Below, one piece after another: positions 1 through 64,000 of a stretch of 64,000 bases of DNA. Made by a program: the position numbers and the translations under genes. The notes beneath the pieces were generated by a model. That model ran no database searches and was not told the DNA's origin. It saw only the letters and a program-made list of their open reading frames with translations. The stretch is from Spartobacteria bacterium. GTDB lineage: Bacteria; Verrucomicrobiota; Verrucomicrobiia; Chthoniobacterales; UBA10450. Positions within the stretch are counted from its first letter, which is position 1, and each line of letters begins with the position of its first letter. Location of the stretch: assembly GCA_003167365.1 (NCBI GenBank), contig PMTM01000019.1, positions 1 through 64,000 of the forward strand, in the 5' to 3' direction.

Positions 1-2
1 GA

Positions 3-1397
3 TTCCTTACAAGCGGCTTCAGCAACACGGCGATGGGTTCAGACGCTCTCCGCGACAACGCAAGCGGCGCCAACAACACGGCCACTGGTTATTCAGCGCT
101 CTTTAGCAACACAACCGGCGGCAGCAACACGGCCACTGGTCAAAATGCGCTCTATAGCAACAATGGCGGCAACAACACGGCCAATGGTGCTCAAGCGCTC
201 CAAAGCAACACAACCGGCACCGAAAACACGGCCACTGGTGTTAACGCGCTCTTTAGCAACACAACCGCAGGTCAGAACGTGGCTATTGGGAATAACGCTT
301 TGTCGACCCAATCTTTCAGCAATGGCGGCGTTGCATGGAGCAGCAACAATGTGGCGGTGGGACATCTGGCGCTTAATTCCAACCAGCCAACCTCCACCAG
401 CACCGGCATTGACAATACGGCTCTTGGAACCGATGCGCTCCAATTAAACACAACCGGCGACGACAACACGGCCACTGGTGTTAATGCACTGGTTCACAAC
501 ACAACCGGCGACGACAACACGGCCAACGGTTTTAAGGCGCTCCAAGTCAACACAACCGGCGAAAGCAACACGGGCACTGGTTGGCAAGCGCTCGTTAGCA
601 ACACCACCGGCAGCGCCAACACGGCCAACGGTAATGATGCGCTCCTGGACAACCAAACCGGCGACAGCAACACGGCCAACGGCGACGGCGCGCTCTTTAG
701 CAACACAACCGGCGGCTCTAACATCGCCCTAGGTGCCGACGCTGGCTTCTTTCTCACTATTGGCAGCAATAACATCGACATCGGCAACCAGGGTGTTGCA
801 GCCGAGGCTAACACCATCCGGATCGGCACCGCTGGGAATCAGACAGCCACGTTTGTCGCCGGCATCGCGAACGCAACGGTCACAGGCTCGGCAGTCGTTA
901 TCACTTCGGCAGGTCAGCTTGGCGTCCTAACCTCATCCGCGCGTTTCAAGGATGCGATCGAGCCAATGGGTAACTCAAGCGAAGCGCTCCTGTCGCTGCG
1001 GCCTGTCACCTTCCACTACAAAAAGAGCATCGACCCGAACAGCATCCCGCAGTTCGGCCTGGTCGCTGAAGAAGTGGAAAAGGTCAATCCAACTCTGGTC
1101 ACTCGCGACGCCGAAGGGAAAGTATTCACCGTCCGCTACGAAGCAGTGAACGCAATGTTGCTTAACGAGTTCCTCAAGGAGCACCGCACGGTGCAGGAGC
1201 TAAAGTCTATCGTCGCAAAACAGGAAGCGACTATTGCGCAACAACAGAAGGACTCCCAAGCGACTGCCGCGCAGCAGCAGAAAGAAATTCAAACGCTCAC
1301 CGCGAGCCTGAAAGAGCAGGCGTCGCAAATCCAAAAGGTGAGCGCACAGATCGAAGTGACTAAGCCCGCGCCGCAAGTGGTCGGCAACAATCAGTAA
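3..1397 (+). CDS. Beta-roll repeat surface protein with C-terminal S74 chaperone domain (5' partial)
   Basis: The reading frame is open to the left window edge and its repeat pattern continues upstream of the first ATG (position 33), so the gene starts outside the window. The first ~230 visible residues are 16-17-residue repeats of the form NTATGxNALxSNTTG, resembling the left-handed beta-roll of YadA-type heads. Around residues 300-370 follows an SSARFKD...LRPVTFHYK...GLVAEEV...Y.A..AML block, the peptidase S74 intramolecular chaperone signature, known from phage tail spikes where it trimerises and self-cleaves. The tail (about 380-440) is a Gln-rich coiled coil. I infer a trimeric secreted or surface fibre. 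A perfect terminator hairpin follows. Confidence 0.8.
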   Translation, partial: FLTSGFSNTAMGSDALRDNASGANNTATGYSALFSNTTGGSNTATGQNALYSNNGGNNTANGAQALQSNTTGTENTATGVNALFSNTTAGQNVAIGNNALSTQSFSNGGVAWSSNNVAVGHLALNSNQPTSTSTGIDNTALGTDALQLNTTGDDNTATGVNALVHNTTGDDNTANGFKALQVNTTGESNTGTGWQALVSNTTGSANTANGNDALLDNQTGDSNTANGDGALFSNTTGGSNIALGADAGFFLTIGSNNIDIGNQGVAAEANTIRIGTAGNQTATFVAGIANATVTGSAVVITSAGQLGVLTSSARFKDAIEPMGNSSEALLSLRPVTFHYKKSIDPNSIPQFGLVAEEVEKVNPTLVTRDAEGKVFTVRYEAVNAMLLNEFLKEHRTVQELKSIVAKQEATIAQQQKDSQATAAQQQKEIQTLTASLKEQASQIQKVSAQIEVTKPAPQVVGNNQ

Positions 1398-1423
1398 AGC
1401 CTGATCAGAGTCCAGATTTTACA

Positions 1424-1459
1424 AACAGCCGTCACGCTTCACCGTATGACGGCTGTTTT
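1424..1459 (+). terminator. Rho-independent terminator after the S74 protein
   Basis: An 11-bp perfect stem (AACAGCCGTCA / TGACGGCTGTT) with a 12-nt loop ends in a short T run, 27 bases after the stop codon of the S74 protein. Confidence 0.75.
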
Positions 1460-1481
1460 GCATTAGCACTTCGGGCTGAAC

Positions 1482-3395
1482 GTGACTCTTGATAGAATGG
1501 TTGCGATGTCTGAAGGGACCGCGCTCCGTCACAAAAAGCTCACTGGCTTAAGCGGCGCACTGTTGCTAGCCGTCATCGTCACCGCCTACGCAAACCATTT
1601 TCACAACGGCTTTCACTTCGACGACGCGCACACGATCGAAAACAACTTATCCATTCGCGAGCTGCGGAATGTTCCATTCTTTTTTCACGACGCGACGACC
1701 TTCAGTTCGCTGCCGAGCAATCAATCGTATCGCCCGCTCGTCTCGACACTGCTCGCGATCGACTACCATCTTGCCGGCGGGCTGCAACCGTTCCGGTTTC
1801 ACCTGTCGATCTTCGCGATCTTCGTTGCGCTCGTACTGTTGCTGGCGTTTGTCGTTTACCGTTTGGTCGACAATGCCTGGATCGCACTAGGTGCGGCGGC
1901 TTTGTATGGATTGAATCCGGCGAACGCAGACACGGTCAACTACATCATCGCATCGTCCGAAGTGATCTCGACGCTTGGCGTCATCGCGTCGTTTGCCGTT
2001 TACCTGGCCTTCCCGCAATTGCGTCGGTCCTATCTCTACGTTCTTCCAGCAGCAATCGCGATTTTGGCAAAACCGACAGCGGCAATCTTCGCGGTGCTCT
2101 TCGCGCTTTTTCGCGTGTTATTTGAACCGAAGGAGGCGCGTCTCAGAGAGACGCGGCTACAGCACCTGGCGGAGATTGTCACACCATTCGTAATCTGCGG
2201 AGCGCTCTTGTTGTTCGTGCAACACATGACGCCGCACACCTGGATTGCCGGCGCTGCGAACACGCACAATTATCTGATCACGCAGCCGTACGTGACCCTG
2301 CTTTATTTCAAGACGTTTTTCTGGCCCAGCGGACTCTCCGCCGACTACGACTTAAATCCGTTCGTCACAACTGGCGATGCGCGCTTTTGGATCGGTTTCG
2401 CATTCGTCGTCTTTATCGGTGCGACGGCGATCGTGGCCGCCCTTTGCAAAAGGACGCGCGTGATCGGCTTCGGTCTGCTTTGGTTTCTAGTCGCGCTACT
2501 GCCGACGTCGCTCTTTTCGCTCGCCGAAGTAATGAACGATCACCGCACATTTCTTCCCTACATCGGACTCGTGATTGCGATCGCCGGCGCAGCGGCGTTG
2601 CTCGTCGCCGGCTTAGATCGACAACGGCGGAAGATCGCGGCCACGTGCGCAGTAGTGCTGTTCCTGTGCGCAAACGGCTATGCTACGTTTCAACGGAACA
2701 AGGTTTGGAAAACCGAGGAAACGCTCTGGCACGACGTCGTGCTAAAGAGCCCGCGCAATGGACGCGGTTTGATGAACTATGGCAACACGCTGATGGCGAA
2801 AGGCGATTACGCCGGCGCGCTCGATTATTTCCATCGCGCCCAACCACTCACGCCGCAGTATTCCGTGCTATTGATCAATCTCGCGATTGCCGAAGATGCG
2901 ACGAAGCAGTCATCGCAAGCTGAGCAACATTTTAAGGAAGCGTTGCGACTGGCTCCGTCCAATCCGGATAGCTTCATCTATTATGCGCGCTACTTGCTCT
3001 CGCACTCGCGCGTCGATGAGGCGCGCGCATTCCTGCAAAGTGCGCTGGAGTTGAGCCCGACCGATCTGACCGCGCGCGATCTTCTCGCGCAAGCGAACGG
3101 CCAGACACAGAGTCGATCGGCTGCACAGACGCCGGAGTCTTATCTTACTCTCAGCCTTCAGCTTTATCGGGACGAACGCTACGCGGAATCAATCGTCGCG
3201 TGTCGGGCAGCCCTCGCACTGCGGCCAAACTACGCCGAAGCCTGGAACAACATCGGCGCTGCTTACAACAAACTAGGCCGATACGATGAAGCCGCCGCCG
3301 CTTGCGAGCAGGCGCTGCTTTACAAGCCGGACTTCGAATTGGCGCGGAACAATCTGCAATACGCACGCGAAAAATTGAACGCGTCCGCCAAATAG
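1482..3395 (+). CDS. TMTC-like multi-pass membrane protein with C-terminal TPR repeats
   Basis: A 637-residue protein with about 10 hydrophobic segments in residues 20-410, then TPR repeats (about 430-530 and 560-630, e.g. YAEAWNNIGAAYNKLGRYDEA). An acidic motif after the first membrane segment (FHFDD, near residue 47) and the TPR tail are the layout of GT-C type O-mannosyltransferases of the TMTC/DUF1736 group; the substrate is unknown. ATGs at 1497 and 1506 are alternative starts, and the MSEGTAL start at 1506 is plausible. It stands alone between a terminator and a convergent gene. Confidence 0.7.
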   Translation: MTLDRMVAMSEGTALRHKKLTGLSGALLLAVIVTAYANHFHNGFHFDDAHTIENNLSIRELRNVPFFFHDATTFSSLPSNQSYRPLVSTLLAIDYHLAGGLQPFRFHLSIFAIFVALVLLLAFVVYRLVDNAWIALGAAALYGLNPANADTVNYIIASSEVISTLGVIASFAVYLAFPQLRRSYLYVLPAAIAILAKPTAAIFAVLFALFRVLFEPKEARLRETRLQHLAEIVTPFVICGALLLFVQHMTPHTWIAGAANTHNYLITQPYVTLLYFKTFFWPSGLSADYDLNPFVTTGDARFWIGFAFVVFIGATAIVAALCKRTRVIGFGLLWFLVALLPTSLFSLAEVMNDHRTFLPYIGLVIAIAGAAALLVAGLDRQRRKIAATCAVVLFLCANGYATFQRNKVWKTEETLWHDVVLKSPRNGRGLMNYGNTLMAKGDYAGALDYFHRAQPLTPQYSVLLINLAIAEDATKQSSQAEQHFKEALRLAPSNPDSFIYYARYLLSHSRVDEARAFLQSALELSPTDLTARDLLAQANGQTQSRSAAQTPESYLTLSLQLYRDERYAESIVACRAALALRPNYAEAWNNIGAAYNKLGRYDEAAAACEQALLYKPDFELARNNLQYAREKLNASAK

Positions 3396-3412
3396 GGAAG
3401 CGGGGGTGGATC

Positions 3413-3435
3413 GGCCCCGAACGTTTTCGGGGGCG
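3413..3435. terminator. Possible hairpin terminator between convergent genes
   Basis: A GCCCCGAA / TTCGGGGC stem lies in the ~115-bp gap between convergent stop codons at 3395 (+) and 3511 (-). It has no T run, so the role is only inferred from its placement. Confidence 0.3.
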
Positions 3436-3510
3436 ATGTTACGATGCGGCGGCCTCGCCGCCATTATTGTTAGCATCGAGGTCACCGCGGCGACGACTGC
3501 TCGATCCACC

Positions 3511-5361
3511 TTACTCTTCGCGTCCCACCGGATAGAGTTTCCAGCGTTCGTCGATGAACGGAGTTTTGGAATAAAACCAACGGAGACGCTCTGTCGAGGA
3601 CGCACGAAACGTTTCGTCGGTCGCCAGTTTTTGCCGGAATTCCTCCGCCAGCTTCGGATCGCCTGCCAGCATTCGTTCCGCCATCGGTTCGAGAATGTAA
3701 CCCTCGATGTATTCGGTGTGCTGAAACACCTCGTTGAAGAATCCCCATTGCACGAACGAATCGGGCGAGGCCGGCTCGAATAAAATTACCGCCAGGTCGC
3801 CGAGCGGCTGATTGGTCGGGATTCGGAGCGACCCAGCCGGATAGTGCTCGGTTTTTTCTTCGGCGATGGGCTTCACCGTGATTTGAAAGCGACCTTCGAA
3901 CGGTTGTTCCGGCTGAAGTTTCATTTCTTCCAGCCGATACATCGACACTTTCACGTCGCGCGGCTCAGTCGTGCGCTCGAATTGAATCCCGTGAATTTGC
4001 AATCGCGCCGCTAATTCGTTCCAGGCAGGCGGGATCCAATACGCTTTTGGTCGCGCCGCTGACGCACTTACATGGTTGCCGCGCTGACAAGGAATCTTCA
4101 TCGTCACCGGCTTGCCGTTAAATTCGATGCGCAATCCGCCGGAAATGGCGGAAGGGACGGTGCGCGATTCGATTGCTTTGTATTCGATTGTCTCCACCGG
4201 CGCGTTTGGATCGACATCCCAACTCAGGGGAATGGTCGGAGCATTGGCTTTGCGGTCTGCCTCAACCGCCTGACGAAGCGAGGATATTCCGGTCGCCGTT
4301 GTGCGAATTGCGCTTTCCAGCAGCACATAAGTTCCGAGAACGCGCTGGTTGTAAGGTTTTAAGGAATGCATTTCCACCAGCACCGTCGGGAGATGGCGGA
4401 CGTCGCCGTAACCGTTTGAAAAACGCGGATCCGACAGCCAGGTCCTGATTCCTTTGGAGAGATCGAGCGGATCAATCCAGTTCGCCACGTCGGTCGATCC
4501 CGGGATGTGACCCATCGCCGCCAAATCATTCGTGACGGCCGGAGTGAATGTTTTCTCCAGCCAATTGGCTATTGCCGGCGAATGCCCGCCCGTGCCGTTG
4601 AAACCGAAAGTGATGTCGTATTGGTAGTCGGCGCCATCGGTGACGTGAAGATCGAGATAGAGATCGGGCTGCCATTGATTGAGCGCGCGGACCATCTCTT
4701 CCATCTCCGGCGTGTCGATCTTCGCGTAGTCGCGATTGAGATTCAGGTTCTTCGAATTGGTGCGCCAACCCATCTTCTCCGGTCCGCGCTGATTCACTCT
4801 TCCAAATTTCGAGCTTCGCTCGTGCCCGTCGACGTTGAAGATCGGAACAAAAAGAAAATTCGCGCGATCCAATAATTCCTTCTTTGTTCCGCGCACGGTC
4901 ATGTCGCGCAGCAGCATCAAGCCAGCGTCTTTTCCGTCGATCTCGCCCGGATGAATCCCAGCTTGCGCGAAAATGGTGGGCTTGCCATTTTTACGAAATT
5001 GTTCAGGAGTGAATTGTTTTTCGCGCGAGGCGACGACCATCCAAATATCACGGCCTTCCGGCGATTTGCCGAGCGAGATCATTTTTAACTCTGGTGCGGC
5101 TGCGACCAGTTTTCGCAGCCAGATCACAGTTTCGTCGTACGATGGTGATAGGCGAAAATCGCTCTTTTCCGATGGCGTGATCCAAGGATCGTTTTTTGAA
5201 ACTGCGAGCGTCCGACTCTTTCCGTTCCAAGGAACGAGCGGAGGAAGTATGGCTTGGCTGGCGGCTTCGGAAAACTGGGAGACTGGAGTTGCCGATGGTT
5301 CAGCCCCCAATAGCGGACTCGCGGCAATCCAAACCAAAATCAGACAGAAAAAACGTTTCAC
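3511..5361 (-). CDS. Secreted M14-family zinc carboxypeptidase
   Basis: A 616-residue protein with an N-terminal signal peptide (MKRFFCLILVWIAASPLLGA). The M14 zinc site is visible: GIHPGEIDG (His and Glu of HxxE, near residue 136), NLNRDY (substrate-binding Arg), DLHVTDGADY (second zinc His) and a catalytic-type Glu in LVEMHSLKPY. The C-terminal ~200 residues are an extra domain. It probably trims peptides in the periplasm or outside the cell. Its start lies only 6 bases downstream of the end of the BNR-repeat protein gene on the same strand, so the two are likely co-transcribed. Confidence 0.85.
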   Translation of the reverse strand: MKRFFCLILVWIAASPLLGAEPSATPVSQFSEAASQAILPPLVPWNGKSRTLAVSKNDPWITPSEKSDFRLSPSYDETVIWLRKLVAAAPELKMISLGKSPEGRDIWMVVASREKQFTPEQFRKNGKPTIFAQAGIHPGEIDGKDAGLMLLRDMTVRGTKKELLDRANFLFVPIFNVDGHERSSKFGRVNQRGPEKMGWRTNSKNLNLNRDYAKIDTPEMEEMVRALNQWQPDLYLDLHVTDGADYQYDITFGFNGTGGHSPAIANWLEKTFTPAVTNDLAAMGHIPGSTDVANWIDPLDLSKGIRTWLSDPRFSNGYGDVRHLPTVLVEMHSLKPYNQRVLGTYVLLESAIRTTATGISSLRQAVEADRKANAPTIPLSWDVDPNAPVETIEYKAIESRTVPSAISGGLRIEFNGKPVTMKIPCQRGNHVSASAARPKAYWIPPAWNELAARLQIHGIQFERTTEPRDVKVSMYRLEEMKLQPEQPFEGRFQITVKPIAEEKTEHYPAGSLRIPTNQPLGDLAVILFEPASPDSFVQWGFFNEVFQHTEYIEGYILEPMAERMLAGDPKLAEEFRQKLATDETFRASSTERLRWFYSKTPFIDERWKLYPVGREE

Positions 5362-5366
5362 ACCTT

Positions 5367-8240
5367 CTAATCGCTATCGGTTTCTTTAGTTTCAGGTCCG
5401 CGCGTCAAAATTCCTGCCGCGATGTCGACGTGAAATGTTTGTTTCATTTTCGTTTTCCCGAACGTTAATTCTGCCGTGTAAACTCCGCCGGGAAGAAGTC
5501 TTTTAGGATCATCGCCGCCGTATTCAGTCATGACATCTTTAGTCGGCCGCAAATCCCAATTCAATCGCGTCAGCCCGGCGACACCCGCAGATTTTAAATT
5601 CGCGACCGGCGCACCGACGGCGTTAGTGATGCCGATTTTGATTTCGTCTCCGGTGAACTCTTTCACCCACACGGTGAAAAGCGCGCCTTCGGACGGGTTT
5701 GTTCCGCGGTAAATGCCTTTGCCATTCGAGTCGTCGAAGCCGGGGAGCAAGTAGGCGCCATTCACCGCGCGGACGCTGAAAAGGTGCGCGGATTTCGCCG
5801 CGACATCCGGCGTGAGCTCACGAAGCGGGACGGTGTCGTCCAGGATCGAGATGCTGCGGCCGTGCGTTCCGATTACCAGGTCGGACGTGACGGGATGAAT
5901 TTGAATATCGTCTACGCGCACGGCTGGCACATCGGCGAACCGAATCCAATGCGTTCCTTGATCGAAAGAGGCAAACAAACCGAAGTGAGTGCCGGCATAG
6001 AGCAGTTGTGGATTGACCGGATCTTCCCGCACGACTTCAACCGGCGCGTTTGCCGGAAGATCGCCGACCACAGATTGCCACGTCTTCCCGAGATCCGAGG
6101 TGCGAAGAATCATCGGTCGATCGTCGCCCGTGCGATACGCGTTGGTAGCGACGTAGGCAACGTTCGCATCCTTTGCGCCGGCCTCGATGCGAACAATCCA
6201 TTGGCCGCGCGCCGGTTCTGGCAAGTTGTTAGTCAGTTCGGTCCATTTGCCGCCATCATTCTCGGTCACCCAAAGGCGACCGTCGTCGGTGCCCGCCCAC
6301 AATAGTCCCGCGCGTTTTGGCGATTCAGCCAGCGAATAGACTACGCCATAGTTTTCCGCGCCGCTTCCGGTCGCGTTCGTTCGCTCCGGATCATTGCGGG
6401 TAAGGTCCGGGCTTATGACCGAGTATTTCTCCGCGCGATCGGTCAATCGGAAGACGCAATTGCCGCCAAGGTAAATGACTCCCGGCTGTTGATGACTTCC
6501 GATGAGCGGTGAGTTCCAGTGGAACCGGTATTTCGGTTGACCTTCCGCCGGCTCAGGCCGCAGCTCGCGTAATTCGCCGTTGCGCAAATTGAGCCGATGC
6601 ACCGAGCCGCCCTGGCTCTCTGCGTAAAATACGTCGCGATCCGCGGGATCGAACGCGACGTAAAAACCATCGCCGCCGGCAAGCGGGATCCAATCTGAAT
6701 TACGAATCTCTTCCTTGCTCGGCATTCCGCTCGGACCGACCCAGTTCTCATTATCCTGAAGGCCGCCCGCGATTCGGAAGTACGGTTTCGTATCGTCCAG
6801 TGTGAGTCGATAAAATTCTCCTGATGGAATCTTATTGAGATGATCCCATCCCTTACCCGCCGCGAAACTTTGATAAACGCCGCCATCGGTTCCAAGCAAC
6901 AAACGCTGGCAGACCGGCGGCTTCGGCGGTTTGTTTTTGTCTTCGGGCTTGGGCGGCTTCGGCGGAAGAAAGCTTCCGGGCTGGATGACAAAGGCATGAC
7001 AATCGGGATGTATTTTTTCTGAAAGATCTTCCCGGAAATTCTTGCCGCCATCGTCCGAAACGAGCAGGGCAAATCCAAGCAGATACACACGCTGATCGTT
7101 CACCGGATCGACCCGGATCTGGCTAAAATAAAATGGGCGCGGGTTAATCGAGCTGACGCGCGTCCATTTCTCGCCGCCATCTTCGGAGCGAAATACGCCG
7201 CCGCTCTTGCTGTGGATGTCGCTGATGTCGCTGGAACCGCCTTCGTAACTTTGGACCACGGCCATGATCACGCGGGGATTGCTCACGCTCACCGCCAATC
7301 CGATGCGGCCGGTTTGGCCCGGCAGTCCGCCGCCCAGTTTTTTCCAACTGCCGCCGCCGTTCATGCTCTTGAAAATTCCGCCCACGTCTTCACCGCCGGT
7401 CGCGCCGGGACCGGAAACGAAACTCCACGGTGTGCGTTGCCGCGCGTAAAGCGCGGCGTAAACGATCTCCGGATTCGTAGGATCAAACGCTACATCGCTG
7501 CAGCCTGTGCGCGCGTTGTGTAGCGCCGCCGCTTGCAAAACAGCCTTCCACGTTTTTCCGCCGTCGGTTGTTTTGAAAAGCCCGCGTTCGCCGCCATCGG
7601 CCCAAAGATTTCCGCTCGCCGCCACGTACGCTGTTTCAGCATTTTTCGGATGCACTATGACGCGGCCGATCGCGCGACTGTTTTTGAGACCGACGTTTTG
7701 CCAATTGTCGCCACCATCGGTCGTTCGATAAACTCCGTCCCCCCAACCGGAAGAATTACGATCGTTTGCTTCGCCGGTTCCAACCCAAATCACATCGGAA
7801 TCGGAAGGCGCAATCGCAACGGCGCCTATCGAGAGCGCTGGCTGTTTGTCGAAAATCGGATCGAACGACACCCCGTTATCGCCTGTTTTGAAAATTCCGC
7901 CGTGCGCGAGGCCGACGTAAAACACAAACGGATTTCGCGGATCGAGCGCAATGTCGGATACGCGTCCGCCCATCACCGCCGGTCCGATCCATCGCGCTTT
8001 CAAGTTTTTGAAAAGCACTTCAGTAAGTGGCGGCGCCGTTGCGGCCGGCGTGGGAGTGGTCACTGATGATGACGCCGCCGTGATTTCCGGCGACGAAATA
8101 GGTGACGGTAATGCTTCGGACGAGCTCGAAGAAGGTTTTGCCGTGGGGCGATGTCCGGGATCTTCTTGAGCCACCAATGCGTTCGAGGTTAGGAGCGATA
8201 GCGCGAAAAAAAACGGAAGAGCTCGGAAAGAAGCAATCAT
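5367..8240 (-). CDS. Secreted sortilin-like/BNR-repeat (VPS10-type) beta-propeller protein
   Basis: A 957-residue protein with a signal peptide (ALSLLTSNALVAQ) and a Ser/Thr/Pro-rich linker. Many Asp-box motifs of the S-x-D-x-G-x-x-W type are visible (TTDGGDNWQ, TTDGGKTW, SMNGGGSW, SEDGGEKW, TSDLGKTW), together with WVGTGE-type strands, as in sortilin/VPS10 or sialidase-like propellers. No glycosidase active site could be assigned. The gene is first in a minus-strand pair with the M14 peptidase, suggesting a joint role in extracellular protein handling. It diverges from the racemase-like gene across a 59-bp gap. Confidence 0.8.
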   Translation of the reverse strand: MIASFRALPFFFALSLLTSNALVAQEDPGHRPTAKPSSSSSEALPSPISSPEITAASSSVTTPTPAATAPPLTEVLFKNLKARWIGPAVMGGRVSDIALDPRNPFVFYVGLAHGGIFKTGDNGVSFDPIFDKQPALSIGAVAIAPSDSDVIWVGTGEANDRNSSGWGDGVYRTTDGGDNWQNVGLKNSRAIGRVIVHPKNAETAYVAASGNLWADGGERGLFKTTDGGKTWKAVLQAAALHNARTGCSDVAFDPTNPEIVYAALYARQRTPWSFVSGPGATGGEDVGGIFKSMNGGGSWKKLGGGLPGQTGRIGLAVSVSNPRVIMAVVQSYEGGSSDISDIHSKSGGVFRSEDGGEKWTRVSSINPRPFYFSQIRVDPVNDQRVYLLGFALLVSDDGGKNFREDLSEKIHPDCHAFVIQPGSFLPPKPPKPEDKNKPPKPPVCQRLLLGTDGGVYQSFAAGKGWDHLNKIPSGEFYRLTLDDTKPYFRIAGGLQDNENWVGPSGMPSKEEIRNSDWIPLAGGDGFYVAFDPADRDVFYAESQGGSVHRLNLRNGELRELRPEPAEGQPKYRFHWNSPLIGSHQQPGVIYLGGNCVFRLTDRAEKYSVISPDLTRNDPERTNATGSGAENYGVVYSLAESPKRAGLLWAGTDDGRLWVTENDGGKWTELTNNLPEPARGQWIVRIEAGAKDANVAYVATNAYRTGDDRPMILRTSDLGKTWQSVVGDLPANAPVEVVREDPVNPQLLYAGTHFGLFASFDQGTHWIRFADVPAVRVDDIQIHPVTSDLVIGTHGRSISILDDTVPLRELTPDVAAKSAHLFSVRAVNGAYLLPGFDDSNGKGIYRGTNPSEGALFTVWVKEFTGDEIKIGITNAVGAPVANLKSAGVAGLTRLNWDLRPTKDVMTEYGGDDPKRLLPGGVYTAELTFGKTKMKQTFHVDIAAGILTRGPETKETDSD

Positions 8241-8299
8241 GGCGTCAAAATAATTCGCGAATGAGCTATTGTCGCGTTTGATCTAAAGAAAACTACTGA

Positions 8300-8995
8300 A
8301 TGAAAACTCTCGGAATTATCGGCGGCGTCGGACCTGAGTCGACGATCGATTATTATCGCGCGATCGTTGCCTTGTATCGCGAGCGAAAGACCGATGGAAG
8401 CTATCCGCCGCTTATCATCAACAGCATCGACCTGAAGAAAGTGGTCGATTTGATCACGCGAAACGATTTGAAGGGCGCGGCGAATTATCTGCTTGATGAA
8501 ATTCGCAAACTCGCGCGTGCGTCAGCCGATTTTGGTTTGGTTGCAGCGAACACGCCGCACATTGTCTTTGACGAAGTGCAATCTCAATCGCCGATTCCGC
8601 TCATCAGCATTGTCGAGACGACATGCGCGGCGGCAAAGGCGCGCGCGCTGAAACGGCTCGCCTTGGTCGGAACCCGTTTCACGATGCAGGGAGTGTTTTA
8701 TCCGAAAGTCTTCTCGCGAGAAGGAATCGAGCTCGTCACGCCCGATCCGGATGACCAGGAATATATTCACAACAAATACATGAACGAACTGATCCTCGGA
8801 AAATTTCTGCCGGAAACGCGCGCCGGGCTTTTGGCGGTGGTCGATCGCTTAAACAAGAAGATCGATCTCGACGGCGTGATTCTCGCCGGAACAGAATTGC
8901 CGCTGATCTTGCGGGATGCGGCGCACAACGGAATTCCGTTCTTGGACACGACAAAAATCCATGTGGAAGCGGCCGTTAATGAGATGTTGTCCTAA
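8300..8995 (+). CDS. Aspartate/glutamate racemase superfamily protein lacking both catalytic cysteines
   Basis: The 231-residue sequence has the family fold marks: GIIGGVGPESTIDYY at the N-terminus, a first active-site strand (VAANTPH) and a second one (ILAGTELPL). In active members the bases before N-T and T-E are Cys (or Thr in the first site). Here they are Ala and Gly, read directly from the codons, so ordinary two-base racemisation is unlikely. It may be a binding protein or a different enzyme such as a hydrolase or isomerase. It is followed 9 bases later by a small membrane protein gene. Confidence 0.8.
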   Translation: MKTLGIIGGVGPESTIDYYRAIVALYRERKTDGSYPPLIINSIDLKKVVDLITRNDLKGAANYLLDEIRKLARASADFGLVAANTPHIVFDEVQSQSPIPLISIVETTCAAAKARALKRLALVGTRFTMQGVFYPKVFSREGIELVTPDPDDQEYIHNKYMNELILGKFLPETRAGLLAVVDRLNKKIDLDGVILAGTELPLILRDAAHNGIPFLDTTKIHVEAAVNEMLS

Positions 8996-9004
8996 CCGTT
9001 GGTG

Positions 9005-9580
9005 ATGAAACGCGAAGCTAAATTTGTTTCCTTCGTTTTGGCAGCGTGGCTTTGTTTTGCGCTGGCTGTGGGAGTTGCGGACTGGTTTCAACCGGCTTCG
9101 GCGCCAGTGGTCGCCCTGACGGTCTGGACTTTGACCGGACTCATTCTGCTCGCTTGCTGGAAAATCGATCCGATCAGCACGTGGGCCGCGAATGTCGATC
9201 TCCGCTGGCTCGTGCTGCTTCACACCACAAGGTTCGTTGGGTTTTATTTTCTGATTCTTTGCCGGCGTGGCGAATTGCCCTGCGCATTCGCTGCGCCCGC
9301 CGGCATCGGCGACATAACAGTCGCGGCCGCAACGGTCATTATCCTTCTTGTTCCGAGGTTTCGCGCGTCACGAAGGCTTCTCCTTATTTGGAACAGCGCC
9401 GGTTTGCTCGACATTGTCTTCGTGGTGCTCATGGCGCTGCGCGCAGGCTTGAGAGATTGGCAATCGATGGCGCCATTGCGTGAGTTGCCGCTTGGATTAC
9501 TCCCGACCTTCCTAGTTCCTCTCATTATTGCCTCACACGTTCTGATTTTCGTGCGGGTCGCGAGATCCAAGACCGGATAG
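9005..9580 (+). CDS. Small multi-pass membrane protein, function unknown
   Basis: About 191 residues with five or six hydrophobic segments (e.g. FVSFVLAAWLCFALAVGVA; FVGFYFLILC; LGLLPTFLVPLIIASHVLIF). I do not recognise the family. TTG (8999), GTG (9002) and ATG (9005) are consecutive in-frame starts; ATG is preferred. It lies 9 bases after the racemase-like gene, so the two are probably one transcript. Confidence 0.65.
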   Translation: MKREAKFVSFVLAAWLCFALAVGVADWFQPASAPVVALTVWTLTGLILLACWKIDPISTWAANVDLRWLVLLHTTRFVGFYFLILCRRGELPCAFAAPAGIGDITVAAATVIILLVPRFRASRRLLLIWNSAGLLDIVFVVLMALRAGLRDWQSMAPLRELPLGLLPTFLVPLIIASHVLIFVRVARSKTG

Positions 9581-9660
9581 CCAAGACGGGCGACCAGACG
9601 CCGCGCTTGAAACGCGCGCTGCCTATTGAAGAGCGGATAATTACGTTTATTTTGCGGGCC

Positions 9661-10989
9661 GTGAAACGCTTGACGAAAGAATTTGGATACTGCTGGATGA
9701 TGTGGTTTTTGTGCGCGCATTGCTTATTCGCCCAAACCAAACCTGAAACTGCGCCGCCGCTTGCCGCGGATGACACGGCCGCCCCAACCGCATCGCCCGC
9801 TTTCTCTATTCCGCCAACACCGTCGCCTCCGCACAAGCTCGACATCGACACCATCGCAGCGATTCCTTTGGAGGAACGGCGCGCGTTCTTGGCGAAACTC
9901 AGCGCGGATGAGCGAGTAAAATTCGCCCGGCAAGTACGCGATCTGCCGCCGACTGGTCAGACCAACGGGAAGATTAACGCGTTGTTCATGGGATGGAGCG
10001 TTGTCGATCCCGTAGCGGCGATCGAAAACGCCAAGGGGTTTCCAACTCCACGGACCCGGACGGTCGCGACCGAAGCCATCGCCTACGGAATGGAACCGAA
10101 ATCAGCCGGCATAATGGTGCAGTCGTTAAGGACATTGTCGCAGGATGCGCTTGATCCGGAGGCGAAGGAGCGGCTTTTGGGTTTAAGTATCGTCAAATGG
10201 AGTCAGGTGGACCCGGCGGCAGCGGCGCATTCTCTGGCTGAACTTTATCCGGATGCGCCAAGCCGGCTCGCGAAACCTGGCGGCGGCGACGGCGTGTTTC
10301 TCACCGCCACGAAAGGAGTCGCGACGAATTGGGGCGCGACTGACCCGCACGCGGCGCTCGGTTGGTTCCAGAAAAAGAGTGAGCCGGAGGACTTGTTCGC
10401 CGTCGAAAACGTGATCCTCGGTTGGTGGCAAAAAGATCACACGGCAGCAGCCGCCTATGTCAGTGCGCATGTCGGCACCGCCGGCGAACGCGAAGTCGCG
10501 GGAGTGATGGCGGACGCAATGGCCGAACAAGATCCCCGCGTCGCGACCGATTGGGTGAAGTGGAACAAAGACGACAGGTCGCGTCGTCGCGCTCAACTGA
10601 GAATCGCAGATATCTGGGCGTCGAAAGATCCGAGAGCAGCCGCGAAATGGGCCGCGGGCTTGCCCGCTGAAGAAGGTAAATCGGCCATGAGCGTCGTGGC
10701 GAGTCGATGGGCCCAGAACGATACCCAAGCGACGGCGAAATGGCTGGATTCATTAAAAGGTTCTTTGCGCGATGCGGCGATCGCTGGATTCGCGTCCGCG
10801 ACCGCGGGAAGGGACTATGCTTTCGCCATGGGATGGGCCATGAAAATCAGCGATCCACAATCAAAGGAGCGTCTTAGCAAGGCCATCGCCACTCAGTGGC
10901 TGCGGCTAAAACCCAATGAGGCGCGGCCCTGGATTCAGAGCAGCAAGATGCCGGAGGATCAAAAGAAACAATTACTCGGTTCGGATTAG
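9661..10989 (+). CDS. Secreted helical-repeat protein, function unknown
   Basis: Starting at GTG 9661 gives a clean signal peptide (WMMWFLCAHCLFAQ), whereas the longer frame from TTG 9607 adds a non-signal leader. After a Pro/Ala-rich linker the mature protein consists of alpha-helical units of about 35 residues with a recurring D-P-x-A-A-x-x-W pattern (DPVAAIENA, DPAAAAHSLAEL, DPHAALGWFQ, DPRVATDWV, DPRAAAKWAAGL), like HEAT-type scaffolds. Proteins with such W/A repeats are frequent in Verrucomicrobia, but no function is assigned. The VOC gene follows after 6 bases. Confidence 0.65.
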   Translation: MKRLTKEFGYCWMMWFLCAHCLFAQTKPETAPPLAADDTAAPTASPAFSIPPTPSPPHKLDIDTIAAIPLEERRAFLAKLSADERVKFARQVRDLPPTGQTNGKINALFMGWSVVDPVAAIENAKGFPTPRTRTVATEAIAYGMEPKSAGIMVQSLRTLSQDALDPEAKERLLGLSIVKWSQVDPAAAAHSLAELYPDAPSRLAKPGGGDGVFLTATKGVATNWGATDPHAALGWFQKKSEPEDLFAVENVILGWWQKDHTAAAAYVSAHVGTAGEREVAGVMADAMAEQDPRVATDWVKWNKDDRSRRRAQLRIADIWASKDPRAAAKWAAGLPAEEGKSAMSVVASRWAQNDTQATAKWLDSLKGSLRDAAIAGFASATAGRDYAFAMGWAMKISDPQSKERLSKAIATQWLRLKPNEARPWIQSSKMPEDQKKQLLGSD

Positions 10990-10995
10990 GCTTCG

Positions 10996-11388
10996 ATGCA
11001 ACGCGTCACGGGTATCGGTGGAATTTTTTTCAAATCGAACGATCCGGAAAAGTTGGCGGTATTGTACAAAAAGCATCTTGGCTTCGACGTTGAAGATTGG
11101 GGCGGAGTGAGTTTTCAGGAGGGCGCTGGCGCCGATCTCAAACCGAAACGACAATCGCACATCGTCTGGTCGCCGTTCGAGGCAGACACCGATTACTTCA
11201 AGTCGAGCGAGAAGCCGTTCATGATCAATTATCGCGTCCACGATCGCGACGCGTTGCTTGCCCAATTGCGCAGCGAAGGCGTCGCGGTCGATGAAAAAAC
11301 CGAGAGATCCGCGTTCGGCTATTTTGGCTGGGCCATGGATCCGGAAGGCAACCGCATCGAGCTATGGGAACCGCCGGAATGCAAATGA
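10996..11388 (+). CDS. VOC-family (glyoxalase/bleomycin-resistance-like) protein
   Basis: 130 residues with the beta-alpha-beta-beta-beta VOC layout: GIGGIFFKSNDPEKLAVLYKKHLG at the start and FGYFGWAMDPEGNRIELWEPP at the end, where the Glu of IELW is the usual metal ligand. The N-terminal metal ligand position is not clear. The substrate cannot be told. Its TGA overlaps the ATG of the next gene (ATGA at 11385-11388), indicating translational coupling. Confidence 0.8.
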   Translation: MQRVTGIGGIFFKSNDPEKLAVLYKKHLGFDVEDWGGVSFQEGAGADLKPKRQSHIVWSPFEADTDYFKSSEKPFMINYRVHDRDALLAQLRSEGVAVDEKTERSAFGYFGWAMDPEGNRIELWEPPECK

Positions 11389-12077
11389 ATCGCATCCACT
11401 TCGTAGTTGTTTTTCTGGTTAACATTGCCGCATTCGTGGCTGTGGCTGGCGACAAGATCGACAAGAAAAACGAGCCGGTCCGTTATATCGCAATTGGCGA
11501 TTCCTATTCGATCGGCGAAGGCGCGTCGCCCGATCAATCCTGGCCGGCCGTGTTGACGCGGCATTTGAATGCGGAAGGCCTGCATGTCGACCTCATCGCA
11601 AATCCGTCGGTCACCGGTTGGACGAGTCAACAAGCGATCGATCGTGAGCTGCCGATCTTCCTCCAATCCAAGCCGAACTTCGCCACGTTACAGATTGGCG
11701 TGAACGATTGGGTGCAAAGCGTGGACGAAACAACTTTCCGGAAACGCTTTGCCTCACTCGTCGATCAAATGCTTGCCGTTCTCTCCAAAAAAGATCGATT
11801 GCTCATCGTCACCGTTCCGGACTTCTCTGTCACTCCGACCGGGGCGCGCTATTCACGTGGACGAAACATTTCGGAGGGCCTCACCCGCTTCAACGAGATC
11901 ATCAATGACGAAGCGAAAAAGCACAGTCTGAAAGTTGTCGACGTGTTCCCGACGAGCAAAGCGATGAAAAACGATCCATCGCTGATCGCTGCCGACGGAC
12001 TGCATCCATCGGCAAAAGAATATGCCGAATGGGAGAAGCTTATTTTCCCCGCTGCATTCGAGCTATTGGAAAAGTAA
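11385..12077 (+). CDS. Secreted SGNH/GDSL hydrolase
   Basis: The start at ATG 11385 overlaps the preceding stop and gives a signal peptide (FVVVFLVNIAAFVAVAG). SGNH blocks are present: block I AIGDSYSIGEGA (nucleophile Ser), block III GVNDW, and block V DGLHPS (catalytic Asp and His). This fits a lysophospholipase/acyl-esterase such as TesA-like enzymes acting in the periplasm. It is the last gene of the plus-strand run before the tRNA. Confidence 0.85.
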   Translation: MNRIHFVVVFLVNIAAFVAVAGDKIDKKNEPVRYIAIGDSYSIGEGASPDQSWPAVLTRHLNAEGLHVDLIANPSVTGWTSQQAIDRELPIFLQSKPNFATLQIGVNDWVQSVDETTFRKRFASLVDQMLAVLSKKDRLLIVTVPDFSVTPTGARYSRGRNISEGLTRFNEIINDEAKKHSLKVVDVFPTSKAMKNDPSLIAADGLHPSAKEYAEWEKLIFPAAFELLEK

Positions 12078-12125
12078 ACCGCCGAGCAAATCGCAAATCG
12101 GAAATCTAAAATCGGAAATGGAGAA

Positions 12126-12197
12126 TGGGCGGTGAGGGTTTCGAACCCCCGACCCTCTCGGTGTAAACGAGACGCTCTACCACTGAGCTAACCGCCC
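12126..12197 (-). tRNA. tRNA-Val (anticodon TAC)
   Basis: On the minus strand a 7-bp acceptor (GGGCGGU/ACCGCCC), D-arm GCTCAGTGGTAGAGC, anticodon arm TCTCG-TTTACAC-CGAGA (anticodon TAC, valine) and a T-arm with TTCGA are all present. CCA is not encoded. Its 5' half is duplicated at 36583 and 44704, marking it as a likely integration target. Confidence 0.95.
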
Positions 12198-12255
12198 GGA
12201 ACTCTTTCGTTCGCCATGACTTACGCGTGAAATCGCGACGTGGCAATTTACCCTA

Positions 12256-12414
12256 GGGCCACCCGTTTTGCCCCCCCGATGATTTTCGAACAGTCCACTT
12301 CTGTCCGTAAAAGTCAGGGTTGAACGATGTGAGGATCAGTTCGCACCTCACCCCAAAACGCTCAACTACGAGGGAAAAGTATCGAGGTGGAGCGGGAGTT
12401 TTCAAGCGAGAAGG
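12256..12414 (+). repeat. Island repeat family, copy A
   Basis: Starts with the GGGCCACCCGTTTTGCCCCC head, then a CCACTTCTGTCCG / GGTGGAGCGGG imperfect inverted pair enclosing AGTCAGGGTTGAACG and ending TTTTCAAGCGAGAAGG. The same segment recurs at 24248 and 36681, and its second half alone at 20334 and 35282. The 12198-12588 gap holds this repeat and no gene. Confidence 0.8.
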
Positions 12415-12588
12415 TCTAGCTGTTTCGGATCAGTCAAAATTGACTATGCATCTGGACTACAAGCGGCGCTTTTAGCTTTTCTGCGGATTTTTAGCTATCC
12501 GTCTCGCGAAAGTAAGCCTCAGGGGAGGAACCGCGCCTTCTCTTTTGATCCTCGCGCGTTCGCAGAGAACTCCCTAGCCTTCGTCCTT

Positions 12589-13758
12589 ATGAAAACCTCA
12601 TCTTCTGAACTTGAACTTCTCCAGCAAAAAGTGGCGGCGCTCGAAGCGCGCGACGCGGCACTCGAAGCGCGCGACAAGAAACTCGAAGCGCGCGACGAGA
12701 AACTCGCGGTGCTCGAAGCGCGGATGGCACAATTGTGTCCTCAACTCGAACCGACGGCCAACGGAAACGATTTCGCTTCTGTGACCGATCGCCGCGGTAT
12801 GATGAAAAAAATAGCGGGACTAGCCGTGGGCGTGGCCGCGGCAGGCTTGCTTAAGCCATCGCGCGCGCTCGCCAACAATGGGGATCCGCTCACCTTCGGA
12901 TCGATCGCCGCTGCAAATAGCCAGACCAGTGCGGCTCAGTTTATTTACAATGGCGCGGCCCAAACTGGAGCGTTGTTTCTTTTTGAAGATGGCACCGCGT
13001 TTACGCCTGCCGGTAGCGAATATGCCGCAGTGATCGCGGCATGGGCGGCAAGCGGACCAGGAGGCGCCACCGTTGGCGTTTACGCGTATTCGGATGCTGG
13101 ATCCAGCATTGGTGTAGTTGGTAGTACTACCGGTTTGAATTCGATTGGGATGAAAGGCTCGGCGCTCCAAAGCGGCGGCGTGGGCGGAGTTTTTGCCGGT
13201 GGCCGAGCCGCATTGGCGTTGGGACTAGGGGAAGGCGTGGTTGCCGATCCAAATGCCGGAGTGACGGGGATGCAAGTGGGCGATGTCTATCGTGGTAACA
13301 GTGACGGGGGTCTTTGGTATAACGCGGGCGGATCAGTGCCTTATTGCAGACTGGCCGATTCGACTACCGCAGGCGCGCTGACGGCCTTTGCCTCTTCCTC
13401 GCGTTTCGTCAACACCATCACCGGCAGCGGCAACACCTACGCGAGCGAGCATCTCATTGGCGGAGAAACCGCTGGCTACCAAATCGGCGGCGTGACGGTG
13501 AGCGGCAACAAGGTTCCGGCAAATGCACGCGCCATCATCGGGCGCATCGCTGATCCAAATCCCGCTGGCCCCGGTGGAAATATTCTGGTCGGCGCGGCCA
13601 ATCCGCCAGTGGGCGGAGTGATCGCGATTGTGGCCGGTGCGCCGCAAAACAGTTCCTTCATCAGCGCGTTGGATGCGACTGGTAACCTCTATGTCAAGAA
13701 TACTTCCCCCAGCGGCTCAACCGACATCATCATCGATATTCAGGGCTATTACTTATAA
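12589..13758 (+). CDS. Coiled-coil plus Tat-like signal secreted protein, function unknown
   Basis: 389 residues. Residues 5-50 are a heptad coiled coil with three copies of an ALEARD-type unit. Residues 65-100 look like an internal twin-arginine export signal (TDRRGMMKKIAGLAVGVAAAG...ALA). The rest is Gly/Ala/Ser-rich beta-type sequence, ending in NTSPSGSTDIIIDIQGYYL, a tail of the kind seen in secreted actinobacterial and verrucomicrobial proteins (STDVIVDVQGYF-like). An N-terminal coiled coil before a Tat-like signal is unusual. A decayed attC-like site follows. Confidence 0.6.
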   Translation: MKTSSSELELLQQKVAALEARDAALEARDKKLEARDEKLAVLEARMAQLCPQLEPTANGNDFASVTDRRGMMKKIAGLAVGVAAAGLLKPSRALANNGDPLTFGSIAAANSQTSAAQFIYNGAAQTGALFLFEDGTAFTPAGSEYAAVIAAWAASGPGGATVGVYAYSDAGSSIGVVGSTTGLNSIGMKGSALQSGGVGGVFAGGRAALALGLGEGVVADPNAGVTGMQVGDVYRGNSDGGLWYNAGGSVPYCRLADSTTAGALTAFASSSRFVNTITGSGNTYASEHLIGGETAGYQIGGVTVSGNKVPANARAIIGRIADPNPAGPGGNILVGAANPPVGGVIAIVAGAPQNSSFISALDATGNLYVKNTSPSGSTDIIIDIQGYYL

Positions 13759-13813
13759 AGTCTTCTGGTTTACCACGCGCGCCGCAATTACGCGCGCGCG
13801 TGATCACGCCACC

Positions 13814-13950
13814 ACCTAACCACGCGATGCAGCCAACCGCTGGCCGATTTCATACGACATATAATATTTTCGCTTCTGCCTCTCGAATTTCTGGCTCCGA
13901 TCACTAATTCACTGGATAAGTCGACAAAATCATTGGCATAAACACGACAT
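13814..13950 (+). other. Decayed integron attC-like site (1)
   Basis: R'' is ACCTAAC at 13814-13820, followed by the shared CGATGCAGCCAACCGCTGGCC block and TACGACATATA. The right end (CTGGATAAGTCGACAAAATCATTGGCATAA) aligns with the right ends of the other long sites, but the terminal GTTAGAC is lost. Confidence 0.5.
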
Positions 13951-14235
13951 CATCGGTTTCGCAGTTTGGAAAACTAAAATAACAGCTCGACAATTGTTCC
14001 GGGACTTCGTAGAAGCGTCAGCGATTACGTCACCCGACGTTTCAACGCATCTTCGGCCAGTTTGGAGAAGCCCGTGAGGCCGAACCTTCGCTGGGACACC
14101 GCTTAACGCGATCTCCAGATCCAACTGGAGCCCCGAGTCAGCCGAAGTGAGGCCGCTTCTTGATGCGTCTCTTGAGGATGGTTCCCGGTTTCTGCGGAAT
14201 TGGATTGCAGTGAAATAACAGAAGGACTCAAAGAT
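13951..14235. other. Non-coding gap with no recognised feature
   Basis: No ORF of convincing quality and no repeat of the families seen elsewhere could be found between the decayed attC-like site and the next gene, apart from the AGAAGGA ribosome-binding site near 14218-14224. Confidence 0.4.
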
Positions 14236-15456
14236 ATGAAACTAACGAACATAAGAACTCTAATTCTGGCCATCCAGGCTCCTCTCATTACTGCTTCCTT
14301 TCTCTTTTGCCCTGATCTAGTTCAGGCAGCAGGCGAGGTAGGTTCGAACTACGTTGTCTTTAAGAACGTGAGGTCCATCCAGACCAACGTGGGAACGTTT
14401 GGTGATCCCGGGACGTCTCCTTATCGCTTCGACGTTCTCGTTCAAGCAGCGTCGAACGGCAGCATCACAGGTGGGACAGTGTCATTGCCGGCCGGGAGCT
14501 CGGCGACAAGTCCGCAAACGCTCGTTTTGCAAAATGATGGGCTGATAAATGCCGGCACATACGCTTTCCAGCAGACCTTCGCCGACCAACCTACCCTGGA
14601 CAGTAATTATGCGGACGGAACCTATGTTCTTCAAATCACCGGCGCGAGTTCCACAACCTACAATGCGAGCATGAGCCTCACTGGCGGCGTCTATCCCTCG
14701 CTGACGCCGACAATCACCAATACAAACTGGAGCGACGACAATCTGGTCGTAGACCCCACCGCTAACTTCACGATAACCTGGGGAGCTTTCACCGGAGGCA
14801 CGGCGTCCGATGGAATCGGGGTTGGCATTGGGAGGATCCAGGATGATACGGCGACCTTTCAGGTGCTGCCTTCATCCGCCACTTCACAGACATTTCCCGC
14901 GAATATCTTTCAGCCCAACCAAACTTATCGGGTACACATTATTTTTCTAAAGGGAACGGCCACCGACACGACAGATATTTCCGGCTCGACTGGATCTGCG
15001 GGGTATGGCATGGAAACCCGCGCCACCATCCAGACCACGGGTTCGAATTCCGGTGCCGTAGCGAACATCAGCACTCGTGGCCTTGTCGGGACCGGGAACG
15101 ATGTCTTAATAGCAGGCATCGTTGTTCAGAGTGCAGATAAGAAGGTCATCATTTGCGCTATCGGACCCTCATTAACTGCCTTTGGTATTTCCGATGCACT
15201 GGCAGATCCAGAGCTGGAGCTGCATGACGGCAATGGGGCGCTGATCGCCACTAACGATGACTGGCAGACAACGCAAATCGGCGGAATCATCACCTCCGAC
15301 CAGTCCACTGAAATCCAGAATAGTGGTCACGCGCCAAGCTCGCCGAAAGAGTCCGCGATAATTGCCATGCTTCCTGCAGGCGCTTACACAGCGATCGTCC
15401 GAGGAGTAAACGGGACAACGGGTGTGGGTCTAGTGGAGGCTTTCACGCTACCCTGA
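14236..15456 (+). CDS. Secreted beta-sandwich protein with C-terminal RAIGPSL-type domain
   Basis: 406 residues from ATG 14236, which has an upstream AGAAGGA ribosome-binding site and gives a signal peptide (LILAIQAPLITASFLFC...VQA). Residues ~30-270 are beta-rich. Residues ~275-405 form a domain with NISTRGLVGTGNDVLIAGIV, CAIGPSLTAFG, DPELELHDGNG, NDDW and ESAI...GAYTAIVRG...TTGVGLVEAF. The same domain is found twice at the C-terminus of the giant subtilisin at 54061-57891. I infer a surface or secretion-related module. The central domain is not recognised. Confidence 0.6.
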   Translation: MKLTNIRTLILAIQAPLITASFLFCPDLVQAAGEVGSNYVVFKNVRSIQTNVGTFGDPGTSPYRFDVLVQAASNGSITGGTVSLPAGSSATSPQTLVLQNDGLINAGTYAFQQTFADQPTLDSNYADGTYVLQITGASSTTYNASMSLTGGVYPSLTPTITNTNWSDDNLVVDPTANFTITWGAFTGGTASDGIGVGIGRIQDDTATFQVLPSSATSQTFPANIFQPNQTYRVHIIFLKGTATDTTDISGSTGSAGYGMETRATIQTTGSNSGAVANISTRGLVGTGNDVLIAGIVVQSADKKVIICAIGPSLTAFGISDALADPELELHDGNGALIATNDDWQTTQIGGIITSDQSTEIQNSGHAPSSPKESAIIAMLPAGAYTAIVRGVNGTTGVGLVEAFTLP

Positions 15457-15518
15457 TCGAAATTTTCCGTGTTGCATCGGTATCTTCCGGAATTCCAAAC
15501 TCACTTGTGAGGAAGCCT

Positions 15519-15678
15519 GCCTAAGTAAAGGGGCGTTGTCATGTGCGCAGGGCAATCAGCACCAACACCCGTCAGTTTTACATGACATATATTATCGTCG
15601 CTTTTTTTGTGGGCGCGGGTGTTGTCGGCTAATACGCTGGATAACCGTCGAAATTGTCGGCATGATCATATGTTAGAC
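15519..15678 (+). other. Integron attC-like site (2)
   Basis: The right end is canonical: TTGTCGGCTAATACGCTGGATAACCGTCGAAATTGTCGGCATGATCATATGTTAGAC, with R' GTTAGAC at 15672-15678. The left end is degenerate (GCCTAAG at 15519-15525). The next ORF starts 16 bases later. Confidence 0.6.
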
Positions 15679-15694
15679 GCTGAGTTAGCGATTC

Positions 15695-16168
15695 ATGAGA
15701 GCACTCGACACGATCACCGTTGTAGGATTGGTCGCTGCTCTGATTGCGGTGCCATTAACCTTCTTTGACTGGTCCCCTTACAAGTCGCTGAAGAGCCTCT
15801 TATTCTTTGCCATTCCGATGTTCGTTGCTCTGGGCGCGGGCGAGACGGGCAGGGAAATCGCTCATGCTCAGATTCTCGACAAACTCGATTTGCTCAAAGC
15901 CGACTGTCACTTTTCCATCAATGGGAAGGCAGCCACGAAACCTGAGCAGATACTCGCGGCCCTTAAGACGCTCGACTGGTTACCGGCTCACCATTCTTCG
16001 CCAACGAAGACAATCAATGTCGAGATTTCGGACCATTCCCGTATTGTTCTGCGGCTCGCACGAGATTCGGGCAACCCGCGAGAATACTGGGTCTATTATC
16101 CAAAGTATTATATTACCCAGTGGAATGAAATTGGGCGCATTATAACACCGCTCTTCGATGAATATTAG
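15695..16168 (+). CDS. Integron-cassette gene: membrane-anchored protein of unknown function
   Basis: 157 residues with two N-terminal hydrophobic segments (ITVVGLVAALIAVPLTFFDW and LLFFAIPMFVALGAG) followed by a soluble alpha/beta region of about 105 residues. I do not recognise the family. The ATG lies 16 bases after the R' of the preceding attC and the stop lies 6 bases before the R'' of the next, so the gene fills a complete cassette. Confidence 0.65.
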   Translation: MRALDTITVVGLVAALIAVPLTFFDWSPYKSLKSLLFFAIPMFVALGAGETGREIAHAQILDKLDLLKADCHFSINGKAATKPEQILAALKTLDWLPAHHSSPTKTINVEISDHSRIVLRLARDSGNPREYWVYYPKYYITQWNEIGRIITPLFDEY

Positions 16169-16174
16169 CAAGGC

Positions 16175-16299
16175 GTCTAACCCGGCGATGCAGAGAACCG
16201 CTGGCCGGCGTGTGAAAAGGCTGAGGGGATGAATTAAGAATTATGAAACGAGGGATGCTCGCCGCCGCCAGCGGTGGCTGATCTTGTGTCTCGTTAGAT
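16175..16299 (+). other. Integron attC site (3)
   Basis: R'' GTCTAAC (16175-16181), left arm CGATGCAGAGAACCGCTGGCCGGCG, right arm CGCCAGCGGTGGCTGATCTTGTGTCTC, R' GTTAGAT (16293-16299). The two arms pair over a long imperfect stem, as expected for a folded attC bottom strand. Length is 125 bp. Confidence 0.8.
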
Positions 16300-16311
16300 C
16301 TCAAGCCCGAC

Positions 16312-16635
16312 ATGAACAATACAACCAACATCAACATGGCAACTAGCGTCACGGGTGTGCTGAAGCGCCCGAGTGCATTTCTTCCGATCACGATGTCGCT
16401 CCTCGCTCTCGCTATCGTGTTATTCCACATCTCGATGTACGGCACAGCACGGGAGCCAGATGAGGGGACAGCTGCACATCTATGGCAGCTACTTATGGCA
16501 GGCCAGTTGCCCATTATTGCATTCTTCGCGATCAGATGGCTTCGACAGTCTCCCCGATCCGCATTACTTGTGCTGGCATTGCAAGCCGCCGCTGGGCTTG
16601 TGGCGGTAGCACCGGTTTTCATTTTGGGTCTATGA
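16312..16635 (+). CDS. Integron-cassette gene: small membrane protein
   Basis: 107 residues with three hydrophobic segments (ITMSLLALAIVLFHISMYG, LLMAGQLPIIAFFAI, ALLVLALQAAAGLVAVAPVF), so likely a three-pass inner-membrane protein. No family recognised. It begins 12 bases after R' of the preceding site and ends 5 bases before the next R'', a complete cassette. Confidence 0.6.
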   Translation: MNNTTNINMATSVTGVLKRPSAFLPITMSLLALAIVLFHISMYGTAREPDEGTAAHLWQLLMAGQLPIIAFFAIRWLRQSPRSALLVLALQAAAGLVAVAPVFILGL

Positions 16636-16640
16636 AAGAG

Positions 16641-16777
16641 GTCTAACCCCTCGATGCAGCCAACCGCTGGCCGATTTCGGATGACATATACAATCTTTAC
16701 CTTTGTTGCGGTTCCGGGTGTTGTCGGCTAATACGCTGGATAACCGTCGAAATTGTCGGCATAATCACATGTTAGAT
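16641..16777 (+). other. Integron attC-like site (4), long form
   Basis: R'' GTCTAAC (16641-16647), CGATGCAGCCAACCGCTGGCCGATTTC, GACATATACAATCTTTACC, GTCGGCTAATACGCTGG, GTCGAAATTGTCGGCATAATCA, R' GTTAGAT (16771-16777). The GCCGATTTC and GAAATTGTCGGC segments can pair. Length is 137 bp. Confidence 0.7.
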
Positions 16778-17084
16778 GATTAATCCTCGTGTGTCGGTTT
16801 CGGTTGCGTGCGGGCTCCTTTTCGGCGCTGTATTTCTCGTTCCGTTTGCATACTTCTGCAGCAGCGCCGCCTATCATATTCTGCGCCGCGGAAATTTTCA
16901 CTCCACTGCGCTCGATAAGACCGTCACTACTTACACTGCTGCCGGCGATCCGGCCATCTATTGGAAGACAGCACTTGGCTTTTCCTTCATTGGCGGACTT
17001 TTGGATCTGTTGATCCTCGGGTTCATTGCTATAGCGATCTATTCACTTGCGCACAGCCGGCAGACCAATCCACCACACATCTAA
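16776..17084 (+). CDS. Integron-cassette gene: two-pass membrane protein
   Basis: 102 residues with two hydrophobic segments (VACGLLFGAVFLVPFAYFC and ALGFSFIGGLLDLLILGFIAIAIYSL). Its ATG overlaps the final base pair of R' and its TAA lies inside the R'' of the next site, so the reading frame spans the whole cassette with almost no spare DNA. Function unknown. Confidence 0.6.
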   Translation: MINPRVSVSVACGLLFGAVFLVPFAYFCSSAAYHILRRGNFHSTALDKTVTTYTAAGDPAIYWKTALGFSFIGGLLDLLILGFIAIAIYSLAHSRQTNPPHI

Positions 17085-17202
17085 CCAGACGATGCAGCGA
17101 ACGGCTACCCGCAGCACGACGACATTTTCGAATGATTAAGACACTTCCACTTCGATTGGCGCTCGCTTCCGGTAGCCGTCGCTGACCTTATTCTCGTTAG
17201 GC
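17079..17202 (+). other. Integron attC site (5)
   Basis: R'' ATCTAAC (17079-17085), left arm CGATGCAGCGAACGGCTACCCGC, right arm GGTAGCCGTCGCTGACC, R' GTTAGGC (17196-17202). The arms carry compensating differences compared with other copies (GGCTACC with GGTAGCC), which supports a selected stem. Length is 124 bp. Confidence 0.8.
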
Positions 17203-17212
17203 GTTTGCGCAT

Positions 17213-17710
17213 ATGCCCACTCAGCGACTCTTCCTGTTCGTATCGATTTTGTTGTTGGCGGCTAGCTCGGCTCTAGCGACGTCGAATTACGAATATGGGC
17301 CAGATGAGTATGTCACAGTCGCGAATGGCATATCGGCGGACGGCAAGTATGCGATCACCGCCCACGGTGGAGGCGAACTAGGCTACGATAACTTCCATTT
17401 GTATCTCACCGATGCTGCGAGTGGAAAAAATATCGGGCCGCTTGAAGAGGTCGTAGAGACGCTCGACACAGGCGCCGATGCCTTCGCCGCTAAGTGGTCG
17501 AGGGATTCGCAGCAGGTGACCATTGTCTACAGAGTCGATAGGCACGCGCCGCTGAAAGCAGTTTCTTACCGCATCGGGAGCCGCCGAGCGCAGTGCAGCA
17601 AAGGGCCATTCGACGTCAAGGGTGACGAGTTGATCAGATATTGGCAGAGCCACTCATCAGAGTCTAAACCGAGTCCGAAGATTTTCGGCACAACCCTCAA
17701 GCATGACTGA
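17213..17710 (+). CDS. Integron-cassette gene: secreted beta-propeller-like protein
   Basis: 165 residues with a signal peptide (LFVSILLLAASSALATS). Two stretches resemble PD40/WD40-type strands (ISADGKYAITAHGG...NFHLYLTDAASGK and AAKWSRDSQQVTIVYR). Too short for a full propeller, so perhaps a two-blade fragment or an oligomerising unit. It starts 10 bases after R' and ends 3 bases before the next R''. Confidence 0.6.
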   Translation: MPTQRLFLFVSILLLAASSALATSNYEYGPDEYVTVANGISADGKYAITAHGGGELGYDNFHLYLTDAASGKNIGPLEEVVETLDTGADAFAAKWSRDSQQVTIVYRVDRHAPLKAVSYRIGSRRAQCSKGPFDVKGDELIRYWQSHSSESKPSPKIFGTTLKHD

Positions 17711-17713
17711 AGC

Positions 17714-17849
17714 GCCTAACCAAGGCGATGCAGCCAGCCGCTGGCCGATTTCAGATGACATATACAATCTTTACCTTTTTGCGGTTGCGGGTGTTGTCGG
17801 CTAATACGCTGGATTACCGTCGAAATTGTCGGCATAATCATATGTAGAC
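17714..17849 (+). other. Integron attC-like site (6), long form
   Basis: R'' GCCTAAC (17714-17720) and the long-form body. R' has lost one T (ATATGTAGAC), so this site may no longer recombine efficiently. Confidence 0.65.
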
Positions 17850-17852
17850 TTA

Positions 17853-18194
17853 ATGCGAGCGTCCTTGATTCTTGTGATGTGTTGGTTCCTCGGCTCGTGC
17901 GCTATTCCACTTACGAACGAAGAGGCCCCTTACTACTCACCTGGCCTTTCCGCGACGGACATCGAACAGATCAAGGCACTCGTCGCGAAGCGACCAGACA
18001 TTAAGCAACCCATTTGGACGATTCAGACGGAAGAAGGTCGCTCGGACCGTGCGAATGTCTATGCCGGTCGCTGGGATAAGACCGGCGATCAGTCAGACTA
18101 TTTTACCGTTGCGAAGCAGCACGGCAAATGGCGCATTATATCTCGCATCCAGCGCGACACGCTCAAGAAGGACAATACTGTTGTCGTGAGTTGA
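17853..18194 (+). CDS. Integron-cassette gene: putative lipoprotein
   Basis: 113 residues with a lipoprotein signal (ILVMCWFLGSCAIP; lipobox LGSC with Cys16). The mature part contains DYFTVAKQHGKWRIISR, like DUF/NTF2-type solvent-exposed folds, but the family is not recognised. The start is 3 bases after the damaged R' of site 6 and the stop is 8 bases before the next R''. Confidence 0.6.
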   Translation: MRASLILVMCWFLGSCAIPLTNEEAPYYSPGLSATDIEQIKALVAKRPDIKQPIWTIQTEEGRSDRANVYAGRWDKTGDQSDYFTVAKQHGKWRIISRIQRDTLKKDNTVVVS

Positions 18195-18202
18195 CACCAA
18201 AA

Positions 18203-18339
18203 GTCTAACCATGCAATGCAGCCAACCGCTGGCCAATTTCATACGACATATACAATCTTTACCTTTGTTGCGGTTGCGGGTGTTGTCGGCTAACACGGTG
18301 GATAACCGTCGAAATTGTCGGCATAATCATATGTTAGAC
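18203..18339 (+). other. Integron attC-like site (7), long form
   Basis: R'' GTCTAAC (18203-18209) and R' GTTAGAC (18333-18339) with the same 137-bp body as site 4, differing at few positions. Confidence 0.7.
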
Positions 18340-18347
18340 GCTACTGC

Positions 18348-18920
18348 TTGCCCCTCGTGCGCCAGAACTTAATCAGGTTTTTCTTCGGAGTGCTGTTTAC
18401 CCCTGTAGCGATTCTCCTGCATGAATGTGGGCACTACATGACGGCAGCGGCTCTCGGACTGGCTCCGCATTTACATTTTGCTTACACTACAGCCAATTAT
18501 CCTGGGACGCCTTACACCATTGGGTTGGTTACAGCTGCTGGCCCGACTGCTACGGCTCTCATGGTCATCGCCGGGTTCTTCTGGCTATGGCAGCTACGCC
18601 ATGATCGGTTGCAAGCGCCTGTTACGCCCACCGAATGGTTTGCTACTTTCCTTGTGCTTTGCGCCGCTCGTTGGCTGCGCGGCTCCATCAGCGTGCTACA
18701 CGGGGAACCGAACGATGAGGCCAGGCTCTCGGCGAGCGTGGGTTTTCCGCAGTGGCTCTTGCCATATCTTCTCGCTCCGGTCGCACTTGCTGTGCTGATA
18801 GCGGCGGTTCGGTTACACCCACGCGGCAGTCGTTTAGTTCCTTTCGGCTCGGCGGTTCTCGGTATTTGCTTTGGAGTCGTTCTCTGGTTGAAAGTTATCG
18901 GGCCACGCCTGCTGCCATGA
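18348..18920 (+). CDS. Integron-cassette gene: M50-like membrane zinc metalloprotease
   Basis: 190 residues, six hydrophobic segments. HECGH (within LLHECGHYMTAAALG, near residue 26) is a HExxH zinc motif inside the first membrane segment, the arrangement of M50 site-2-type or Pfam 'peptidase M50-like' proteins. A downstream membrane Asp/Asn partner motif (NPDG) is not obvious; YPGTPYTIGLVTAAGP may stand in. The start is TTG 18348 or GTG 18357. Proteolytic activity is inferred only from the motif. Confidence 0.6.
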   Translation: MPLVRQNLIRFFFGVLFTPVAILLHECGHYMTAAALGLAPHLHFAYTTANYPGTPYTIGLVTAAGPTATALMVIAGFFWLWQLRHDRLQAPVTPTEWFATFLVLCAARWLRGSISVLHGEPNDEARLSASVGFPQWLLPYLLAPVALAVLIAAVRLHPRGSRLVPFGSAVLGICFGVVLWLKVIGPRLLP

Positions 18921-18940
18921 TGATTCTCTTTGCAGTTTCG

Positions 18941-19062
18941 ACACACGCAGCGTCCAGTCAACCGCTGGCCGTCGTACAGCCTCGCTTCACTTTATGAAAA
19001 CACCTCCCTTACAATCCACACTCGCTCTCGCCAGCGGTGGCTGATCTTGTGTCTCGTTAGAC
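18941..19062 (+). other. Integron attC site (8), left end degenerate
   Basis: The right arm is canonical (CTCGCCAGCGGTGGCTGATCTTGTGTCTC) with R' GTTAGAC at 19056-19062, and the left arm AACCGCTGGCCG is kept, but R'' has decayed (CAGCGTCC). Confidence 0.7.
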
Positions 19063-19064
19063 CT

Positions 19065-19472
19065 ATGCGTGCTCACATCGCTGCCGCGACGGCTGGAGCG
19101 TTGTTTATCGCAACAAACATCCAATGTCTTGCTCTTTCGCCAGTCGTCCTGACGCCTGGATATGCGCAAAGATGGGTGACGCGTTCATCAATGCCTGAAT
19201 ATCCGCTTGCAGCTCAAGCTCATCATATTTCTGGCTCGGGAATTTTTGTTCTGCGAGTGCAGATTAAGAGCGGACGCGTTAAAGAAGTCATAGTGGGACG
19301 CAGTACAGGCCATGCGGTACTCGATAGTGCCGCCGTGAAGACTCTCAGAGAGTGGCGATTTAAGCCTGGCGTTCTGCCGTCTATCAAAGAAACTTTGCCG
19401 AAGCGCCAAGATCCGTTCGCTACAGAAGATTCTTTTATTAAAGTACCAATCAGCTTTACGCAGAGCTTTTAG
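19065..19472 (+). CDS. Integron-cassette gene: TonB C-terminal domain protein
   Basis: Starting at ATG 19065, two bases after R', gives 135 residues with a signal peptide (MRAHIAAATAGALFIATNIQ). Residues ~50-100 carry the TonB-C pattern: YPLAAQAHHISGSGIFVLRV, VGRSTGHAVLDSAAVKTLREWRFKPG. Without an N-terminal membrane anchor plus proline linker it is a stand-alone TonB-C domain, probably periplasmic. The longer frame upstream runs through attC and is not used. Confidence 0.65.
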   Translation: MRAHIAAATAGALFIATNIQCLALSPVVLTPGYAQRWVTRSSMPEYPLAAQAHHISGSGIFVLRVQIKSGRVKEVIVGRSTGHAVLDSAAVKTLREWRFKPGVLPSIKETLPKRQDPFATEDSFIKVPISFTQSF

Positions 19473-19495
19473 GCGGAAAACTCGTATATGTATGT

Positions 19496-19660
19496 GTGAC
19501 CCCTAGACGCAAAAAACTGTTTCGATTCGTCAGAAGAAAGAGACGACGGGATTCAATTCAAGTAAGGAATCCAGCCAGAGTCCGCGCCTACTTGGAACTT
19601 GCGCTCAGCAAGCGGTTACAGGAAACCAATCCATATCCAATCGGAGGCAACACCGACTGA
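19496..19660 (+). CDS. Possible small basic protein in a cassette remnant
   Basis: A GTG-started ORF of 54 residues (begins MTPRRKKLFRFVRRKRRR, ends NPYPIGGNTD), strongly Arg/Lys-rich at the start. It is followed directly by CACATGACATATAATATTTTCGC, a piece of the long attC-like body, so it may be a small cassette gene. Coding status is uncertain. Confidence 0.35.
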   Translation: MTPRRKKLFRFVRRKRRRDSIQVRNPARVRAYLELALSKRLQETNPYPIGGNTD

Positions 19661-19720
19661 CTTCACATGACATATAATATTTTCGCTATTCCCAACCGTC
19701 TTGGAAATAATCTGTAAGAT
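19661..19720 (+). other. Remnant of a long-form attC-like site
   Basis: CATGACATATAATATTTTCGC matches the middle of the long sites, and TCTTGGAAATAATCTGTAAGAT resembles a decayed right end. No intact R'' or R' is left. Confidence 0.35.
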
Positions 19721-19785
19721 GAAGTCCCAGTCTCAAGATGCAGCCGGTCGACCGCCTGTTGTTACTACAGCGATTGTCCTGCTGT

Positions 19786-19840
19786 ATAGCTGCAAATACG
19801 ACTTGCTACTGCAGCCTGTCTAGCTATAGGCATTTGTCTT
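19786..19840 (+). promoter_or_regulatory. Conserved hairpin leader before basic coiled-coil gene, copy 1
   Basis: ATAGCTGCA ... TGCAG ... AGCTAT forms a bulged hairpin directly upstream of the gene at 19841 and is repeated nearly unchanged at 29712-29766 before the second copy. It may be a leader, a promoter or a small recombination site carried with the gene. Confidence 0.4.
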
Positions 19841-20170
19841 ATGGACTTATCTTTACAGAAGCTGGAACAAGCTATCTCAATTCGGAAGCGCATTCATCAG
19901 TTAGAGGGGCAGCTAAGCGCTCTGTTTAGCGGCACTCAACGCAAAGGCTTTCGCTCAAGTTCCGGTAAGCGGAGAGTATCCCCGGCGACACGTGCGAAAC
20001 TTGTGGCCGCCGCGAAAGCTAGCTGGGCAAAGCGAAACAGTAAGAAAAGCGCTAGCGGTTCGAAAAAGACCGCAAAGAAAGGCGGTCTTACTCCGGCTGG
20101 ACGAAGGAAGTTGTCTCAGATGATGAAGGCAAGGTGGGCAGCGAGAAGGAAAGCCGCAGGGAAGAGGTAG
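19841..20170 (+). CDS. Basic coiled-coil protein with two KARWA-type motifs (copy 1)
   Basis: 109 residues. Residues 1-30 are a short coiled coil (LQKLEQAISIRKRIHQLEGQ). The rest is very basic and holds two related units, SPATRAKLVAAAKASWAKRN and LTPAGRRKLSQMMKARWAAR, joined by a Lys/Ser/Gly-rich linker. This looks like a nucleic-acid-binding protein with an oligomerising N-terminus, loosely like H-NS or histone-like proteins; the function is inferred only. A near-identical copy lies 9.9 kb away (29767-30096). An attC half-site follows. Confidence 0.65.
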   Translation: MDLSLQKLEQAISIRKRIHQLEGQLSALFSGTQRKGFRSSSGKRRVSPATRAKLVAAAKASWAKRNSKKSASGSKKTAKKGGLTPAGRRKLSQMMKARWAARRKAAGKR

Positions 20171-20238
20171 AGACCTGTCGGCCTGTCGCATTTGACGCTC
20201 AGTGTCGGCAGCAGTGGCTGATCTTATTCTCGTTAGAT
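20171..20238 (+). other. Integron attC site (9), short form
   Basis: Right arm CAGCAGTGGCTGATCTTATTCTC with R' GTTAGAT (20232-20238), directly after the basic protein's stop. R'' is not canonical (AGACCTG). Confidence 0.55.
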
Positions 20239-20333
20239 AAGCAGATGGCGATGCGCGGGGCCAAGTTGAACTTGTGTACGAAACAGCCAACCGATAAAAG
20301 GACGGGATGAACTGGCTGTATGCTTCGCGGTCG
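20239..20333. other. Truncated cassette start
   Basis: Seven bases after R' of site 9 an ATG opens a frame of only 21 codons (MAMRGAKLNLC...), after which repeat copy B begins. I read this as a cassette cut by the repeat or by a deletion; no gene can be supported. Confidence 0.3.
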
Positions 20334-20453
20334 CCACTTCTGTCCGCAATAGTCAGGGTTGAACGTCAATTGGATCGGCTTCCACTGCATCTCAAATCGT
20401 CCAACTACGAGGGAAAAGTATCGAAGTGGAGCGGGATATATCAAGCGAGAAGG
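20334..20453 (+). repeat. Island repeat family, copy B (second half only)
   Basis: CCACTTCTGTCCGCAATAGTCAGGGTTGAACG ... GAAGTGGAGCGGG ... TCAAGCGAGAAGG, without the GGGCCACCCG head. Middle part CAATTGGATCGGCTTCC is shared with copy H only. Confidence 0.75.
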
Positions 20454-20482
20454 GCAATCCGATGAAAGCGGGCTTGCCAGCC

Positions 20483-20535
20483 TGTTACCGACTACTTGCG
20501 GCGCGGGCTTGGTCAATTCGACCTTCGCCGGAATT
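20483..20535 (-). pseudogene. 3' remnant of an S74-chaperone protein gene
   Basis: The minus strand encodes EL-TKPAPQVVGN, matching the last residues (EVTKPAPQVVGNN) of the S74 protein at the window start, including the nucleotide string around the PAPQVV codons. The rest of the gene is absent. Confidence 0.55.
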
Positions 20536-20702
20536 TCGGCACCGTAATTCTAGGAACTGACTCTTCTCTCATCATCTTGCTAATCCGTATCAGATTGAGC
20601 AAGATCCGCGGACATGAGCGAGTCAAACGATCATGATCAATGCGAGATCAGGGTCGCCAAGGTTAACATGGCGCCGAGGGGGATGTTGAAGGCCGACATC
20701 AG

Positions 20703-21971
20703 GTGACCGGTCTCGGAATCAAGAAGGTGGAAAAGCCTCGCGGCTTGCCGCTCTGGGCGCTGCCGAGGAAGGTTTTGACCGCTCTTCGTCCTGTTGCGGG
20801 CGTGTTTCTCTGGTCGCGCAGCGTGATCTGGGCGGTGGCGCTGTTCGCTCTGCTCGTGTTTGAGCCAAATCGATCTCTTTCGCCAACGGCCCTGCGCTCG
20901 ATGAATCCGGCCCTGACGCATGACCTTGGTTACTGGATAGATGTCTGGGCCGGCTGGGATAGCGTTTGGTATCTGCAGATTGCACACAGCGGATACGGAG
21001 TGAATCCTCAGGCCAGCGCCTTTTACCCCCTCTATCCTGCACTGGTCCGCATTCTGAGCACAATTTTCTTTGGGCACTACGTTCTGGCTGGGATCGTCAT
21101 TTCGCTCTTCGCGACGCTCGTATCGTTCGCGCTTCTCTATCGACTTGCAGAAAGGCTGATCGGCCCGGAAGGTGCGCACCGGGCCGTTGTCTATCTTGCC
21201 ATTTTTCCGATGGCCCTGTTTCTCCAGGCCGTCTATTCCGAATCGCTCCTCCTTGCTCTGATACTCGCCGCGTTCTTCTTTGCTGAACGCGACCGTTGGT
21301 TAACCGCCTGGTGCTTCACCGGCTTTGCGTTACTGACGCGACTAGCGGCGATCGCTCTCATCCCCGCTTTGTTGCTTCTAGCCTGGTGGTCACCAAACCG
21401 ACGCCGGGCACTTATCGGATTGCCGCTTGCGCCGCTCGAGTTCGCGCTTTTCCCACTCGCTCTCTGGAGAATGACCGGCGACCCACTTGGATTCATCCAC
21501 GCCGAGAAAATCTGGTACCGCCACATCGCACTCGCCGGGCCGCTAACCGGGCTCTGGGAAGGCACTAGGGCTGGGATTATTGGTCTTCTTCAAATCGCAA
21601 CACATCAACCGGTCGACGGACGCCAATACGCGACGGGGTCGGACTACACGCTTCTCAACTCGGCGTTCAACGTTGAGGCCTTCCTGTTCCTTGTTCTGTT
21701 TCTCTTTCTTGCGATCGTTGTGTGGCGCCGTTTCGGTGCTGTTTACGGGCTGTTCACAGCCTGTAGCCTCGCTATCCCGCTCAGTTCGCCTAACGTCCGC
21801 GGCTGGCCGCTACTGTCACTTCCGCGATTTGGGCTGACAATCTTCCCGCTCTTTCTCGCGCTCGCGGTCCTCGGCAAGAGCCCTCGCGTCCACTCCGCGA
21901 TTGTCGGAGTGAGCGCGATCATGCTTGGGCTAGCCGTCGTCCAATGGGCTCTGTGGCAATGGATAGGCTGA
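20703..21971 (+). CDS. PIG-V-like mannosyltransferase (GT-C membrane enzyme)
   Basis: 422 residues, about ten hydrophobic segments. The first loop has W-A-G-W-D-S-V-W-Y-L-Q-I-A-x-x-G-Y and then FYPLYPALVR, matching the (R/G)WDSxWY...F.PLYP signature of PIG-V/GPI mannosyltransferase-2-like proteins, where the loop Asp is thought to be catalytic. Bacterial relatives probably transfer a polyprenyl-linked sugar to an unknown acceptor. The start is GTG 20703. It lies between cassette runs and faces the collagen-like gene tail to tail. Confidence 0.75.
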   Translation: MTGLGIKKVEKPRGLPLWALPRKVLTALRPVAGVFLWSRSVIWAVALFALLVFEPNRSLSPTALRSMNPALTHDLGYWIDVWAGWDSVWYLQIAHSGYGVNPQASAFYPLYPALVRILSTIFFGHYVLAGIVISLFATLVSFALLYRLAERLIGPEGAHRAVVYLAIFPMALFLQAVYSESLLLALILAAFFFAERDRWLTAWCFTGFALLTRLAAIALIPALLLLAWWSPNRRRALIGLPLAPLEFALFPLALWRMTGDPLGFIHAEKIWYRHIALAGPLTGLWEGTRAGIIGLLQIATHQPVDGRQYATGSDYTLLNSAFNVEAFLFLVLFLFLAIVVWRRFGAVYGLFTACSLAIPLSSPNVRGWPLLSLPRFGLTIFPLFLALAVLGKSPRVHSAIVGVSAIMLGLAVVQWALWQWIG

Positions 21972-22097
21972 GCCAAGATTCCCTCGCTCATTGGGCTGAA
22001 GAGCGCGAACGAGAAACGACCGTTTCTTTTCTCGCACCTATCCAGCCGCACCGGACACATTGCAATCCGTCGCTGAACAACGAAACAGCCAGAAGCT

Positions 22098-23075
22098 CTA
22101 CGGTCCCGTAGGGCCGGTTGGTCCCGTATTGCCGGTCGCGCCTGTGACTCCTATCGGTCCAATTAGCTCCATGCGCAGCGAAGCGTTCACCGGGCCGTCA
22201 GCCGGCAACGTCACGGAGACCGATCCAGTCGCGCCGGTTACGTTCTGTAGACTAATAATGTCTCCAGCTACGAAGCCCGCGGTCACGATGCCGTTAACTG
22301 CCTGAGTGTTTGTTGCCGACACAGCCGAAAGCGAGTTGGAGTTAGTGAAGGCGATAACGGTATTCTGAAAGTCGCTAGAATATTGTGCCCCGGGAATCTC
22401 TACATTGTTCACGTTGAGTTGGAACACGATCGGTCCGGCAACAGACGGTGTTCCGCGAACGTGAAATTCCAGAAGGTACGTTCCGCCCGTGGAGAGTACG
22501 ACAGCATCACTGTTGTCCGTAATTCCGGCCGCGGGGCCGGCGTTGCTGAATGTCACCACTCCATCGCCAGCCACCACTTCAGCGCTCGTATTATAGACGT
22601 AAATAAAATCAGATGCGACTTCCGGCCCGGTGGCGCCAGTCGCACCGGTTGCTCCGTTCGTGCCAGGGCTACCCGTCGCACCGGTTGCTCCATTCGTACC
22701 AGGGCTACCCGTCGCACCGGTTGCTCCGTTCGTACCAGGGCTACCCGTCGCGCCGGTTGCTCCGTTCGTACCAGGGCTACCCGTCGCACCGGTTGCTCCG
22801 TTCGTACCAAGGCTACCCGTCGCACCGGTTGCTCCCTTCGTGCCAGGGCTACCCGTCGCGCCAGTTTGGCCAGTTGCGCCCCTTGCACCTGTGGAGCCAG
22901 TTGAACCAGTGGGCCCGGTTGCGCCACGCGCAGGAGTCGGCGATGGCATCTGCGCTCCCTGCGCGGCCGACAAAAGCGCAAAGCAAGCAAGCGTAAGTAG
23001 AAAGAAGCCAAGCCGCCACGGCAACCAGCTAATCGAATTGCTTACGGGACGAGTGATAGTTTTTGTTGGTTTCAT
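22098..23075 (-). CDS. Secreted collagen-like protein with BclA-like C-terminal domain
   Basis: 325 residues: signal peptide (LGFFLLTLACFALLSAAQGA), then about 100 residues of Gly-X-Y repeats, then a beta-sandwich of about 140 residues resembling the TNF-like C-terminal domain of BclA exosporium proteins (VSATNTQAVNGIVTAGFVAGD), then a short Gly-X-Y tail ending TGPTGPTGP. It should form trimeric stalks at the cell surface. The repeat core is a 36-bp tandem repeat. Confidence 0.8.
   Translation of the reverse strand: MKPTKTITRPVSNSISWLPWRLGFFLLTLACFALLSAAQGAQMPSPTPARGATGPTGSTGSTGARGATGQTGATGSPGTKGATGATGSLGTNGATGATGSPGTNGATGATGSPGTNGATGATGSPGTNGATGATGSPGTNGATGATGATGPEVASDFIYVYNTSAEVVAGDGVVTFSNAGPAAGITDNSDAVVLSTGGTYLLEFHVRGTPSVAGPIVFQLNVNNVEIPGAQYSSDFQNTVIAFTNSNSLSAVSATNTQAVNGIVTAGFVAGDIISLQNVTGATGSVSVTLPADGPVNASLRMELIGPIGVTGATGNTGPTGPTGP
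22640..22860 (-). repeat. 36-bp tandem repeat encoding a 12-residue collagen unit
   Basis: About six near-identical 36-bp units (protein GATGATGSPGTN) lie inside the collagen-like gene. Most differences between units are single third-base or S/L, N/K changes, so copy number is likely to vary. Confidence 0.8.
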
Positions 23076-23222
23076 TTTTTAGGTGGGGATTGTTAGATTA
23101 TTAGAGCACGTTTTTAGAGTGGATCGAGACAGTGATTACGAAGATTGATTTAATTAAAGGCGGCTGTCTCAACCGCGCGTCCGCGGGTTTCTCCCATCGA
23201 CATTCAAAAGTGGGTCGGGTTA

Positions 23223-23960
23223 TCAGAAATGGTAATTAAAACCGGCGCGCACAATGTGACCTTCGGTTTCGGCGCGCCAGCTGTATGGGCCGAAACCGTT
23301 CCCGCTAATCGCGCTAAAAGTTTCGCTGCCTAGATTGAAATAGAGATATTCGACCTTGAGCGACCAATGCCTGCCAAACATGCGCTCGACGCCACCGCCC
23401 AGGGTGTAGCCCCATTCAAAATCGTGTCTGGAAGCATCAATGGTATCCGGGCCGGCGGTTGTGCTGCTGGTGTCGATCACTCGCGGATGATAGTTCACGC
23501 CAATCCCGCCGCCCGTGGCATAAACCAGCCAGCAATCGAGAGCGACACCGACACGCCCGCGGAAGGTCGCAAAAAAATCGCTCTCGCTTTCTCCGAACGT
23601 ATCGTGAGGAATTCCGGGCTCAACGCCGCGACCATCCAGGTTCATGTAGCCCGCGTCGATTTCCGGCCCAAGGACAAGCCAGCGCCATTGCCAGTTGTAA
23701 CCGATCTGTTCGCCGACGGTGAAACTCGTTTCCCCGTATCCCCACGACTTATCGGGAAAATTATAGTTATCGAGATCTTTGTCTTCACTATGACCGAACT
23801 GGCCGCCAGCGTTCACACCAAGGTAAAAACCACTCCAGTCGCAGGGAGAAGGAGTCACTGGTGCCACTTCTTTCGATATCGGTTCGGGCCCGGCGTATGA
23901 AACAACTGCTAACAGATTGCCCACGAGCAGCACAAATGCGAAACGGGCGAATGCTTTCAT
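23223..23960 (-). CDS. Outer-membrane beta-barrel protein (Omp25/31-like)
   Basis: From the ATG at 23960: about 245 residues with a signal peptide (FAFVLLVGNLLAVVSYA), a CDWSGFYLGVNAGGQFG opening, alternating beta strands, and a C-terminal AGFNYHF ending in Phe, typical for BAM-inserted eight-stranded barrels. The frame continues upstream to 24302 through repeat C, but without a start context, so that extension is left out. Confidence 0.8.
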   Translation of the reverse strand: MKAFARFAFVLLVGNLLAVVSYAGPEPISKEVAPVTPSPCDWSGFYLGVNAGGQFGHSEDKDLDNYNFPDKSWGYGETSFTVGEQIGYNWQWRWLVLGPEIDAGYMNLDGRGVEPGIPHDTFGESESDFFATFRGRVGVALDCWLVYATGGGIGVNYHPRVIDTSSTTAGPDTIDASRHDFEWGYTLGGGVERMFGRHWSLKVEYLYFNLGSETFSAISGNGFGPYSWRAETEGHIVRAGFNYHF

Positions 23961-24247
23961 GCCGGGAGAGTTCCAAAAGAAACCCCTGTTCGTCAAGCTT
24001 TGGAAATCAAGTTTTGTTAGACCCCCCAAAATACGATCTGCGGCGAGATCGTTTCCCTTACTAAGATCAACTGGAATAGCTGTAGCTTCGCCTGCACTGA
24101 GCCAATCACGCTCCAGTTTTCGAGAGCCGTCGGCCGGATACTGCGCGAGCTTCCAACCGATGTCGCGCCACAGCGGTTGTATCGCTTTTACATGTAATTG
24201 AAAACCGTCAGCGCGACCCGAACGGAATGCGGGTCGGTTTGGATTAC

Positions 24248-24416
24248 GGCCCACCCGTTTTGCCCCCCCGATGATTTTCGAACAGTCCACTTCTGTCCGC
24301 AAGAGTCAGGGTTGAACAATGTGAGAATCGGCTCGCACCTCACTCAAATCGTCCACCTACGAGGAGAAAAGTATCGAGGTGGAGCGGGATTTTTCAAGCG
24401 AGAAGGTCTAGCTTAC
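24248..24416 (+). repeat. Island repeat family, copy C
   Basis: Full-length copy with head (GGCCCACCCGTTTTGCCCC), GATGATTTTCG joint, inner inverted pair and GCGAGAAGG end, closely similar to copy A. Confidence 0.8.
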
Positions 24417-24485
24417 CAGTGGTGACGACCACCCTACGGATTCTTTTAATTGCCCTGTTAATATGATTCCGCTACCCGTTTGCGG

Positions 24486-25766
24486 ATGGCTAAAGAGGGA
24501 AACCGGGACCAGAAGCGCCCAAATTTCATTAGGCGTTTTTTCTCTGTTCTCGGTCCTGGGCTGATCACGGGTGCAGCCGATGACGATCCGTCAGGGATCG
24601 CAACCTATTCCATCGCCGGCGCGCAGCTCGGAACATCACTCTTGTGGACGGCATTTATAACGTGGCCTTTGATGGCTCCGGTGCAAATGATGTGCGCGCG
24701 CATCGGATTGTGCACCGGCAAAGGGCTGGGCGGAGCGCTTCGGCAGAAGTTTCCGAAGCAGGTCGTGGCTATTGTAGCACTCGCCCTTTTGATCGCCAAC
24801 ACCATCAATGTCGGCGCAGACCTATCCGGTATGGCCGACGCTGCCCAAATGCTAACAGGGCTAAATTCGCATTATTTTGTCGTGTTTTTCGGCGGCACTA
24901 TTGCTTTTGCCACGGTCCGATTTCGCTATTACCAACTCGCGAATATTTTGAAATGGCTCGCCGCGTCTCTGTTTGCTTATGTCATTACCGCGATCGTGAT
25001 CCGGCCTCACTGGAGCACAATAGTCTACGACACGTTTGTTCCGAGTTGGCCGAAAGGGCATGAGGCGTGGGCAACTTTGGTCGCCATTCTTGGGACTACG
25101 ATCAGTCCATATCTTTTCTTCTGGCAGGCCTCTCAAGAGGTTGAAGAAGAAAAAGCAATGGGCCGTCGGATGATCGTTCAGCGACAGGGCGCAACGAGCC
25201 GAGAGATCAGAGACCGAAAACTCGACGTTGGCGTAGGCACGTTCTTTTCGAACCTTGTCATGTACTTCATCATTTTGACGACTGCGCTGACCCTGCATGT
25301 ACACGGTCAAACAAATATCGAGACTTCAAGCCAGGCCGCGAGTGCCCTCGCGCCTCTAGCCGGAAAATTCGCTGCCACAATTTTCACGCTAGGAATCCTC
25401 GGCGTCGGATTTTTGGCGATTCCCACCCTGACGGGTTCAGCCGCTTACGCTTTTGCCGAAACCTTTCACTGGCGACAGGGGCTGGATCAAAAATTCAAAT
25501 CGGCGCGCGCGTTTTACGGTGTCATTATACTGTCCACCATTGTCGGTATCGGCCTCGACTTCGCCAACGTCAATCCAGTCAAAGCTCTGTTCTGGACGGC
25601 GGTTATCAATGGGCTTCTAGCACCTTTCCTTTTGGTCGGGATTTTGACGGTGGCATCTGACGCCAAAATCATGAATAAACAATGCAGCTCTTTATTGGGC
25701 CGCTCAGTGGTTGGGCTCACGGCCTTAGTCATGTTCGGTGCGGCAATTGGAATGTTTGTGTTCTAG
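24486..25766 (+). CDS. NRAMP-family divalent metal ion transporter
   Basis: 426 residues with about eleven membrane segments. The first carries DDDPSGIATYS, the NRAMP metal-binding motif region (DPGN in canonical Mn/Fe members, DPSG in the divergent branch), so ion preference may differ. The second metal site region in helix 6 (canonical A-x-x-M-P-H) reads FLAIPTLTGSAAYAFAE and lacks Met-Pro-His, which supports the divergent NRAMP-related group. ATG 24486 is chosen over the upstream TTG 24480. Confidence 0.8.
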   Translation: MAKEGNRDQKRPNFIRRFFSVLGPGLITGAADDDPSGIATYSIAGAQLGTSLLWTAFITWPLMAPVQMMCARIGLCTGKGLGGALRQKFPKQVVAIVALALLIANTINVGADLSGMADAAQMLTGLNSHYFVVFFGGTIAFATVRFRYYQLANILKWLAASLFAYVITAIVIRPHWSTIVYDTFVPSWPKGHEAWATLVAILGTTISPYLFFWQASQEVEEEKAMGRRMIVQRQGATSREIRDRKLDVGVGTFFSNLVMYFIILTTALTLHVHGQTNIETSSQAASALAPLAGKFAATIFTLGILGVGFLAIPTLTGSAAYAFAETFHWRQGLDQKFKSARAFYGVIILSTIVGIGLDFANVNPVKALFWTAVINGLLAPFLLVGILTVASDAKIMNKQCSSLLGRSVVGLTALVMFGAAIGMFVF

Positions 25767-26471
25767 CGCTGGCGGGCTCCAGGTCACAAGAAAGCATATC
25801 TATATAAGACGATTTTCGGGACTGGTGTGTTGTCTGATATCTTTAACTTTACTGCCACAGCAAGGGCTGAGCACAACTAAAGGTCTTAGCCAGATCGTGA
25901 CGCCGGATTTGCAACCCGAGGGAGACCTATCGCTCAGCTTGCAAATCCAGGACGCGCGTATCGCCAATCCGTATGAACTTCAAGCTGAACTCGGCCTAAC
26001 AAAATGGGCGGAAGTCGCTATTTTCCAGGGTTTCAAACCGAACGAAGAAATTTTCGCGACCGAATTGGGCATTCTTACGAAAGAGCCCTATCTCCTCTCC
26101 GTCGGGCTCACCAATTGGTCGCCTCGGAACGGGGTGGATCCGCAACCTTATATCGAAGGTGGATACTATACCGAGCACAACAAGTTCATCGCGGGCGCGA
26201 TTCACGCCGGTTACAAGAACGAGGCCATCCTCGTTACGCCTACGATTTTAACAAGCAGTGGCGCGCGCAGATTGATTTCCAGAGCGGCGCGGAAAACTCA
26301 TCCACCGTCGGGTTCACTTGGAATATCACCAAAGATTTTCAGGTTAACCCGGCAATCTACTTCGCGAACTACCACCCCGATCGGATCATGGCGTACATCG
26401 TTTTCACCTACACCTTTCATCTTTGGGCGAAAGACAAGAAGGAAAAGGACCAGAGTGTTCCCGGCGGATAG
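25738..26471 (+). pseudogene. Secreted barrel-like protein gene, frameshifted
   Basis: The first ~165 codons (frame of 25738) encode a hydrophobic leader and a transporter/barrel-like sequence (ELGLTKWAEVAIFQGFKP...YIEGGYYTEHNK...). Near 26225-26240 the homologous reading moves to another frame, which continues YAYDFNKQWRAQIDFQSG...NITKDFQVNPAIYFAN...IVFTYTFHLW and stops at 26471. The shift fits loss of one base. The joined product resembles a beta-barrel 'transporter/metal-sensitive outer membrane' protein. The exact start is unclear. It could also be a sequencing error. Confidence 0.6.
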
Positions 26472-26647
26472 CAAAACTCACCGAAAATCGGGAGCGTTCG
26501 CGAGCAGCCCAACCAGTCCACACGCTTGCGCAGATGATGCACCGGAATTTCCTTTAATGACCGCTCGGGGCAGAGAAAGATGCTGCTCATTATTACATAT
26601 TTACTGAAAGACCCGCTCGAACTTGGTCAGAGGACCGAATTAAATAT

Positions 26648-26827
26648 ATGAACTCTAGTACGACGGATAAAATCAAAGGCGGCATCCACGAAGCTAAAGG
26701 AAAAGTCAAAGAGGAGGCAGGGAAAGCGATTGGCAATCCCGATCTACGGGACCGAGGTACAGCCGAGAAAGTCGCTGGCAAGGTGCAAAACAAAGTGGGC
26801 GACGTGAAGAAAGTGTTTGGGAAATAA
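26648..26827 (+). CDS. CsbD-family stress protein
   Basis: 59 residues: MNSSTTDKIKGGIHEAKGKV, then KEEAGKAIGNPDLRDRGTAEKVAGKVQNKVG in two overlapping stretches, the CsbD-like helical pattern (KGK.KE..G...GN..L...G..... G..Q...G). These abundant small proteins respond to general stress in many bacteria; the mechanism is unknown. An attC-like R'' starts 1 base after the stop. Confidence 0.85.
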   Translation: MNSSTTDKIKGGIHEAKGKVKEEAGKAIGNPDLRDRGTAEKVAGKVQNKVGDVKKVFGK

Positions 26828-26828
26828 G

Positions 26829-26910
26829 ATCTAACCAGTCGATGCTCTGAAAAAGCTTGGCAAATAGACAACCCGCTGGATAAATAGGCCGACGAAAATT
26901 TCACTCAACC
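26829..26910 (+). other. Decayed attC-like site (10)
   Basis: R'' ATCTAAC (26829-26835) with CAGTCGATGC, and a right part GCTGGATAAATAGGCCGACGAAAATTTC like the long-form body. R' is not visible. Confidence 0.45.
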
Positions 26911-26922
26911 GAAAGGAATCCC

Positions 26923-27069
26923 ATGCTCTGGACTATAATTGTCATCTTGGTCGTGCTCTGGCTTCTTGGCTTGATCGGCCACATTGGCGGTGGCTTGATC
27001 CATCTCCTGCTCGTCATTGCCGTCATCATCCTGATCATTAACCTGATTCAAGGCAGACGAGGGGCCTGA
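26923..27069 (+). CDS. Lmo0937-like small membrane protein
   Basis: 48 residues, MLWTIIVILVVLWLLGLIGH then IGGGLIHLLLVIAVIILIINLIQG: two membrane helices with a Gly-rich turn, the Lmo0937/DUF5670 pattern. A GAAAGGA ribosome-binding site precedes the ATG. Such proteins occur next to CsbD-type stress genes in many genomes. Confidence 0.8.
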   Translation: MLWTIIVILVVLWLLGLIGHIGGGLIHLLLVIAVIILIINLIQGRRGA

Positions 27070-27232
27070 GCGACCACTTTTTCTTTCTATATCGTCGCGC
27101 CCGGCGCTCTAAGAGCTAAGTAGTCGGTCATTACGATTTCTAGCTGCGAATACATCGCGCGCCGGGCGATAATCTTCCGATTATTGTGTCATCCAAGACG
27201 AGTCTGCTGGTTCGCCGTTGCTTTAATTCTGA

Positions 27233-27256
27233 GGGCCACCCGTTTTGCCCCCCTGA
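27233..27256 (+). repeat. Island repeat family, head fragment D
   Basis: Only the GGGCCACCCGTTTTGCCCCC head is present, followed by CTGACGCAGGAAACTGG, which is shared in part with fragments E, F and copy H. Confidence 0.7.
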
Positions 27257-27379
27257 CGCAGGAAACTGGTTACCCGCGCGGCAAACATGCATTTGGTTAT
27301 GACGGGAGTTGATTGCTCGGTGCTCTTTATCCAAAGAAGATTCCCACGCCGGCGGAGAACGTCAAAAAGTTCGCTGTTT

Positions 27380-27538
27380 TTAGTTGTTTCTCATGCTTCC
27401 GCTGCCGCGTCCCCCGAAAATAATCGCTAGCCCGAGCAGGATGACTGCGACAGGCACGAGCGGCGCGCTTGTCATGTAAGTGAGCAGGACGAAGAGGATC
27501 GCGATGACAGCGAGGATTGTTGAGATGTTGTAGTTCAT
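27380..27538 (-). CDS. Very small membrane protein (52 aa)
   Basis: MNYNISTILAVIAILFVLLT followed by YMTSAPLVPVAVILLGLAII and FGGRGSGSMRNN: two membrane helices and a short polar Gly/Ser tail. It is the counterpart in style of the Lmo0937-like gene but on the opposite strand. Function unknown. Confidence 0.6.
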   Translation of the reverse strand: MNYNISTILAVIAILFVLLTYMTSAPLVPVAVILLGLAIIFGGRGSGSMRNN

Positions 27539-27697
27539 AGTTTCCTATCGTGGGTTTGCCGACGCTACCGTGTGAGGTTATCTGGAGCAAGGTTTCACGG
27601 TTTCTTCAACAGGCGTCACAAGAATTGACGCGCTGAATGAACGCGATCAGCGGTTAAAGCAGGGACTCATAATAGAGAGACCGCTTTTCCGCAGCTC

Positions 27698-27874
27698 CTA
27701 ATTTGGTTTGAGCCAATTTTTCGTGAGCAATACGCAAGCAAATACGTCCAAGATCAAAATAGAGAGACAAGTTATCGGGCTTTCCCAATGGACGTGCATA
27801 GCCGTGCCAACAACAATCAAATAGAGAAAGATATTGGTAACTACCAACAATAGGATTGCTTTCCCCGGTCGCAT
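27698..27874 (-). CDS. Small two-pass membrane protein (58 aa)
   Basis: Starts MRPGKAILLLVVTNIFLYLI and has a second hydrophobic segment SPITCLSILILDVFACVLL. The GGGACATTG upstream gives a weak ribosome-binding site. No family recognised. The strand is opposite to the cassette genes. Confidence 0.55.
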   Translation of the reverse strand: MRPGKAILLLVVTNIFLYLIVVGTAMHVHWESPITCLSILILDVFACVLLTKNWLKPN

Positions 27875-27947
27875 CAATGTCCCGTCTCGCTGGCCAAGAC
27901 CGTTGCCCTGCTAAAAATACCCCCCGTGGATTCCTCCAGCGCGCGAG

Positions 27948-28115
27948 GTGATCGTGATTGGCGGCGGAATCGCGGGTTTATTCGCGGGATAGGGTGCTGC
28001 GGCCGCGCAGGCGATCAATTACGATTTATTTGAACAGAACCTGAAAAATCATTCACCCCGGCGTTTCCGAGAGGTGCAGTTAGCAGAAGAACAAACCGTA
28101 CCGAAAGACGCGTAA
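27948..28115 (+). pseudogene. Remnant ORF with internal stop
   Basis: In one frame: VIVIGGGIAGLFAG, stop (TAG 27990), GAAAAQAINYDLFEQNLKNH...EEQTVPKDA, stop. The two parts read as one Gly-rich plus acidic small protein interrupted by a nonsense codon. Parent family not recognised. Confidence 0.35.
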
Positions 28116-28203
28116 GGTTTTAGATTACTCAACAGACAGTGCCCACAAAGAAAAAAAGATGCGACACATCCCGCTAAATCGATTTATAAAAAGGAAATCA
28201 CTT

Positions 28204-28320
28204 ATGAAATTAAAAGAGCGATTAAATCAGGTTGGAGCCATGGGTTACATTTTACTGTGGCTTTTGGGGATACCGATTCCGGTGTTGTTTATTATCTTCT
28301 TGTTACGCGGCTGTTCCTAA
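28204..28320 (+). CDS. Very small single-pass membrane protein (38 aa)
   Basis: MKLKERLNQVGAMGYILLWL then LGIPIPVLFIIFLLRGCS. A basic amphipathic start is followed by one hydrophobic helix. A short A/G-rich stretch (AAAAAGGAAATC) upstream supplies a ribosome-binding site. Similar ~40-residue 'LWxxGIPIPxLxxIxLLRGC' peptides are common hypothetical proteins in soil bacteria; function unknown. Confidence 0.65.
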   Translation: MKLKERLNQVGAMGYILLWLLGIPIPVLFIIFLLRGCS

Positions 28321-28459
28321 CAAGGACTGCCTCAAATCAGAGTCGGCGATGAAACTTTCGGATTACATTGCTCGCATGAAATAAACGTGGAGCGAACGGG
28401 CGGCCCCTACATTTCACCCTCTACTACCCGTCACGCACCGTCTCAACTAAAAGGTTATT

Positions 28460-29137
28460 ATGAAAATCAATACGGCTTATGGTCTCGCTCTCATCGTCGG
28501 CACGGTTGCGGCTATCGTAACAATGGCTTTTCACCCCACAGGATTCGACCCCCATGCCTCGGTGGAGGCAGTGGCGCATGAGATGTCTATCCTTGTGGGC
28601 GTTCATACACTTGCCTTGTTGAGCGTTCCCCTCCTCGTATTTGGATTCATAGGCGTGACCATGCGCGCTGGCTGGCATCGTCCCGAAGCTCTCTTGGCAT
28701 TTATCATCTATGCATTATCTGCCGTCGCGATCATGTTCGCAGGGATTGCAGATGGCCTCATCAACGCGGCTCTGATTCCACAGATGACGGGCGCTAGTGA
28801 CCTGAAGCTCCAAGCCTTAAAGGCCGCTCTTTCCTACAATTTTCAGTTTAACCAAGCTTGCGCGAAGGTTTTTGTCGTTGGCACTTCGCTTGCGATTATT
28901 CTTTGGTCAATCACCCTCTCCAGGTTTGGAGTGCTTGAGCGACGAATTGGAATTATCGGCTGGTTTATCAGTCTGGCTGCGCTCTTCGGCCTGCTGTCTG
29001 GTCACGTTCACATGTCCGCTCATGGTTTCGGCCTCATTGTCTTGCTGCAAGCGGTGTGGGCAATTGCCCTGGGTGTGTCGATGCTTCGCGCCGACCGCGA
29101 CGTTGCTGTCGTTACACCAGACGCGGTTCGAGTGTGA
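28460..29137 (+). CDS. Six-pass membrane protein in a cassette context
   Basis: 225 residues with six hydrophobic segments (e.g. YGLALIVGTVAAIVTMAF, LLAFIIYALSAVAIMFAGIA, GIIGWFISLAALFGLLSGHV). An AAAGG ribosome-binding site precedes ATG 28460. Family not recognised with confidence. A canonical attC starts 41 bases after the stop, so it is the last gene of a cassette. Confidence 0.6.
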   Translation: MKINTAYGLALIVGTVAAIVTMAFHPTGFDPHASVEAVAHEMSILVGVHTLALLSVPLLVFGFIGVTMRAGWHRPEALLAFIIYALSAVAIMFAGIADGLINAALIPQMTGASDLKLQALKAALSYNFQFNQACAKVFVVGTSLAIILWSITLSRFGVLERRIGIIGWFISLAALFGLLSGHVHMSAHGFGLIVLLQAVWAIALGVSMLRADRDVAVVTPDAVRV

Positions 29138-29178
29138 GCCGTTGCCCGATTCACGATCCCCTTGCACCACTTCCCCTG

Positions 29179-29302
29179 GCCTAACCAGGCGATGCAGCCA
29201 ACCGCTGGCCGGCGTACGACCTCGCTTCCCTTTATGAAGGCACCTCCATTCCAATTCAGCCTCGCCCTCGCCAGCGGTGGCTGATCTTGTGTCTCGTTAG
29301 CA
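29179..29302 (+). other. Integron attC site (11)
   Basis: R'' GCCTAAC (29179-29185), left arm CGATGCAGCCAACCGCTGGCCGGCG, right arm CGCCAGCGGTGGCTGATC, R' GTTAGCA (29296-29302, last bases off consensus). Length is 124 bp. It closely matches sites 3 and 8. Confidence 0.8.
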
Positions 29303-29685
29303 TCATCACGACTCTATCTCTTGCTCGAATTATCGCGTTCGCGGTGCTGGTGCCATTGCTCGTTGTCGCAGGCGAGCCTGCGGCAAAGCGAAAAGTAAGA
29401 GTCACCCACTACGGATATCCAGGCGATCCTAATGTAAACAGGAACACACGCTTGGGGCTCGGAGATCGTAACAACATCCTTAATAAGGATTCCCTAGCGG
29501 TCAGCCCAGACCTAAATGACGTTTTTCCGTTTGGCTCGGTCGTGTACGTTAATGGAGCCATGCTCGGGCTCAGACACGACACAACAAATCCGAAGTGGCG
29601 CAACACGATTGCTATTTACGATCCCACCGGAGCTTTCAAAGGAGACTTTGAAGCTTACATCGATGTCCCGGCGAAGAAGAAATGA
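29287..29685 (+). CDS. Integron-cassette gene: exported 3D/RlpA-like double-psi beta-barrel protein
   Basis: About 132 residues. A hydrophobic export leader (LARIIAFAVLVPLLVVAG) is followed by KVRVTHYGYPGDP, DSLAVSPDL, FPFGSVVYVNG and AYIDVPAKKK, a layout like 3D-domain or RlpA-type barrels that bind or cut peptidoglycan. The catalytic Asp pair of the 3D domain is not certain. The first start codon of the frame (TTG 29287) lies inside attC, so the true start is unclear; the cassette may have lost its 5' end. The TGA overlaps the next R''. Confidence 0.5.
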   Translation: MCLVSIITTLSLARIIAFAVLVPLLVVAGEPAAKRKVRVTHYGYPGDPNVNRNTRLGLGDRNNILNKDSLAVSPDLNDVFPFGSVVYVNGAMLGLRHDTTNPKWRNTIAIYDPTGAFKGDFEAYIDVPAKKK

Positions 29686-29711
29686 TCTAACCTTGACTTA
29701 CGCTGGGCCTC
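29685..29711 (+). other. attC-like left end (12)
   Basis: R'' ATCTAAC (29685-29691) overlaps the stop codon of the 3D-like gene. The usual arm sequence does not follow; instead the conserved hairpin leader of the basic protein gene starts at 29712. Confidence 0.4.
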
Positions 29712-29766
29712 ATAGCTGCAAATACGACTTGCTACTGCAGCCTGTCTAGCTATAGGCATCTCTTCT
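29712..29766 (+). promoter_or_regulatory. Conserved hairpin leader before basic coiled-coil gene, copy 2
   Basis: Same ATAGCTGCA...TGCAG...AGCTAT hairpin as 19786-19840. Sequence identity between the two loci begins exactly here, so the leader moved together with the gene. Confidence 0.4.
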
Positions 29767-30096
29767 ATGGACTTATCTTTGCAGAAACTGGAACAAGCTA
29801 TCTCACTACGGAAGCGCATTCATCAATTAGAAGGGCAGCTAAGCGCTCTGTTTAGCGGCACTCAACGCAAAGGCTTTCGCTCAAGTTCCGGTAAGCGGAG
29901 AGTATCCTCGGCGACACGTGCGAAACTTGTGGCCGCCGCGAAAGCTAGCTGGGCAAAGCGAAACAGTAAGAAAAGCGCTAGCGGTTCGAAAAAGACCGCA
30001 AAGAAAGGCGGTCTTACTCCAGCTGGAAGAAGGAGACTGTCTCAGCTGATGAAGGCAAGGTGGGCAATCCGCAAGAGGGCCGCCAGCAAAAAGTAA
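29767..30096 (+). CDS. Basic coiled-coil protein with two KARWA-type motifs (copy 2)
   Basis: 109 residues, differing from the copy at 19841 by four conservative changes over the first 96 residues (I/L, P/S, K/R, M/L) and then a diverged tail (IRKRAASKK). Same short coiled coil and basic two-motif layout; a DNA- or RNA-binding role is inferred. Both copies are followed by attC-like ends. Confidence 0.65.
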   Translation: MDLSLQKLEQAISLRKRIHQLEGQLSALFSGTQRKGFRSSSGKRRVSSATRAKLVAAAKASWAKRNSKKSASGSKKTAKKGGLTPAGRRRLSQLMKARWAIRKRAASKK

Positions 30097-30211
30097 AGTG
30101 ATATTACACGGCGCTGCGGCAACCAGCTCGCGTTTCTGGTCACGTTTGGAGCTTGGATAAAGTTATTGCTTTGCTAGAACCGAGCTGCAGCTGACCTTGT
30201 TTTCGTTAGGT
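30097..30211 (+). other. Integron attC site (13), left end degenerate
   Basis: Arms GGCAACCAGCTCGCG and CCGAGCTGCAGCTGACC can pair through CGAGCT, and R' GTTAGGT lies at 30205-30211. The arms differ in sequence from other sites but keep the pairing and the CTGACCTTGTTTTC right part. Confidence 0.6.
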
Positions 30212-30233
30212 GTATTCAGTTATCTCGGGCGGG

Positions 30234-31715
30234 ATGTCTTTTATCGAGTCTTATATTTATTGTAACTCACGATTTCGGCTGCTTCTTCTTGGACTGGTCA
30301 CGCTTTTCATGGCGACGGCGCCAACACGTGCGATCATTCTTTTGGGAACCGCCGACCCCAGCGCGAATACCAGCGCACCTGCGGGCGCACTGGCGGGCAG
30401 CGGCTGGCAATACGAAGGGCAGTTCGGGGATTTTCTCGGCACGTCCATCGCTTCGAACTATTTTATTACCGCCAAACACATCGGCGGCAGTGTCGGCCAG
30501 ACGTTTATCTTCAATGGAACTTCTTACACGACCACGGCCGTATTCCCAGACCCGTCGAGTGATCTGCAGATTTGGCATATAGCCGGAACGTTTCCGGTCC
30601 ACGCGCCGCTCTACAGCGGCGCTGCCGGTAGCGAGGTGAATCTCGATTTGGTCGTCTTCGGGCGCGGGACCCAGCGCGGCAACCCAGTAAATGTTGGCAG
30701 CGACTCGCACTTGGGCGGCTGGCTTTGGGGGACCAGTGATGGCGTACAGCGTTGGGGCACCAACGTCATTGGTTCAGTTGAGGACGACTCCACCTACGCT
30801 GAGATGCTGCGCGCTCCCTTCGACATGAATGCCGGACCAAACGAGGCGCATCTATCAGTGGGGGACTCGGGCGGGGGAGTGTTCGTGTTTAATGGAAGCA
30901 CGAATACGTGGGAACTTACAGGAATTAATCTCTCTGTTGATGGACCGTTTAGCACTTCAACTAGTGGAATGAGTCCATTCAACGCGGCGATGTTCGATAC
31001 CAGCGATCTTTTCCTGCAAGACGATCAAGGCAATTGGGTAACGGCACCAAATCCGAGTGGCTTTTACGCGACTGAGATCGCCGCGCATGAGGGCTTCATT
31101 GATTCCGTGGTGATGCAGCTGGTCAGCTCCGTCTCGCGCAAAACGCATGGCATCTCAGGAACTTTTGATATTAATCTGCCGCAGACCGGCGCGCTGGGAA
31201 TCGAATGCCGGAGTGGGGGAGCCACGAACGACTACACAATCGTTTTTACCCTCGCCAATAACGTTTCGGTTGGCGCTGCCAGTGTTTCTACGGGCACGGG
31301 AAGTGTACGCAGCCTCAGCGTTGCGGGCAATCAGGTCACTGTGGATCTTACCGGAGTGACCGACGCGCAAACAATTGTCGTAACCCTCGCTGACGTAAGT
31401 GACGGAACGAACACGAGCAGCGTCCAAGCCACAATGGGCGTGCTCATCGGCGACGTCAACGGCGATGGAGTGGTCAACGTGGGCGACACAGCCCTGGCCC
31501 GCAGCAATGCGGGAGTGACCCTCGATAACACCAACTTCCAATACGACGTCAATGTCGATGGCTTCGTCAACGTCGGCGACACCTCCATTGTGAAATCGAA
31601 ATCAGGAGACTTCCTTGCCCAAGCTCCATCGGGTGCGCTGAAATTGATGCGACTGCGCGAACACATTTCGCCACGGACCGTCCAGCAACATGAATTTTAC
31701 AATCTGACTCAATGA
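30234..31715 (+). CDS. Secreted trypsin-like serine protease with dockerin-type C-terminus
   Basis: 493 residues from ATG 30234 (GTG 30210 inside R' is the other option). Signal peptide (LLLLGLVTLFMATAPTRA). Triad regions: ITAKHIGG (His), SSDLQIWHI (Asp) and VGDSGGGVFV (Ser). Near residues 400-455 two Ca-binding loops of dockerin type I are seen: GDVNGDGVVNVGD and YDVNVDGFVNVGD. A dockerin-like tail suggests binding to a cohesin-like partner or simply a calcium-stabilised end. At 1.5 kb it is large for a cassette gene, and it overlaps the next gene by ATGA. Confidence 0.7.
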   Translation: MSFIESYIYCNSRFRLLLLGLVTLFMATAPTRAIILLGTADPSANTSAPAGALAGSGWQYEGQFGDFLGTSIASNYFITAKHIGGSVGQTFIFNGTSYTTTAVFPDPSSDLQIWHIAGTFPVHAPLYSGAAGSEVNLDLVVFGRGTQRGNPVNVGSDSHLGGWLWGTSDGVQRWGTNVIGSVEDDSTYAEMLRAPFDMNAGPNEAHLSVGDSGGGVFVFNGSTNTWELTGINLSVDGPFSTSTSGMSPFNAAMFDTSDLFLQDDQGNWVTAPNPSGFYATEIAAHEGFIDSVVMQLVSSVSRKTHGISGTFDINLPQTGALGIECRSGGATNDYTIVFTLANNVSVGAASVSTGTGSVRSLSVAGNQVTVDLTGVTDAQTIVVTLADVSDGTNTSSVQATMGVLIGDVNGDGVVNVGDTALARSNAGVTLDNTNFQYDVNVDGFVNVGDTSIVKSKSGDFLAQAPSGALKLMRLREHISPRTVQQHEFYNLTQ

Positions 31716-32047
31716 AGGAGACCTTTATTGGTGAAGCTATTATCCCGGAAGACATGTCGTTTTCTGTGTCCCCGATGGCGATTGGGACACCTGGACTTCC
31801 CGGGAAGTTCTCGTGGAAAGGTAGGAGATTCTCTCTAATCGAAGTCCTAGAGGAGTGGAAGGAATCCGGCCCCTGTCGTCATGGGTCTGGCGAGCGTTAT
31901 GTCCGGAAGCATTGGTTTCGCGTTAGAACGACCGAAGACCTTGAGATGAGAATCTACTTTGAACGACAAGGGCGATCTTGTGGAGGATCAAGATGGCGTC
32001 TCTACAGTATTCGAAACACCGAACCAAGTTATGTGAGCGGTGGCTGA
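31712..32047 (+). CDS. DUF6504-family protein
   Basis: 111 residues: FIGEAIIPEDM, PGKFSWKGRRFSLIEVLEEWKESG, HWFRVRTTEDLEMRIYFERQ, RWRLYSI. This matches the DUF6504 layout (FIGEPI..., F.W.G..Y.V.EVL..W, YFRV.T..G..F.LYYDR, W.LY). Function unknown. The ATG overlaps the TGA of the protease gene. The last residues (SYVSGG) and the stop are supplied by an attC right-arm fragment, so the natural C-terminus may have been replaced. Confidence 0.6.
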   Translation: MKETFIGEAIIPEDMSFSVSPMAIGTPGLPGKFSWKGRRFSLIEVLEEWKESGPCRHGSGERYVRKHWFRVRTTEDLEMRIYFERQGRSCGGSRWRLYSIRNTEPSYVSGG

Positions 32048-32064
32048 TCTTGTTCTCTTTAGAT
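32033..32064 (+). other. attC right-half remnant (14)
   Basis: GAGCGGTGGCTGATCTTGTTCTC followed by TTTAGAT in place of GTTAGAT. The left half is missing. Confidence 0.5.
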
Positions 32065-32079
32065 GGTAAAGCCCATTGC

Positions 32080-32322
32080 ATGGAACAGCGATACAATTCT
32101 GGATCCCTAGCTCTAATAAGTGACAGCCGGTTCGCAGCGGGATGTCTCTGTAGACTGCGGTTGGCTGAAAGTCGATCGTGGCAAGTTTGGACACCGCTTC
32201 GTGAATCTCGTAATGTCGTCCACCCCTGGCAGCACGCCGCAATTAACGCAGACTTCGATGCTGCAACTTGCCGGACGTGTTGGGAGGTGCTTAATGCCTC
32301 GGTTGACGACCTATTGAGGTGA
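32080..32322 (+). CDS. Possible cassette gene, function unknown
   Basis: An 80-residue frame opening 16 bases after the damaged R' of site 14 (MEQRYNSGSLALISDSR...), ending DFDAATCRTCWEVLNASVDDLLR. The spacing matches other cassette genes but the composition is not decisive, and no attC follows; repeat fragment E begins 12 bases after the stop. Confidence 0.3.
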   Translation: MEQRYNSGSLALISDSRFAAGCLCRLRLAESRSWQVWTPLRESRNVVHPWQHAAINADFDAATCRTCWEVLNASVDDLLR

Positions 32323-32334
32323 TCTGATCGTGGA

Positions 32335-32360
32335 GGGCCACCCGTTTTGCCCCCTGGCGG
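32335..32360 (+). repeat. Island repeat family, head fragment E
   Basis: GGGCCACCCGTTTTGCCCC head followed by TGGCGGTGGAAATTC. Comparable to fragment F (GCGCTGGAAATTT). Confidence 0.7.
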
Positions 32361-32438
32361 TGGAAATTCAAATTACTGATTGCCAGTGAAAGGCCATCTG
32401 ACCGGCGCTATTGCCGATTCCGAACGTGCGATCAAATT

Positions 32439-32834
32439 CTACGCTTCGGCGAGCACTGAGGCTTTCTTATTAAGAACGGCCATCGCTTGTTGCAGCTCGT
32501 CAAAATCAAACGGTTTGGACATCATCATGTCGACGCTCAGCTCTTCGTAAGCGCGAACATCCTCGTCCGAGAGATGAGCCGACAGAACGAGGATCTTGCC
32601 GCCAAAGTTTTGCGCCCGTAGTCGACGCACCAATTGGAGACCCGTCACGCGTGGCATACGATGGTCGGTAATAACAACGTCAAAAGGTCGGGCCGTAGCG
32701 CCGATCTTAATGAGTGCCTCCCAGCCATTCGCCGCCCTGGTTACTTTGGATGCTGGACCTCCAAGCACCGTTGCAATCATGTGCCCGAGGGCTTTTTCAT
32801 CCTCGACAACCAAGATCTTCAAAGGGGCGCTCAT
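32439..32834 (-). CDS. Stand-alone response-regulator receiver (REC) protein
   Basis: 131 residues, a single CheY-like domain: VVEDE acidic pocket (Glu11, Asp12), phosphoacceptor Asp57 in VVITDHRMP, conserved Ser in VLSAHL, and Lys in MSKPFDFDEL. No output domain, so it works by protein contact in a two-component relay. No histidine kinase is nearby. Flanked by two repeat heads (E and F), which suggests relocation with the repeats. Confidence 0.85.
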   Translation of the reverse strand: MSAPLKILVVEDEKALGHMIATVLGGPASKVTRAANGWEALIKIGATARPFDVVITDHRMPRVTGLQLVRRLRAQNFGGKILVLSAHLSDEDVRAYEELSVDMMMSKPFDFDELQQAMAVLNKKASVLAEA

Positions 32835-32997
32835 GATTCTAGAGATTGAATCAGCAGGACCTAGGCCGGAGGCTGCGCCAATGGCTGCCCGTTGACGAAA
32901 CGGTGCCGAGTTTTATCTCACTCTTGTCACCCGGATCGGAAAAAGGGCAGATTCCAGATGGCTGCTCGCAGTAAGGCGTTTTTGCTCACTTGCACAA

Positions 32998-33020
32998 GGG
33001 CCACCCGTTTTGCCCCCCTC
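32998..33020 (+). repeat. Island repeat family, head fragment F
   Basis: GGGCCACCCGTTTTGCCCCC followed by CTCGCGCTGGAAATTT. Confidence 0.7.
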
Positions 33021-33165
33021 GCGCTGGAAATTTGGTCTGCTCCTCGCCCGAAATATCCGTACGGTAGGACGGGATTAAGGCGGCCTCGATCGGTAGACGC
33101 TGTTCAAGTCAAGTGTATCCCATTAGAATGCTTCCGTGAGGGGCATTTCGCCCGAAGTCCGCAGA

Positions 33166-35241
33166 GTGAATCCAAAGAACTTTTTTGCCGAGCTGAAGCG
33201 GCGCAATGTTTACAAGGTTGCGGTCGCGTACGCGGTCGTTGGCTGGCTGCTGGTCCAAGTCACGACACAGGTTTTTCCAATCTTTGAAATTCCGAATTGG
33301 GCACTCAGATTAATCGTGCTCGCAATCATCATTGGATTTCCGATCGCGCTCGTTCTCGCCTGGGCCTTTGAACTGACGCCGGAAGGAATCAAGCGAGCGG
33401 AAGATGTCGATCTTGCGACGAAGAAACGCCCGAAATCTCGCGTCTGGATCTACGTCGTTGTGCTAGGCGCAGCTCTCTCAATTGGTCTCTTCTTTCTGAT
33501 TCGCTTTACAGTGAAGAACAATGTCGCGCCTCGACAGAGCGAGGCGGCTACAAGTTCATTGATCTCGCAAAAATCGATCGCGGTATTGCCATTCGAAAAT
33601 CTGAGCGACGACAAGAACGCCGCTTATTTCGCAGACGGCATTCAGGACGAAATTCTCACCAAGCTCGCCAGCATTGCTGATCTAAAGGTCATCTCCCGTA
33701 CCTCCACCGAAAAGTATAAGAGCAAGCCGGAAGACCTCAAGACGGTCTCGCAACAACTTGGAGTCGCGAACGTCGTGGAAGGCACTGTCCAAAGAGCCGG
33801 CGATAAAGTGCGCGTCAACGTGCAGCTCATCGATGCGCGGGCGGATGCGCATCTTTGGGCCAAGACCTACGACCGCGACATCAAGGATGTCTTTGCGGTT
33901 GAAAGCGAAGTCTCGCAGGAGATCGCCGATGCGCTGCAGGCAAAGCTTTCGCCCGCCGAAGCCACTACCCTTTCCACTGCTCCCACACGCGATCCGGAAG
34001 CCTACGATTTATTTTTGAAGGGAGAGTTTGAGGAACGAGAGGCTGAAAGCTCGCTAAAATCCGCGTCATTCGATCGAGCGGCTGCCTTTTACCAACAGGC
34101 GCTGAACCGCGATCCGAACTTCGCTCTGGCTGCCGCGCGTCTCGCCGAGAGCCGGATCACTCGCCATTGGTTCGTGAGCACGCTGAGCGAATCTGAATTG
34201 GCCGAGGTGAAAAGTATTGCAGAACACGCCCTCGACCTCGCGCCGGATCTCGCCGAAGCACATATCGCTCTAGGGCGTTTCTACTATCACGGTAAACGGC
34301 AATACGAGGAGGCTCTGAAGGAATTCCGCCGCGCCCTCGAACTGCAACCAAACAACGTGGAAGCTATGGAATATTCCGGCTACATCTATCGCCGGCAGGG
34401 CCAATGGCAGCGCGGCTTGTCCGAATTAACAAAATGCGAAGAGCGCGATCCGCGTGATGCCTCCTTACCGGCCAACATCGGCGCGTCGTATTGTCACTTA
34501 CGCATGTGGCAGGAGGCGAAACGCGCCGGCCTGCGTTCCTTAGCGCTCGACCCTCACAATGTGGTCGGAATGCGTACCGTCTATCTCAGTTGCCTCAATG
34601 GGACGGGCGACATCAAGGAGGCGCGACGCACTCTGCAGACGTTTCCCTTCGATGAGCACCTGTCCACGAACTCACTTCGCGGCGGCGTTGCCACCATTAT
34701 CGGTGACAGCACCTACCTCTATGTGATTGAGCGAGACTTTGCTGCTGCTTTGAGTGGCTGGAAAAACGAGACTACCGATCCGGACGAAACCCGCGCGCGA
34801 CTGGCTGCGCGCGTAGCGATTCATGTATTGGCCGGCGATTCCGCCAGCGCGCCAGGCGAGATTGAGAAGGCGAGGAACCTGCTTGAGGCCAGGGTGCGCG
34901 AGCGGCAGGATGATGTCTTCGCCATGACACAGCTGAGTTGGGTAAATTTGGCACTTGAACAGAACGACGAAGCCCTTCGCCTCGAGGACCACGCGGTCGG
35001 ATTGTTACCCGTTGAGCGAGATGCTTTAACCGGCCCAGCGGTCTTAACCGGACTGGCGGAGATCCAGGCGCGCACGGGTAAGTCGGGCGAAGCGGTGAAG
35101 ACGCTTCGACGATTACTCTCTATTCCCGCCGGTCTTTCTGTTTCGATCCCGCGGCTGAAGATCGATCCAGTCTGGGACCCGATCCGCAACGATCCCGGCT
35201 TCCAAAAACTGCTCACTGGAACCGAGCATATTGGACCATAG
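33166..35241 (+). CDS. Membrane TolB-N/FlgO-like plus TPR protein
   Basis: 691 residues from GTG 33166 (MNPKNFFAELKRRNVYKVA); an alternative GTG at 33136 adds ten residues, but a truncated paralog at 35253 starts at the equivalent of 33166. Three hydrophobic segments in residues 20-125, then an adenylate-cyclase-associated/TolB-N-like domain (KSIAVLPFENLSDDKNAAYFADGIQDEI...VVEGTVQRAGDKVRVNVQLIDA), then at least eight TPR-like helices to the end. Relatives carry a DNA-binding or cyclase domain at the N-terminus; here there is a membrane anchor instead. Probably a scaffold or sensor. Confidence 0.7.
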   Translation: MNPKNFFAELKRRNVYKVAVAYAVVGWLLVQVTTQVFPIFEIPNWALRLIVLAIIIGFPIALVLAWAFELTPEGIKRAEDVDLATKKRPKSRVWIYVVVLGAALSIGLFFLIRFTVKNNVAPRQSEAATSSLISQKSIAVLPFENLSDDKNAAYFADGIQDEILTKLASIADLKVISRTSTEKYKSKPEDLKTVSQQLGVANVVEGTVQRAGDKVRVNVQLIDARADAHLWAKTYDRDIKDVFAVESEVSQEIADALQAKLSPAEATTLSTAPTRDPEAYDLFLKGEFEEREAESSLKSASFDRAAAFYQQALNRDPNFALAAARLAESRITRHWFVSTLSESELAEVKSIAEHALDLAPDLAEAHIALGRFYYHGKRQYEEALKEFRRALELQPNNVEAMEYSGYIYRRQGQWQRGLSELTKCEERDPRDASLPANIGASYCHLRMWQEAKRAGLRSLALDPHNVVGMRTVYLSCLNGTGDIKEARRTLQTFPFDEHLSTNSLRGGVATIIGDSTYLYVIERDFAAALSGWKNETTDPDETRARLAARVAIHVLAGDSASAPGEIEKARNLLEARVRERQDDVFAMTQLSWVNLALEQNDEALRLEDHAVGLLPVERDALTGPAVLTGLAEIQARTGKSGEAVKTLRRLLSIPAGLSVSIPRLKIDPVWDPIRNDPGFQKLLTGTEHIGP

Positions 35242-35252
35242 CAAGCAGCTAG

Positions 35253-35282
35253 ATGAACCCGCGCAACTTCTTTGCCGAACTC
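35253..35282 (+). pseudogene. Truncated start of a second TolB/TPR paralog
   Basis: ATG at 35253 encodes MNPRNFFAEL, matching the first ten residues of the upstream gene (MNPKNFFAEL). The frame is then cut by repeat copy G. Only this start remains. Confidence 0.6.
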
Positions 35283-35420
35283 CGATGATTTTCGGAGAGT
35301 CCACTTCTGTCCGCAAAAGTCAGGGTTGAACGATGTGAGAATCGGCTCGCGCCTCATTCAAATCGCTCAACTACGAGGGAAAAATATCGAAGTGGAGCGG
35401 GAATTTTCAAGCGAGAAGGG
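35282..35420 (+). repeat. Island repeat family, copy G (second half)
   Basis: CCGATGATTTTCGGAGAGTCCACTTCTGTCCGC ... GAAGTGGAGCGGG ... CAAGCGAGAAGGG. The junction falls inside codon 10 of the truncated paralog, indicating that the repeat arrived by insertion or by a recombination that deleted the rest of the gene. Confidence 0.75.
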
Positions 35421-35866
35421 CCTACTTCGCGCGCCTCATGGAACGCGCGACTGAAATTAAATGTTCGCAGTTCGGCGATAACGTAATCGAGCACATGTGA
35501 ATTGATTTAAGGTGTTTGCTACAGTTAACTCTTTTTCGGTCGACAGATTTATTTTTTCAGTTCAACAGAGCCGCCCAACCAATCAATTCGGCCAGCGCGC
35601 CGCCGAGTTATTGGTCAGATTCGATAACGTCGCGGTAGCCAAGGCTAGGTTGTTCGGAACGCTAAAGCTGAAGCCGCCGTGCGCCAGCCGTTGCACGGCC
35701 CGGTCGCCATACACCGCTGGATTGAAAGCGCCAGTGACGACAAACAAACCCATGAAGAGCACAAAATCGGCCGCTCGACCAATCCGAGCAGCTGACCCCA
35801 TAATCACAGGGACCGCGGTAATGGTTGGATTCAACGTGCCAAATGGCCGAGTGATCGCAGCAGCAT
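35421..35866. other. Gap with only weak ORFs
   Basis: A minus-strand frame 35583-35834 (TTG start; VPVIMGSAARIGRAADFVLF) has a hydrophobic middle and might be a decayed membrane protein. No start context, repeat or RNA could be supported. Confidence 0.3.
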
Positions 35867-36259
35867 CTAGATACTATGAGCGGTGAGAAGCATGTAGACA
35901 ATCATCACTGTCGCAAGCAGCGCGACGCCCGCTGTGATTGCTATAATGAGGCCGCGATTCGACTCCACCTCGCCGCGCTCAATCGCTTGCTCGACGCAGT
36001 GGAAATGCCACGCGGCCAGAATGCAAATCATGCCTCCAAAGGTCATCATCGCCACACCGATCGGTAGCGACATCCCCGTGCTGTGGCTTGGCATTTGCGG
36101 ATAAAGGTGGGTCGCCAGTTCGCGCATCCAAAGACCAAATTTTGCCACGACAAATCCAAGACTGATCACCGCGATACTCGTCCGCACCCAAGCGAGAAAA
36201 GTCCGCTCCGCGGCAAGATGTTCGCTGGCTTTCTGATGATCGGGCAACGGTTTTTTCAT
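35867..36259 (-). CDS. DUF202 (YidH-like) inner-membrane protein
   Basis: 130 residues from ATG 36259: [20 protein letters not shown] is the DUF202 signature (LAxERTxLAWxRT), followed by three hydrophobic segments ([53 protein letters not shown]). Function unknown; often found beside stress genes. The frame extends upstream to 36316, but the MKKPLP start fits the family better. Confidence 0.85.
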
Positions 36260-36504
36260 GATGATGCGTTGATCTGAAGCAGCGTGATTGACTTGGGCCT
36301 GCTCATAGGCTGTCAACCGCCTGATTGGTCGTTGGCACCACTTCTTCCGACTCTCGAACTCACACCCATCAAAGCAACGGCTTTATTTCTGATTCAAACG
36401 TGGCACGCGCCGCATCTCCCCGGTGCCGGGCGGCAACTTTTCCCGTACAGAGTGCTTGTACGTATTTATGCCAGCAAGAGTCCACAGCTTTGTGAAAACT
36501 TAGT
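36260..36504. other. Upstream region of the DUF202 gene, nothing recognised
   Basis: No ORF or repeat of the known families was found here; it should contain the DUF202 promoter, which I could not pick out with confidence. Confidence 0.3.
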
Positions 36505-36582
36505 GCGCGGCGATTTCTTTTAGCGACCACAGCTGTCGCTGTGTGTCCACGTAAGTCACATTCATTCCAAGGAACGTCGCCG
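36505..36582 (+). repeat. Island-end block, copy 1
   Basis: GCGATTTCTTTTAGCGACCAC...CTGTCGCTG.GTGTC...ACAT..T..AAGGAACGTCGCCG is shared with 44627-44703. Both copies run directly into a tRNA-Val 5' half, as expected for the end of an integrated element. Confidence 0.6.
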
Positions 36583-36623
36583 CTCGGTGTAAACGAGACG
36601 CTCTACCACTGAGCTAACCGCCC
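36583..36623 (-). pseudogene. tRNA-Val 5'-half fragment (probable attachment-site remnant)
   Basis: 41 bases identical to 12157-12197, i.e. from the anticodon loop to the 5' end of tRNA-Val(TAC). The flank to the right (TTCTTTC..TCG....GAAATCGCGA...CCCTAGGGC) is also related to the tRNA gene's 5' flank. The 3' half is absent, so it is not functional. Confidence 0.8.
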
Positions 36624-36680
36624 GTAATTCTTTCACTCGACGAGATTTACGGCTGAAATCGCGAGATCACTTTTCACCCT

Positions 36681-36838
36681 AGGGCACCCGTTTTGTCCCT
36701 GACGCTGGAAAAACAGTCCGGTTCTGTCCGGACAAGTCAGGGTTGAACGTCAATTGGATCGGCTTCCGCTGCACCTCAAAACGCTCACCAGCGAGGGAAA
36801 AGTATCGAAGTGGAGCGAGATTTATCAAGCGAGAAGGG
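36681..36838 (+). repeat. Island repeat family, copy H
   Basis: AGGGCACCCGTTTTGTCCC head, then CAGTCCGGTTCTGTCCGGACAAGTCAGGGTTGAACG, GAAGTGGAGCGAG and TCAAGCGAGAAGGG. It sits at the same position relative to the tRNA fragment as copy A sits to the intact tRNA. Confidence 0.75.
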
Positions 36839-37002
36839 CTTAGAAGAAGTCAGACAAATGCCGCATTCAATAGATTCCGATCCGCCCTGCAGCGGCCCCG
36901 TCGGCGTCGCCAGGAGGAAAGTCTGCTAGACGCAAGTGTCTTCCAAGGAGACGCTATTTCGCTACCTCGGCTATAGTTAGAGCCGGTTACACGCAATGTT
37001 CA
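36839..37002. other. Leader region of the DUF4112 gene
   Basis: No gene. CCAGGAGGAAAG at 36910-36921 looks like a strong ribosome-binding site but no ORF follows it closely, so it may mark a lost gene. Confidence 0.25.
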
Positions 37003-37545
37003 ATGCCAGCTAATCCCGATCCAGAGCCGAGAATTATCGATTTCGAGCTGCTTCGCGAAAAGCCGGATGTTGAAAATCACAAACACGCGTTACCTCGGCT
37101 GATCGCCCTCCTGATGGACGACCTGTTCCGACTGCCCGGCACAAAATTGCGATTCGGCTTAAATCCAATCTTGGACTTGATCCCTGCCTTTGGCGACGGG
37201 GCTGCTGCTTTGATCTCCGCGCTAACGCTTTTTGTCGCGGCTCGTTATCGCATACCGAAGGTCGTCATTGCGCGCATGGGCATAAACATACTGCTGAATG
37301 CTCTGATCGGTCTCATTCCCGGAGTAGGCGAAGTGTTCGCCTTTTGGTTCCGTCCTAGTCACCGCAACTATCAATTACTTAAAATGCACATTCCGGCGAT
37401 GGCCACTAGCTCAGTGACTTCGAGAAAAAAGGATTGGTTTTTTGTAATCGAGATAGTGACAGTTGTCTTACTACTGTTCTTATTTTGCGCGGGTGTGTGG
37501 GCCTACTTCCTCCTACGGCTTCTAAAAGCTGTCTTCGGAACGTAA
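37003..37545 (+). CDS. DUF4112 membrane protein
   Basis: 180 residues. LMDDLFRLPGTKLRFGLNPILDLIPAFGDGAAALISALTL and ARMGINILLNALIGLIPGVGEVFAFWFRP (each read in parts) are the DUF4112 hallmark: two membrane-dipping segments with G(L/F)NPILDLIP-GDG and IGLIPG-GE motifs. A further C-terminal membrane helix (EIVTVVLLLFLFCAGVWAYFLL). Function unknown. Confidence 0.85.
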   Translation: MPANPDPEPRIIDFELLREKPDVENHKHALPRLIALLMDDLFRLPGTKLRFGLNPILDLIPAFGDGAAALISALTLFVAARYRIPKVVIARMGINILLNALIGLIPGVGEVFAFWFRPSHRNYQLLKMHIPAMATSSVTSRKKDWFFVIEIVTVVLLLFLFCAGVWAYFLLRLLKAVFGT

Positions 37546-37565
37546 GCACACGCGGAAAATGGAGC

Positions 37566-37608
37566 GTGAGAATCGGCTCGCGCCTCAGCTCAAAACGCCT
37601 GACTACGT
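37566..37608 (+). repeat. Island repeat family, inner fragment I
   Basis: GTGAGAATCGGCTCGCGCCTCAGCTCAAAACGCCTGACTACG matches the middle of copies A, C and G. Confidence 0.6.
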
Positions 37609-37892
37609 TTGCCACGCGATCTTGGTTGTACACTTACAAAGCCGCCAAACAAGTTTACAAAAGGGCGAAGCAAACTTGTTTAATGGCGCGTAGCTGTCGC
37701 GCTATTTACAAGGTGTCTGCTTCGGTGCGAGCGAGCCCGCACATCACTGATTCGACTCACGCTTTAGGAAAATGCGCGTAGTAGAACGTCACCACAAATC
37801 GACCGAGAACTCCTCCGCTCAGGAACTCGTCGGTGATCTCCGACTGGCCGCGCAGCTGCAATCCTGGTTACGTGGTTTGCAAACACAGGCTA
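37609..37892. other. Gap with one AT-rich hairpin
   Basis: GCC-AAACAAGTTT ... AAACTTGTTT-AATGGC (37644-37687) can fold into a long stem; no T run follows on either strand. No gene is seen. It may end transcription of the flanking convergent genes. Confidence 0.3.
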
Positions 37893-38603
37893 TTAAGCAA
37901 TAGCCCGATCAGGAGCCTCGCCGTCTAATGGTTGATCCTTCGCACCCATGATCAAGAGCCAAAAGATTGTCGGCAATTCCGCGATCTGAAGAATGCCCGC
38001 GAACTGATCAACAAGATGCCGGTACGATGGGAAAACCAGGGAGGTGCAGGAACTGGCCAGATGGCCGAAAGCGGCAATGAACAGCAAGTAACCCAAGACG
38101 CGGGGGATGAAACCGGATCGAATGATAAGAATTCCGAACGGAAATAGCCAAAGCCCCCAGAAGATTTGCGCAACGACGAAGCCCTGACCATGCAAACGGA
38201 GAAACAGGTAGGCCAGGGCGTCCAGCTGACCCTTTTCGAATGCTGACAGGAAATCGGCACCGCTGACGAGGATCAGCGCAGCGATTTCGTTGAGCACATT
38301 CAGAAGCGAGATAGGGATGGAGACCAAGAGCAAGATCGCCATCGCCAAAGCATATTTCTCGTTAACCCCCTTGAATAACCGGTATAGAGCCAGAACCACA
38401 AAAATGAAAATGATAAAGCCGGCTAGTTCGCTCGCGATGCCGAGGCGGACAAGGGTCTCGGAACCCCGAACGTGATTGGCCGTCGCCGTTGCGTCTCCAG
38501 GCACGATCAGCCTGGGGACATAGATGAGGCCAAAGATGCCGATGATGCTGGCCAACAGATATAATATTCCCGCGACTCTTGCTTGTTTCTTGGTTGAGTT
38601 CAT
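37893..38603 (-). CDS. DUF4386 membrane protein
   Basis: 236 residues with about six membrane segments. The ARVAGILYLLASIIGIFGLIY opening, the (R/K)LGIASELAGFIIFI stretch, and WGLWLFPFGILIIRSGFIPRVLG are the DUF4386 pattern. Function unknown. It precedes the three MDR oxidoreductase genes' 3' end on the same strand order but with a 210-bp gap. Confidence 0.85.
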   Translation of the reverse strand: MNSTKKQARVAGILYLLASIIGIFGLIYVPRLIVPGDATATANHVRGSETLVRLGIASELAGFIIFIFVVLALYRLFKGVNEKYALAMAILLLVSIPISLLNVLNEIAALILVSGADFLSAFEKGQLDALAYLFLRLHGQGFVVAQIFWGLWLFPFGILIIRSGFIPRVLGYLLFIAAFGHLASSCTSLVFPSYRHLVDQFAGILQIAELPTIFWLLIMGAKDQPLDGEAPDRAIA

Positions 38604-38813
38604 GCCCTCTCTCCGTCCGTGTTCAACTTCGTGCTAGAGCGGTTTCAGGTGGCCTTAATCCCTTAAAACAGAAGCCAAAAACTGAGGACCAATTCGAAAA
38701 AATCGCCATCGGCGAATCGAACCAGTACGGGTTAACCGGCATGGCGAAGCCGGGGAAAATGAGTCGATGGAGCTGATTGTCATTTCATTTCTTCCACGCA
38801 GATTTTTTGCCGG

Positions 38814-39962
38814 TTAGCTTTTGTCGTCGTGTTGCATGCTTATGACCACTTTCCCTCGCGCGTGCCCTTGTTCCAGATACCGAATGGCTTCAGCGATCTG
38901 ACTCAACGGGTACGTCCGGTCGATGACCGGTGTTACCTTTCCGGACTGCATAAGATCGCCAAGTATCGTGAGGTCCTGTTTATTCAGGTCCGCCATAAAC
39001 ATGCCCATCTTCTGGCTGACGAACGGTGACATCAGAAGCGCTTTGACCGGACGAGCCATCGGACCGATCAACCCACCGTCGTTTGGTCCTCCGCCTCCAA
39101 TCATGACGCAGATACCCTTGGGCTGTAAGGCGCGCCGGAATCCTGACAACGGCTGATTGCCAACGTTGTCGAGAATCAGATCGTAACGCTGCTCACCCTT
39201 GGTGAAATCTTCTTTCGTGTAATCAATGACGTGATCTGCGCCGAGTGAGCGGACCAAATCCAGATTCCTCGTGCTGCATACGCCGGTTACGTCTGCGCCG
39301 AAAGTTTTCGCGATCTGCACGGCGAACGTGCCGACACCTCCAGACGCGCCGTTGATCAAGACCTTCTGCCCCGGCTGAATCTTTCCCTTGTCGCGCAGGC
39401 CCTGCAACGCAGTGATTGCCGCTATCGGGACACAAGCCGCCTGCTCAAACGTCAGGTTGGCCGGTTTCAGCACGATGGCTCGATCCGCGCGAGCGCAGAC
39501 GTACTCGGCAAAAGCTCCGTTTCTCCCGCCGAATACCTCATCACCTGGTTTGAACAGCGTTACGTTTTTGCCAACCGCTTCGACCTGGCCCGCCATATCG
39601 ACACCTAGTCGTGGATCCTTTGGTTTGCGCAGGCCAATCCCCATGCGCATGATGTAAGGCGTTCCTTCAATGAAGTGCCAGTCGAGTGGATTGATGGAAG
39701 CCGCGCGAACTTTGATCAAAACCTGGTCATCGTTAGGCACAGGCTTTTTGACGTCCCTGATCTCGAGGACGTCCGGTGACCCATAGTCGGTGTATACAAC
39801 TGCTTTCATATGCGGTTCTCCTGTTTCGATAGGTTCTTGTCGAGCGCCCGTAGCCCAAGCGTAGATGGCGAAGACTCCGATCACTAAGATGATCAGATAG
39901 AAAAGACGGCGAAGAATCTTGCGCTTGGGGCGCGGCGGCGTTTCTGCAGTTCGTTGTGTCAT
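38814..39962 (-). CDS. Membrane-anchored MDR-family NAD(P)-dependent oxidoreductase (copy 3)
   Basis: 382 residues: N-terminal membrane helix (LFYLIILVIGVFAIYAWA) and then a medium-chain dehydrogenase/reductase. GroES-like part DDQVLIKVRAASINPLDW, Rossmann motif NGASGGVGTFAVQIAKTFGA, and HVIDYTKEDF. The zinc-binding Cys set is absent, as in quinone-oxidoreductase/RTN4IP1-type MDRs. It is the third of three tandem paralogs, separated by 46 bases from the second. Likely NADPH-linked reduction of an enone or quinone near the membrane. Confidence 0.85.
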   Translation of the reverse strand: MTQRTAETPPRPKRKILRRLFYLIILVIGVFAIYAWATGARQEPIETGEPHMKAVVYTDYGSPDVLEIRDVKKPVPNDDQVLIKVRAASINPLDWHFIEGTPYIMRMGIGLRKPKDPRLGVDMAGQVEAVGKNVTLFKPGDEVFGGRNGAFAEYVCARADRAIVLKPANLTFEQAACVPIAAITALQGLRDKGKIQPGQKVLINGASGGVGTFAVQIAKTFGADVTGVCSTRNLDLVRSLGADHVIDYTKEDFTKGEQRYDLILDNVGNQPLSGFRRALQPKGICVMIGGGGPNDGGLIGPMARPVKALLMSPFVSQKMGMFMADLNKQDLTILGDLMQSGKVTPVIDRTYPLSQIAEAIRYLEQGHARGKVVISMQHDDKS

Positions 39963-40008
39963 TTTGAAGTTCTCCTTATGTGTTAGGCGGCGCGTAATAG
40001 CGCCATGG

Positions 40009-41124
40009 TCATTCTACTGTGATTACGACTTTGCCTCGAGCGTGCCCTGTTTCCAAGTATCGAAGAGCGTCGGGTGTTTCACTTAGCTTGAAAGTTCTGT
40101 CGATGACTGGTGTCACCTTTCCGGACTGCATGAGATCGCCGAGGAATTTCAGGTCCGCTTTATTCATTGTGGCAATGTAGGCGACGAACTTTTCGCTGAC
40201 GAAGCGCGACCGCGCATACGCGTTGAGCTCACCAGCCAAACGCATCCCCATACCGTCGTGCCATCCTGCTCCGCCGACCCCGGCCATGACGCAGATGCCA
40301 TTTGGATTCAAAATCCGCCGGCGCTCGGAAAAGGAATGGTTCCCAACGAGGTCGAAGATCAGATCGTAACGTTGATCGGTTTTGGTGAAATCTTCTTTGG
40401 TGTAATCAATCACGTGATCTGCGCCGATTGATCGGACCATGTCCAGATTCCGCGTGCTGCATACGCCGGTCACTTCGGTCCCGAACGACTTCGCGATCTG
40501 CACCGCGAACGTGCCCACGCCTCCTGATGCGCCGTTAATCAAGACCTTTTGCCTGGGCTGAATCTTTCCCTTGTCGCGAAGACCCTGCAGCGCGGTGACT
40601 GCCGCCACCGGGACGGAAGCGGCTTGCTCAAACGTCATGTTCGCCGGTTTCAAAACGACGTATCGATCCGCCAGGCCACAAACGTATTCAGCCAGGGCGC
40701 CATTTCTCGCGCCGAATACCTCGTCGCCAGGTTTGAACTGCGTTACGTCTTTGCCAACGGCTTCAACCGTCCCCGCGTAATCGACACCTAGCCGAGTGTC
40801 TTTTGGTTTGCGCATTCCGAAGAGCGGACGCAAGAGCCATGGACCGCGGATGGTGAGATCCAGCGGATTGACGGACGCCGCGCGAACTCTGACCAAGACC
40901 TGGTTGTCTGCCGGAGTTGGCTTTTCAATATCAACCAGCGTGAGAACTTCGGGTCCACCATACTCACAATGAACAATAGCTTTCATTGGATGCGCCGGCG
41001 CACCGGTCTTGCGATCACACTCGTTGGTCGATCTCCAATAAGCGATGAATCCGATCAGGAACCCCAAAACTAACGCGACCAAGATCACGCGTGAGCTCCA
41101 CTTAAGGATTCTCTTTAGCTTCAT
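40009..41124 (-). CDS. Membrane-anchored MDR-family NAD(P)-dependent oxidoreductase (copy 2)
   Basis: 371 residues from ATG 41124 (MKLKRILKWSSRVILVALVL), the start that matches copy 1. Membrane helix at residues ~10-30, then DNQVLVRVRAASVNPLDL, NGASGGVGTFAVQIAKSFG and HVIDYTKEDF. No zinc ligands. The longer frame to 41214 overlaps the upstream paralog and is not used. Gap to copy 1 is 4 bases, so they form one operon. Confidence 0.85.
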   Translation of the reverse strand: MKLKRILKWSSRVILVALVLGFLIGFIAYWRSTNECDRKTGAPAHPMKAIVHCEYGGPEVLTLVDIEKPTPADNQVLVRVRAASVNPLDLTIRGPWLLRPLFGMRKPKDTRLGVDYAGTVEAVGKDVTQFKPGDEVFGARNGALAEYVCGLADRYVVLKPANMTFEQAASVPVAAVTALQGLRDKGKIQPRQKVLINGASGGVGTFAVQIAKSFGTEVTGVCSTRNLDMVRSIGADHVIDYTKEDFTKTDQRYDLIFDLVGNHSFSERRRILNPNGICVMAGVGGAGWHDGMGMRLAGELNAYARSRFVSEKFVAYIATMNKADLKFLGDLMQSGKVTPVIDRTFKLSETPDALRYLETGHARGKVVITVE

Positions 41125-41128
41125 GTGA

Positions 41129-42250
41129 TTAGCGCGACTCCTCTCCGATCGTGATGACGAGCTTGCCGCGAGCGTGGCCTTGATCGAAATGGCGGATAGC
41201 GTCAGGCGCGTCACTTAATTTGTAAGTCCGCTCGATCACCGGTCTGACCTTTCCCGCCTGCATGAGCTCGCCCAGCAGGATGAGATCCGGTTTGCTCAGC
41301 TTGGTCATGTACTGGGCGAATTTTTGATCGGTGAATGATGACAAGCCATACGCTGTGAAAAGATTTCCCACGATGCGTCCGATGGCCTCGCGTTCTTTTA
41401 CGCCGGCTCCGCCCATGCCGACCAAAACGCAAATACCTTTGGGAGTTAAGACGCGACGGCGTTCGGAGAAGGAATGATTGCAGACGTTATCAAAGATCAC
41501 GTCGTAACGCTGGTCGCTCTTGGTGAAATCCTCTTTGGTGTAATCGATGACGTGGTCGGCGCCAATTGACCGGACAAGATCGATGTTCCGTGTGCTGCAA
41601 ACCGCCGTGACCTCTGCGCCAAGAGACTTGGCGATTTGCACCCCGAAGGTTCCTACACCGCCGGTGGCGCCGTTGATCAAGACCTTCTGCCCGGGCTGAA
41701 TTTTTCCCACGCGCAGGCCCTGCAGCGCAGTAAGTCCGGCCAACGGTAGAGAGGCGGCTTCCTCAAACGAAACGTTCGATGGCTTCATGACCAAGGCTCG
41801 TTCGAAAGCGCAGGCATATTCGGCCAGAGCGCCCCGACAGATGCCGAACACTTCGTCGCCCGGTTTGAATTGCGTCACGTTCTTACCGACCGCTTCCACC
41901 TGGCCGGCGACATCGCGCCCCACCCCCGTCTCTCTTGGTTTGCGCAACCCGAAGAACAAGCGGCCAAACCACGTATCGCGGATCAAGAACACATCAAGCG
42001 CGTTGAGTGAAGCCGCCCGAACTTTAATCAGCACCTGATCGTCCAAGGGAACAGGCTTAGTCACGTCGCCGAGGTGCAACGCATCCACGCCGTACTCGCA
42101 AACCTTAATTGCTTTCATCGCGTCACCTTCTATCGGAGCGTTGCAGTCGTTAGTTGATCTCCAGTAGGCGATGAACCCGACTAGGAACGCCAATATCAAC
42201 GCGATCAAAAGCACGCGAGCGCTCCACTTTAGAATACGCCTTAGCTTCAT
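41129..42250 (-). CDS. Membrane-anchored MDR-family NAD(P)-dependent oxidoreductase (copy 1)
   Basis: 373 residues from ATG 42250 (MKLRRILKWSARVLLIALIL). N-terminal helix, DDQVLIKVRAASLNALDV, NGATGGVGTFGVQIAKSLGA and HVIDYTKEDF. No zinc ligands. It follows the ABC permease by 10 bases, so the transporter operon and the three oxidoreductases are probably co-transcribed under the GntR gene. Confidence 0.85.
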   Translation of the reverse strand: MKLRRILKWSARVLLIALILAFLVGFIAYWRSTNDCNAPIEGDAMKAIKVCEYGVDALHLGDVTKPVPLDDQVLIKVRAASLNALDVFLIRDTWFGRLFFGLRKPRETGVGRDVAGQVEAVGKNVTQFKPGDEVFGICRGALAEYACAFERALVMKPSNVSFEEAASLPLAGLTALQGLRVGKIQPGQKVLINGATGGVGTFGVQIAKSLGAEVTAVCSTRNIDLVRSIGADHVIDYTKEDFTKSDQRYDVIFDNVCNHSFSERRRVLTPKGICVLVGMGGAGVKEREAIGRIVGNLFTAYGLSSFTDQKFAQYMTKLSKPDLILLGELMQAGKVRPVIERTYKLSDAPDAIRHFDQGHARGKLVITIGEESR

Positions 42251-42260
42251 CGGCAGGCAT

Positions 42261-43187
42261 TTAAAGTGGTCCGCGGTAACGGCGCAGTCGTATCGCTGCC
42301 GCGACAAATCCGACGGCGAATACCAGCCCAATCCAGAGACCTGGCGTGCTTAGATATTTTCCCGGCGTGATTGTCACAGAGCCGAGCGTGTGAGCGTCGA
42401 AAGCAAACGCTTCCGGAGCGAATCCAAGCAAGCGGTCCTTCAGCATGGAGGCGAAATGCGAAGTGTTGAACGTAATCTTCTCGAAGAAGCCAATCGCGAG
42501 CAGCGGCAAGACCGCCCAGAGAAATGTCGCCCGGCGCGCCCAACCTGAAATCAGCAACGCCCAGCCGTAGATCGGCGCATGCCAGAGCGCAATTGCGCCG
42601 AGGCCGTAGAGCAGAGTGAGCGACTGTTGAAATAAATTAAAATTTGTCCACGTCGTTGCCGCGAGACCGCTCGGCATCAGCACTGCAGTGCTAATGAGCA
42701 GCATGATGAACTGCGTAACCACGATGATCGCGAAGCTCACCAGCGGCAGAACCACCAACGGAAGGATCGCCTTCGACAGCACCGTGGTGAAATCCGAAAC
42801 CGGCAATGACTTCCAGAACAGGATGCTGCGCTCGCGCCGTTCGCCGTGGAGCGCGTCGAGACAATAAAACACGCCAACGATGAAGACGGTGAAAATGATC
42901 ATCACCGCCGCGATGTCGTACGGCATCTCGATGGCAGCTTGCCGGCGCGCCGGATCGAGCAACATCATCGCGTTGTGCCTGCGCTCCGGCAGGTGAGACG
43001 CACTGACGATGGTGCCGAACAAAATGATGCCGGCGACGATCAGCGGCGCGATATAGATCGAATGGTTCTCCCACAATTCACGCCACACCGACCAGTACAA
43101 CGGTCGCGTCGGCGCGCCGTGATAGCTGAGACCGCTGACCTCGGGATTTTGCGAAAATAGCGGTCGTGGATTTGGTTGCGCAGTCAT
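42261..43187 (-). CDS. ABC-2 type transporter permease
   Basis: 308 residues with six hydrophobic segments (e.g. IAPLIVAGIILFGTIVSA, AAVMIIFTVFIVGVFYCLDAL, LVVLPLVSFAIIVVTQFIMLL). The loop HGERRERSILFWKSLPVSDFTTVLSK is typical of ABC-2 export permeases. Its start overlaps the stop of the ATPase gene by 4 bases. The substrate is unknown. Confidence 0.85.
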   Translation of the reverse strand: MTAQPNPRPLFSQNPEVSGLSYHGAPTRPLYWSVWRELWENHSIYIAPLIVAGIILFGTIVSASHLPERRHNAMMLLDPARRQAAIEMPYDIAAVMIIFTVFIVGVFYCLDALHGERRERSILFWKSLPVSDFTTVLSKAILPLVVLPLVSFAIIVVTQFIMLLISTAVLMPSGLAATTWTNFNLFQQSLTLLYGLGAIALWHAPIYGWALLISGWARRATFLWAVLPLLAIGFFEKITFNTSHFASMLKDRLLGFAPEAFAFDAHTLGSVTITPGKYLSTPGLWIGLVFAVGFVAAAIRLRRYRGPL

Positions 43188-44080
43188 TTCGCTTCTCCTC
43201 CGTGACTTTCCTGTGGCGGCATAGCATTGGGCGAAGACGAGCCCATAATTGCGACAAACAGATCCGCGATGCTCGGCCGGCGCACCTCGCCTAGCGCGGC
43301 GACCTGTTGGCGATCAGCCCCATCGAAGAGCAACACGCTCCGGCCAAAGACCGGGCGCTCATAAATCGGCTTCAGCGCGCGCGCGGTAGCGATCTGCTCG
43401 GGATTCACCATCACTTCGAGATAGCGCGACTCGAATTCTTCCATGCTGCATTCGAGCACGATGCGGCCGTGGTTGATGAACATGAGATCGGTCAGCACAT
43501 CCTGGATCTCTTCCACCTGATGTGTCGTCACCACGATGGTGCGGCTGCCATCAAAGTAGTCGTTCAGCAGAGAATCGTAGAACTGCTTGCGATATAGAAT
43601 GTCGAGGCCCAGCGTCGGCTCGTCCAGCACCAGCAATTTCGCGTCGATCGCCATGACCAGCGCGAGGTGCAACTGAGCCACCATGCCTTTCGACAATTGC
43701 CTGACCTTGCTCGTGCGTTTGATCGCAGTCTTCGCCAGAAAACCTTCCGCCTTTGCGCGATCGAATCGCGGATGCACCCCGGCGACGTAATCGAGCAGCT
43801 GCGAAACCCGAATCCATCGGGGTAGCACGGCAACATCGGCAATGAAAGAGACATCCCGCATGAGCTCTTCGCGCGCGCTCCACGGGTCGCGACCGAGCAC
43901 CGTCAATTTTCCCTCGTATGAGGTGAGGCCGAGAATCGCATTGAGCGCGGTGGTTTTGCCCGCACCGTTGGGACCGATGAGTCCGAGGATGCGGCCCGGT
44001 TCGACGCGAAGATCGACATTGTCCAAGGCGATGGTCGTGCCGAAGGTCTTGCGGAGGCCGCGTGCTTCTATACAGGCCAT
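43184..44080 (-). CDS. ABC transporter ATP-binding protein
   Basis: 298 residues with Walker A GPNGAGKTT (near residue 38), a divergent signature LSKGM, Walker B LLVLDEPTLGLD and switch His in TTHQVEEI, and a C-terminal extension of about 80 residues. It pairs with the permease (4-bp overlap) and follows the GntR regulator by 4 bases, the YtrA-YtrB-like arrangement often seen in peptide- or cell-wall-stress exporters. Confidence 0.9.
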   Translation of the reverse strand: MACIEARGLRKTFGTTIALDNVDLRVEPGRILGLIGPNGAGKTTALNAILGLTSYEGKLTVLGRDPWSAREELMRDVSFIADVAVLPRWIRVSQLLDYVAGVHPRFDRAKAEGFLAKTAIKRTSKVRQLSKGMVAQLHLALVMAIDAKLLVLDEPTLGLDILYRKQFYDSLLNDYFDGSRTIVVTTHQVEEIQDVLTDLMFINHGRIVLECSMEEFESRYLEVMVNPEQIATARALKPIYERPVFGRSVLLFDGADRQQVAALGEVRRPSIADLFVAIMGSSSPNAMPPQESHGGEAK

Positions 44081-44084
44081 GGTT

Positions 44085-44498
44085 TTAGCGCTCCTCCTTT
44101 GCAGTTTTCGACGACGAACGGTGCTTTGCGGCAGCTTTCAGTAGTTCTTCCGGTGTCAGGCCAAGCCGCTGAATGGTTGCGGCGACCCTGGGCCATTGTT
44201 CGGCAAGAAACTTCTGGCGTTCGCCTTTCAGCAGCAGATTGCGCGCGCCGGCATTGATGAACATGCCGAGACCTCGCCTGCTCTCGACCAGCTGCTCATC
44301 GACCAGTTGCTGATAGCCCTTCAGAACGGTGAGCGGATTGACTCGATATTCGGCCGCGACATTGCGCACGGACGGCAGCGGATCGCCTTCTTTGAGCACG
44401 CCGTCGAGGATCATGGCGACGACACGGTGGCGAAGCTGGCGGTAAATCGGCTGACTGTCGTTCCATTCATGATCCATCCTGTGTTCCACATCAATCAT
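44085..44498 (-). CDS. GntR-family (YtrA subfamily) transcription regulator
   Basis: 137 residues. Winged helix-turn-helix at about residues 15-80: PIYRQLRHRVVAMILDGVL, EGDPLPSVRNVAAEYRVNPLTVLKGYQQL, ESRRGLGMFI. The short C-terminal region with no large effector domain is the YtrA type. Starts at 44498 or 44477 are possible. It heads the ABC operon and probably represses it through the palindrome at 44518-44527. Confidence 0.9.
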   Translation of the reverse strand: MIDVEHRMDHEWNDSQPIYRQLRHRVVAMILDGVLKEGDPLPSVRNVAAEYRVNPLTVLKGYQQLVDEQLVESRRGLGMFINAGARNLLLKGERQKFLAEQWPRVAATIQRLGLTPEELLKAAAKHRSSSKTAKEER

Positions 44499-44504
44499 TG
44501 CCTC

Positions 44505-44533
44505 TCATATAGTGGTGTAGTTAACTATAACAC
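44505..44533 (-). promoter_or_regulatory. Likely operator/promoter of the GntR-ABC operon
   Basis: A perfect TAGTTAACTA palindrome (44518-44527), flanked by GTG and AACAC in a partial extended dyad, lies just upstream of the GntR start. YtrA-type regulators bind GT...AC dyads, so this is the expected autoregulatory operator; the match is by eye. Confidence 0.5.
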
Positions 44534-44626
44534 AAGCTCACAGGCAAGCTTTATTTTTCTTTGCCCGCACTTCACGCCGCCATCCGCTATCCGTTACCGA
44601 TGGGAGTGGCGCGCGCTAAGTTGGTT

Positions 44627-44703
44627 GCGGGGCGATTTCTTTTAGCGGCCACGTCTGTCGCTGCGTGTCTAAGTACGACACATCCGTCCTACGAACATCG
44701 CCG
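44627..44703 (+). repeat. Island-end block, copy 2
   Basis: GCGATTTCTTTTAGCGGCCACGTCTGTCGCTG.GTGTC...AACATCGCCG resembles 36505-36582 and, like it, runs into a tRNA-Val 5' half. Confidence 0.6.
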
Positions 44704-44742
44704 CTTGGTGTAAACGAGACGCTTTCCCTAAACTAGCCGCCC
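44704..44742 (-). pseudogene. Decayed tRNA-Val 5'-half fragment
   Basis: GGTGTAAACGAGACGCT is kept, the remainder (TTCCCTAAACTAGCCGCCC) has several substitutions and a 2-base loss against the tRNA-Val gene. The right flank (GAGATCGCG...TTTTACCC) is still related to the tRNA 5' flank. Confidence 0.65.
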
Positions 44743-44815
44743 CCTGGAGATCGCGCTGAATTTTACCCGTTGCCGAGTCCGGAGCAATGCGTCATGAATG
44801 CAGTGAGCTTTTTGC

Positions 44816-45262
44816 ATGAAGGAACTTTATTTCGACGATCTAAAAGCGGGCGATCGATTTGAGTCTGAGGCTTTCGAAGTTCCGGGAAAATCGATCGTCG
44901 AGTTCGCCGAGAAATTTGATCCGCAAAAGTTTCATCTCAACGTGAAGTCCGCGGAGCGATCGATTTTTAAGGGTCTGGTCGCAAGCGGGTGGCACACCGC
45001 GGCGATCACCATGCGTTTGTTTGTGCAGACATTGAACTTCGCGGAAGGCGCGATTGGTCTCGGCGTTGACGAACTGCGCTGGCCGAATGCCGTCCGGCCC
45101 GGAGACGAGTTGCGTGTGGAAACAGAGATTGTCGATCTTCGCGAATCGCGCTCGAAACCCGATCACGGGATCGTTCGCATCCGCAACATTACCAAAAATC
45201 AGCGCGACGACATTGTGCAGACCATGTTTGCGTCTGCCCTGGTGCCACGGCGAAAACTATAG
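44816..45262 (+). CDS. MaoC-family hot-dog dehydratase
   Basis: 148 residues: FDDLKAGDRFES opening, DPQKFHL (Asp and His of the hydratase-2 active site), VASGWHTAAITMRL (central helix), WPNAVRPGDELRVE. This is the R-specific enoyl-CoA hydratase/MaoC-like hot-dog fold; likely acts on an acyl-CoA. It is the first core-type gene to the right of the island fragments. Confidence 0.85.
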   Translation: MKELYFDDLKAGDRFESEAFEVPGKSIVEFAEKFDPQKFHLNVKSAERSIFKGLVASGWHTAAITMRLFVQTLNFAEGAIGLGVDELRWPNAVRPGDELRVETEIVDLRESRSKPDHGIVRIRNITKNQRDDIVQTMFASALVPRRKL

Positions 45263-45290
45263 GACTGCTGTTTGGGCGGCAGGACAAAGT

Positions 45291-46280
<990 letters not shown>

Positions 46281-46281
46281 A

Positions 46282-47184
46282 TCAAGTTTGACCGACCCAG
46301 ATGCGCGGCGCGACTTCTTCCCAGCGATGCCGGATTGCTTGGAACTCCGCGTCGCTCAACGCGCCAGCTTCCAGCAGTTTCGCATTTTGTTCCCAACGGT
46401 CCGGATGTTTTGTGCCGACGATGGCGGTGTGCACGCCGGAAACGCTGAGCGCAAAGCGCAAAGCGATTCCGATTTTTTTTTCGCGATCGTCGTTGCGAAG
46501 AAAATCGTAATTCAGCTTCCGCAGTCGCTCCCAGTATTCGTGGTGATAGGAATCGATCGGTTTGTGTCCGGTTTTCCAGGCCACGTTTGCGATCGGACGT
46601 TTCGCGATCACGCCGATGTTTTTCTCCCGCGCAATCGGCATGGTCAGATCGATCGCCTCCTGGTCGGCGATGTTGATCGACACTTGCAACGCGTCGAACG
46701 CGCCGGACTCCGCGGCGAAATGCGCGGCCCGACTGTCGCCGCTATAACCGATGTAACGGGTGTAACCGCGTTGGCGCGCTGTTTGCAGGGCTTCGATCGC
46801 TTCGCCTTTGCCCAACTCCGATTCCGAACAGCTGTGTAAAAAAACAATGTCGATTTTGTCCGTCTGCAATCGCTTCAAACTGCGCTCGATACTTTGCAAA
46901 ATGGAATCCTTCGACCAATTTGGCGCGCTTTCCCCGCCATGCGGATGTCCGCATTTGGTGAAGAGATAAAACTCATCACGCCGTCCGCTTACCGCGCGCC
47001 CGATCATTTCCTCGCTGTCGCGATAGCATTCCGCTGTGTCGATTACGTTCAGGCCGGAATCGAGCGCGCCGTTCAGCAAATTCGCGACCGTCTCTTCTGA
47101 GGCCTCTTCATAACCGATTTCCGCGCCGCCGAAGCCGAGCACGGTCACGTCCATGTCTGTTTTTCCGAGTCGCCGCTTTTCCAT
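46282..47184 (-). CDS. Aldo/keto reductase (second, divergent)
   Basis: 300 residues from ATG 47184 ([20 protein letters not shown]). [16 protein letters not shown] (Asp and Tyr), LFTKCG (Lys), IVFLHSCS (His). It shares an operon with the preceding AKR (1-bp gap). The cofactor loop [17 protein letters not shown] supports NADP use. Confidence 0.9.
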
Positions 47185-47239
47185 GGTCGATCCTAGACCA
47201 TCGCAACACACGCCGTTTCGGCAATGCCAAACATGATTG

Positions 47240-47356
47240 AACCGCGGATTACGCGGATTTGAAAAGCGATGTCATTCCGAGCTGCGCAGACAGCGAGGTC
47301 CCTCACATTCGTTCGGGATGACAGCACTTGCGAGGTGGATCCGCGTTATCCGCGGT
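47240..47356. repeat. Composite inverted repeat, copy 1
   Basis: AACCGCGGATTACGCGGATT at the left and ATCCGCGTTATCCGCGGTTC at the right form inverted ends around a GTCATTCCGAGC...TTCGGGATGACAG hairpin. The same layout is seen at 59003-59266. Confidence 0.65.
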
Positions 47357-47373
47357 TCAAGAGAAAAATCTTG

Positions 47374-48396
47374 TCAGACTGACAACTTGGTTTTTCCCGA
47401 TCCGCGCGCAGTGAAGCCAATCCGCTTTGCGTTCAACATTCGCGTTGCCCTCGCCGCGTCGCGCTTCGACACAATCGCAACCATGCCGATGCCCATGTTG
47501 AAGACTTGATACATCTCGGCAAGATCGACATTCCCATTTTGTTGCAAGATTTGGAAAATGCGCGGAACACGCCAACTGTTCGTGTCGATCACCGCGTCGC
47601 AATTCTTCGGCAGAATACGCGGCAGATTGTCGATTAAGCCGCCGCCAGTGATATGAGCGAGACCTTTGATCATGCCGCTCGGAACTTTCGCGAGCAGCGG
47701 TTGGTAATTCTTGTGCACGCGCAACAACTCTGCGCCGAGGATTGTTGTTGATCCCGGCAGGCGCGAACTCGGCTTGAGCCGCATTTTCTCAAACAAGATT
47801 TTGCGCGCGAGCGAGTAGCCGTTGGTGTGCAGTCCATTCGACGGCAGGCCGAGTATGATGTCGCCCGATTTGATTTTGTGGCCGTCGATTATCTTCGCGC
47901 GATCAACCACGCCGACGATGCAACCGGCCAGATCGTATTCGCTTTGACGATACATTCCCGGCATCTGCGCCGTTTCGCCGCCGATTAGCGCGCAGCCGGC
48001 GGATCGACAGGCGCGTGAAAATCCGCGCAGAAGTTGATCGAAAACGCGCGGTTCAAGTTTCTCGCAGCCGATGTAATCGAGGAAGAAGAGCGGCCGTGCT
48101 CCGACTACGGCGATGTCGTTCACGCAATGATTCACCAGGTCGGCGCCGACGGTGTCGTGCTTCTTCAACGCGAACGCGATTTTCAGTTTCGTCCCGACGC
48201 CATCAATGCTGGAGACCAGGATGGGATCCCGCATGTCACGAAAGCTGGCGCGAAACAATCCGCCGAAGCCGCCAATTTTTCCGAGTATTTGCGGTCCGTG
48301 CGTTTGTTTAACAAGTCGCTGGATGTTGCGCTTGAGTCGATTGCCAAGATCGACATCAACTCCCGCGCGAGCGTAGGCCTTTCTTTGCGCTGTCAT
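47374..48396 (-). CDS. purM: Phosphoribosylformylglycinamidine cyclo-ligase (AIR synthetase)
   Basis: 340 residues from ATG 48396 (MTAQRKAYARAGVDVDLGNR). Conserved PurM motifs: SSIDGVGTKLKIA, HCVNDIAVVGARPLFFLDY, GGETAQMPGMY, SNGLHTNGYSLARK, HITGGGLIDNLPRILP. It converts FGAM to AIR in purine synthesis. The start codon lies inside an intergenic repeat (48391-48505). purF follows upstream on the same strand. Confidence 0.95.
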   Translation of the reverse strand: MTAQRKAYARAGVDVDLGNRLKRNIQRLVKQTHGPQILGKIGGFGGLFRASFRDMRDPILVSSIDGVGTKLKIAFALKKHDTVGADLVNHCVNDIAVVGARPLFFLDYIGCEKLEPRVFDQLLRGFSRACRSAGCALIGGETAQMPGMYRQSEYDLAGCIVGVVDRAKIIDGHKIKSGDIILGLPSNGLHTNGYSLARKILFEKMRLKPSSRLPGSTTILGAELLRVHKNYQPLLAKVPSGMIKGLAHITGGGLIDNLPRILPKNCDAVIDTNSWRVPRIFQILQQNGNVDLAEMYQVFNMGIGMVAIVSKRDAARATRMLNAKRIGFTARGSGKTKLSV

Positions 48397-48505
48397 CCTG
48401 AGCGAATGCGAAGGATCTCTCAAGCTATCCAAGACTCGGTCACACTAGCGATTTGAGAACGACGGTCGACTTTTTGTGAGGTTCCTCGCTTCGCTCGGAA
48501 TGACA
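48391..48505. repeat. Intergenic inverted repeat carrying the purM start codon
   Basis: TGTCATCCTGAGCGAATGCGAAGGATCTC ... GAGGTTCCTCGCTTCGCTCGGAATGACA: two 'SLRMT/SFGMT'-type repeats in inverted orientation. The left one supplies the purM ATG (CAT at 48394-48396). Confidence 0.65.
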
Positions 48506-48513
48506 TGCTTATT

Positions 48514-50001
48514 TTATTTTAGATCGGCGAACAACGTCGGGTGCGCTTCCTGGGCGGCGAGCGCTTTGGCACGGCCTTCGCGTTTTTCCATGATGAATTT
48601 GTCGAGCGCGGGATCGACGGGCAGGGGATAGTTGCCATTGAAGCAGGCGAGGCAAAACCGGTTTAGCGGTTTACCAGTCGCACGGACCATTCCCTCGATA
48701 TCCAGATAACCGAGGCTGTCGACGTTCAGATACTCGCAAATTTTTTCCATCGACATCTGGTTAGCGATCAATTTTTCCGGATCGGGAAAATCAATCCCGT
48801 AATGGCAGGCGAAGCGATGCGGCGGGCAACTCACCCGCATATGGACTTCTTTCGCGCCCGCTTCACGCAGATTGACGACGCGGGCTCGCGCGGTCGTCCC
48901 ACGGACGATTGAGTCGTCGACCACGACAACGCGTTTCCCGGCGACTGCTTCCTTGATCAGATTCAGTTTCACCCGCACATCGAAATCGCGAATGAGCTGG
49001 CTCGGCTGCAGGAACGTGCGACCGATGTAGTGATTGCGGACGAAAGCATGCTCGTACGGAATTTTCATTTCCTGGGCAAATCCGAGCGCGGCATAGTTTC
49101 CTGAATCCGGCACCGGCACGACGATGTCGGCTTTCACCGGAAACTTACGCGCGAGCTCGCGACCCATTTCCGTGCGGACCTTCGCGACGTTGACGCCACC
49201 CATGATACTGTCTGGCCGCGCGAAATAAACATACTCGAACATGCAGAAGGCCGGCTGCTCGTCGCGGAACGGTCGCTCCGAGCGCAATCCATTTTCGTCG
49301 ATGATCAACACTTCGCCCGGTTCGATCTCACGGATGAACTTCGCGTGGATGAGATCGAGCGCGCAGGTTTCGGAAGCGAGGATGTAAGCGTCATCCAGTT
49401 TCCCGAGAACGAGGGGCCGCCAGCCAAACGGATCGCGCACGGCGATGAGCTCGCGCTCGCTCATAATAATGAGCGAGAACGCGCCTTCGATCCGGCGCAA
49501 CGCGCTCAAGACGCTGCCACCGTTGGCGGTTGGTCGCGCCAGCAGATGTAAAATGATCTCGCTGTCAGCGGTCGTTTGAAAAATCGAGCCCTTGCGCTCC
49601 AGCTCGTCGCGCAGGAGATCGGCGTTGATCAGGTTGCCATTGTGCGCGATCGCCATCTGGCCGCGCACGCAATCGACCACAAACGGTTGCGCATTCTTCA
49701 AGGTGCTCGTCCCGGTGGTCGAATAACGCGTATGACCCACCGCGCGTGTCCCTTTTAGTTTTTCCAGCTCCGTCGGTCCGAAAACTTGAGAGACAAGGCC
49801 CATGTCCTTGTGCTGAACAAAAGTTTGGCCCGGCCCGTTGCTTGTCACGATACCGGCGCTCTCCTGCCCGCGATGTTGCAGTGCGAAAAGCCCGTAGTAC
49901 GTCAGGACGGCGGCGTTCGGATGCCCGAACACGGCGAAAAGTCCGCACTCGTGCTGCGGCAGGGCTTCGCGGTCGGTTAACTCTTCGTGGCTGGACGGCA
50001 T
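48514..50001 (-). CDS. purF: Amidophosphoribosyltransferase
   Basis: 495 residues. ECGLFAVFG places the catalytic Cys at residue 19 after a short propeptide, as in B. subtilis-type PurF that is processed. Glutaminase-domain marks: LQHRGQESAGI, VGHTRYSTTG, AHNGNL. PRTase loop VVVVDDSIVRGTT. It catalyses the first committed step of purine synthesis. purL lies 52 bases upstream on the same strand. Confidence 0.95.
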   Translation of the reverse strand: MPSSHEELTDREALPQHECGLFAVFGHPNAAVLTYYGLFALQHRGQESAGIVTSNGPGQTFVQHKDMGLVSQVFGPTELEKLKGTRAVGHTRYSTTGTSTLKNAQPFVVDCVRGQMAIAHNGNLINADLLRDELERKGSIFQTTADSEIILHLLARPTANGGSVLSALRRIEGAFSLIIMSERELIAVRDPFGWRPLVLGKLDDAYILASETCALDLIHAKFIREIEPGEVLIIDENGLRSERPFRDEQPAFCMFEYVYFARPDSIMGGVNVAKVRTEMGRELARKFPVKADIVVPVPDSGNYAALGFAQEMKIPYEHAFVRNHYIGRTFLQPSQLIRDFDVRVKLNLIKEAVAGKRVVVVDDSIVRGTTARARVVNLREAGAKEVHMRVSCPPHRFACHYGIDFPDPEKLIANQMSMEKICEYLNVDSLGYLDIEGMVRATGKPLNRFCLACFNGNYPLPVDPALDKFIMEKREGRAKALAAQEAHPTLFADLK

Positions 50002-50053
50002 CGCACCGAATCATCCACCATCCGGACGGCGAATCAATCGTGGCATTTTTGTG

Positions 50054-52480
50054 TTACAAGCTCGGGATGCGTTCCGCAGAGGAATCGCTTTCCACCGCCC
50101 GGCGGATTGCGTTGAACCAATCGTCGTAAAGATCCGCCACCTTCCAGTGAAAATCTTCATTGTTCGCGCGAACGCGCAACTCATCGCCGCCGACTATGCC
50201 CAGCTGCCGATGAGGCAATCCTCGTTCTTGCAAGAGCGACATCGTCCTTTCCAGATTTTCGGTTGCCACGGAAATGACGATCCGTGACTGCGATTCGTTG
50301 AAGAGAATTTGGGCTGTAGTGGCGCGTGTCCTCACGCGCTCATTTCCTGCGGCTGAGACAGCCGCCTCTACACCATCAAAATCGACATCGACGCCGCACA
50401 AGCCGGTCGGATTAAAACAACATTCAGCCAGCGCGACAGCAAGACCGCCTTCACTGCAATCATGCGCGCTTTTCACCAAACCTTCGCGAATCAAATCGCG
50501 CACTGCGTTCTGAATCTTGATCTCGTGGGCAAGATCGAGATGCGGCAACGGTCCCTCTTTGCGACCGTGGCAAACTTTCAGAAAACGCGATCCGCCAAGG
50601 CTGTAGCCGGGATCGTTGATCCCGGCCTCGCTGGCACGGTCAACTCCCTCCCGGCCGGGGTCACCGACCCCGGCTACAGCGCCCACTAAAATAATCACGT
50701 CGCCCGCTTTTTTGAGCCACTGCGTAGTGATGTGCCGTTCATCGTCGATTAGACCCACCATCCCGACGGTCGGTGTCGGATCGACGACGCCGGCGGGACT
50801 CTCATTGTATAAAGAGACATTTCCGCCGGTGACCGGCGTCCCAAAAGCGCGGCAGGCTTCGGCGATTCCTTCGACCGCCTCGCGCAACTGCCAGAAGTTT
50901 TCCGGTTTGTACGGATTGCCGAAGTTCAAGTTATCGGTCACTGCGAGTGGCTTGGCGCCCGAGCAAGTGAGGTTGCGCGCGGCTTCGGCGACCGCAATCT
51001 TCCCGCCTTCACGCGGGTCGAGCCGGCAATAGAGCGAATTGCAATCAGTGGTCGCGGCCAAAATCTTGTTCGCATAACGGACAAAGAAGACGGCGGCGTC
51101 CGATCCCGGTTTGACCAATGTGCCGGTGCGTACGGTGTGATCGTACTGGCGATAGACCCAGTTTTTCGAGGCTATTGTCGGATCGCAAAGCAGTTGATGG
51201 AGCGCTTCGTGATTGTCGATCTTACCAGGATCGTTGTAGCCGGGATCGCCGATCCCGGCCACAGAAGGCGGCGCCTTCGCTTCGCGCGAATACAGCGGCG
51301 CTTCGTCCGCGAGTGGTTTTGCGGGAATTTCCGCTGCCACGCTGCCGTTGTTGCGTACGCGCATCATCCCGTCATCGGTTACGCGTCCGATCTCGGCGCA
51401 CGGCACATCCCATTTGTCGAAAATTTCGCGGACAACGTTTTCCTGGCCGCGCTTGGCGATGATGAGCATTCTCTCTTGCGATTCGCTAAGGAGAATTTCA
51501 TATGGCGTCATGCCCGGTTCGCGCTTCGGCACTTTGGCCAAATCAATCTCAATGCCGCTTCCGCCGCGGCTGGCGGTTTCGCATGTCGAACAAGTTAAAC
51601 CCGCTGCCCCCATGTCTTGAATTCCAGCGACGGCATCGCGCGCCAGAAGTTCGAGGCAAGCTTCGAGTAGCAATTTTTCTTTGAACGGATCGCCGACTTG
51701 AACCGCTGGACGATCTTCCTTGGATTCTTCCGTCAGCTCACGCGAGGCAAACGCCGCGCCGGCCAGACCGTCGCGGCCAGTTTCAGCGCCGACATAAAAA
51801 ACAGGATTGCCCACGCCTGTTGCCGCGCCACGCGCGAGTTGGTCGTGCCGCAACACGCCGAGACAGAAAACATTCACCAGCGGATTGCCTTCGAAACTCT
51901 CATCGAAATAAATCTCGCCACCGATCGTCGGGATGCCGATGCAATTGCCGTAGTGCGCGATGCCGGAAACGACGCCCGTAAACAACCTGCGGTTATTTGC
52001 AATTTCGGATTTCGGATTTCGGATAGCGGATAGTTTTTCATCGCGCGCATTTTCCGTAATCGGTCCGAAGCGCAGAGAGTTGAGGCAAAACTCCGGCCGC
52101 GCGCCCATCGTAAAAATGTCGCGAATGATTCCGCCGACGCCGGTGGCCGCGCCTTGGAACGGCTCGATCGCGCTCGGGTGATTGTGGCTCTCCATCTTGA
52201 ATGCGATGGCCCAGCCGTCGCCGATATCGACGACTCCGGCGTTCTCCTCGCCGGCTTTGACGAGAATGTTCGGGCCGCTCGTGGGAAATTTCTTGAGTTC
52301 CTTGCGGGAATTTTTATACGAACAGTGCTCGCTCCACATGACGGAGAAAATGCCGAGCTCGGTGAAGTTGGGTTCGCGCCCGAGGATTGTTTTTATGCGC
52401 TCGAATTCCTCCGGAGTTAGGCCGTGTTTCTCCACGATTTCGGGTGTAACGGCGATTTCCGTAGGCGAGCTCTTCATCAA
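50054..52480 (-). CDS. purL: Phosphoribosylformylglycinamidine synthase subunit PurL
   Basis: 808 residues, longer than the ~740 of B. subtilis PurL. Motifs: [101 protein letters not shown]. It forms FGAM together with PurS and PurQ, not seen here. Three short in-frame insertions (about residues 147-165, 405-415 and 600-627) coincide with genome repeats, explaining the extra length. Confidence 0.95.
50601..50679 (-). repeat. Palindromic repeat inserted in frame in purL (I)
   Basis: Outer arms CTGTAGCC / GGCTACAG enclose two palindromes, GCCGGGATCGTTGATCCCGGC (50606-50626) and GCCGGGGTCACCGACCCCGGC (50654-50674). It encodes about 26 residues (AGVGDPGRE...INDPGYS) before the LGGSRFL motif. Confidence 0.8.
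51239..51259 (-). repeat. Palindromic repeat inserted in frame in purL (II)
   Basis: GCCGGGATCGCCGATCCCGGC, a perfect 21-bp palindrome within GTAGCC...GGCCAC, encoding VAGIGDPGY just before the [13 protein letters not shown] region. Confidence 0.75.
51986..52040 (-). repeat. Short direct repeat inserted in frame in purL (III)
   Basis: Three tandem ATTTCGG units followed by ATAGCGGATAG, encoding [15 protein letters not shown]. The same style of sequence (CAAATCGGAAATC) is found between genes at 12088-12120. Confidence 0.6.
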
Positions 52481-52561
52481 TGCCGCACGCTAACTGAATG
52501 GCGAGGCTTCTCAAATCGGCTCTCGTTTGATTTTCGACGGCAAATCGCAGAACATTGCGCC

Positions 52562-53980
52562 GTGGCTTTCGATCTAAAAGAGATAATCGCGGCGCGCCTG
52601 GGCGAAAATTACGAGCTGCACCATCAGCACATTAATCGCACACTAGTCGCGGCGCAGCGCGTCATCGGTTTCGACAAGGTCTATGCGCGGGCCGAGGGCG
52701 CTTATCTCTACGATATGGATAGCCAGCCGTATCTCGATTTCCTGAGCGGCTACAGCGTTTTCAATATCGGGCGAAATCATCCGGTGGTGAAAAAGGCGAT
52801 CCGCGACGTGCTCGATCTGGATTTGCCAAATATGGTGCAGATGGATTGCTCGCTCTTGAGCGGGTTGCTCGCCGAGGCGATCACGAAACGAACTCCGCCG
52901 CATCTCGACGCGATTTTCTTTTGCAACTCCGGCACCGAAGCGATCGAGGGCGCGTTGAAATTTGCGCGAGCGGCGACCGGCCGGAAACGCGTCGTCTCGC
53001 TCGAAAATGCCTTTCACGGATTGAGTCTCGGTTCGTTGTCGCTGATGGGCTGCGAAAGTTTCACGGAAGGTTTCGGACCATTGATGGAAGGTTTCGACGC
53101 TCGGGTGCCGATCGACGATCTCGATGCGCTCGATCGGCAGCTGCGTTCGCGCGATGTCGCCGCGTTCGTGATCGAGACGGTGCAAGGCAAGGGCTGCAAG
53201 TCGCCCAAGACGGATTTTTTTGTGCGTGCGCAGGAACTTTGCCGAAAGTACGGAACGCTGCTTATCTCGGACGAGATACAAACCGGTCTCGGCCGGACCG
53301 GCAAAATGTTCGGCTTTCAACATTGGAATCTCGAGCCGGACATCATCACCCTGGCGAAGACATTGAGTGGCGGCTACGTGCCGTGCGGTGCGATCGTGAC
53401 GCGACGCGAAATTTATCAGAAGACGTTCAGTCGAATGGACCGTTGCGTGGTGCATTCAACCACGTTTGGCCGAAACAATCTCGCGATGGCCTGCGGCGTG
53501 GCTGCGCTGGAGGTGATCGACAACGAAAATCTGGTCGAGAACGCAGCGAAGATGGGCGCGTTGCTCATGGAAAAGGTCGACCTGTTGCGCGCGAAGCATT
53601 CCTTCATCAAAGAAGTGCGCGGCAAAGGCCTCATGATTGCGATCGAGTTCCATGAGCCAAAGGAGTTGAAGCTGAAGATGGCCTGGAAAGTTTTGCACAA
53701 GATCGACAAGGTACTTTTCGCGCAAATGGTCGTGACGCAAATGCTGAGCAAGCATCGCATTCTCACGCAAGTGGCCGGTCACGCCATGGACGTCGTGAAA
53801 ATTTTGCCGCCGCTTATTATTGGCGAACGCGAAGTGGACATGTTCGTCAACGCGTTCGATGACGTGTTGACCGAATGCCGCAAATTTCCCGGACCGATGT
53901 GGGAGATTGGCAACAATTTCGTGAAGGCCGCGCTCGGTTCGAAACGCCCGGTCCCGTCAGGTCGCCCTATTTCGGCGTAA
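52562..53980 (+). CDS. Class III PLP aminotransferase, HpnO-like
   Basis: 472 residues from GTG 52562 (MAFDLKEIIAARLGENYELH); longer starts run into purL. Class III marks: FCNSGTEAIEGALKFARAAT, DEIQTGLGRTGKMFG, ITLAKTLSGGYVPCGA (PLP Lys). The C-terminal HRILTQVAGHAMDVVKILPPLII and the RMDRCVVHSTTFGRNNLAMA stretch (in parts) resemble aminobacteriohopanetriol synthase HpnO from memory; an ornithine/acetylornithine-type enzyme is the alternative. No other hopanoid gene is in the window. Confidence 0.75.
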   Translation: MAFDLKEIIAARLGENYELHHQHINRTLVAAQRVIGFDKVYARAEGAYLYDMDSQPYLDFLSGYSVFNIGRNHPVVKKAIRDVLDLDLPNMVQMDCSLLSGLLAEAITKRTPPHLDAIFFCNSGTEAIEGALKFARAATGRKRVVSLENAFHGLSLGSLSLMGCESFTEGFGPLMEGFDARVPIDDLDALDRQLRSRDVAAFVIETVQGKGCKSPKTDFFVRAQELCRKYGTLLISDEIQTGLGRTGKMFGFQHWNLEPDIITLAKTLSGGYVPCGAIVTRREIYQKTFSRMDRCVVHSTTFGRNNLAMACGVAALEVIDNENLVENAAKMGALLMEKVDLLRAKHSFIKEVRGKGLMIAIEFHEPKELKLKMAWKVLHKIDKVLFAQMVVTQMLSKHRILTQVAGHAMDVVKILPPLIIGEREVDMFVNAFDDVLTECRKFPGPMWEIGNNFVKAALGSKRPVPSGRPISA

Positions 53981-54060
53981 ACTGTTCCGCATCAACGGTT
54001 CTTTTTTCGGCTTGAAAAAAACCGAAGAAATTTGGTAGATTTTTTGGGAGGACTCCCATA

Positions 54061-57000
54061 ATGTCCGCGCTCCCCATGCTCCAAACCTCCCGGTGCATCG
54101 CACTTTGCGCGCTCGTTTTTGTTTCACTTGATTCGTTGTGCTCGGCCGGCACAGAGCCGCTCTTTTACATCTATCACGGACAGCCAAAGGCTTTGACCTT
54201 GGATTCGGCTCGCATAGCTGTTCGCCTCAATCCGAGTGTGGCGAATCCCCACGCTAGCGCCGTTCCGAGCAGCTTGGCTACTCGAGGATTCAGTGATGCT
54301 GATGTCGTGGCCCAACCGGTGCCCGGTTGGATGATCTTGAATGCGCAGAATGCTCTGACCACCTCGAGGACGCGCGGTCTCCTGGCCCCGTCTGCTGAAG
54401 ATGCGTCTTCCGTGCATGCCTTGATCACGTCGCTTTTGAACTCCGGGGACTCGACGATTGAGTTTGTCTCGCCGGTATTCCGAGATGAAGCAGGCGATCC
54501 AATTATCCTGACTCCCACTTTGTTGATCGGTTTTAAGGAAAATTTTTCCGCTGCGGGTCAATCCCAACTCCTTGCCGCGGTTCCGGAAGGAGCGGAACAG
54601 CAAAAAGTGGAATTTCCCCAACAGTATACTCAACGTTGGCAACTTCATTCGCACGATGGCTTTGCCGCTCTCGATCGCGCCAACACTTTGGCTAGGACAC
54701 CGGGCGTAACTTATGCCGAGTTGGACATGATCGTTACCGGGCACGCAGACTTGGTTCCAACGGATCCGCTTTTTGTTCAATCGTGGGGGCTGAAAAATAC
54801 CGGACAATCAGGCGGGCAGGTTGGTTTCGACATGGAGGCGACCTCAGCATGGGATATCACCACGGGGAGTTCGTCGGTCATCGTTCTGATCTTGGATGTT
54901 GGCGTGCAACAGAACCACCCGGACATCAATCAAGTTACCGGGCAAGATTTTACTTCCGACGCCCCTTCGAATCCAAACGGCGGTCCATTTGGAGTTTACG
55001 ATAACCACGGGACTTGGGTCGCGGGCTGCGTTTCAGGGCTGATCAACAATGGTCTTGGAACGGCCGGGATCGCGCCCGGTGTGAAAGTCGCTTCCGCTCG
55101 CTGTTACAACAACGTTCAGTCGAACGGCACCTCCACCTTCCAGTTTAGCTGGGTAGTGGATGCCTTAAACTGGGGACAATCGATCGGCGCGCGCGTCAGT
55201 AACAACAGTAATCACTACGATCAACCATCGAGCGCGATTGAAGATGCCTATGCCAGCACCCGAGCCAATGGGATGGTTCATTTCGCTTCGGCCGGAAACG
55301 ATGGCACCGCCTCGATTAGTTACCCTTCCAGTATTTCCTCGGTTAATTCTGTAGGGGCGGCCAATCGCTTCGGAGAGAGATCGAGTTTTTCGCAGTACGG
55401 GGTTGGCCTTAAATACTTGGCGCCCGGGGAGCAAATTTATACGACCGATCGCACTGGCAGCGCCGGCGGGGTGCCGGGCGATTACGAATTGGTTGATGGA
55501 ACCTCTTTCGCCTCTCCCTACGCTGCAGGTATTGCGGCTCTTATCATTTCACAGACTCCGGGCCTGAGCGTCGACGACGTCGAAAGCCAAATGCAAACTT
55601 CCTGCCGGGACATGGGACCGGCCGGGTACGACACCGACTATGGATACGGGATCGTGGACGCCTATGTGGCTCTGATGAAGATCACCAGCAATCTGAACCC
55701 GCCGAGTGGCCAGATTGGAATCAGCTTTAGTTATCAAATTACGGCGAGTAACAACCCGACGAGTTATTCGGCAACCGGTTTGCCATCTGGATTGCAGCTC
55801 AATACTGCCACTGGACTCATTAACGGAATACCCACGGCGAGCGGTACTTTTCAAGTTGTTGTCACTGCACATGGTCCCGGCGATGCGACTGCTACTGTTC
55901 AAATCGTCATAATCGGACCGACGATAACAAGTGTTCTCAATCCGCCTAATGTTCAGATTGGCGATCAGTTCAATTATCAAATCACAGCATCGACTGATAT
56001 CACCAGTTATAACGCGACGAACTTGCCGCCTGGTCTCGAGATCGATTCACTCACGGGAATAATAAGTGGAGTGCCCAACATCAGCGGAACTTATCACATC
56101 ACGATTATCGCTCATGGTTCTTTCGGCGACGCCACAGGCGTCCTCACCCTTGTCGTTGTGGTGCCTCCTATTCCACCCGTCTACGCGTCGCCGGTTGCGA
56201 CTCTGCCTGTCGGCAATGGACCGATGGTAACTGACCCGGTGCAGCCACGTCTGTACGTTGCCAGTGATCACTCAATCGCGGTTGTAGATACCGCAGCGTT
56301 TAGCGTTCTTGAAACTATTTCAATTTCCGATAATGAGTTTGCAACGGACCTTAGTATTTCGCCCGACGGAAAAACCCTGTGGTTTACCCGCACGAACGAT
56401 ACGATCGGGAGAATCGACTTGGAAACGCTGGCGGCTTTGCCGGATCTGCCCACAAGTGAACTTGTGCTTCAGGTACGGGAGGGGTTGGCTCATCAGCTTT
56501 ACTGTGCCAGTTGGACTGGCGGTATAGTTCAGCTCGATTCGACTACTGGCGCAGTGCAAGCCCGTTTTGACACCGACCCAACTCCTCAAGGATATCCTAA
56601 TTATTGCTCCGTAGAAATTACTCCGGATCGCGGCACTCTATTTGTCGGACGATCTCCGGCCGTCCCCGGCATTGACAAGTACGATGTTTCAACACCCACA
56701 GCCACGTTTCTTCAAACCGTCGCGCAAGCCGGAGATCTTGGAGACATTACTGTTAGCCATAATGGAGAATTGCTCTGCTTTTGGACTTCCGTAGTCACTA
56801 ATGAATTTTCCACTGCTGACATAACCCAGCCATTAGGAAGTCTCGATTACCAAAGTAAGAATTCGGATTACGCGATTTTTTCTCAAGATGATTCGCTAAT
56901 CTTCCAGCTTGTTGCTTCGATAGGAACATTTTCAAACATTGCGATATTTAATTCCACCACCCGACAGGTCGTGCGTGCGATTGCTTTGCCTCCCGTAACC

Positions 57001-57891
57001 AATGGATATGGGCACTTGGCTGTTGATCAGACTAATTCGTACGTAATGGTCTGCGCGGGTTATGGTGGCCAACCGAACTTATCTTTTTACGTCATTCATC
57101 CGCCAACGATTGTGACTCCACCACATTCGCTGCTTAACGTTTCCACCCGTACCTTTGTGCAAACTGGCGATAACGTGGAGATCGGCGGCTTTATTATCCA
57201 TGGCGGTCAGCCCAAGAAAGTGGTGTTGCGCGCGATCGGTCCTTCGCTTGCCGCCTATGGCTTGCCGGCAGTAACCGATCCAGTTCTGGATCTGCACGAT
57301 TCGACGGGAGCAATTGTCGTGACGAACGATAATTGGAATTCGCACCGCGCGGATGTCCTCGCGACGGGACTCGCGCCCAGCGACGAACATGAAGCGGTCA
57401 TCGTCACGACCCTGGTGCCCGGAAATTACACCGCAGTCTTGAAAGGGCTAAACGGCGCAACTGGCACCGCCCTGTTCGAGCTGTACGACGTAGATCCGAC
57501 AAACTCTACCATCGCCAACATTTCGACTCGCTCCAATGTGCAAACCGGCGACAACGTGATGATCGGCGGCTTCATCATTGGCGGCGATCAGCCGACGAAA
57601 GTGATCGTGCGCGCGATCGGGCCATCTCTTACACAGTTTGGAGTAAGTGGTGCGCTTTTAGACCCAGTTCTTGAGTTGCACGACGGCAGCGGAAACCTCG
57701 TTACCCAAAATGACGATTGGCGAAGCGATCAGGAACAGGCCATTACCGATTCCGGTCTTGCGCCTTCCGACGATCGTGAATCCGCGATCCTCACTACCTT
57801 GGCGCCAGGCGGCTACACCGCTATTGTTCGCGGGAAGAACAACACCACCGGCGTTGCTCTCGTTGAAGTCTACAATCTCGAGGCGTACTAG
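54061..57891 (+). CDS. Giant secreted subtilisin-like (S8) protease with Ig-like, propeller and tandem C-terminal domains
   Basis: 1276 residues; a GGGAGGA ribosome-binding site precedes ATG 54061. Signal peptide ~1-29, propeptide to ~235. Catalytic triad: Asp279 (VLILDVGVQQNHP), His316 (DNHGTWVAG), Ser482 (DGTSFASPYAAG); oxyanion Asn413 (AGND). Then two Ig-like putative domains (~540-720; INGIPTASGTF and ISGVPNISGTY), a YVTN-type propeller (~725-1015), and two copies of a ~125-residue domain (NISTRSNVQTGDNVMIGGFI...RAIGPSL...ELHDGSG...NDDW...GGYTAIVRG). That domain is shared with the protein at 14236. Probably an extracellular degradative enzyme. Confidence 0.85.
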   Translation: MSALPMLQTSRCIALCALVFVSLDSLCSAGTEPLFYIYHGQPKALTLDSARIAVRLNPSVANPHASAVPSSLATRGFSDADVVAQPVPGWMILNAQNALTTSRTRGLLAPSAEDASSVHALITSLLNSGDSTIEFVSPVFRDEAGDPIILTPTLLIGFKENFSAAGQSQLLAAVPEGAEQQKVEFPQQYTQRWQLHSHDGFAALDRANTLARTPGVTYAELDMIVTGHADLVPTDPLFVQSWGLKNTGQSGGQVGFDMEATSAWDITTGSSSVIVLILDVGVQQNHPDINQVTGQDFTSDAPSNPNGGPFGVYDNHGTWVAGCVSGLINNGLGTAGIAPGVKVASARCYNNVQSNGTSTFQFSWVVDALNWGQSIGARVSNNSNHYDQPSSAIEDAYASTRANGMVHFASAGNDGTASISYPSSISSVNSVGAANRFGERSSFSQYGVGLKYLAPGEQIYTTDRTGSAGGVPGDYELVDGTSFASPYAAGIAALIISQTPGLSVDDVESQMQTSCRDMGPAGYDTDYGYGIVDAYVALMKITSNLNPPSGQIGISFSYQITASNNPTSYSATGLPSGLQLNTATGLINGIPTASGTFQVVVTAHGPGDATATVQIVIIGPTITSVLNPPNVQIGDQFNYQITASTDITSYNATNLPPGLEIDSLTGIISGVPNISGTYHITIIAHGSFGDATGVLTLVVVVPPIPPVYASPVATLPVGNGPMVTDPVQPRLYVASDHSIAVVDTAAFSVLETISISDNEFATDLSISPDGKTLWFTRTNDTIGRIDLETLAALPDLPTSELVLQVREGLAHQLYCASWTGGIVQLDSTTGAVQARFDTDPTPQGYPNYCSVEITPDRGTLFVGRSPAVPGIDKYDVSTPTATFLQTVAQAGDLGDITVSHNGELLCFWTSVVTNEFSTADITQPLGSLDYQSKNSDYAIFSQDDSLIFQLVASIGTFSNIAIFNSTTRQVVRAIALPPVTNGYGHLAVDQTNSYVMVCAGYGGQPNLSFYVIHPPTIVTPPHSLLNVSTRTFVQTGDNVEIGGFIIHGGQPKKVVLRAIGPSLAAYGLPAVTDPVLDLHDSTGAIVVTNDNWNSHRADVLATGLAPSDEHEAVIVTTLVPGNYTAVLKGLNGATGTALFELYDVDPTNSTIANISTRSNVQTGDNVMIGGFIIGGDQPTKVIVRAIGPSLTQFGVSGALLDPVLELHDGSGNLVTQNDDWRSDQEQAITDSGLAPSDDRESAILTTLAPGGYTAIVRGKNNTTGVALVEVYNLEAY

Positions 57892-58002
57892 TGTTCCTCT
57901 TCCTTGGTTTCCCAAATTGGGATTGTGCCGGGTCAACGGGAGGTTTACGATTTCGCACGCCAGGCACCGCGCCAGCGTCACTATAACTGGAGGCAAAAAA
58001 TC

Positions 58003-58998
58003 ATGAGCACAGCCACTGTCGAACCGAAGAAGAGCGAAGCGAAGCTGAGTCAACTTGAGCAGCTCAAGAAATTTACCGTTGTCGTCGCGGATACGGGCGA
58101 CTTCGAGTCGATCAAAGATTTTAAGCCACGGGATGCGACAACGAATCCGAGCCTGATTTACGCCGCCACCCAGAAACCACAGTACGATCATTTGCTGCAG
58201 GAAGTGCTGACCGAGCGCAAGAAATCTGGCCTAAGCGGCGCGGCGCAGGTCGAGGATGTCATCGATCATCTCCTGGTGCAGTTTGGCTGCGAGATTTTGA
58301 AGATCGTGCCCGGACGTGTCTCGACCGAAACCGACGCGCGGTTGTCGTTTGACGTCGAAGGCTCAATCAACAAGGGTCGACAACTGATTAAGCTTTATGA
58401 AGAGCGCAAGATTCCGCGTGAGCGCGTGCTGATCAAGATTGCATCGACCTGGGAGGGGATAAAGGCGGGAGAGCAATTGGAGAAGGAAGGGATCAATTGC
58501 AACCTGACGCTGATGTTCTCGCTGCCGCAAGCCGTGCGTTGCGCGGAAGCGGGGATCGAACTTATCTCGCCGTTCGTCGGCCGGATTTACGATTGGTACA
58601 AAGCGGCGAACAAACGTGATTACACGGGAGCGGAAGATCCCGGTGTCCAATCGGTGGAGGAAATCTACACCTATTACAAGAAGTTCGGTCACAAGACCGA
58701 AGTAATGGGCGCGAGCTTTCGCAACGTCGGACAAATCATTGAGCTGGCCGGCTGCGATTTGCTTACGATTAGTCCCGACTTGCTCGAAAAACTTTCCGAA
58801 TCCTATGAGCCGGTGGAGAGGAAACTCGATCCCGAGAAAGCCAAGAAAACTGATGTCCAGCGTCTCGAGATGGACGAGAAAAAATTCCGATACCTGTTCA
58901 ATGATAACGCCATGGCAACGGAGAAACTGGCGGACGGCATTCGCAAGTTTGCCGCGGATATCGTGAAGCTGGAGAAGTTTGTCGCGGGTAAGCTGTAG
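58003..58998 (+). CDS. tal: Transaldolase
   Basis: 331 residues from ATG 58003, preceded by a CTGGAGG ribosome-binding site. Motifs: DATTNPSLI (Asp44), [20 protein letters not shown], Schiff-base Lys145 in [51 protein letters not shown]. This is the ~35-kDa TalA/TalB type of the pentose phosphate pathway, joining sedoheptulose-7-P and glyceraldehyde-3-P to erythrose-4-P and fructose-6-P. Cytoplasmic. Confidence 0.95.
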
Positions 58999-59002
58999 AA
59001 TT

Positions 59003-59266
59003 GACCGCGGATTACCCGCCACGGCGGGCAGGCAGCGGATTTCACGGATAGGATGAATCGAGAAATCAGCGTGTAGCGGGATGCAGCCAAATTCCTCTTT
59101 TCGTAGTTTCCTGATTGTTCATCGATGTTTATTAGCTCTTCGAGGAATACGTGATCTTTTGGTTTGATGAGAGATCCCTCACTCCGTTCGGGATGACAGA
59201 CTTGTTACCCTTTTTCTGTACTAGTAATTCTTTATCTTCGTAATCCGCGTAATCCGCGGTTTGAGA
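59003..59266. repeat. Composite inverted repeat, copy 2
   Basis: GACCGCGGATTACCCGCC at the left and TAATCCGCGTAATCCGCGGTTTGAG at the right enclose GAGATCCCTCACTCCGTTCGGGATGACAG. It is a longer version of the element at 47240-47356 and fills the gap before trmL. Confidence 0.6.
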
Positions 59267-59271
59267 ATGTT

Positions 59272-59727
59272 GTGTTCAACGTCGTTCTGATTGAGCCGGA
59301 GATTCCCCCGAACACTGGCAACGTGGGCCGGCTTTGTCTCGCCACTCGCTCGACGTTGCATTTGGTCAAGCCGCTCGGCTTTTCGCTGAACGATCGGCAA
59401 CTTAAACGGGCTGGGCTCGATTATTGGGGCGACGTCGATCTTCGAATCTGGGATTCGTTTGCCGAGATCCAGCGCGCGCAAGGGGCGAACACTCGTTATT
59501 ATTTTCTTACGACAAAAACGAAGCGCGCTTATTACGACGTGAAATTTCAATCTGGCGATTTTCTCGTATTCGGCCGCGAGACGAAAGGGCTTCCGGAGAG
59601 TTTGCTGGCGGCCAACAGCGCGAATTGCATCACTATTCCCATGCATGGCGCTCGCAGTCTGAATCTGGCGACGGCGGTAGCAATCGTCCTATTCGAAGCG
59701 GCTCGGCAGCAAGCGGATTTACCATAG
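59272..59727 (+). CDS. trmL: tRNA (cytidine(34)-2'-O)-methyltransferase
   Basis: 151 residues, GTG start. SPOUT-family marks: VVLIEPEIPPNTGNVGRLC (motif 1), LVFGRETKGLP (motif 2), CITIPMHGARSLNLATAVAIVLFEA (motif 3, in part). The size and the IPMHGARSLNLATA form fit TrmL/YibK, which methylates the wobble base of tRNA-Leu. The start lies a few bases after the inverted repeat. Confidence 0.9.
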   Translation: MFNVVLIEPEIPPNTGNVGRLCLATRSTLHLVKPLGFSLNDRQLKRAGLDYWGDVDLRIWDSFAEIQRAQGANTRYYFLTTKTKRAYYDVKFQSGDFLVFGRETKGLPESLLAANSANCITIPMHGARSLNLATAVAIVLFEAARQQADLP

Positions 59728-59831
59728 CCCTTAATGCCTGATGGGGACGTGGCATCCAATGGCCGTTGCACTTACGATGAATAAGAACGACAGTGGTCGG
59801 GTCTAAAAAACCAATGAGGCACACAAAATAT

Positions 59832-60638
59832 ATGAGAACCATTTTAGTATTAACCTGTTGTCTGGCGTTGACCGCCGCGGTGCGTGCGGAAGACCAGCCG
59901 GACAAAAACAAGACCACCTCGAAGGTGGTAAGAAAGACGGCGGTCACCAATACCAATGCGCACGTGCAGGGCACGCACCTACAGACGCGTCATACTAACA
60001 CCCTGCCAGCGGTGCAATCGAACACGAAGTTTCATTCGAACACGACGCTTCAGTCAAACAAGTTTCATTCGAATACGACGCTTCAGTCGAACAAGTTCAA
60101 TTCGAACACGAAGTTTAATTCAAAGGTGCTTCACACCAACACGACGCCTTTTCATACTCAGCAGTTCCATCTGAAAAACGGTCCGAATCCAGCGATCGCG
60201 AGCGTGAAGTTCAACCAAAACTATCGCATCCAAGGCAGCCAGAACTGGAAAGGCCAGAAGTATTCGGCCTTCAAAAATTACAACTCGCAATGGCATGATA
60301 GGGGTTGGTGGGGCAGTCATCACAACAGGATCATGCTGTTTTCCGGCGGGTATTATTACTGGGACAATGGCTACTACTATCCGGCCTGGGGATATGATTC
60401 CGGCAATGCGTATTATCCTTATGACGGGCCCATCTACAGCTATAACGATATGCCACTCGACCAGGAAATCGCCAACGTGCAAACCGCATTGCAGCAGCAA
60501 GGCTATTATCAGGGCGACATCGATGGCCTGCTCGGGCCGCAAACCCGCGCCGCGTTAGCCCAGTATCAACAGGCCAACGGCCTCGAGACGACATCGGCGA
60601 TCGATCAGCCGACGGTTGAGGCATTATTGGGAACGTAG
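59832..60638 (+). CDS. Secreted peptidoglycan-binding-domain protein with Asn/Thr-rich repeats
   Basis: 268 residues from ATG 59832, giving a signal peptide (ILVLTCCLALTAAVRA). Residues ~60-120 are tandem NTKFHSN/TLQSN-type repeats. A Tyr/Gly-rich part (GGYYYWDNGYYYPAWGY) follows. The C-terminal ~60 residues are a PG_binding_1 domain (QTALQQQGYYQGDIDGLLGPQTRAALAQYQ, in part). It likely sticks to the cell wall. A strong terminator follows. Confidence 0.8.
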   Translation: MRTILVLTCCLALTAAVRAEDQPDKNKTTSKVVRKTAVTNTNAHVQGTHLQTRHTNTLPAVQSNTKFHSNTTLQSNKFHSNTTLQSNKFNSNTKFNSKVLHTNTTPFHTQQFHLKNGPNPAIASVKFNQNYRIQGSQNWKGQKYSAFKNYNSQWHDRGWWGSHHNRIMLFSGGYYYWDNGYYYPAWGYDSGNAYYPYDGPIYSYNDMPLDQEIANVQTALQQQGYYQGDIDGLLGPQTRAALAQYQQANGLETTSAIDQPTVEALLGT

Positions 60639-60660
60639 TAAACAAATTCCACCCACAAAG

Positions 60661-60692
60661 CGCCGCCGGGACAAAATCTCGGCGGCGTTTTT
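60661..60692 (+). terminator. Rho-independent terminator
   Basis: CGCCGCCG(GGA) / (TCT)CGGCGGCG stem with an ACAAAA-type loop and a TTTTT run, 22 bases after the stop codon of the peptidoglycan-binding protein gene. Confidence 0.85.
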
Positions 60693-60822
60693 GCGTACGC
60701 ATTCGTTCAAACGGATTCCAGGCCTAGGCCGCCTTCGTTGCAGTCTCGAAGCGGTTAAAAGGAGAATCGAGATCGTGCGTTTTTTTCGAGACGTTCTCTT
60801 CGCTCCGGGTAAGGTTCACAGG

Positions 60823-61494
<672 letters not shown>

Positions 61495-61551
61495 TGTAAT
61501 TTAATCTTCGCTTGAATTGGGCGGTGAACTGCCGAGATTTTTCTCGCAATT

Positions 61552-62538
61552 ATGAAAACCACTGACGTTGGCGGAACGGTGATGGACGAACCAAAAACAC
61601 GCGAGGCGACCGCGAAGGCCGCGGTTGATTCACGCTCGACTGCATCGAAGGGCGCAGTCAAAGAATCGATGATCTACATCGACGGGAAATTTTATACTCA
61701 GGCGAACGCTAAAGTTTCCGTGTTCGATCACGGTTTGCTTTACGGCGATGGAATTTTTGAAGGTATTCGCTTTTACAACGGCCGCGTTTTCCGCCTGGAA
61801 GAACATCTCGACCGGCTCTGGGACTCGGCCCGCTCGATTTGTCTCGAGATTCCAATGTCGAAGCACGAGATGACGGAGGCGCTGCTGGAGACGATTCGGC
61901 AGAATGATCTGCGCGACGGTTACATTCGTCAGATCGTCACGCGTGGCGTCGGCAATCTCGGACTGAACCCGGCGCATTGTGAACGCCCGAGTGTGATCAT
62001 CATCGTCGCCACGGTCGCGCTTTATCCGGAGTCTGCTTATAAAAATGGCCTTACCGTTATTACCTGCGCGACGCGGCGCACGAATTCGGCCGCGCTCAAC
62101 CCGGCGGTGAAATCGCTCAATTATTTGAACAACGTGATGGCGCGGATCGAAGCGAATTTGGCCGGCGCGGACGAGGCGCTCATGCTGAATGACACCGGCA
62201 ACGTGGCCGAGTGCACGGCGGACAATGTGTTCGTGATCAAGCGCGGCCAGATTTTCACGCCACCCATTTCGGCCGGGGCATTACGTGGAATAACGCGCTC
62301 GGTCGTATTCGAAATTGCAGCTGAGCTTGGCCTCAAGGTCACTGAGACCGACATTACGAGACACGATGTATTCATCGCCGACGAATGTTTCCTCACTGGA
62401 ACTGCCGCAGAAGTAATTCCGGTGATCAAAGTCGACGGTCGCCCGATTGGAACGGGCAAGCCCGGACCGATCAGTGCGCGGATGATTGCGCGATTCCGGG
62501 AGCTGACGCGCGAAAGCGGAACGGAGATTTATTCCTAA
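61552..62538 (+). CDS. ilvE: Branched-chain amino acid aminotransferase (class IV)
   Basis: 328 residues with a ~39-residue extension of low complexity before the conserved MIYIDGKFYTQANAKVSVFD; a start at ATG 61669 is the alternative. PLP Lys187 in AVKSLNYLNNVMAR, GDGIFEGIRFYNGRVFRLEEH (in part), RGITRSVVFEIA, CFLTGTAAEVIPV. Class IV fold shared with D-amino acid transaminase; the GIR.Y and TGTAAEV forms favour IlvE. It makes or degrades Leu, Ile and Val. Confidence 0.9.
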   Translation: MKTTDVGGTVMDEPKTREATAKAAVDSRSTASKGAVKESMIYIDGKFYTQANAKVSVFDHGLLYGDGIFEGIRFYNGRVFRLEEHLDRLWDSARSICLEIPMSKHEMTEALLETIRQNDLRDGYIRQIVTRGVGNLGLNPAHCERPSVIIIVATVALYPESAYKNGLTVITCATRRTNSAALNPAVKSLNYLNNVMARIEANLAGADEALMLNDTGNVAECTADNVFVIKRGQIFTPPISAGALRGITRSVVFEIAAELGLKVTETDITRHDVFIADECFLTGTAAEVIPVIKVDGRPIGTGKPGPISARMIARFRELTRESGTEIYS

Positions 62539-62623
62539 CTCGCTTTCAGTAACAGGGCGCGGAAGGTGCTCCAGAAACTTCACGGTTGAATGTTCTAAGC
62601 AATTAGAGGTCTAACCTGCAGAG

Positions 62624-63115
62624 ATGTTGTGCGACGTTTGCAAATGCAATGATGCGACTGTCTTCCTGACGCAGATACTGGAAGGCAAGATGCAGAAGGT
62701 AAATCTCTGCGACGCTTGCTCGAAAGAAAAAGGCGTTCAGGACCCGACTGGCTTTGCCCTCGCCGACCTGCTGCTTGGTATTGGCGCAGCCGAAGAAATC
62801 GAGAAGGGCTCCCCCACGCAGAAATGTCCAGTCTGCGGTTTTACGCAAGTAGATTTCAAAAAGACAGGCCGGCTCGGCTGCAGCGTATGCTACGTCACGT
62901 TTGCCGAAGGTTTGAACACGTTGCTCAAAGCGATGCATAAAGGAACCGAACACGTGGGCAAGCTGCCTCACCGCGCGCATCGGGTGGTGGCGCTGGGCGA
63001 TCGCATGCGCAGCTTGACCGAGAATCTGCAAAAGGCGGTGGCTGAAGAAAATTACGAATCGGCCGCGTCTTTGCGCGACCAAATCAAACAACTGGAGCAC
63101 GAGATCGCGAGCTAG
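62624..63115 (+). CDS. mcsA: McsA-like zinc-finger/UVR-motif protein, activator of McsB
   Basis: 163 residues. Four CxxC pairs: CDVCKC, CDAC, CPVCGF, CSVCY, in the McsA zinc-finger arrangement, then a UVR motif at the C-terminus (LTENLQKAVAEENYESAASLRDQI, in part). In Bacillus McsA binds zinc and activates the arginine kinase McsB. The McsB gene begins 2 bases after the stop, confirming the pair. Confidence 0.9.
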   Translation: MLCDVCKCNDATVFLTQILEGKMQKVNLCDACSKEKGVQDPTGFALADLLLGIGAAEEIEKGSPTQKCPVCGFTQVDFKKTGRLGCSVCYVTFAEGLNTLLKAMHKGTEHVGKLPHRAHRVVALGDRMRSLTENLQKAVAEENYESAASLRDQIKQLEHEIAS

Positions 63116-63117
63116 CT

Positions 63118-64000
63118 GTGAAATTTTCCAACGTAATGTCCACTGGCGGAGAATGGCTCCGCGGCGAAGGGCCGCATCACCAGATCGTGATCAGCAGCCG
63201 CGTCCGGCTGGCGCGTAATTTGCGCAGCCGCGCTTTTCCCGGCTGGGCCAAAAAAGCCGAGCGCACCGCAATTCTCGATCTAATCAAGCCGCGCGTGGAA
63301 GAGCTGCCGGAGATGCAGGATTCATTTTCAGAATTGTTGCAGGATCTTTCCGCCATCGAAAAGCAGGTGCTGGTCGAGCGTCATCTGATTAGCCGTGAGC
63401 ACGCCGCCAAGAGCGTCGGCAGCGCCATCGTGATGAATCGCCGCCAGACTTTGAGCATCATGATCAACGAAGAAGATCATTTGCGCATGCAGTCGATCCG
63501 CTCCGGCTTGCAGTTGAAACAAGCGTTCAAGCTCGTCGATAAGATCGACAGCGCATTGGAAAGCAAACTTGAGTTTGCCTACGATCAGCGCCTTGGATAT
63601 TTGACCGCGTGCCCGACCAATGTCGGAACCGGCATGCGTGCTTCCGCCATGTTGCACTTGCCGGGCCTGGTTTTGAGCGAGCTAATCAATCAAGTCATCC
63701 AGGCGGTCAGCAAGATCGGTCTCGCTGTCCGCGGGCTTTACGGAGAAGGAACCGAAGCCATGGGAAATCTTTTCCAGATTTCAAATCAAACGACGCTGGG
63801 GGAGAAGGAAGACGAGATCATCAATCGCTTGAGCAAAGTAATCGAGACGATCATCGAAAAAGAACACGACGCGCGCCAGGTTCTGATCCAAAAAAAATCG
63901 AATACTTTGTGGGACCAGATCGGTCGCGCATACGGCGTGCTTACATTTGCACACGCCATGAGTTCGAAGGAAGCGCTCAATTTATTGTCGATCATCAAGC
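63118..64000 (+). CDS. mcsB: McsB protein-arginine kinase (3' partial)
   Basis: GTG 63118 opens a frame (MKFSNVMSTGGEWLRGEGPH) that runs off the window. Guanido-kinase marks: VISSRVRLARNLRSRAFPGW, SREHAAKSVGSAIVMNRRQT, SIMINEEDHLRMQSI, ACPTNVGTGMRAS (catalytic Cys and the CPTNxGTGxR anchor), RGLYGEGTEA. In Gram-positives McsB phosphorylates Arg to tag proteins for ClpCP. About 294 of ~350 residues are present. Confidence 0.92.
   Translation, partial: MKFSNVMSTGGEWLRGEGPHHQIVISSRVRLARNLRSRAFPGWAKKAERTAILDLIKPRVEELPEMQDSFSELLQDLSAIEKQVLVERHLISREHAAKSVGSAIVMNRRQTLSIMINEEDHLRMQSIRSGLQLKQAFKLVDKIDSALESKLEFAYDQRLGYLTACPTNVGTGMRASAMLHLPGLVLSELINQVIQAVSKIGLAVRGLYGEGTEAMGNLFQISNQTTLGEKEDEIINRLSKVIETIIEKEHDARQVLIQKKSNTLWDQIGRAYGVLTFAHAMSSKEALNLLSIIK

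Follow-up and report, generated by a model that had tools for sequence, protein, structure and literature searches.

An apparent cysteine-less subfamily of the Asp/Glu racemase fold pairs glycine at the second catalytic position with an aromatic residue

Our analysis shows that a gene in a 64,000-nucleotide stretch of DNA from a soil bacterium (the whole stretch is called the window here) encodes an Asp/Glu-racemase-type protein in which both catalytic residues are replaced, and that among its aligned relatives glycine at the second of these positions, residue 197, always occurs together with an aromatic residue at position 160. Judged from sequence, the best explanation is that the gene belongs, within the PH1733/YgeA-type branch of Asp/Glu-racemase-fold proteins, to a conserved and widespread cysteine-less subfamily. 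The open reading frame is intact and begins with ATG:

8300..8995, + strand: gene for a 231-aa cysteine-less protein with the Asp/Glu racemase fold (from the open reading frame, PF01177, TIGR00035 and a predicted model)

In a Pfam profile search, the protein consists of a single domain that matches PF01177 (Asp/Glu/hydantoin racemase superfamily) over residues 7-225 with 145.2 bits against a cut-off of 31. The best NCBIfam model is TIGR00035, amino acid racemase (169.5 bits, cut-off 93.1); the scores for the EcL-DER equivalog NF007569 (124.4 bits) and the cysteate racemase CuyB, NF052483 (104.1 bits), lie under their cut-offs of 417 and 190. The sole other PF01177 match of the genome, C21:191582-192157 in a 287-aa frame, is presumably the cell-wall glutamate racemase, and because the genome holds this second match the window gene is probably dispensable for D-Glu.

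The first active-site strand has the sequence LVAANTPH (residues 80-87) and the second ILAGTELPL (residues 194-202). Four features lie in them:

8543..8560, + strand: site 1 motif A82-A83-N84-T85-P86-H87 (sequence, alignment)
8546-8548, + strand: Ala83 codon, in the place of the first catalytic residue (alignment with PhAspR Cys82 and EcL-DER Thr83)
8885..8896, + strand: site 2 motif A196-G197-T198-E199 (sequence, alignment)
8888-8890, + strand: Gly197 codon, replacing the second catalytic cysteine (alignment with PhAspR Cys194 and EcL-DER Cys197)

A preliminary description of this DNA had read the strands as AANT and AGTE, with both catalytic residues gone. The coordinates and residues it gave are correct, and the alignment it proposed, with EcL-DER and archaeal AspR, sets Ala83 against Thr83/Cys82 and Gly197 against Cys197/Cys194. 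The protein thus departs from two-base Asp/Glu racemases, which carry Cys or Thr at the first site and Cys at the second; it shares the Ala of the single-cysteine RacX/PH1733 type at site 1 and has Gly in place of Cys at site 2. Sequence comparison indicates that the two losses are not equally unusual: Ala or Ser at position 83 is common in relatives that keep Cys197, and the change of Cys197 to Gly is the distinctive step. Ala83 is the lesser point because the AANTPH motif is common to PH1733, and RacX is active with Ala79 and Cys193. The same description held that losing both residues implies a changed function. This is plausible, since both thiols are missing and an OpaE mutant without them is reported to keep at most 0.3% of activity (C90S/C199S, PMC12661438), but an Ala at site 1 is by itself compatible with the activity of RacX.

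We aligned homologues of the window protein sampled by their closeness to it, with no more than 30 loci taken from each genome search and 80 from the contig scan, so that proportions among the rows are not population frequencies. A match was present in 51 of the 83 genomes from the window's family (most of them close, and counted as matches rather than as confirmed Gly197 types) and in 38 of 387 genomes from its phylum; 80 of 156 loci from a scan of genome contigs were used, and five further phylum-wide samples were added. Before counting, 23 proteins shorter than 200 aa, 1 containing X and 23 identical ones were dropped from 293, and the final MAFFT alignment holds 246 proteins and 4 PDB chains (250 rows). 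Residue 197 is Gly in 97 rows, Cys in 147, Ser in 5 and Ile in 1. Residue 83 is Ala in 72 of the Gly197 rows and Ser in the other 25; in the Cys197 rows it is Ala (48), Thr (45), Ser (24), Cys (22), Asp (7) or Gly (1).

Several rows outside the Gly197 type are observations in their own right. A separate same-class group (L045, L046, L047 and L055) combines Ile160 with Ser in each of the two catalytic positions (CSNLMHY / GSSEL), a second route to losing both cysteines. In L042, L043 and L044 the first catalytic residue is Asp and the second is Cys (PDNTIHQ / GCTEIPL), and the 492-aa frame L048 holds two tandem racemase domains, one with both cysteines and the other degenerate in appearance.

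A phylum label is attached to 44 of the 97 Gly197 rows, and the labels name eleven phyla besides Verrucomicrobiota: Acidobacteriota (21), Pseudomonadota (7), Gemmatimonadota (5), Chloroflexota (3), Bacteroidota (2), with a single row for each of Ignavibacteriota, Planctomycetota, Cyanobacteriota, Methylomirabilota, Armatimonadota and Myxococcota. Individual labels may be wrong, since metagenome bins make up most of the labelled records; the 53 unlabelled rows include the window's Verrucomicrobial kin. A plasmid search returned 254 records, all below 60% identity to the window protein, and the best match listed (Sinorhizobium BG8, 39.7%) has GNTPH, GCTEL and, aligned by eye, Ile at the Tyr160 position.

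Gly197 genes are under purifying selection: in 46 pairs with dS below 1.5 the median dN/dS is 0.118 and the maximum 0.227 (pairs of equal length and 80-99.5% identity, with genes recurring across pairs). This bears on whether the gene is degenerating or an assembly artefact, as the missing cysteines, the relatives L090, L099 and L123 (split between frames or partial) and the loss of N84 in L031, L148 and L248 might suggest. We regard that as highly improbable; it is contradicted by the intact reading frame and refuted by dN/dS values of at most 0.227 and by Gly197 in 97 of 250 rows from many genomes.

Comparison of the rows identified a second residue that switches along with Cys197 to Gly:

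8777..8779, + strand: Tyr160 codon (MAFFT alignment, 250 rows)

Every one of the 97 Gly197 rows has an aromatic residue at position 160 (96 Tyr, 1 Phe), and all 153 others have Ile, Leu or Val there, or in one row a gap. After thinning to below 85% identity the separation holds, with an aromatic residue in 82 of 82 Gly197 rows versus 0 of 132 others. A scan of the 230 positions besides 197 found that only position 160 fully separates Gly197 from Cys197 rows; the next best, position 57, reaches 0.966, with Trp in 113 of 147 Cys197 rows and mostly Leu or Arg in Gly197 rows. The nearest cysteine-keeping rows mostly read HxK(L/I)...LGCTE(L/I) and the Gly197 group mostly HxKY...L(G/A)GTEL, with equal spacing from HxKY or HxK(L/I) to the anchors on both sides. 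Five Ser197 rows keep Ile160, which ties the pairing to Gly rather than to mere loss of Cys. An earlier alignment by phmmer columns had placed four Tyr160 and one Phe160 in Cys197 rows; the MAFFT realignment, from which the counts for position 160 are taken, has none. The preliminary description was right that both cysteines are lost, but it missed that the second loss is the trait of a large conserved group and is tied to Tyr160. From sequence, Tyr160 could supply a replacement acid/base residue.

The coupling of 160 and 197 is perfect across rows, but it may represent few evolutionary events, even one. In the unmasked tree, made from an earlier set of rows, all 76 Ala/Ser-Gly rows of that set lie on one side of a branch with support 89/86. 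Masking columns 83, 160 and 197 gives best trees that require 3-5 changes: L120 (Flavobacterium salmonis) and L170, with Gly197, fall among Cys197 rows with L105 unplaced beside them, and L131, with Cys197, falls among Gly197 rows. A single Gly197 clade is nonetheless not rejected by the AU test (p-AU 0.285, with the long branches L248 and L033 left out). Independent pairs number two on supported branches, both concordant, and four on all branches, too few for significance. We considered L248 (26% identity) as an independent case and rejected it, its best relatives being ordinary Gly197 members; it is treated as a divergent offshoot and kept among the 97 rows. L248 retains Gly197 and Tyr160, and the Asn84-Thr85 pair is gone from it (TSLGGH / AGTDL), which may mark a further shift in function.

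The preliminary description also took the fold motifs around the two strands to be intact, and an AlphaFold2 prediction bears this out. The model, made with 57 aligned sequences, has a mean pLDDT of 96.5 and a pTM of 0.92, and its best structural match is the D-Asp complex 5hra (1.3 Å over 229 residues, Z 34.5; TM 0.93 in Foldseek). In the model, the helix spanning residues 150-162 carries Tyr160 and the strand 192-196 ends just before Gly197. Loop B of OpaE (residues 160-170) lies over Cys199 (PMC12661438), and V156 and M159 of arylmalonate decarboxylase, shortly upstream of C188, line the pocket (PMC12576825, PMC4996985). By analogy, matched by spacing alone, the stretch some 30-40 residues upstream of the second cysteine would cover it or line the pocket in distant members. 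Tyr160 may also just fill a void or face away from the cleft.

The 97 Gly197 rows keep most of the small polar active-site residues: N84 in 94, T85 in 93, H87 in 97, T198 in 97, E199 in 96 and H221 in 97. We infer from the kept Asn84/Thr85 and Thr198/Glu199 turns that the ligand would carry an alpha-carboxylate. Replacements at the putative side-chain end of the site include one further position:

8792..8794, + strand: Ile165 codon, aligned with PhAspR Lys164 (alignment)

Residue 165 is hydrophobic in 94 of 97 Gly197 rows (Val 46, Leu 39, Ile 9), and is Glu in 12 of the 19 nearest Cys197 rows. The PhAspR Arg48 position is Val48 in the window protein and mostly Gly, Ala, Met, Leu or Val in Gly197 rows; the six commonest residues, which cover 93 of 97 rows, exclude Arg. 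We take PhAspR Arg48 and Lys164 to be the binders of the substrate's side-chain carboxylate, a role for which a literature search found nothing, and the window protein has Val48 and Ile165 in place of this pair expected of a two-base Asp/Glu racemase. The argument from this loss against Asp or Glu as ligand is weak, because EcL-DER, which accepts both, has Ile and Cys at the two positions; PH1733 is also without the pair. The hydrophobic 165 column likewise argues weakly against an Asp/Glu ligand.

Taken together, the group probably does a different job from the racemase of its label. We tentatively read it, with rather less than even confidence, as a cysteine-less subfamily of one-base enzymes built on Tyr160 and acting on a ligand without a side-chain carboxylate. 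The closed site would still bind a small alpha-carboxylate ligand via the Asn84/Thr85 and Thr198/Glu199 turns, and this ligand would be amino-acid-like, other than Asp or Glu. Tyr160, on helix 150-162 upstream of strand 192-196, would reach into the space vacated by the Cys197 side chain and act as the sole acid/base on its face, perhaps replacing the thiol. The chemistry could then be deprotonation and reprotonation of one enantiomer, or a decarboxylation or lyase step, as with the single cysteine of arylmalonate decarboxylase. One-base chemistry is likelier than two-base racemisation because position 83 offers nothing on the other face. A phenol is a weaker base than a thiolate for removing an alpha-proton without a cofactor, and the one Gly197 row with Phe160 has no hydroxyl, which counts against an acid/base role for Tyr160. 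That the Gly197/Tyr160 group is a cofactor-free family whose cysteine proton-transfer site was rebuilt around a helix-borne tyrosine, for a reaction new to this fold, we consider rather unlikely.

The lone Phe160 row is more easily accommodated if proton transfer has been given up altogether and the closed site serves as a sensor, scavenger or partner, with Tyr160 filling the hole left by Cys197 and locking the ligand site. Such a ligand-binding pseudoenzyme, a possible if somewhat doubtful alternative, fits the loss of both thiol positions and the near-inactivity of the OpaE Cys-to-Ser double mutant, and tight conservation suits binding as well as catalysis. Against it stand the retention of most small polar active-site residues, the absence of a regulatory domain from the single-domain window protein, and gene neighbourhoods that hold no shared partner gene beyond near kin. 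The upstream neighbour in the window is a VPS10/BNR protein on the other strand, and the gene is followed by a small open reading frame:

8999-9580, + strand: hydrophobic 193-aa protein with a TTG start, 3 bases past the racemase stop (open reading frame)

This protein has no Pfam match at E 0.001, and relatives of it occur close to the racemase gene at 11 loci, all from Verrucomicrobial near kin. We clustered the neighbours of 123 loci, a set that mixes Gly197 and Cys197 types and in which some genomes recur because two collections supply them. The racemase cluster spans 104 loci; the next clusters span 26 (an MFS transporter by eye), 22 and 11 loci, all from Verrucomicrobial near kin, and a further cluster of 11 loci has one member, L089, from outside this group. 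We gave no weight to a 14-locus cluster, whose example is an open reading frame antisense to the racemase gene. One neighbour is common to four loci of different phyla (L074, L095, L124 and L126), and no shared pathway was found among the neighbours of the 123 loci.

The group could also still racemize amino acids, with broad or unusual specificity, using as its two bases Tyr160 and water or another residue such as His87 or Thr85. The best NCBIfam model carries the name amino acid racemase, and the fold and ligand-turn residues are intact. A study of RacX (Ala79/Cys193) describes an active broad-specificity enzyme that racemizes Lys in both directions and accepts 15 of the 17 L-amino acids assayed (PMC12838360). 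The C193S change markedly reduced its activity, yet this Cys-to-Ser replacement raised kcat and weakened binding, and the authors assign the second cysteine a larger part in binding than in catalysis (PMC12838360). By analogy, some members may turn over substrate without strictly needing the second cysteine, and loss of Cys197 need not require a replacement base. The same mutant weighs on the other side through its reduced activity, as does OpaE, where C199S and C90S/C199S each keep at most 0.3% (PMC12661438), and as does PH1733, with Ala and Cys, which is reported to lack activity towards Asp and Glu (PMC12838360, citing Kita 2009). The OpaE result makes a classical racemase unlikely for the Gly197 group, and we judge survival of racemase activity as a whole to be quite unlikely.

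Family model TIGR00035 would name the window protein an amino-acid racemase, though both reaction-defining residues are missing in 97 rows. The Gly197 type is not rare, and occurs also in sampled genomes on the Acidobacteria and Gemmatimonadota sides; a search of open-access literature (titles and abstract openings) found no study of a racemase-family protein without both cysteines. The Gly197/Tyr160 pair is a two-residue signature for re-labelling such proteins, and mutating it would test directly whether a phenol can take the place of a thiol in an active site.

Among solved chains, the best phmmer match is PH1733 of Pyrococcus horikoshii (2zsk), which has the same fold (Z 29.1) and an identical AANTPH motif but differs in its site 2 cysteine (CTELP) and in Ile at position 160. 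EcL-DER/YgeA (5hqt, 5hra, 5ell, 5elm), an L-Asp/Glu-specific or broad racemase, has the fold, N84, T85, H87, T198 and E199 in common with the window protein, and differs in Thr83, Cys197 and Ile160. RacX of Halocola ammonii has Ala at site 1 followed by Asn-Thr, like the window protein, and unlike it retains Cys193 at site 2. PhAspR (1jfl) shares the fold (Z 27.7) and the NT and TE surroundings, but its Cys82, Cys194, Arg48 and Lys164 are all replaced in the window protein. Arylmalonate decarboxylase (3dtv, G74/C188) is a distant example of the same fold (Z 15.9) in which one cysteine is missing and the chemistry is other than racemization (PMC12576825, PMC4996985); it differs from the window protein in retaining one cysteine, in its motifs and in its substrate.
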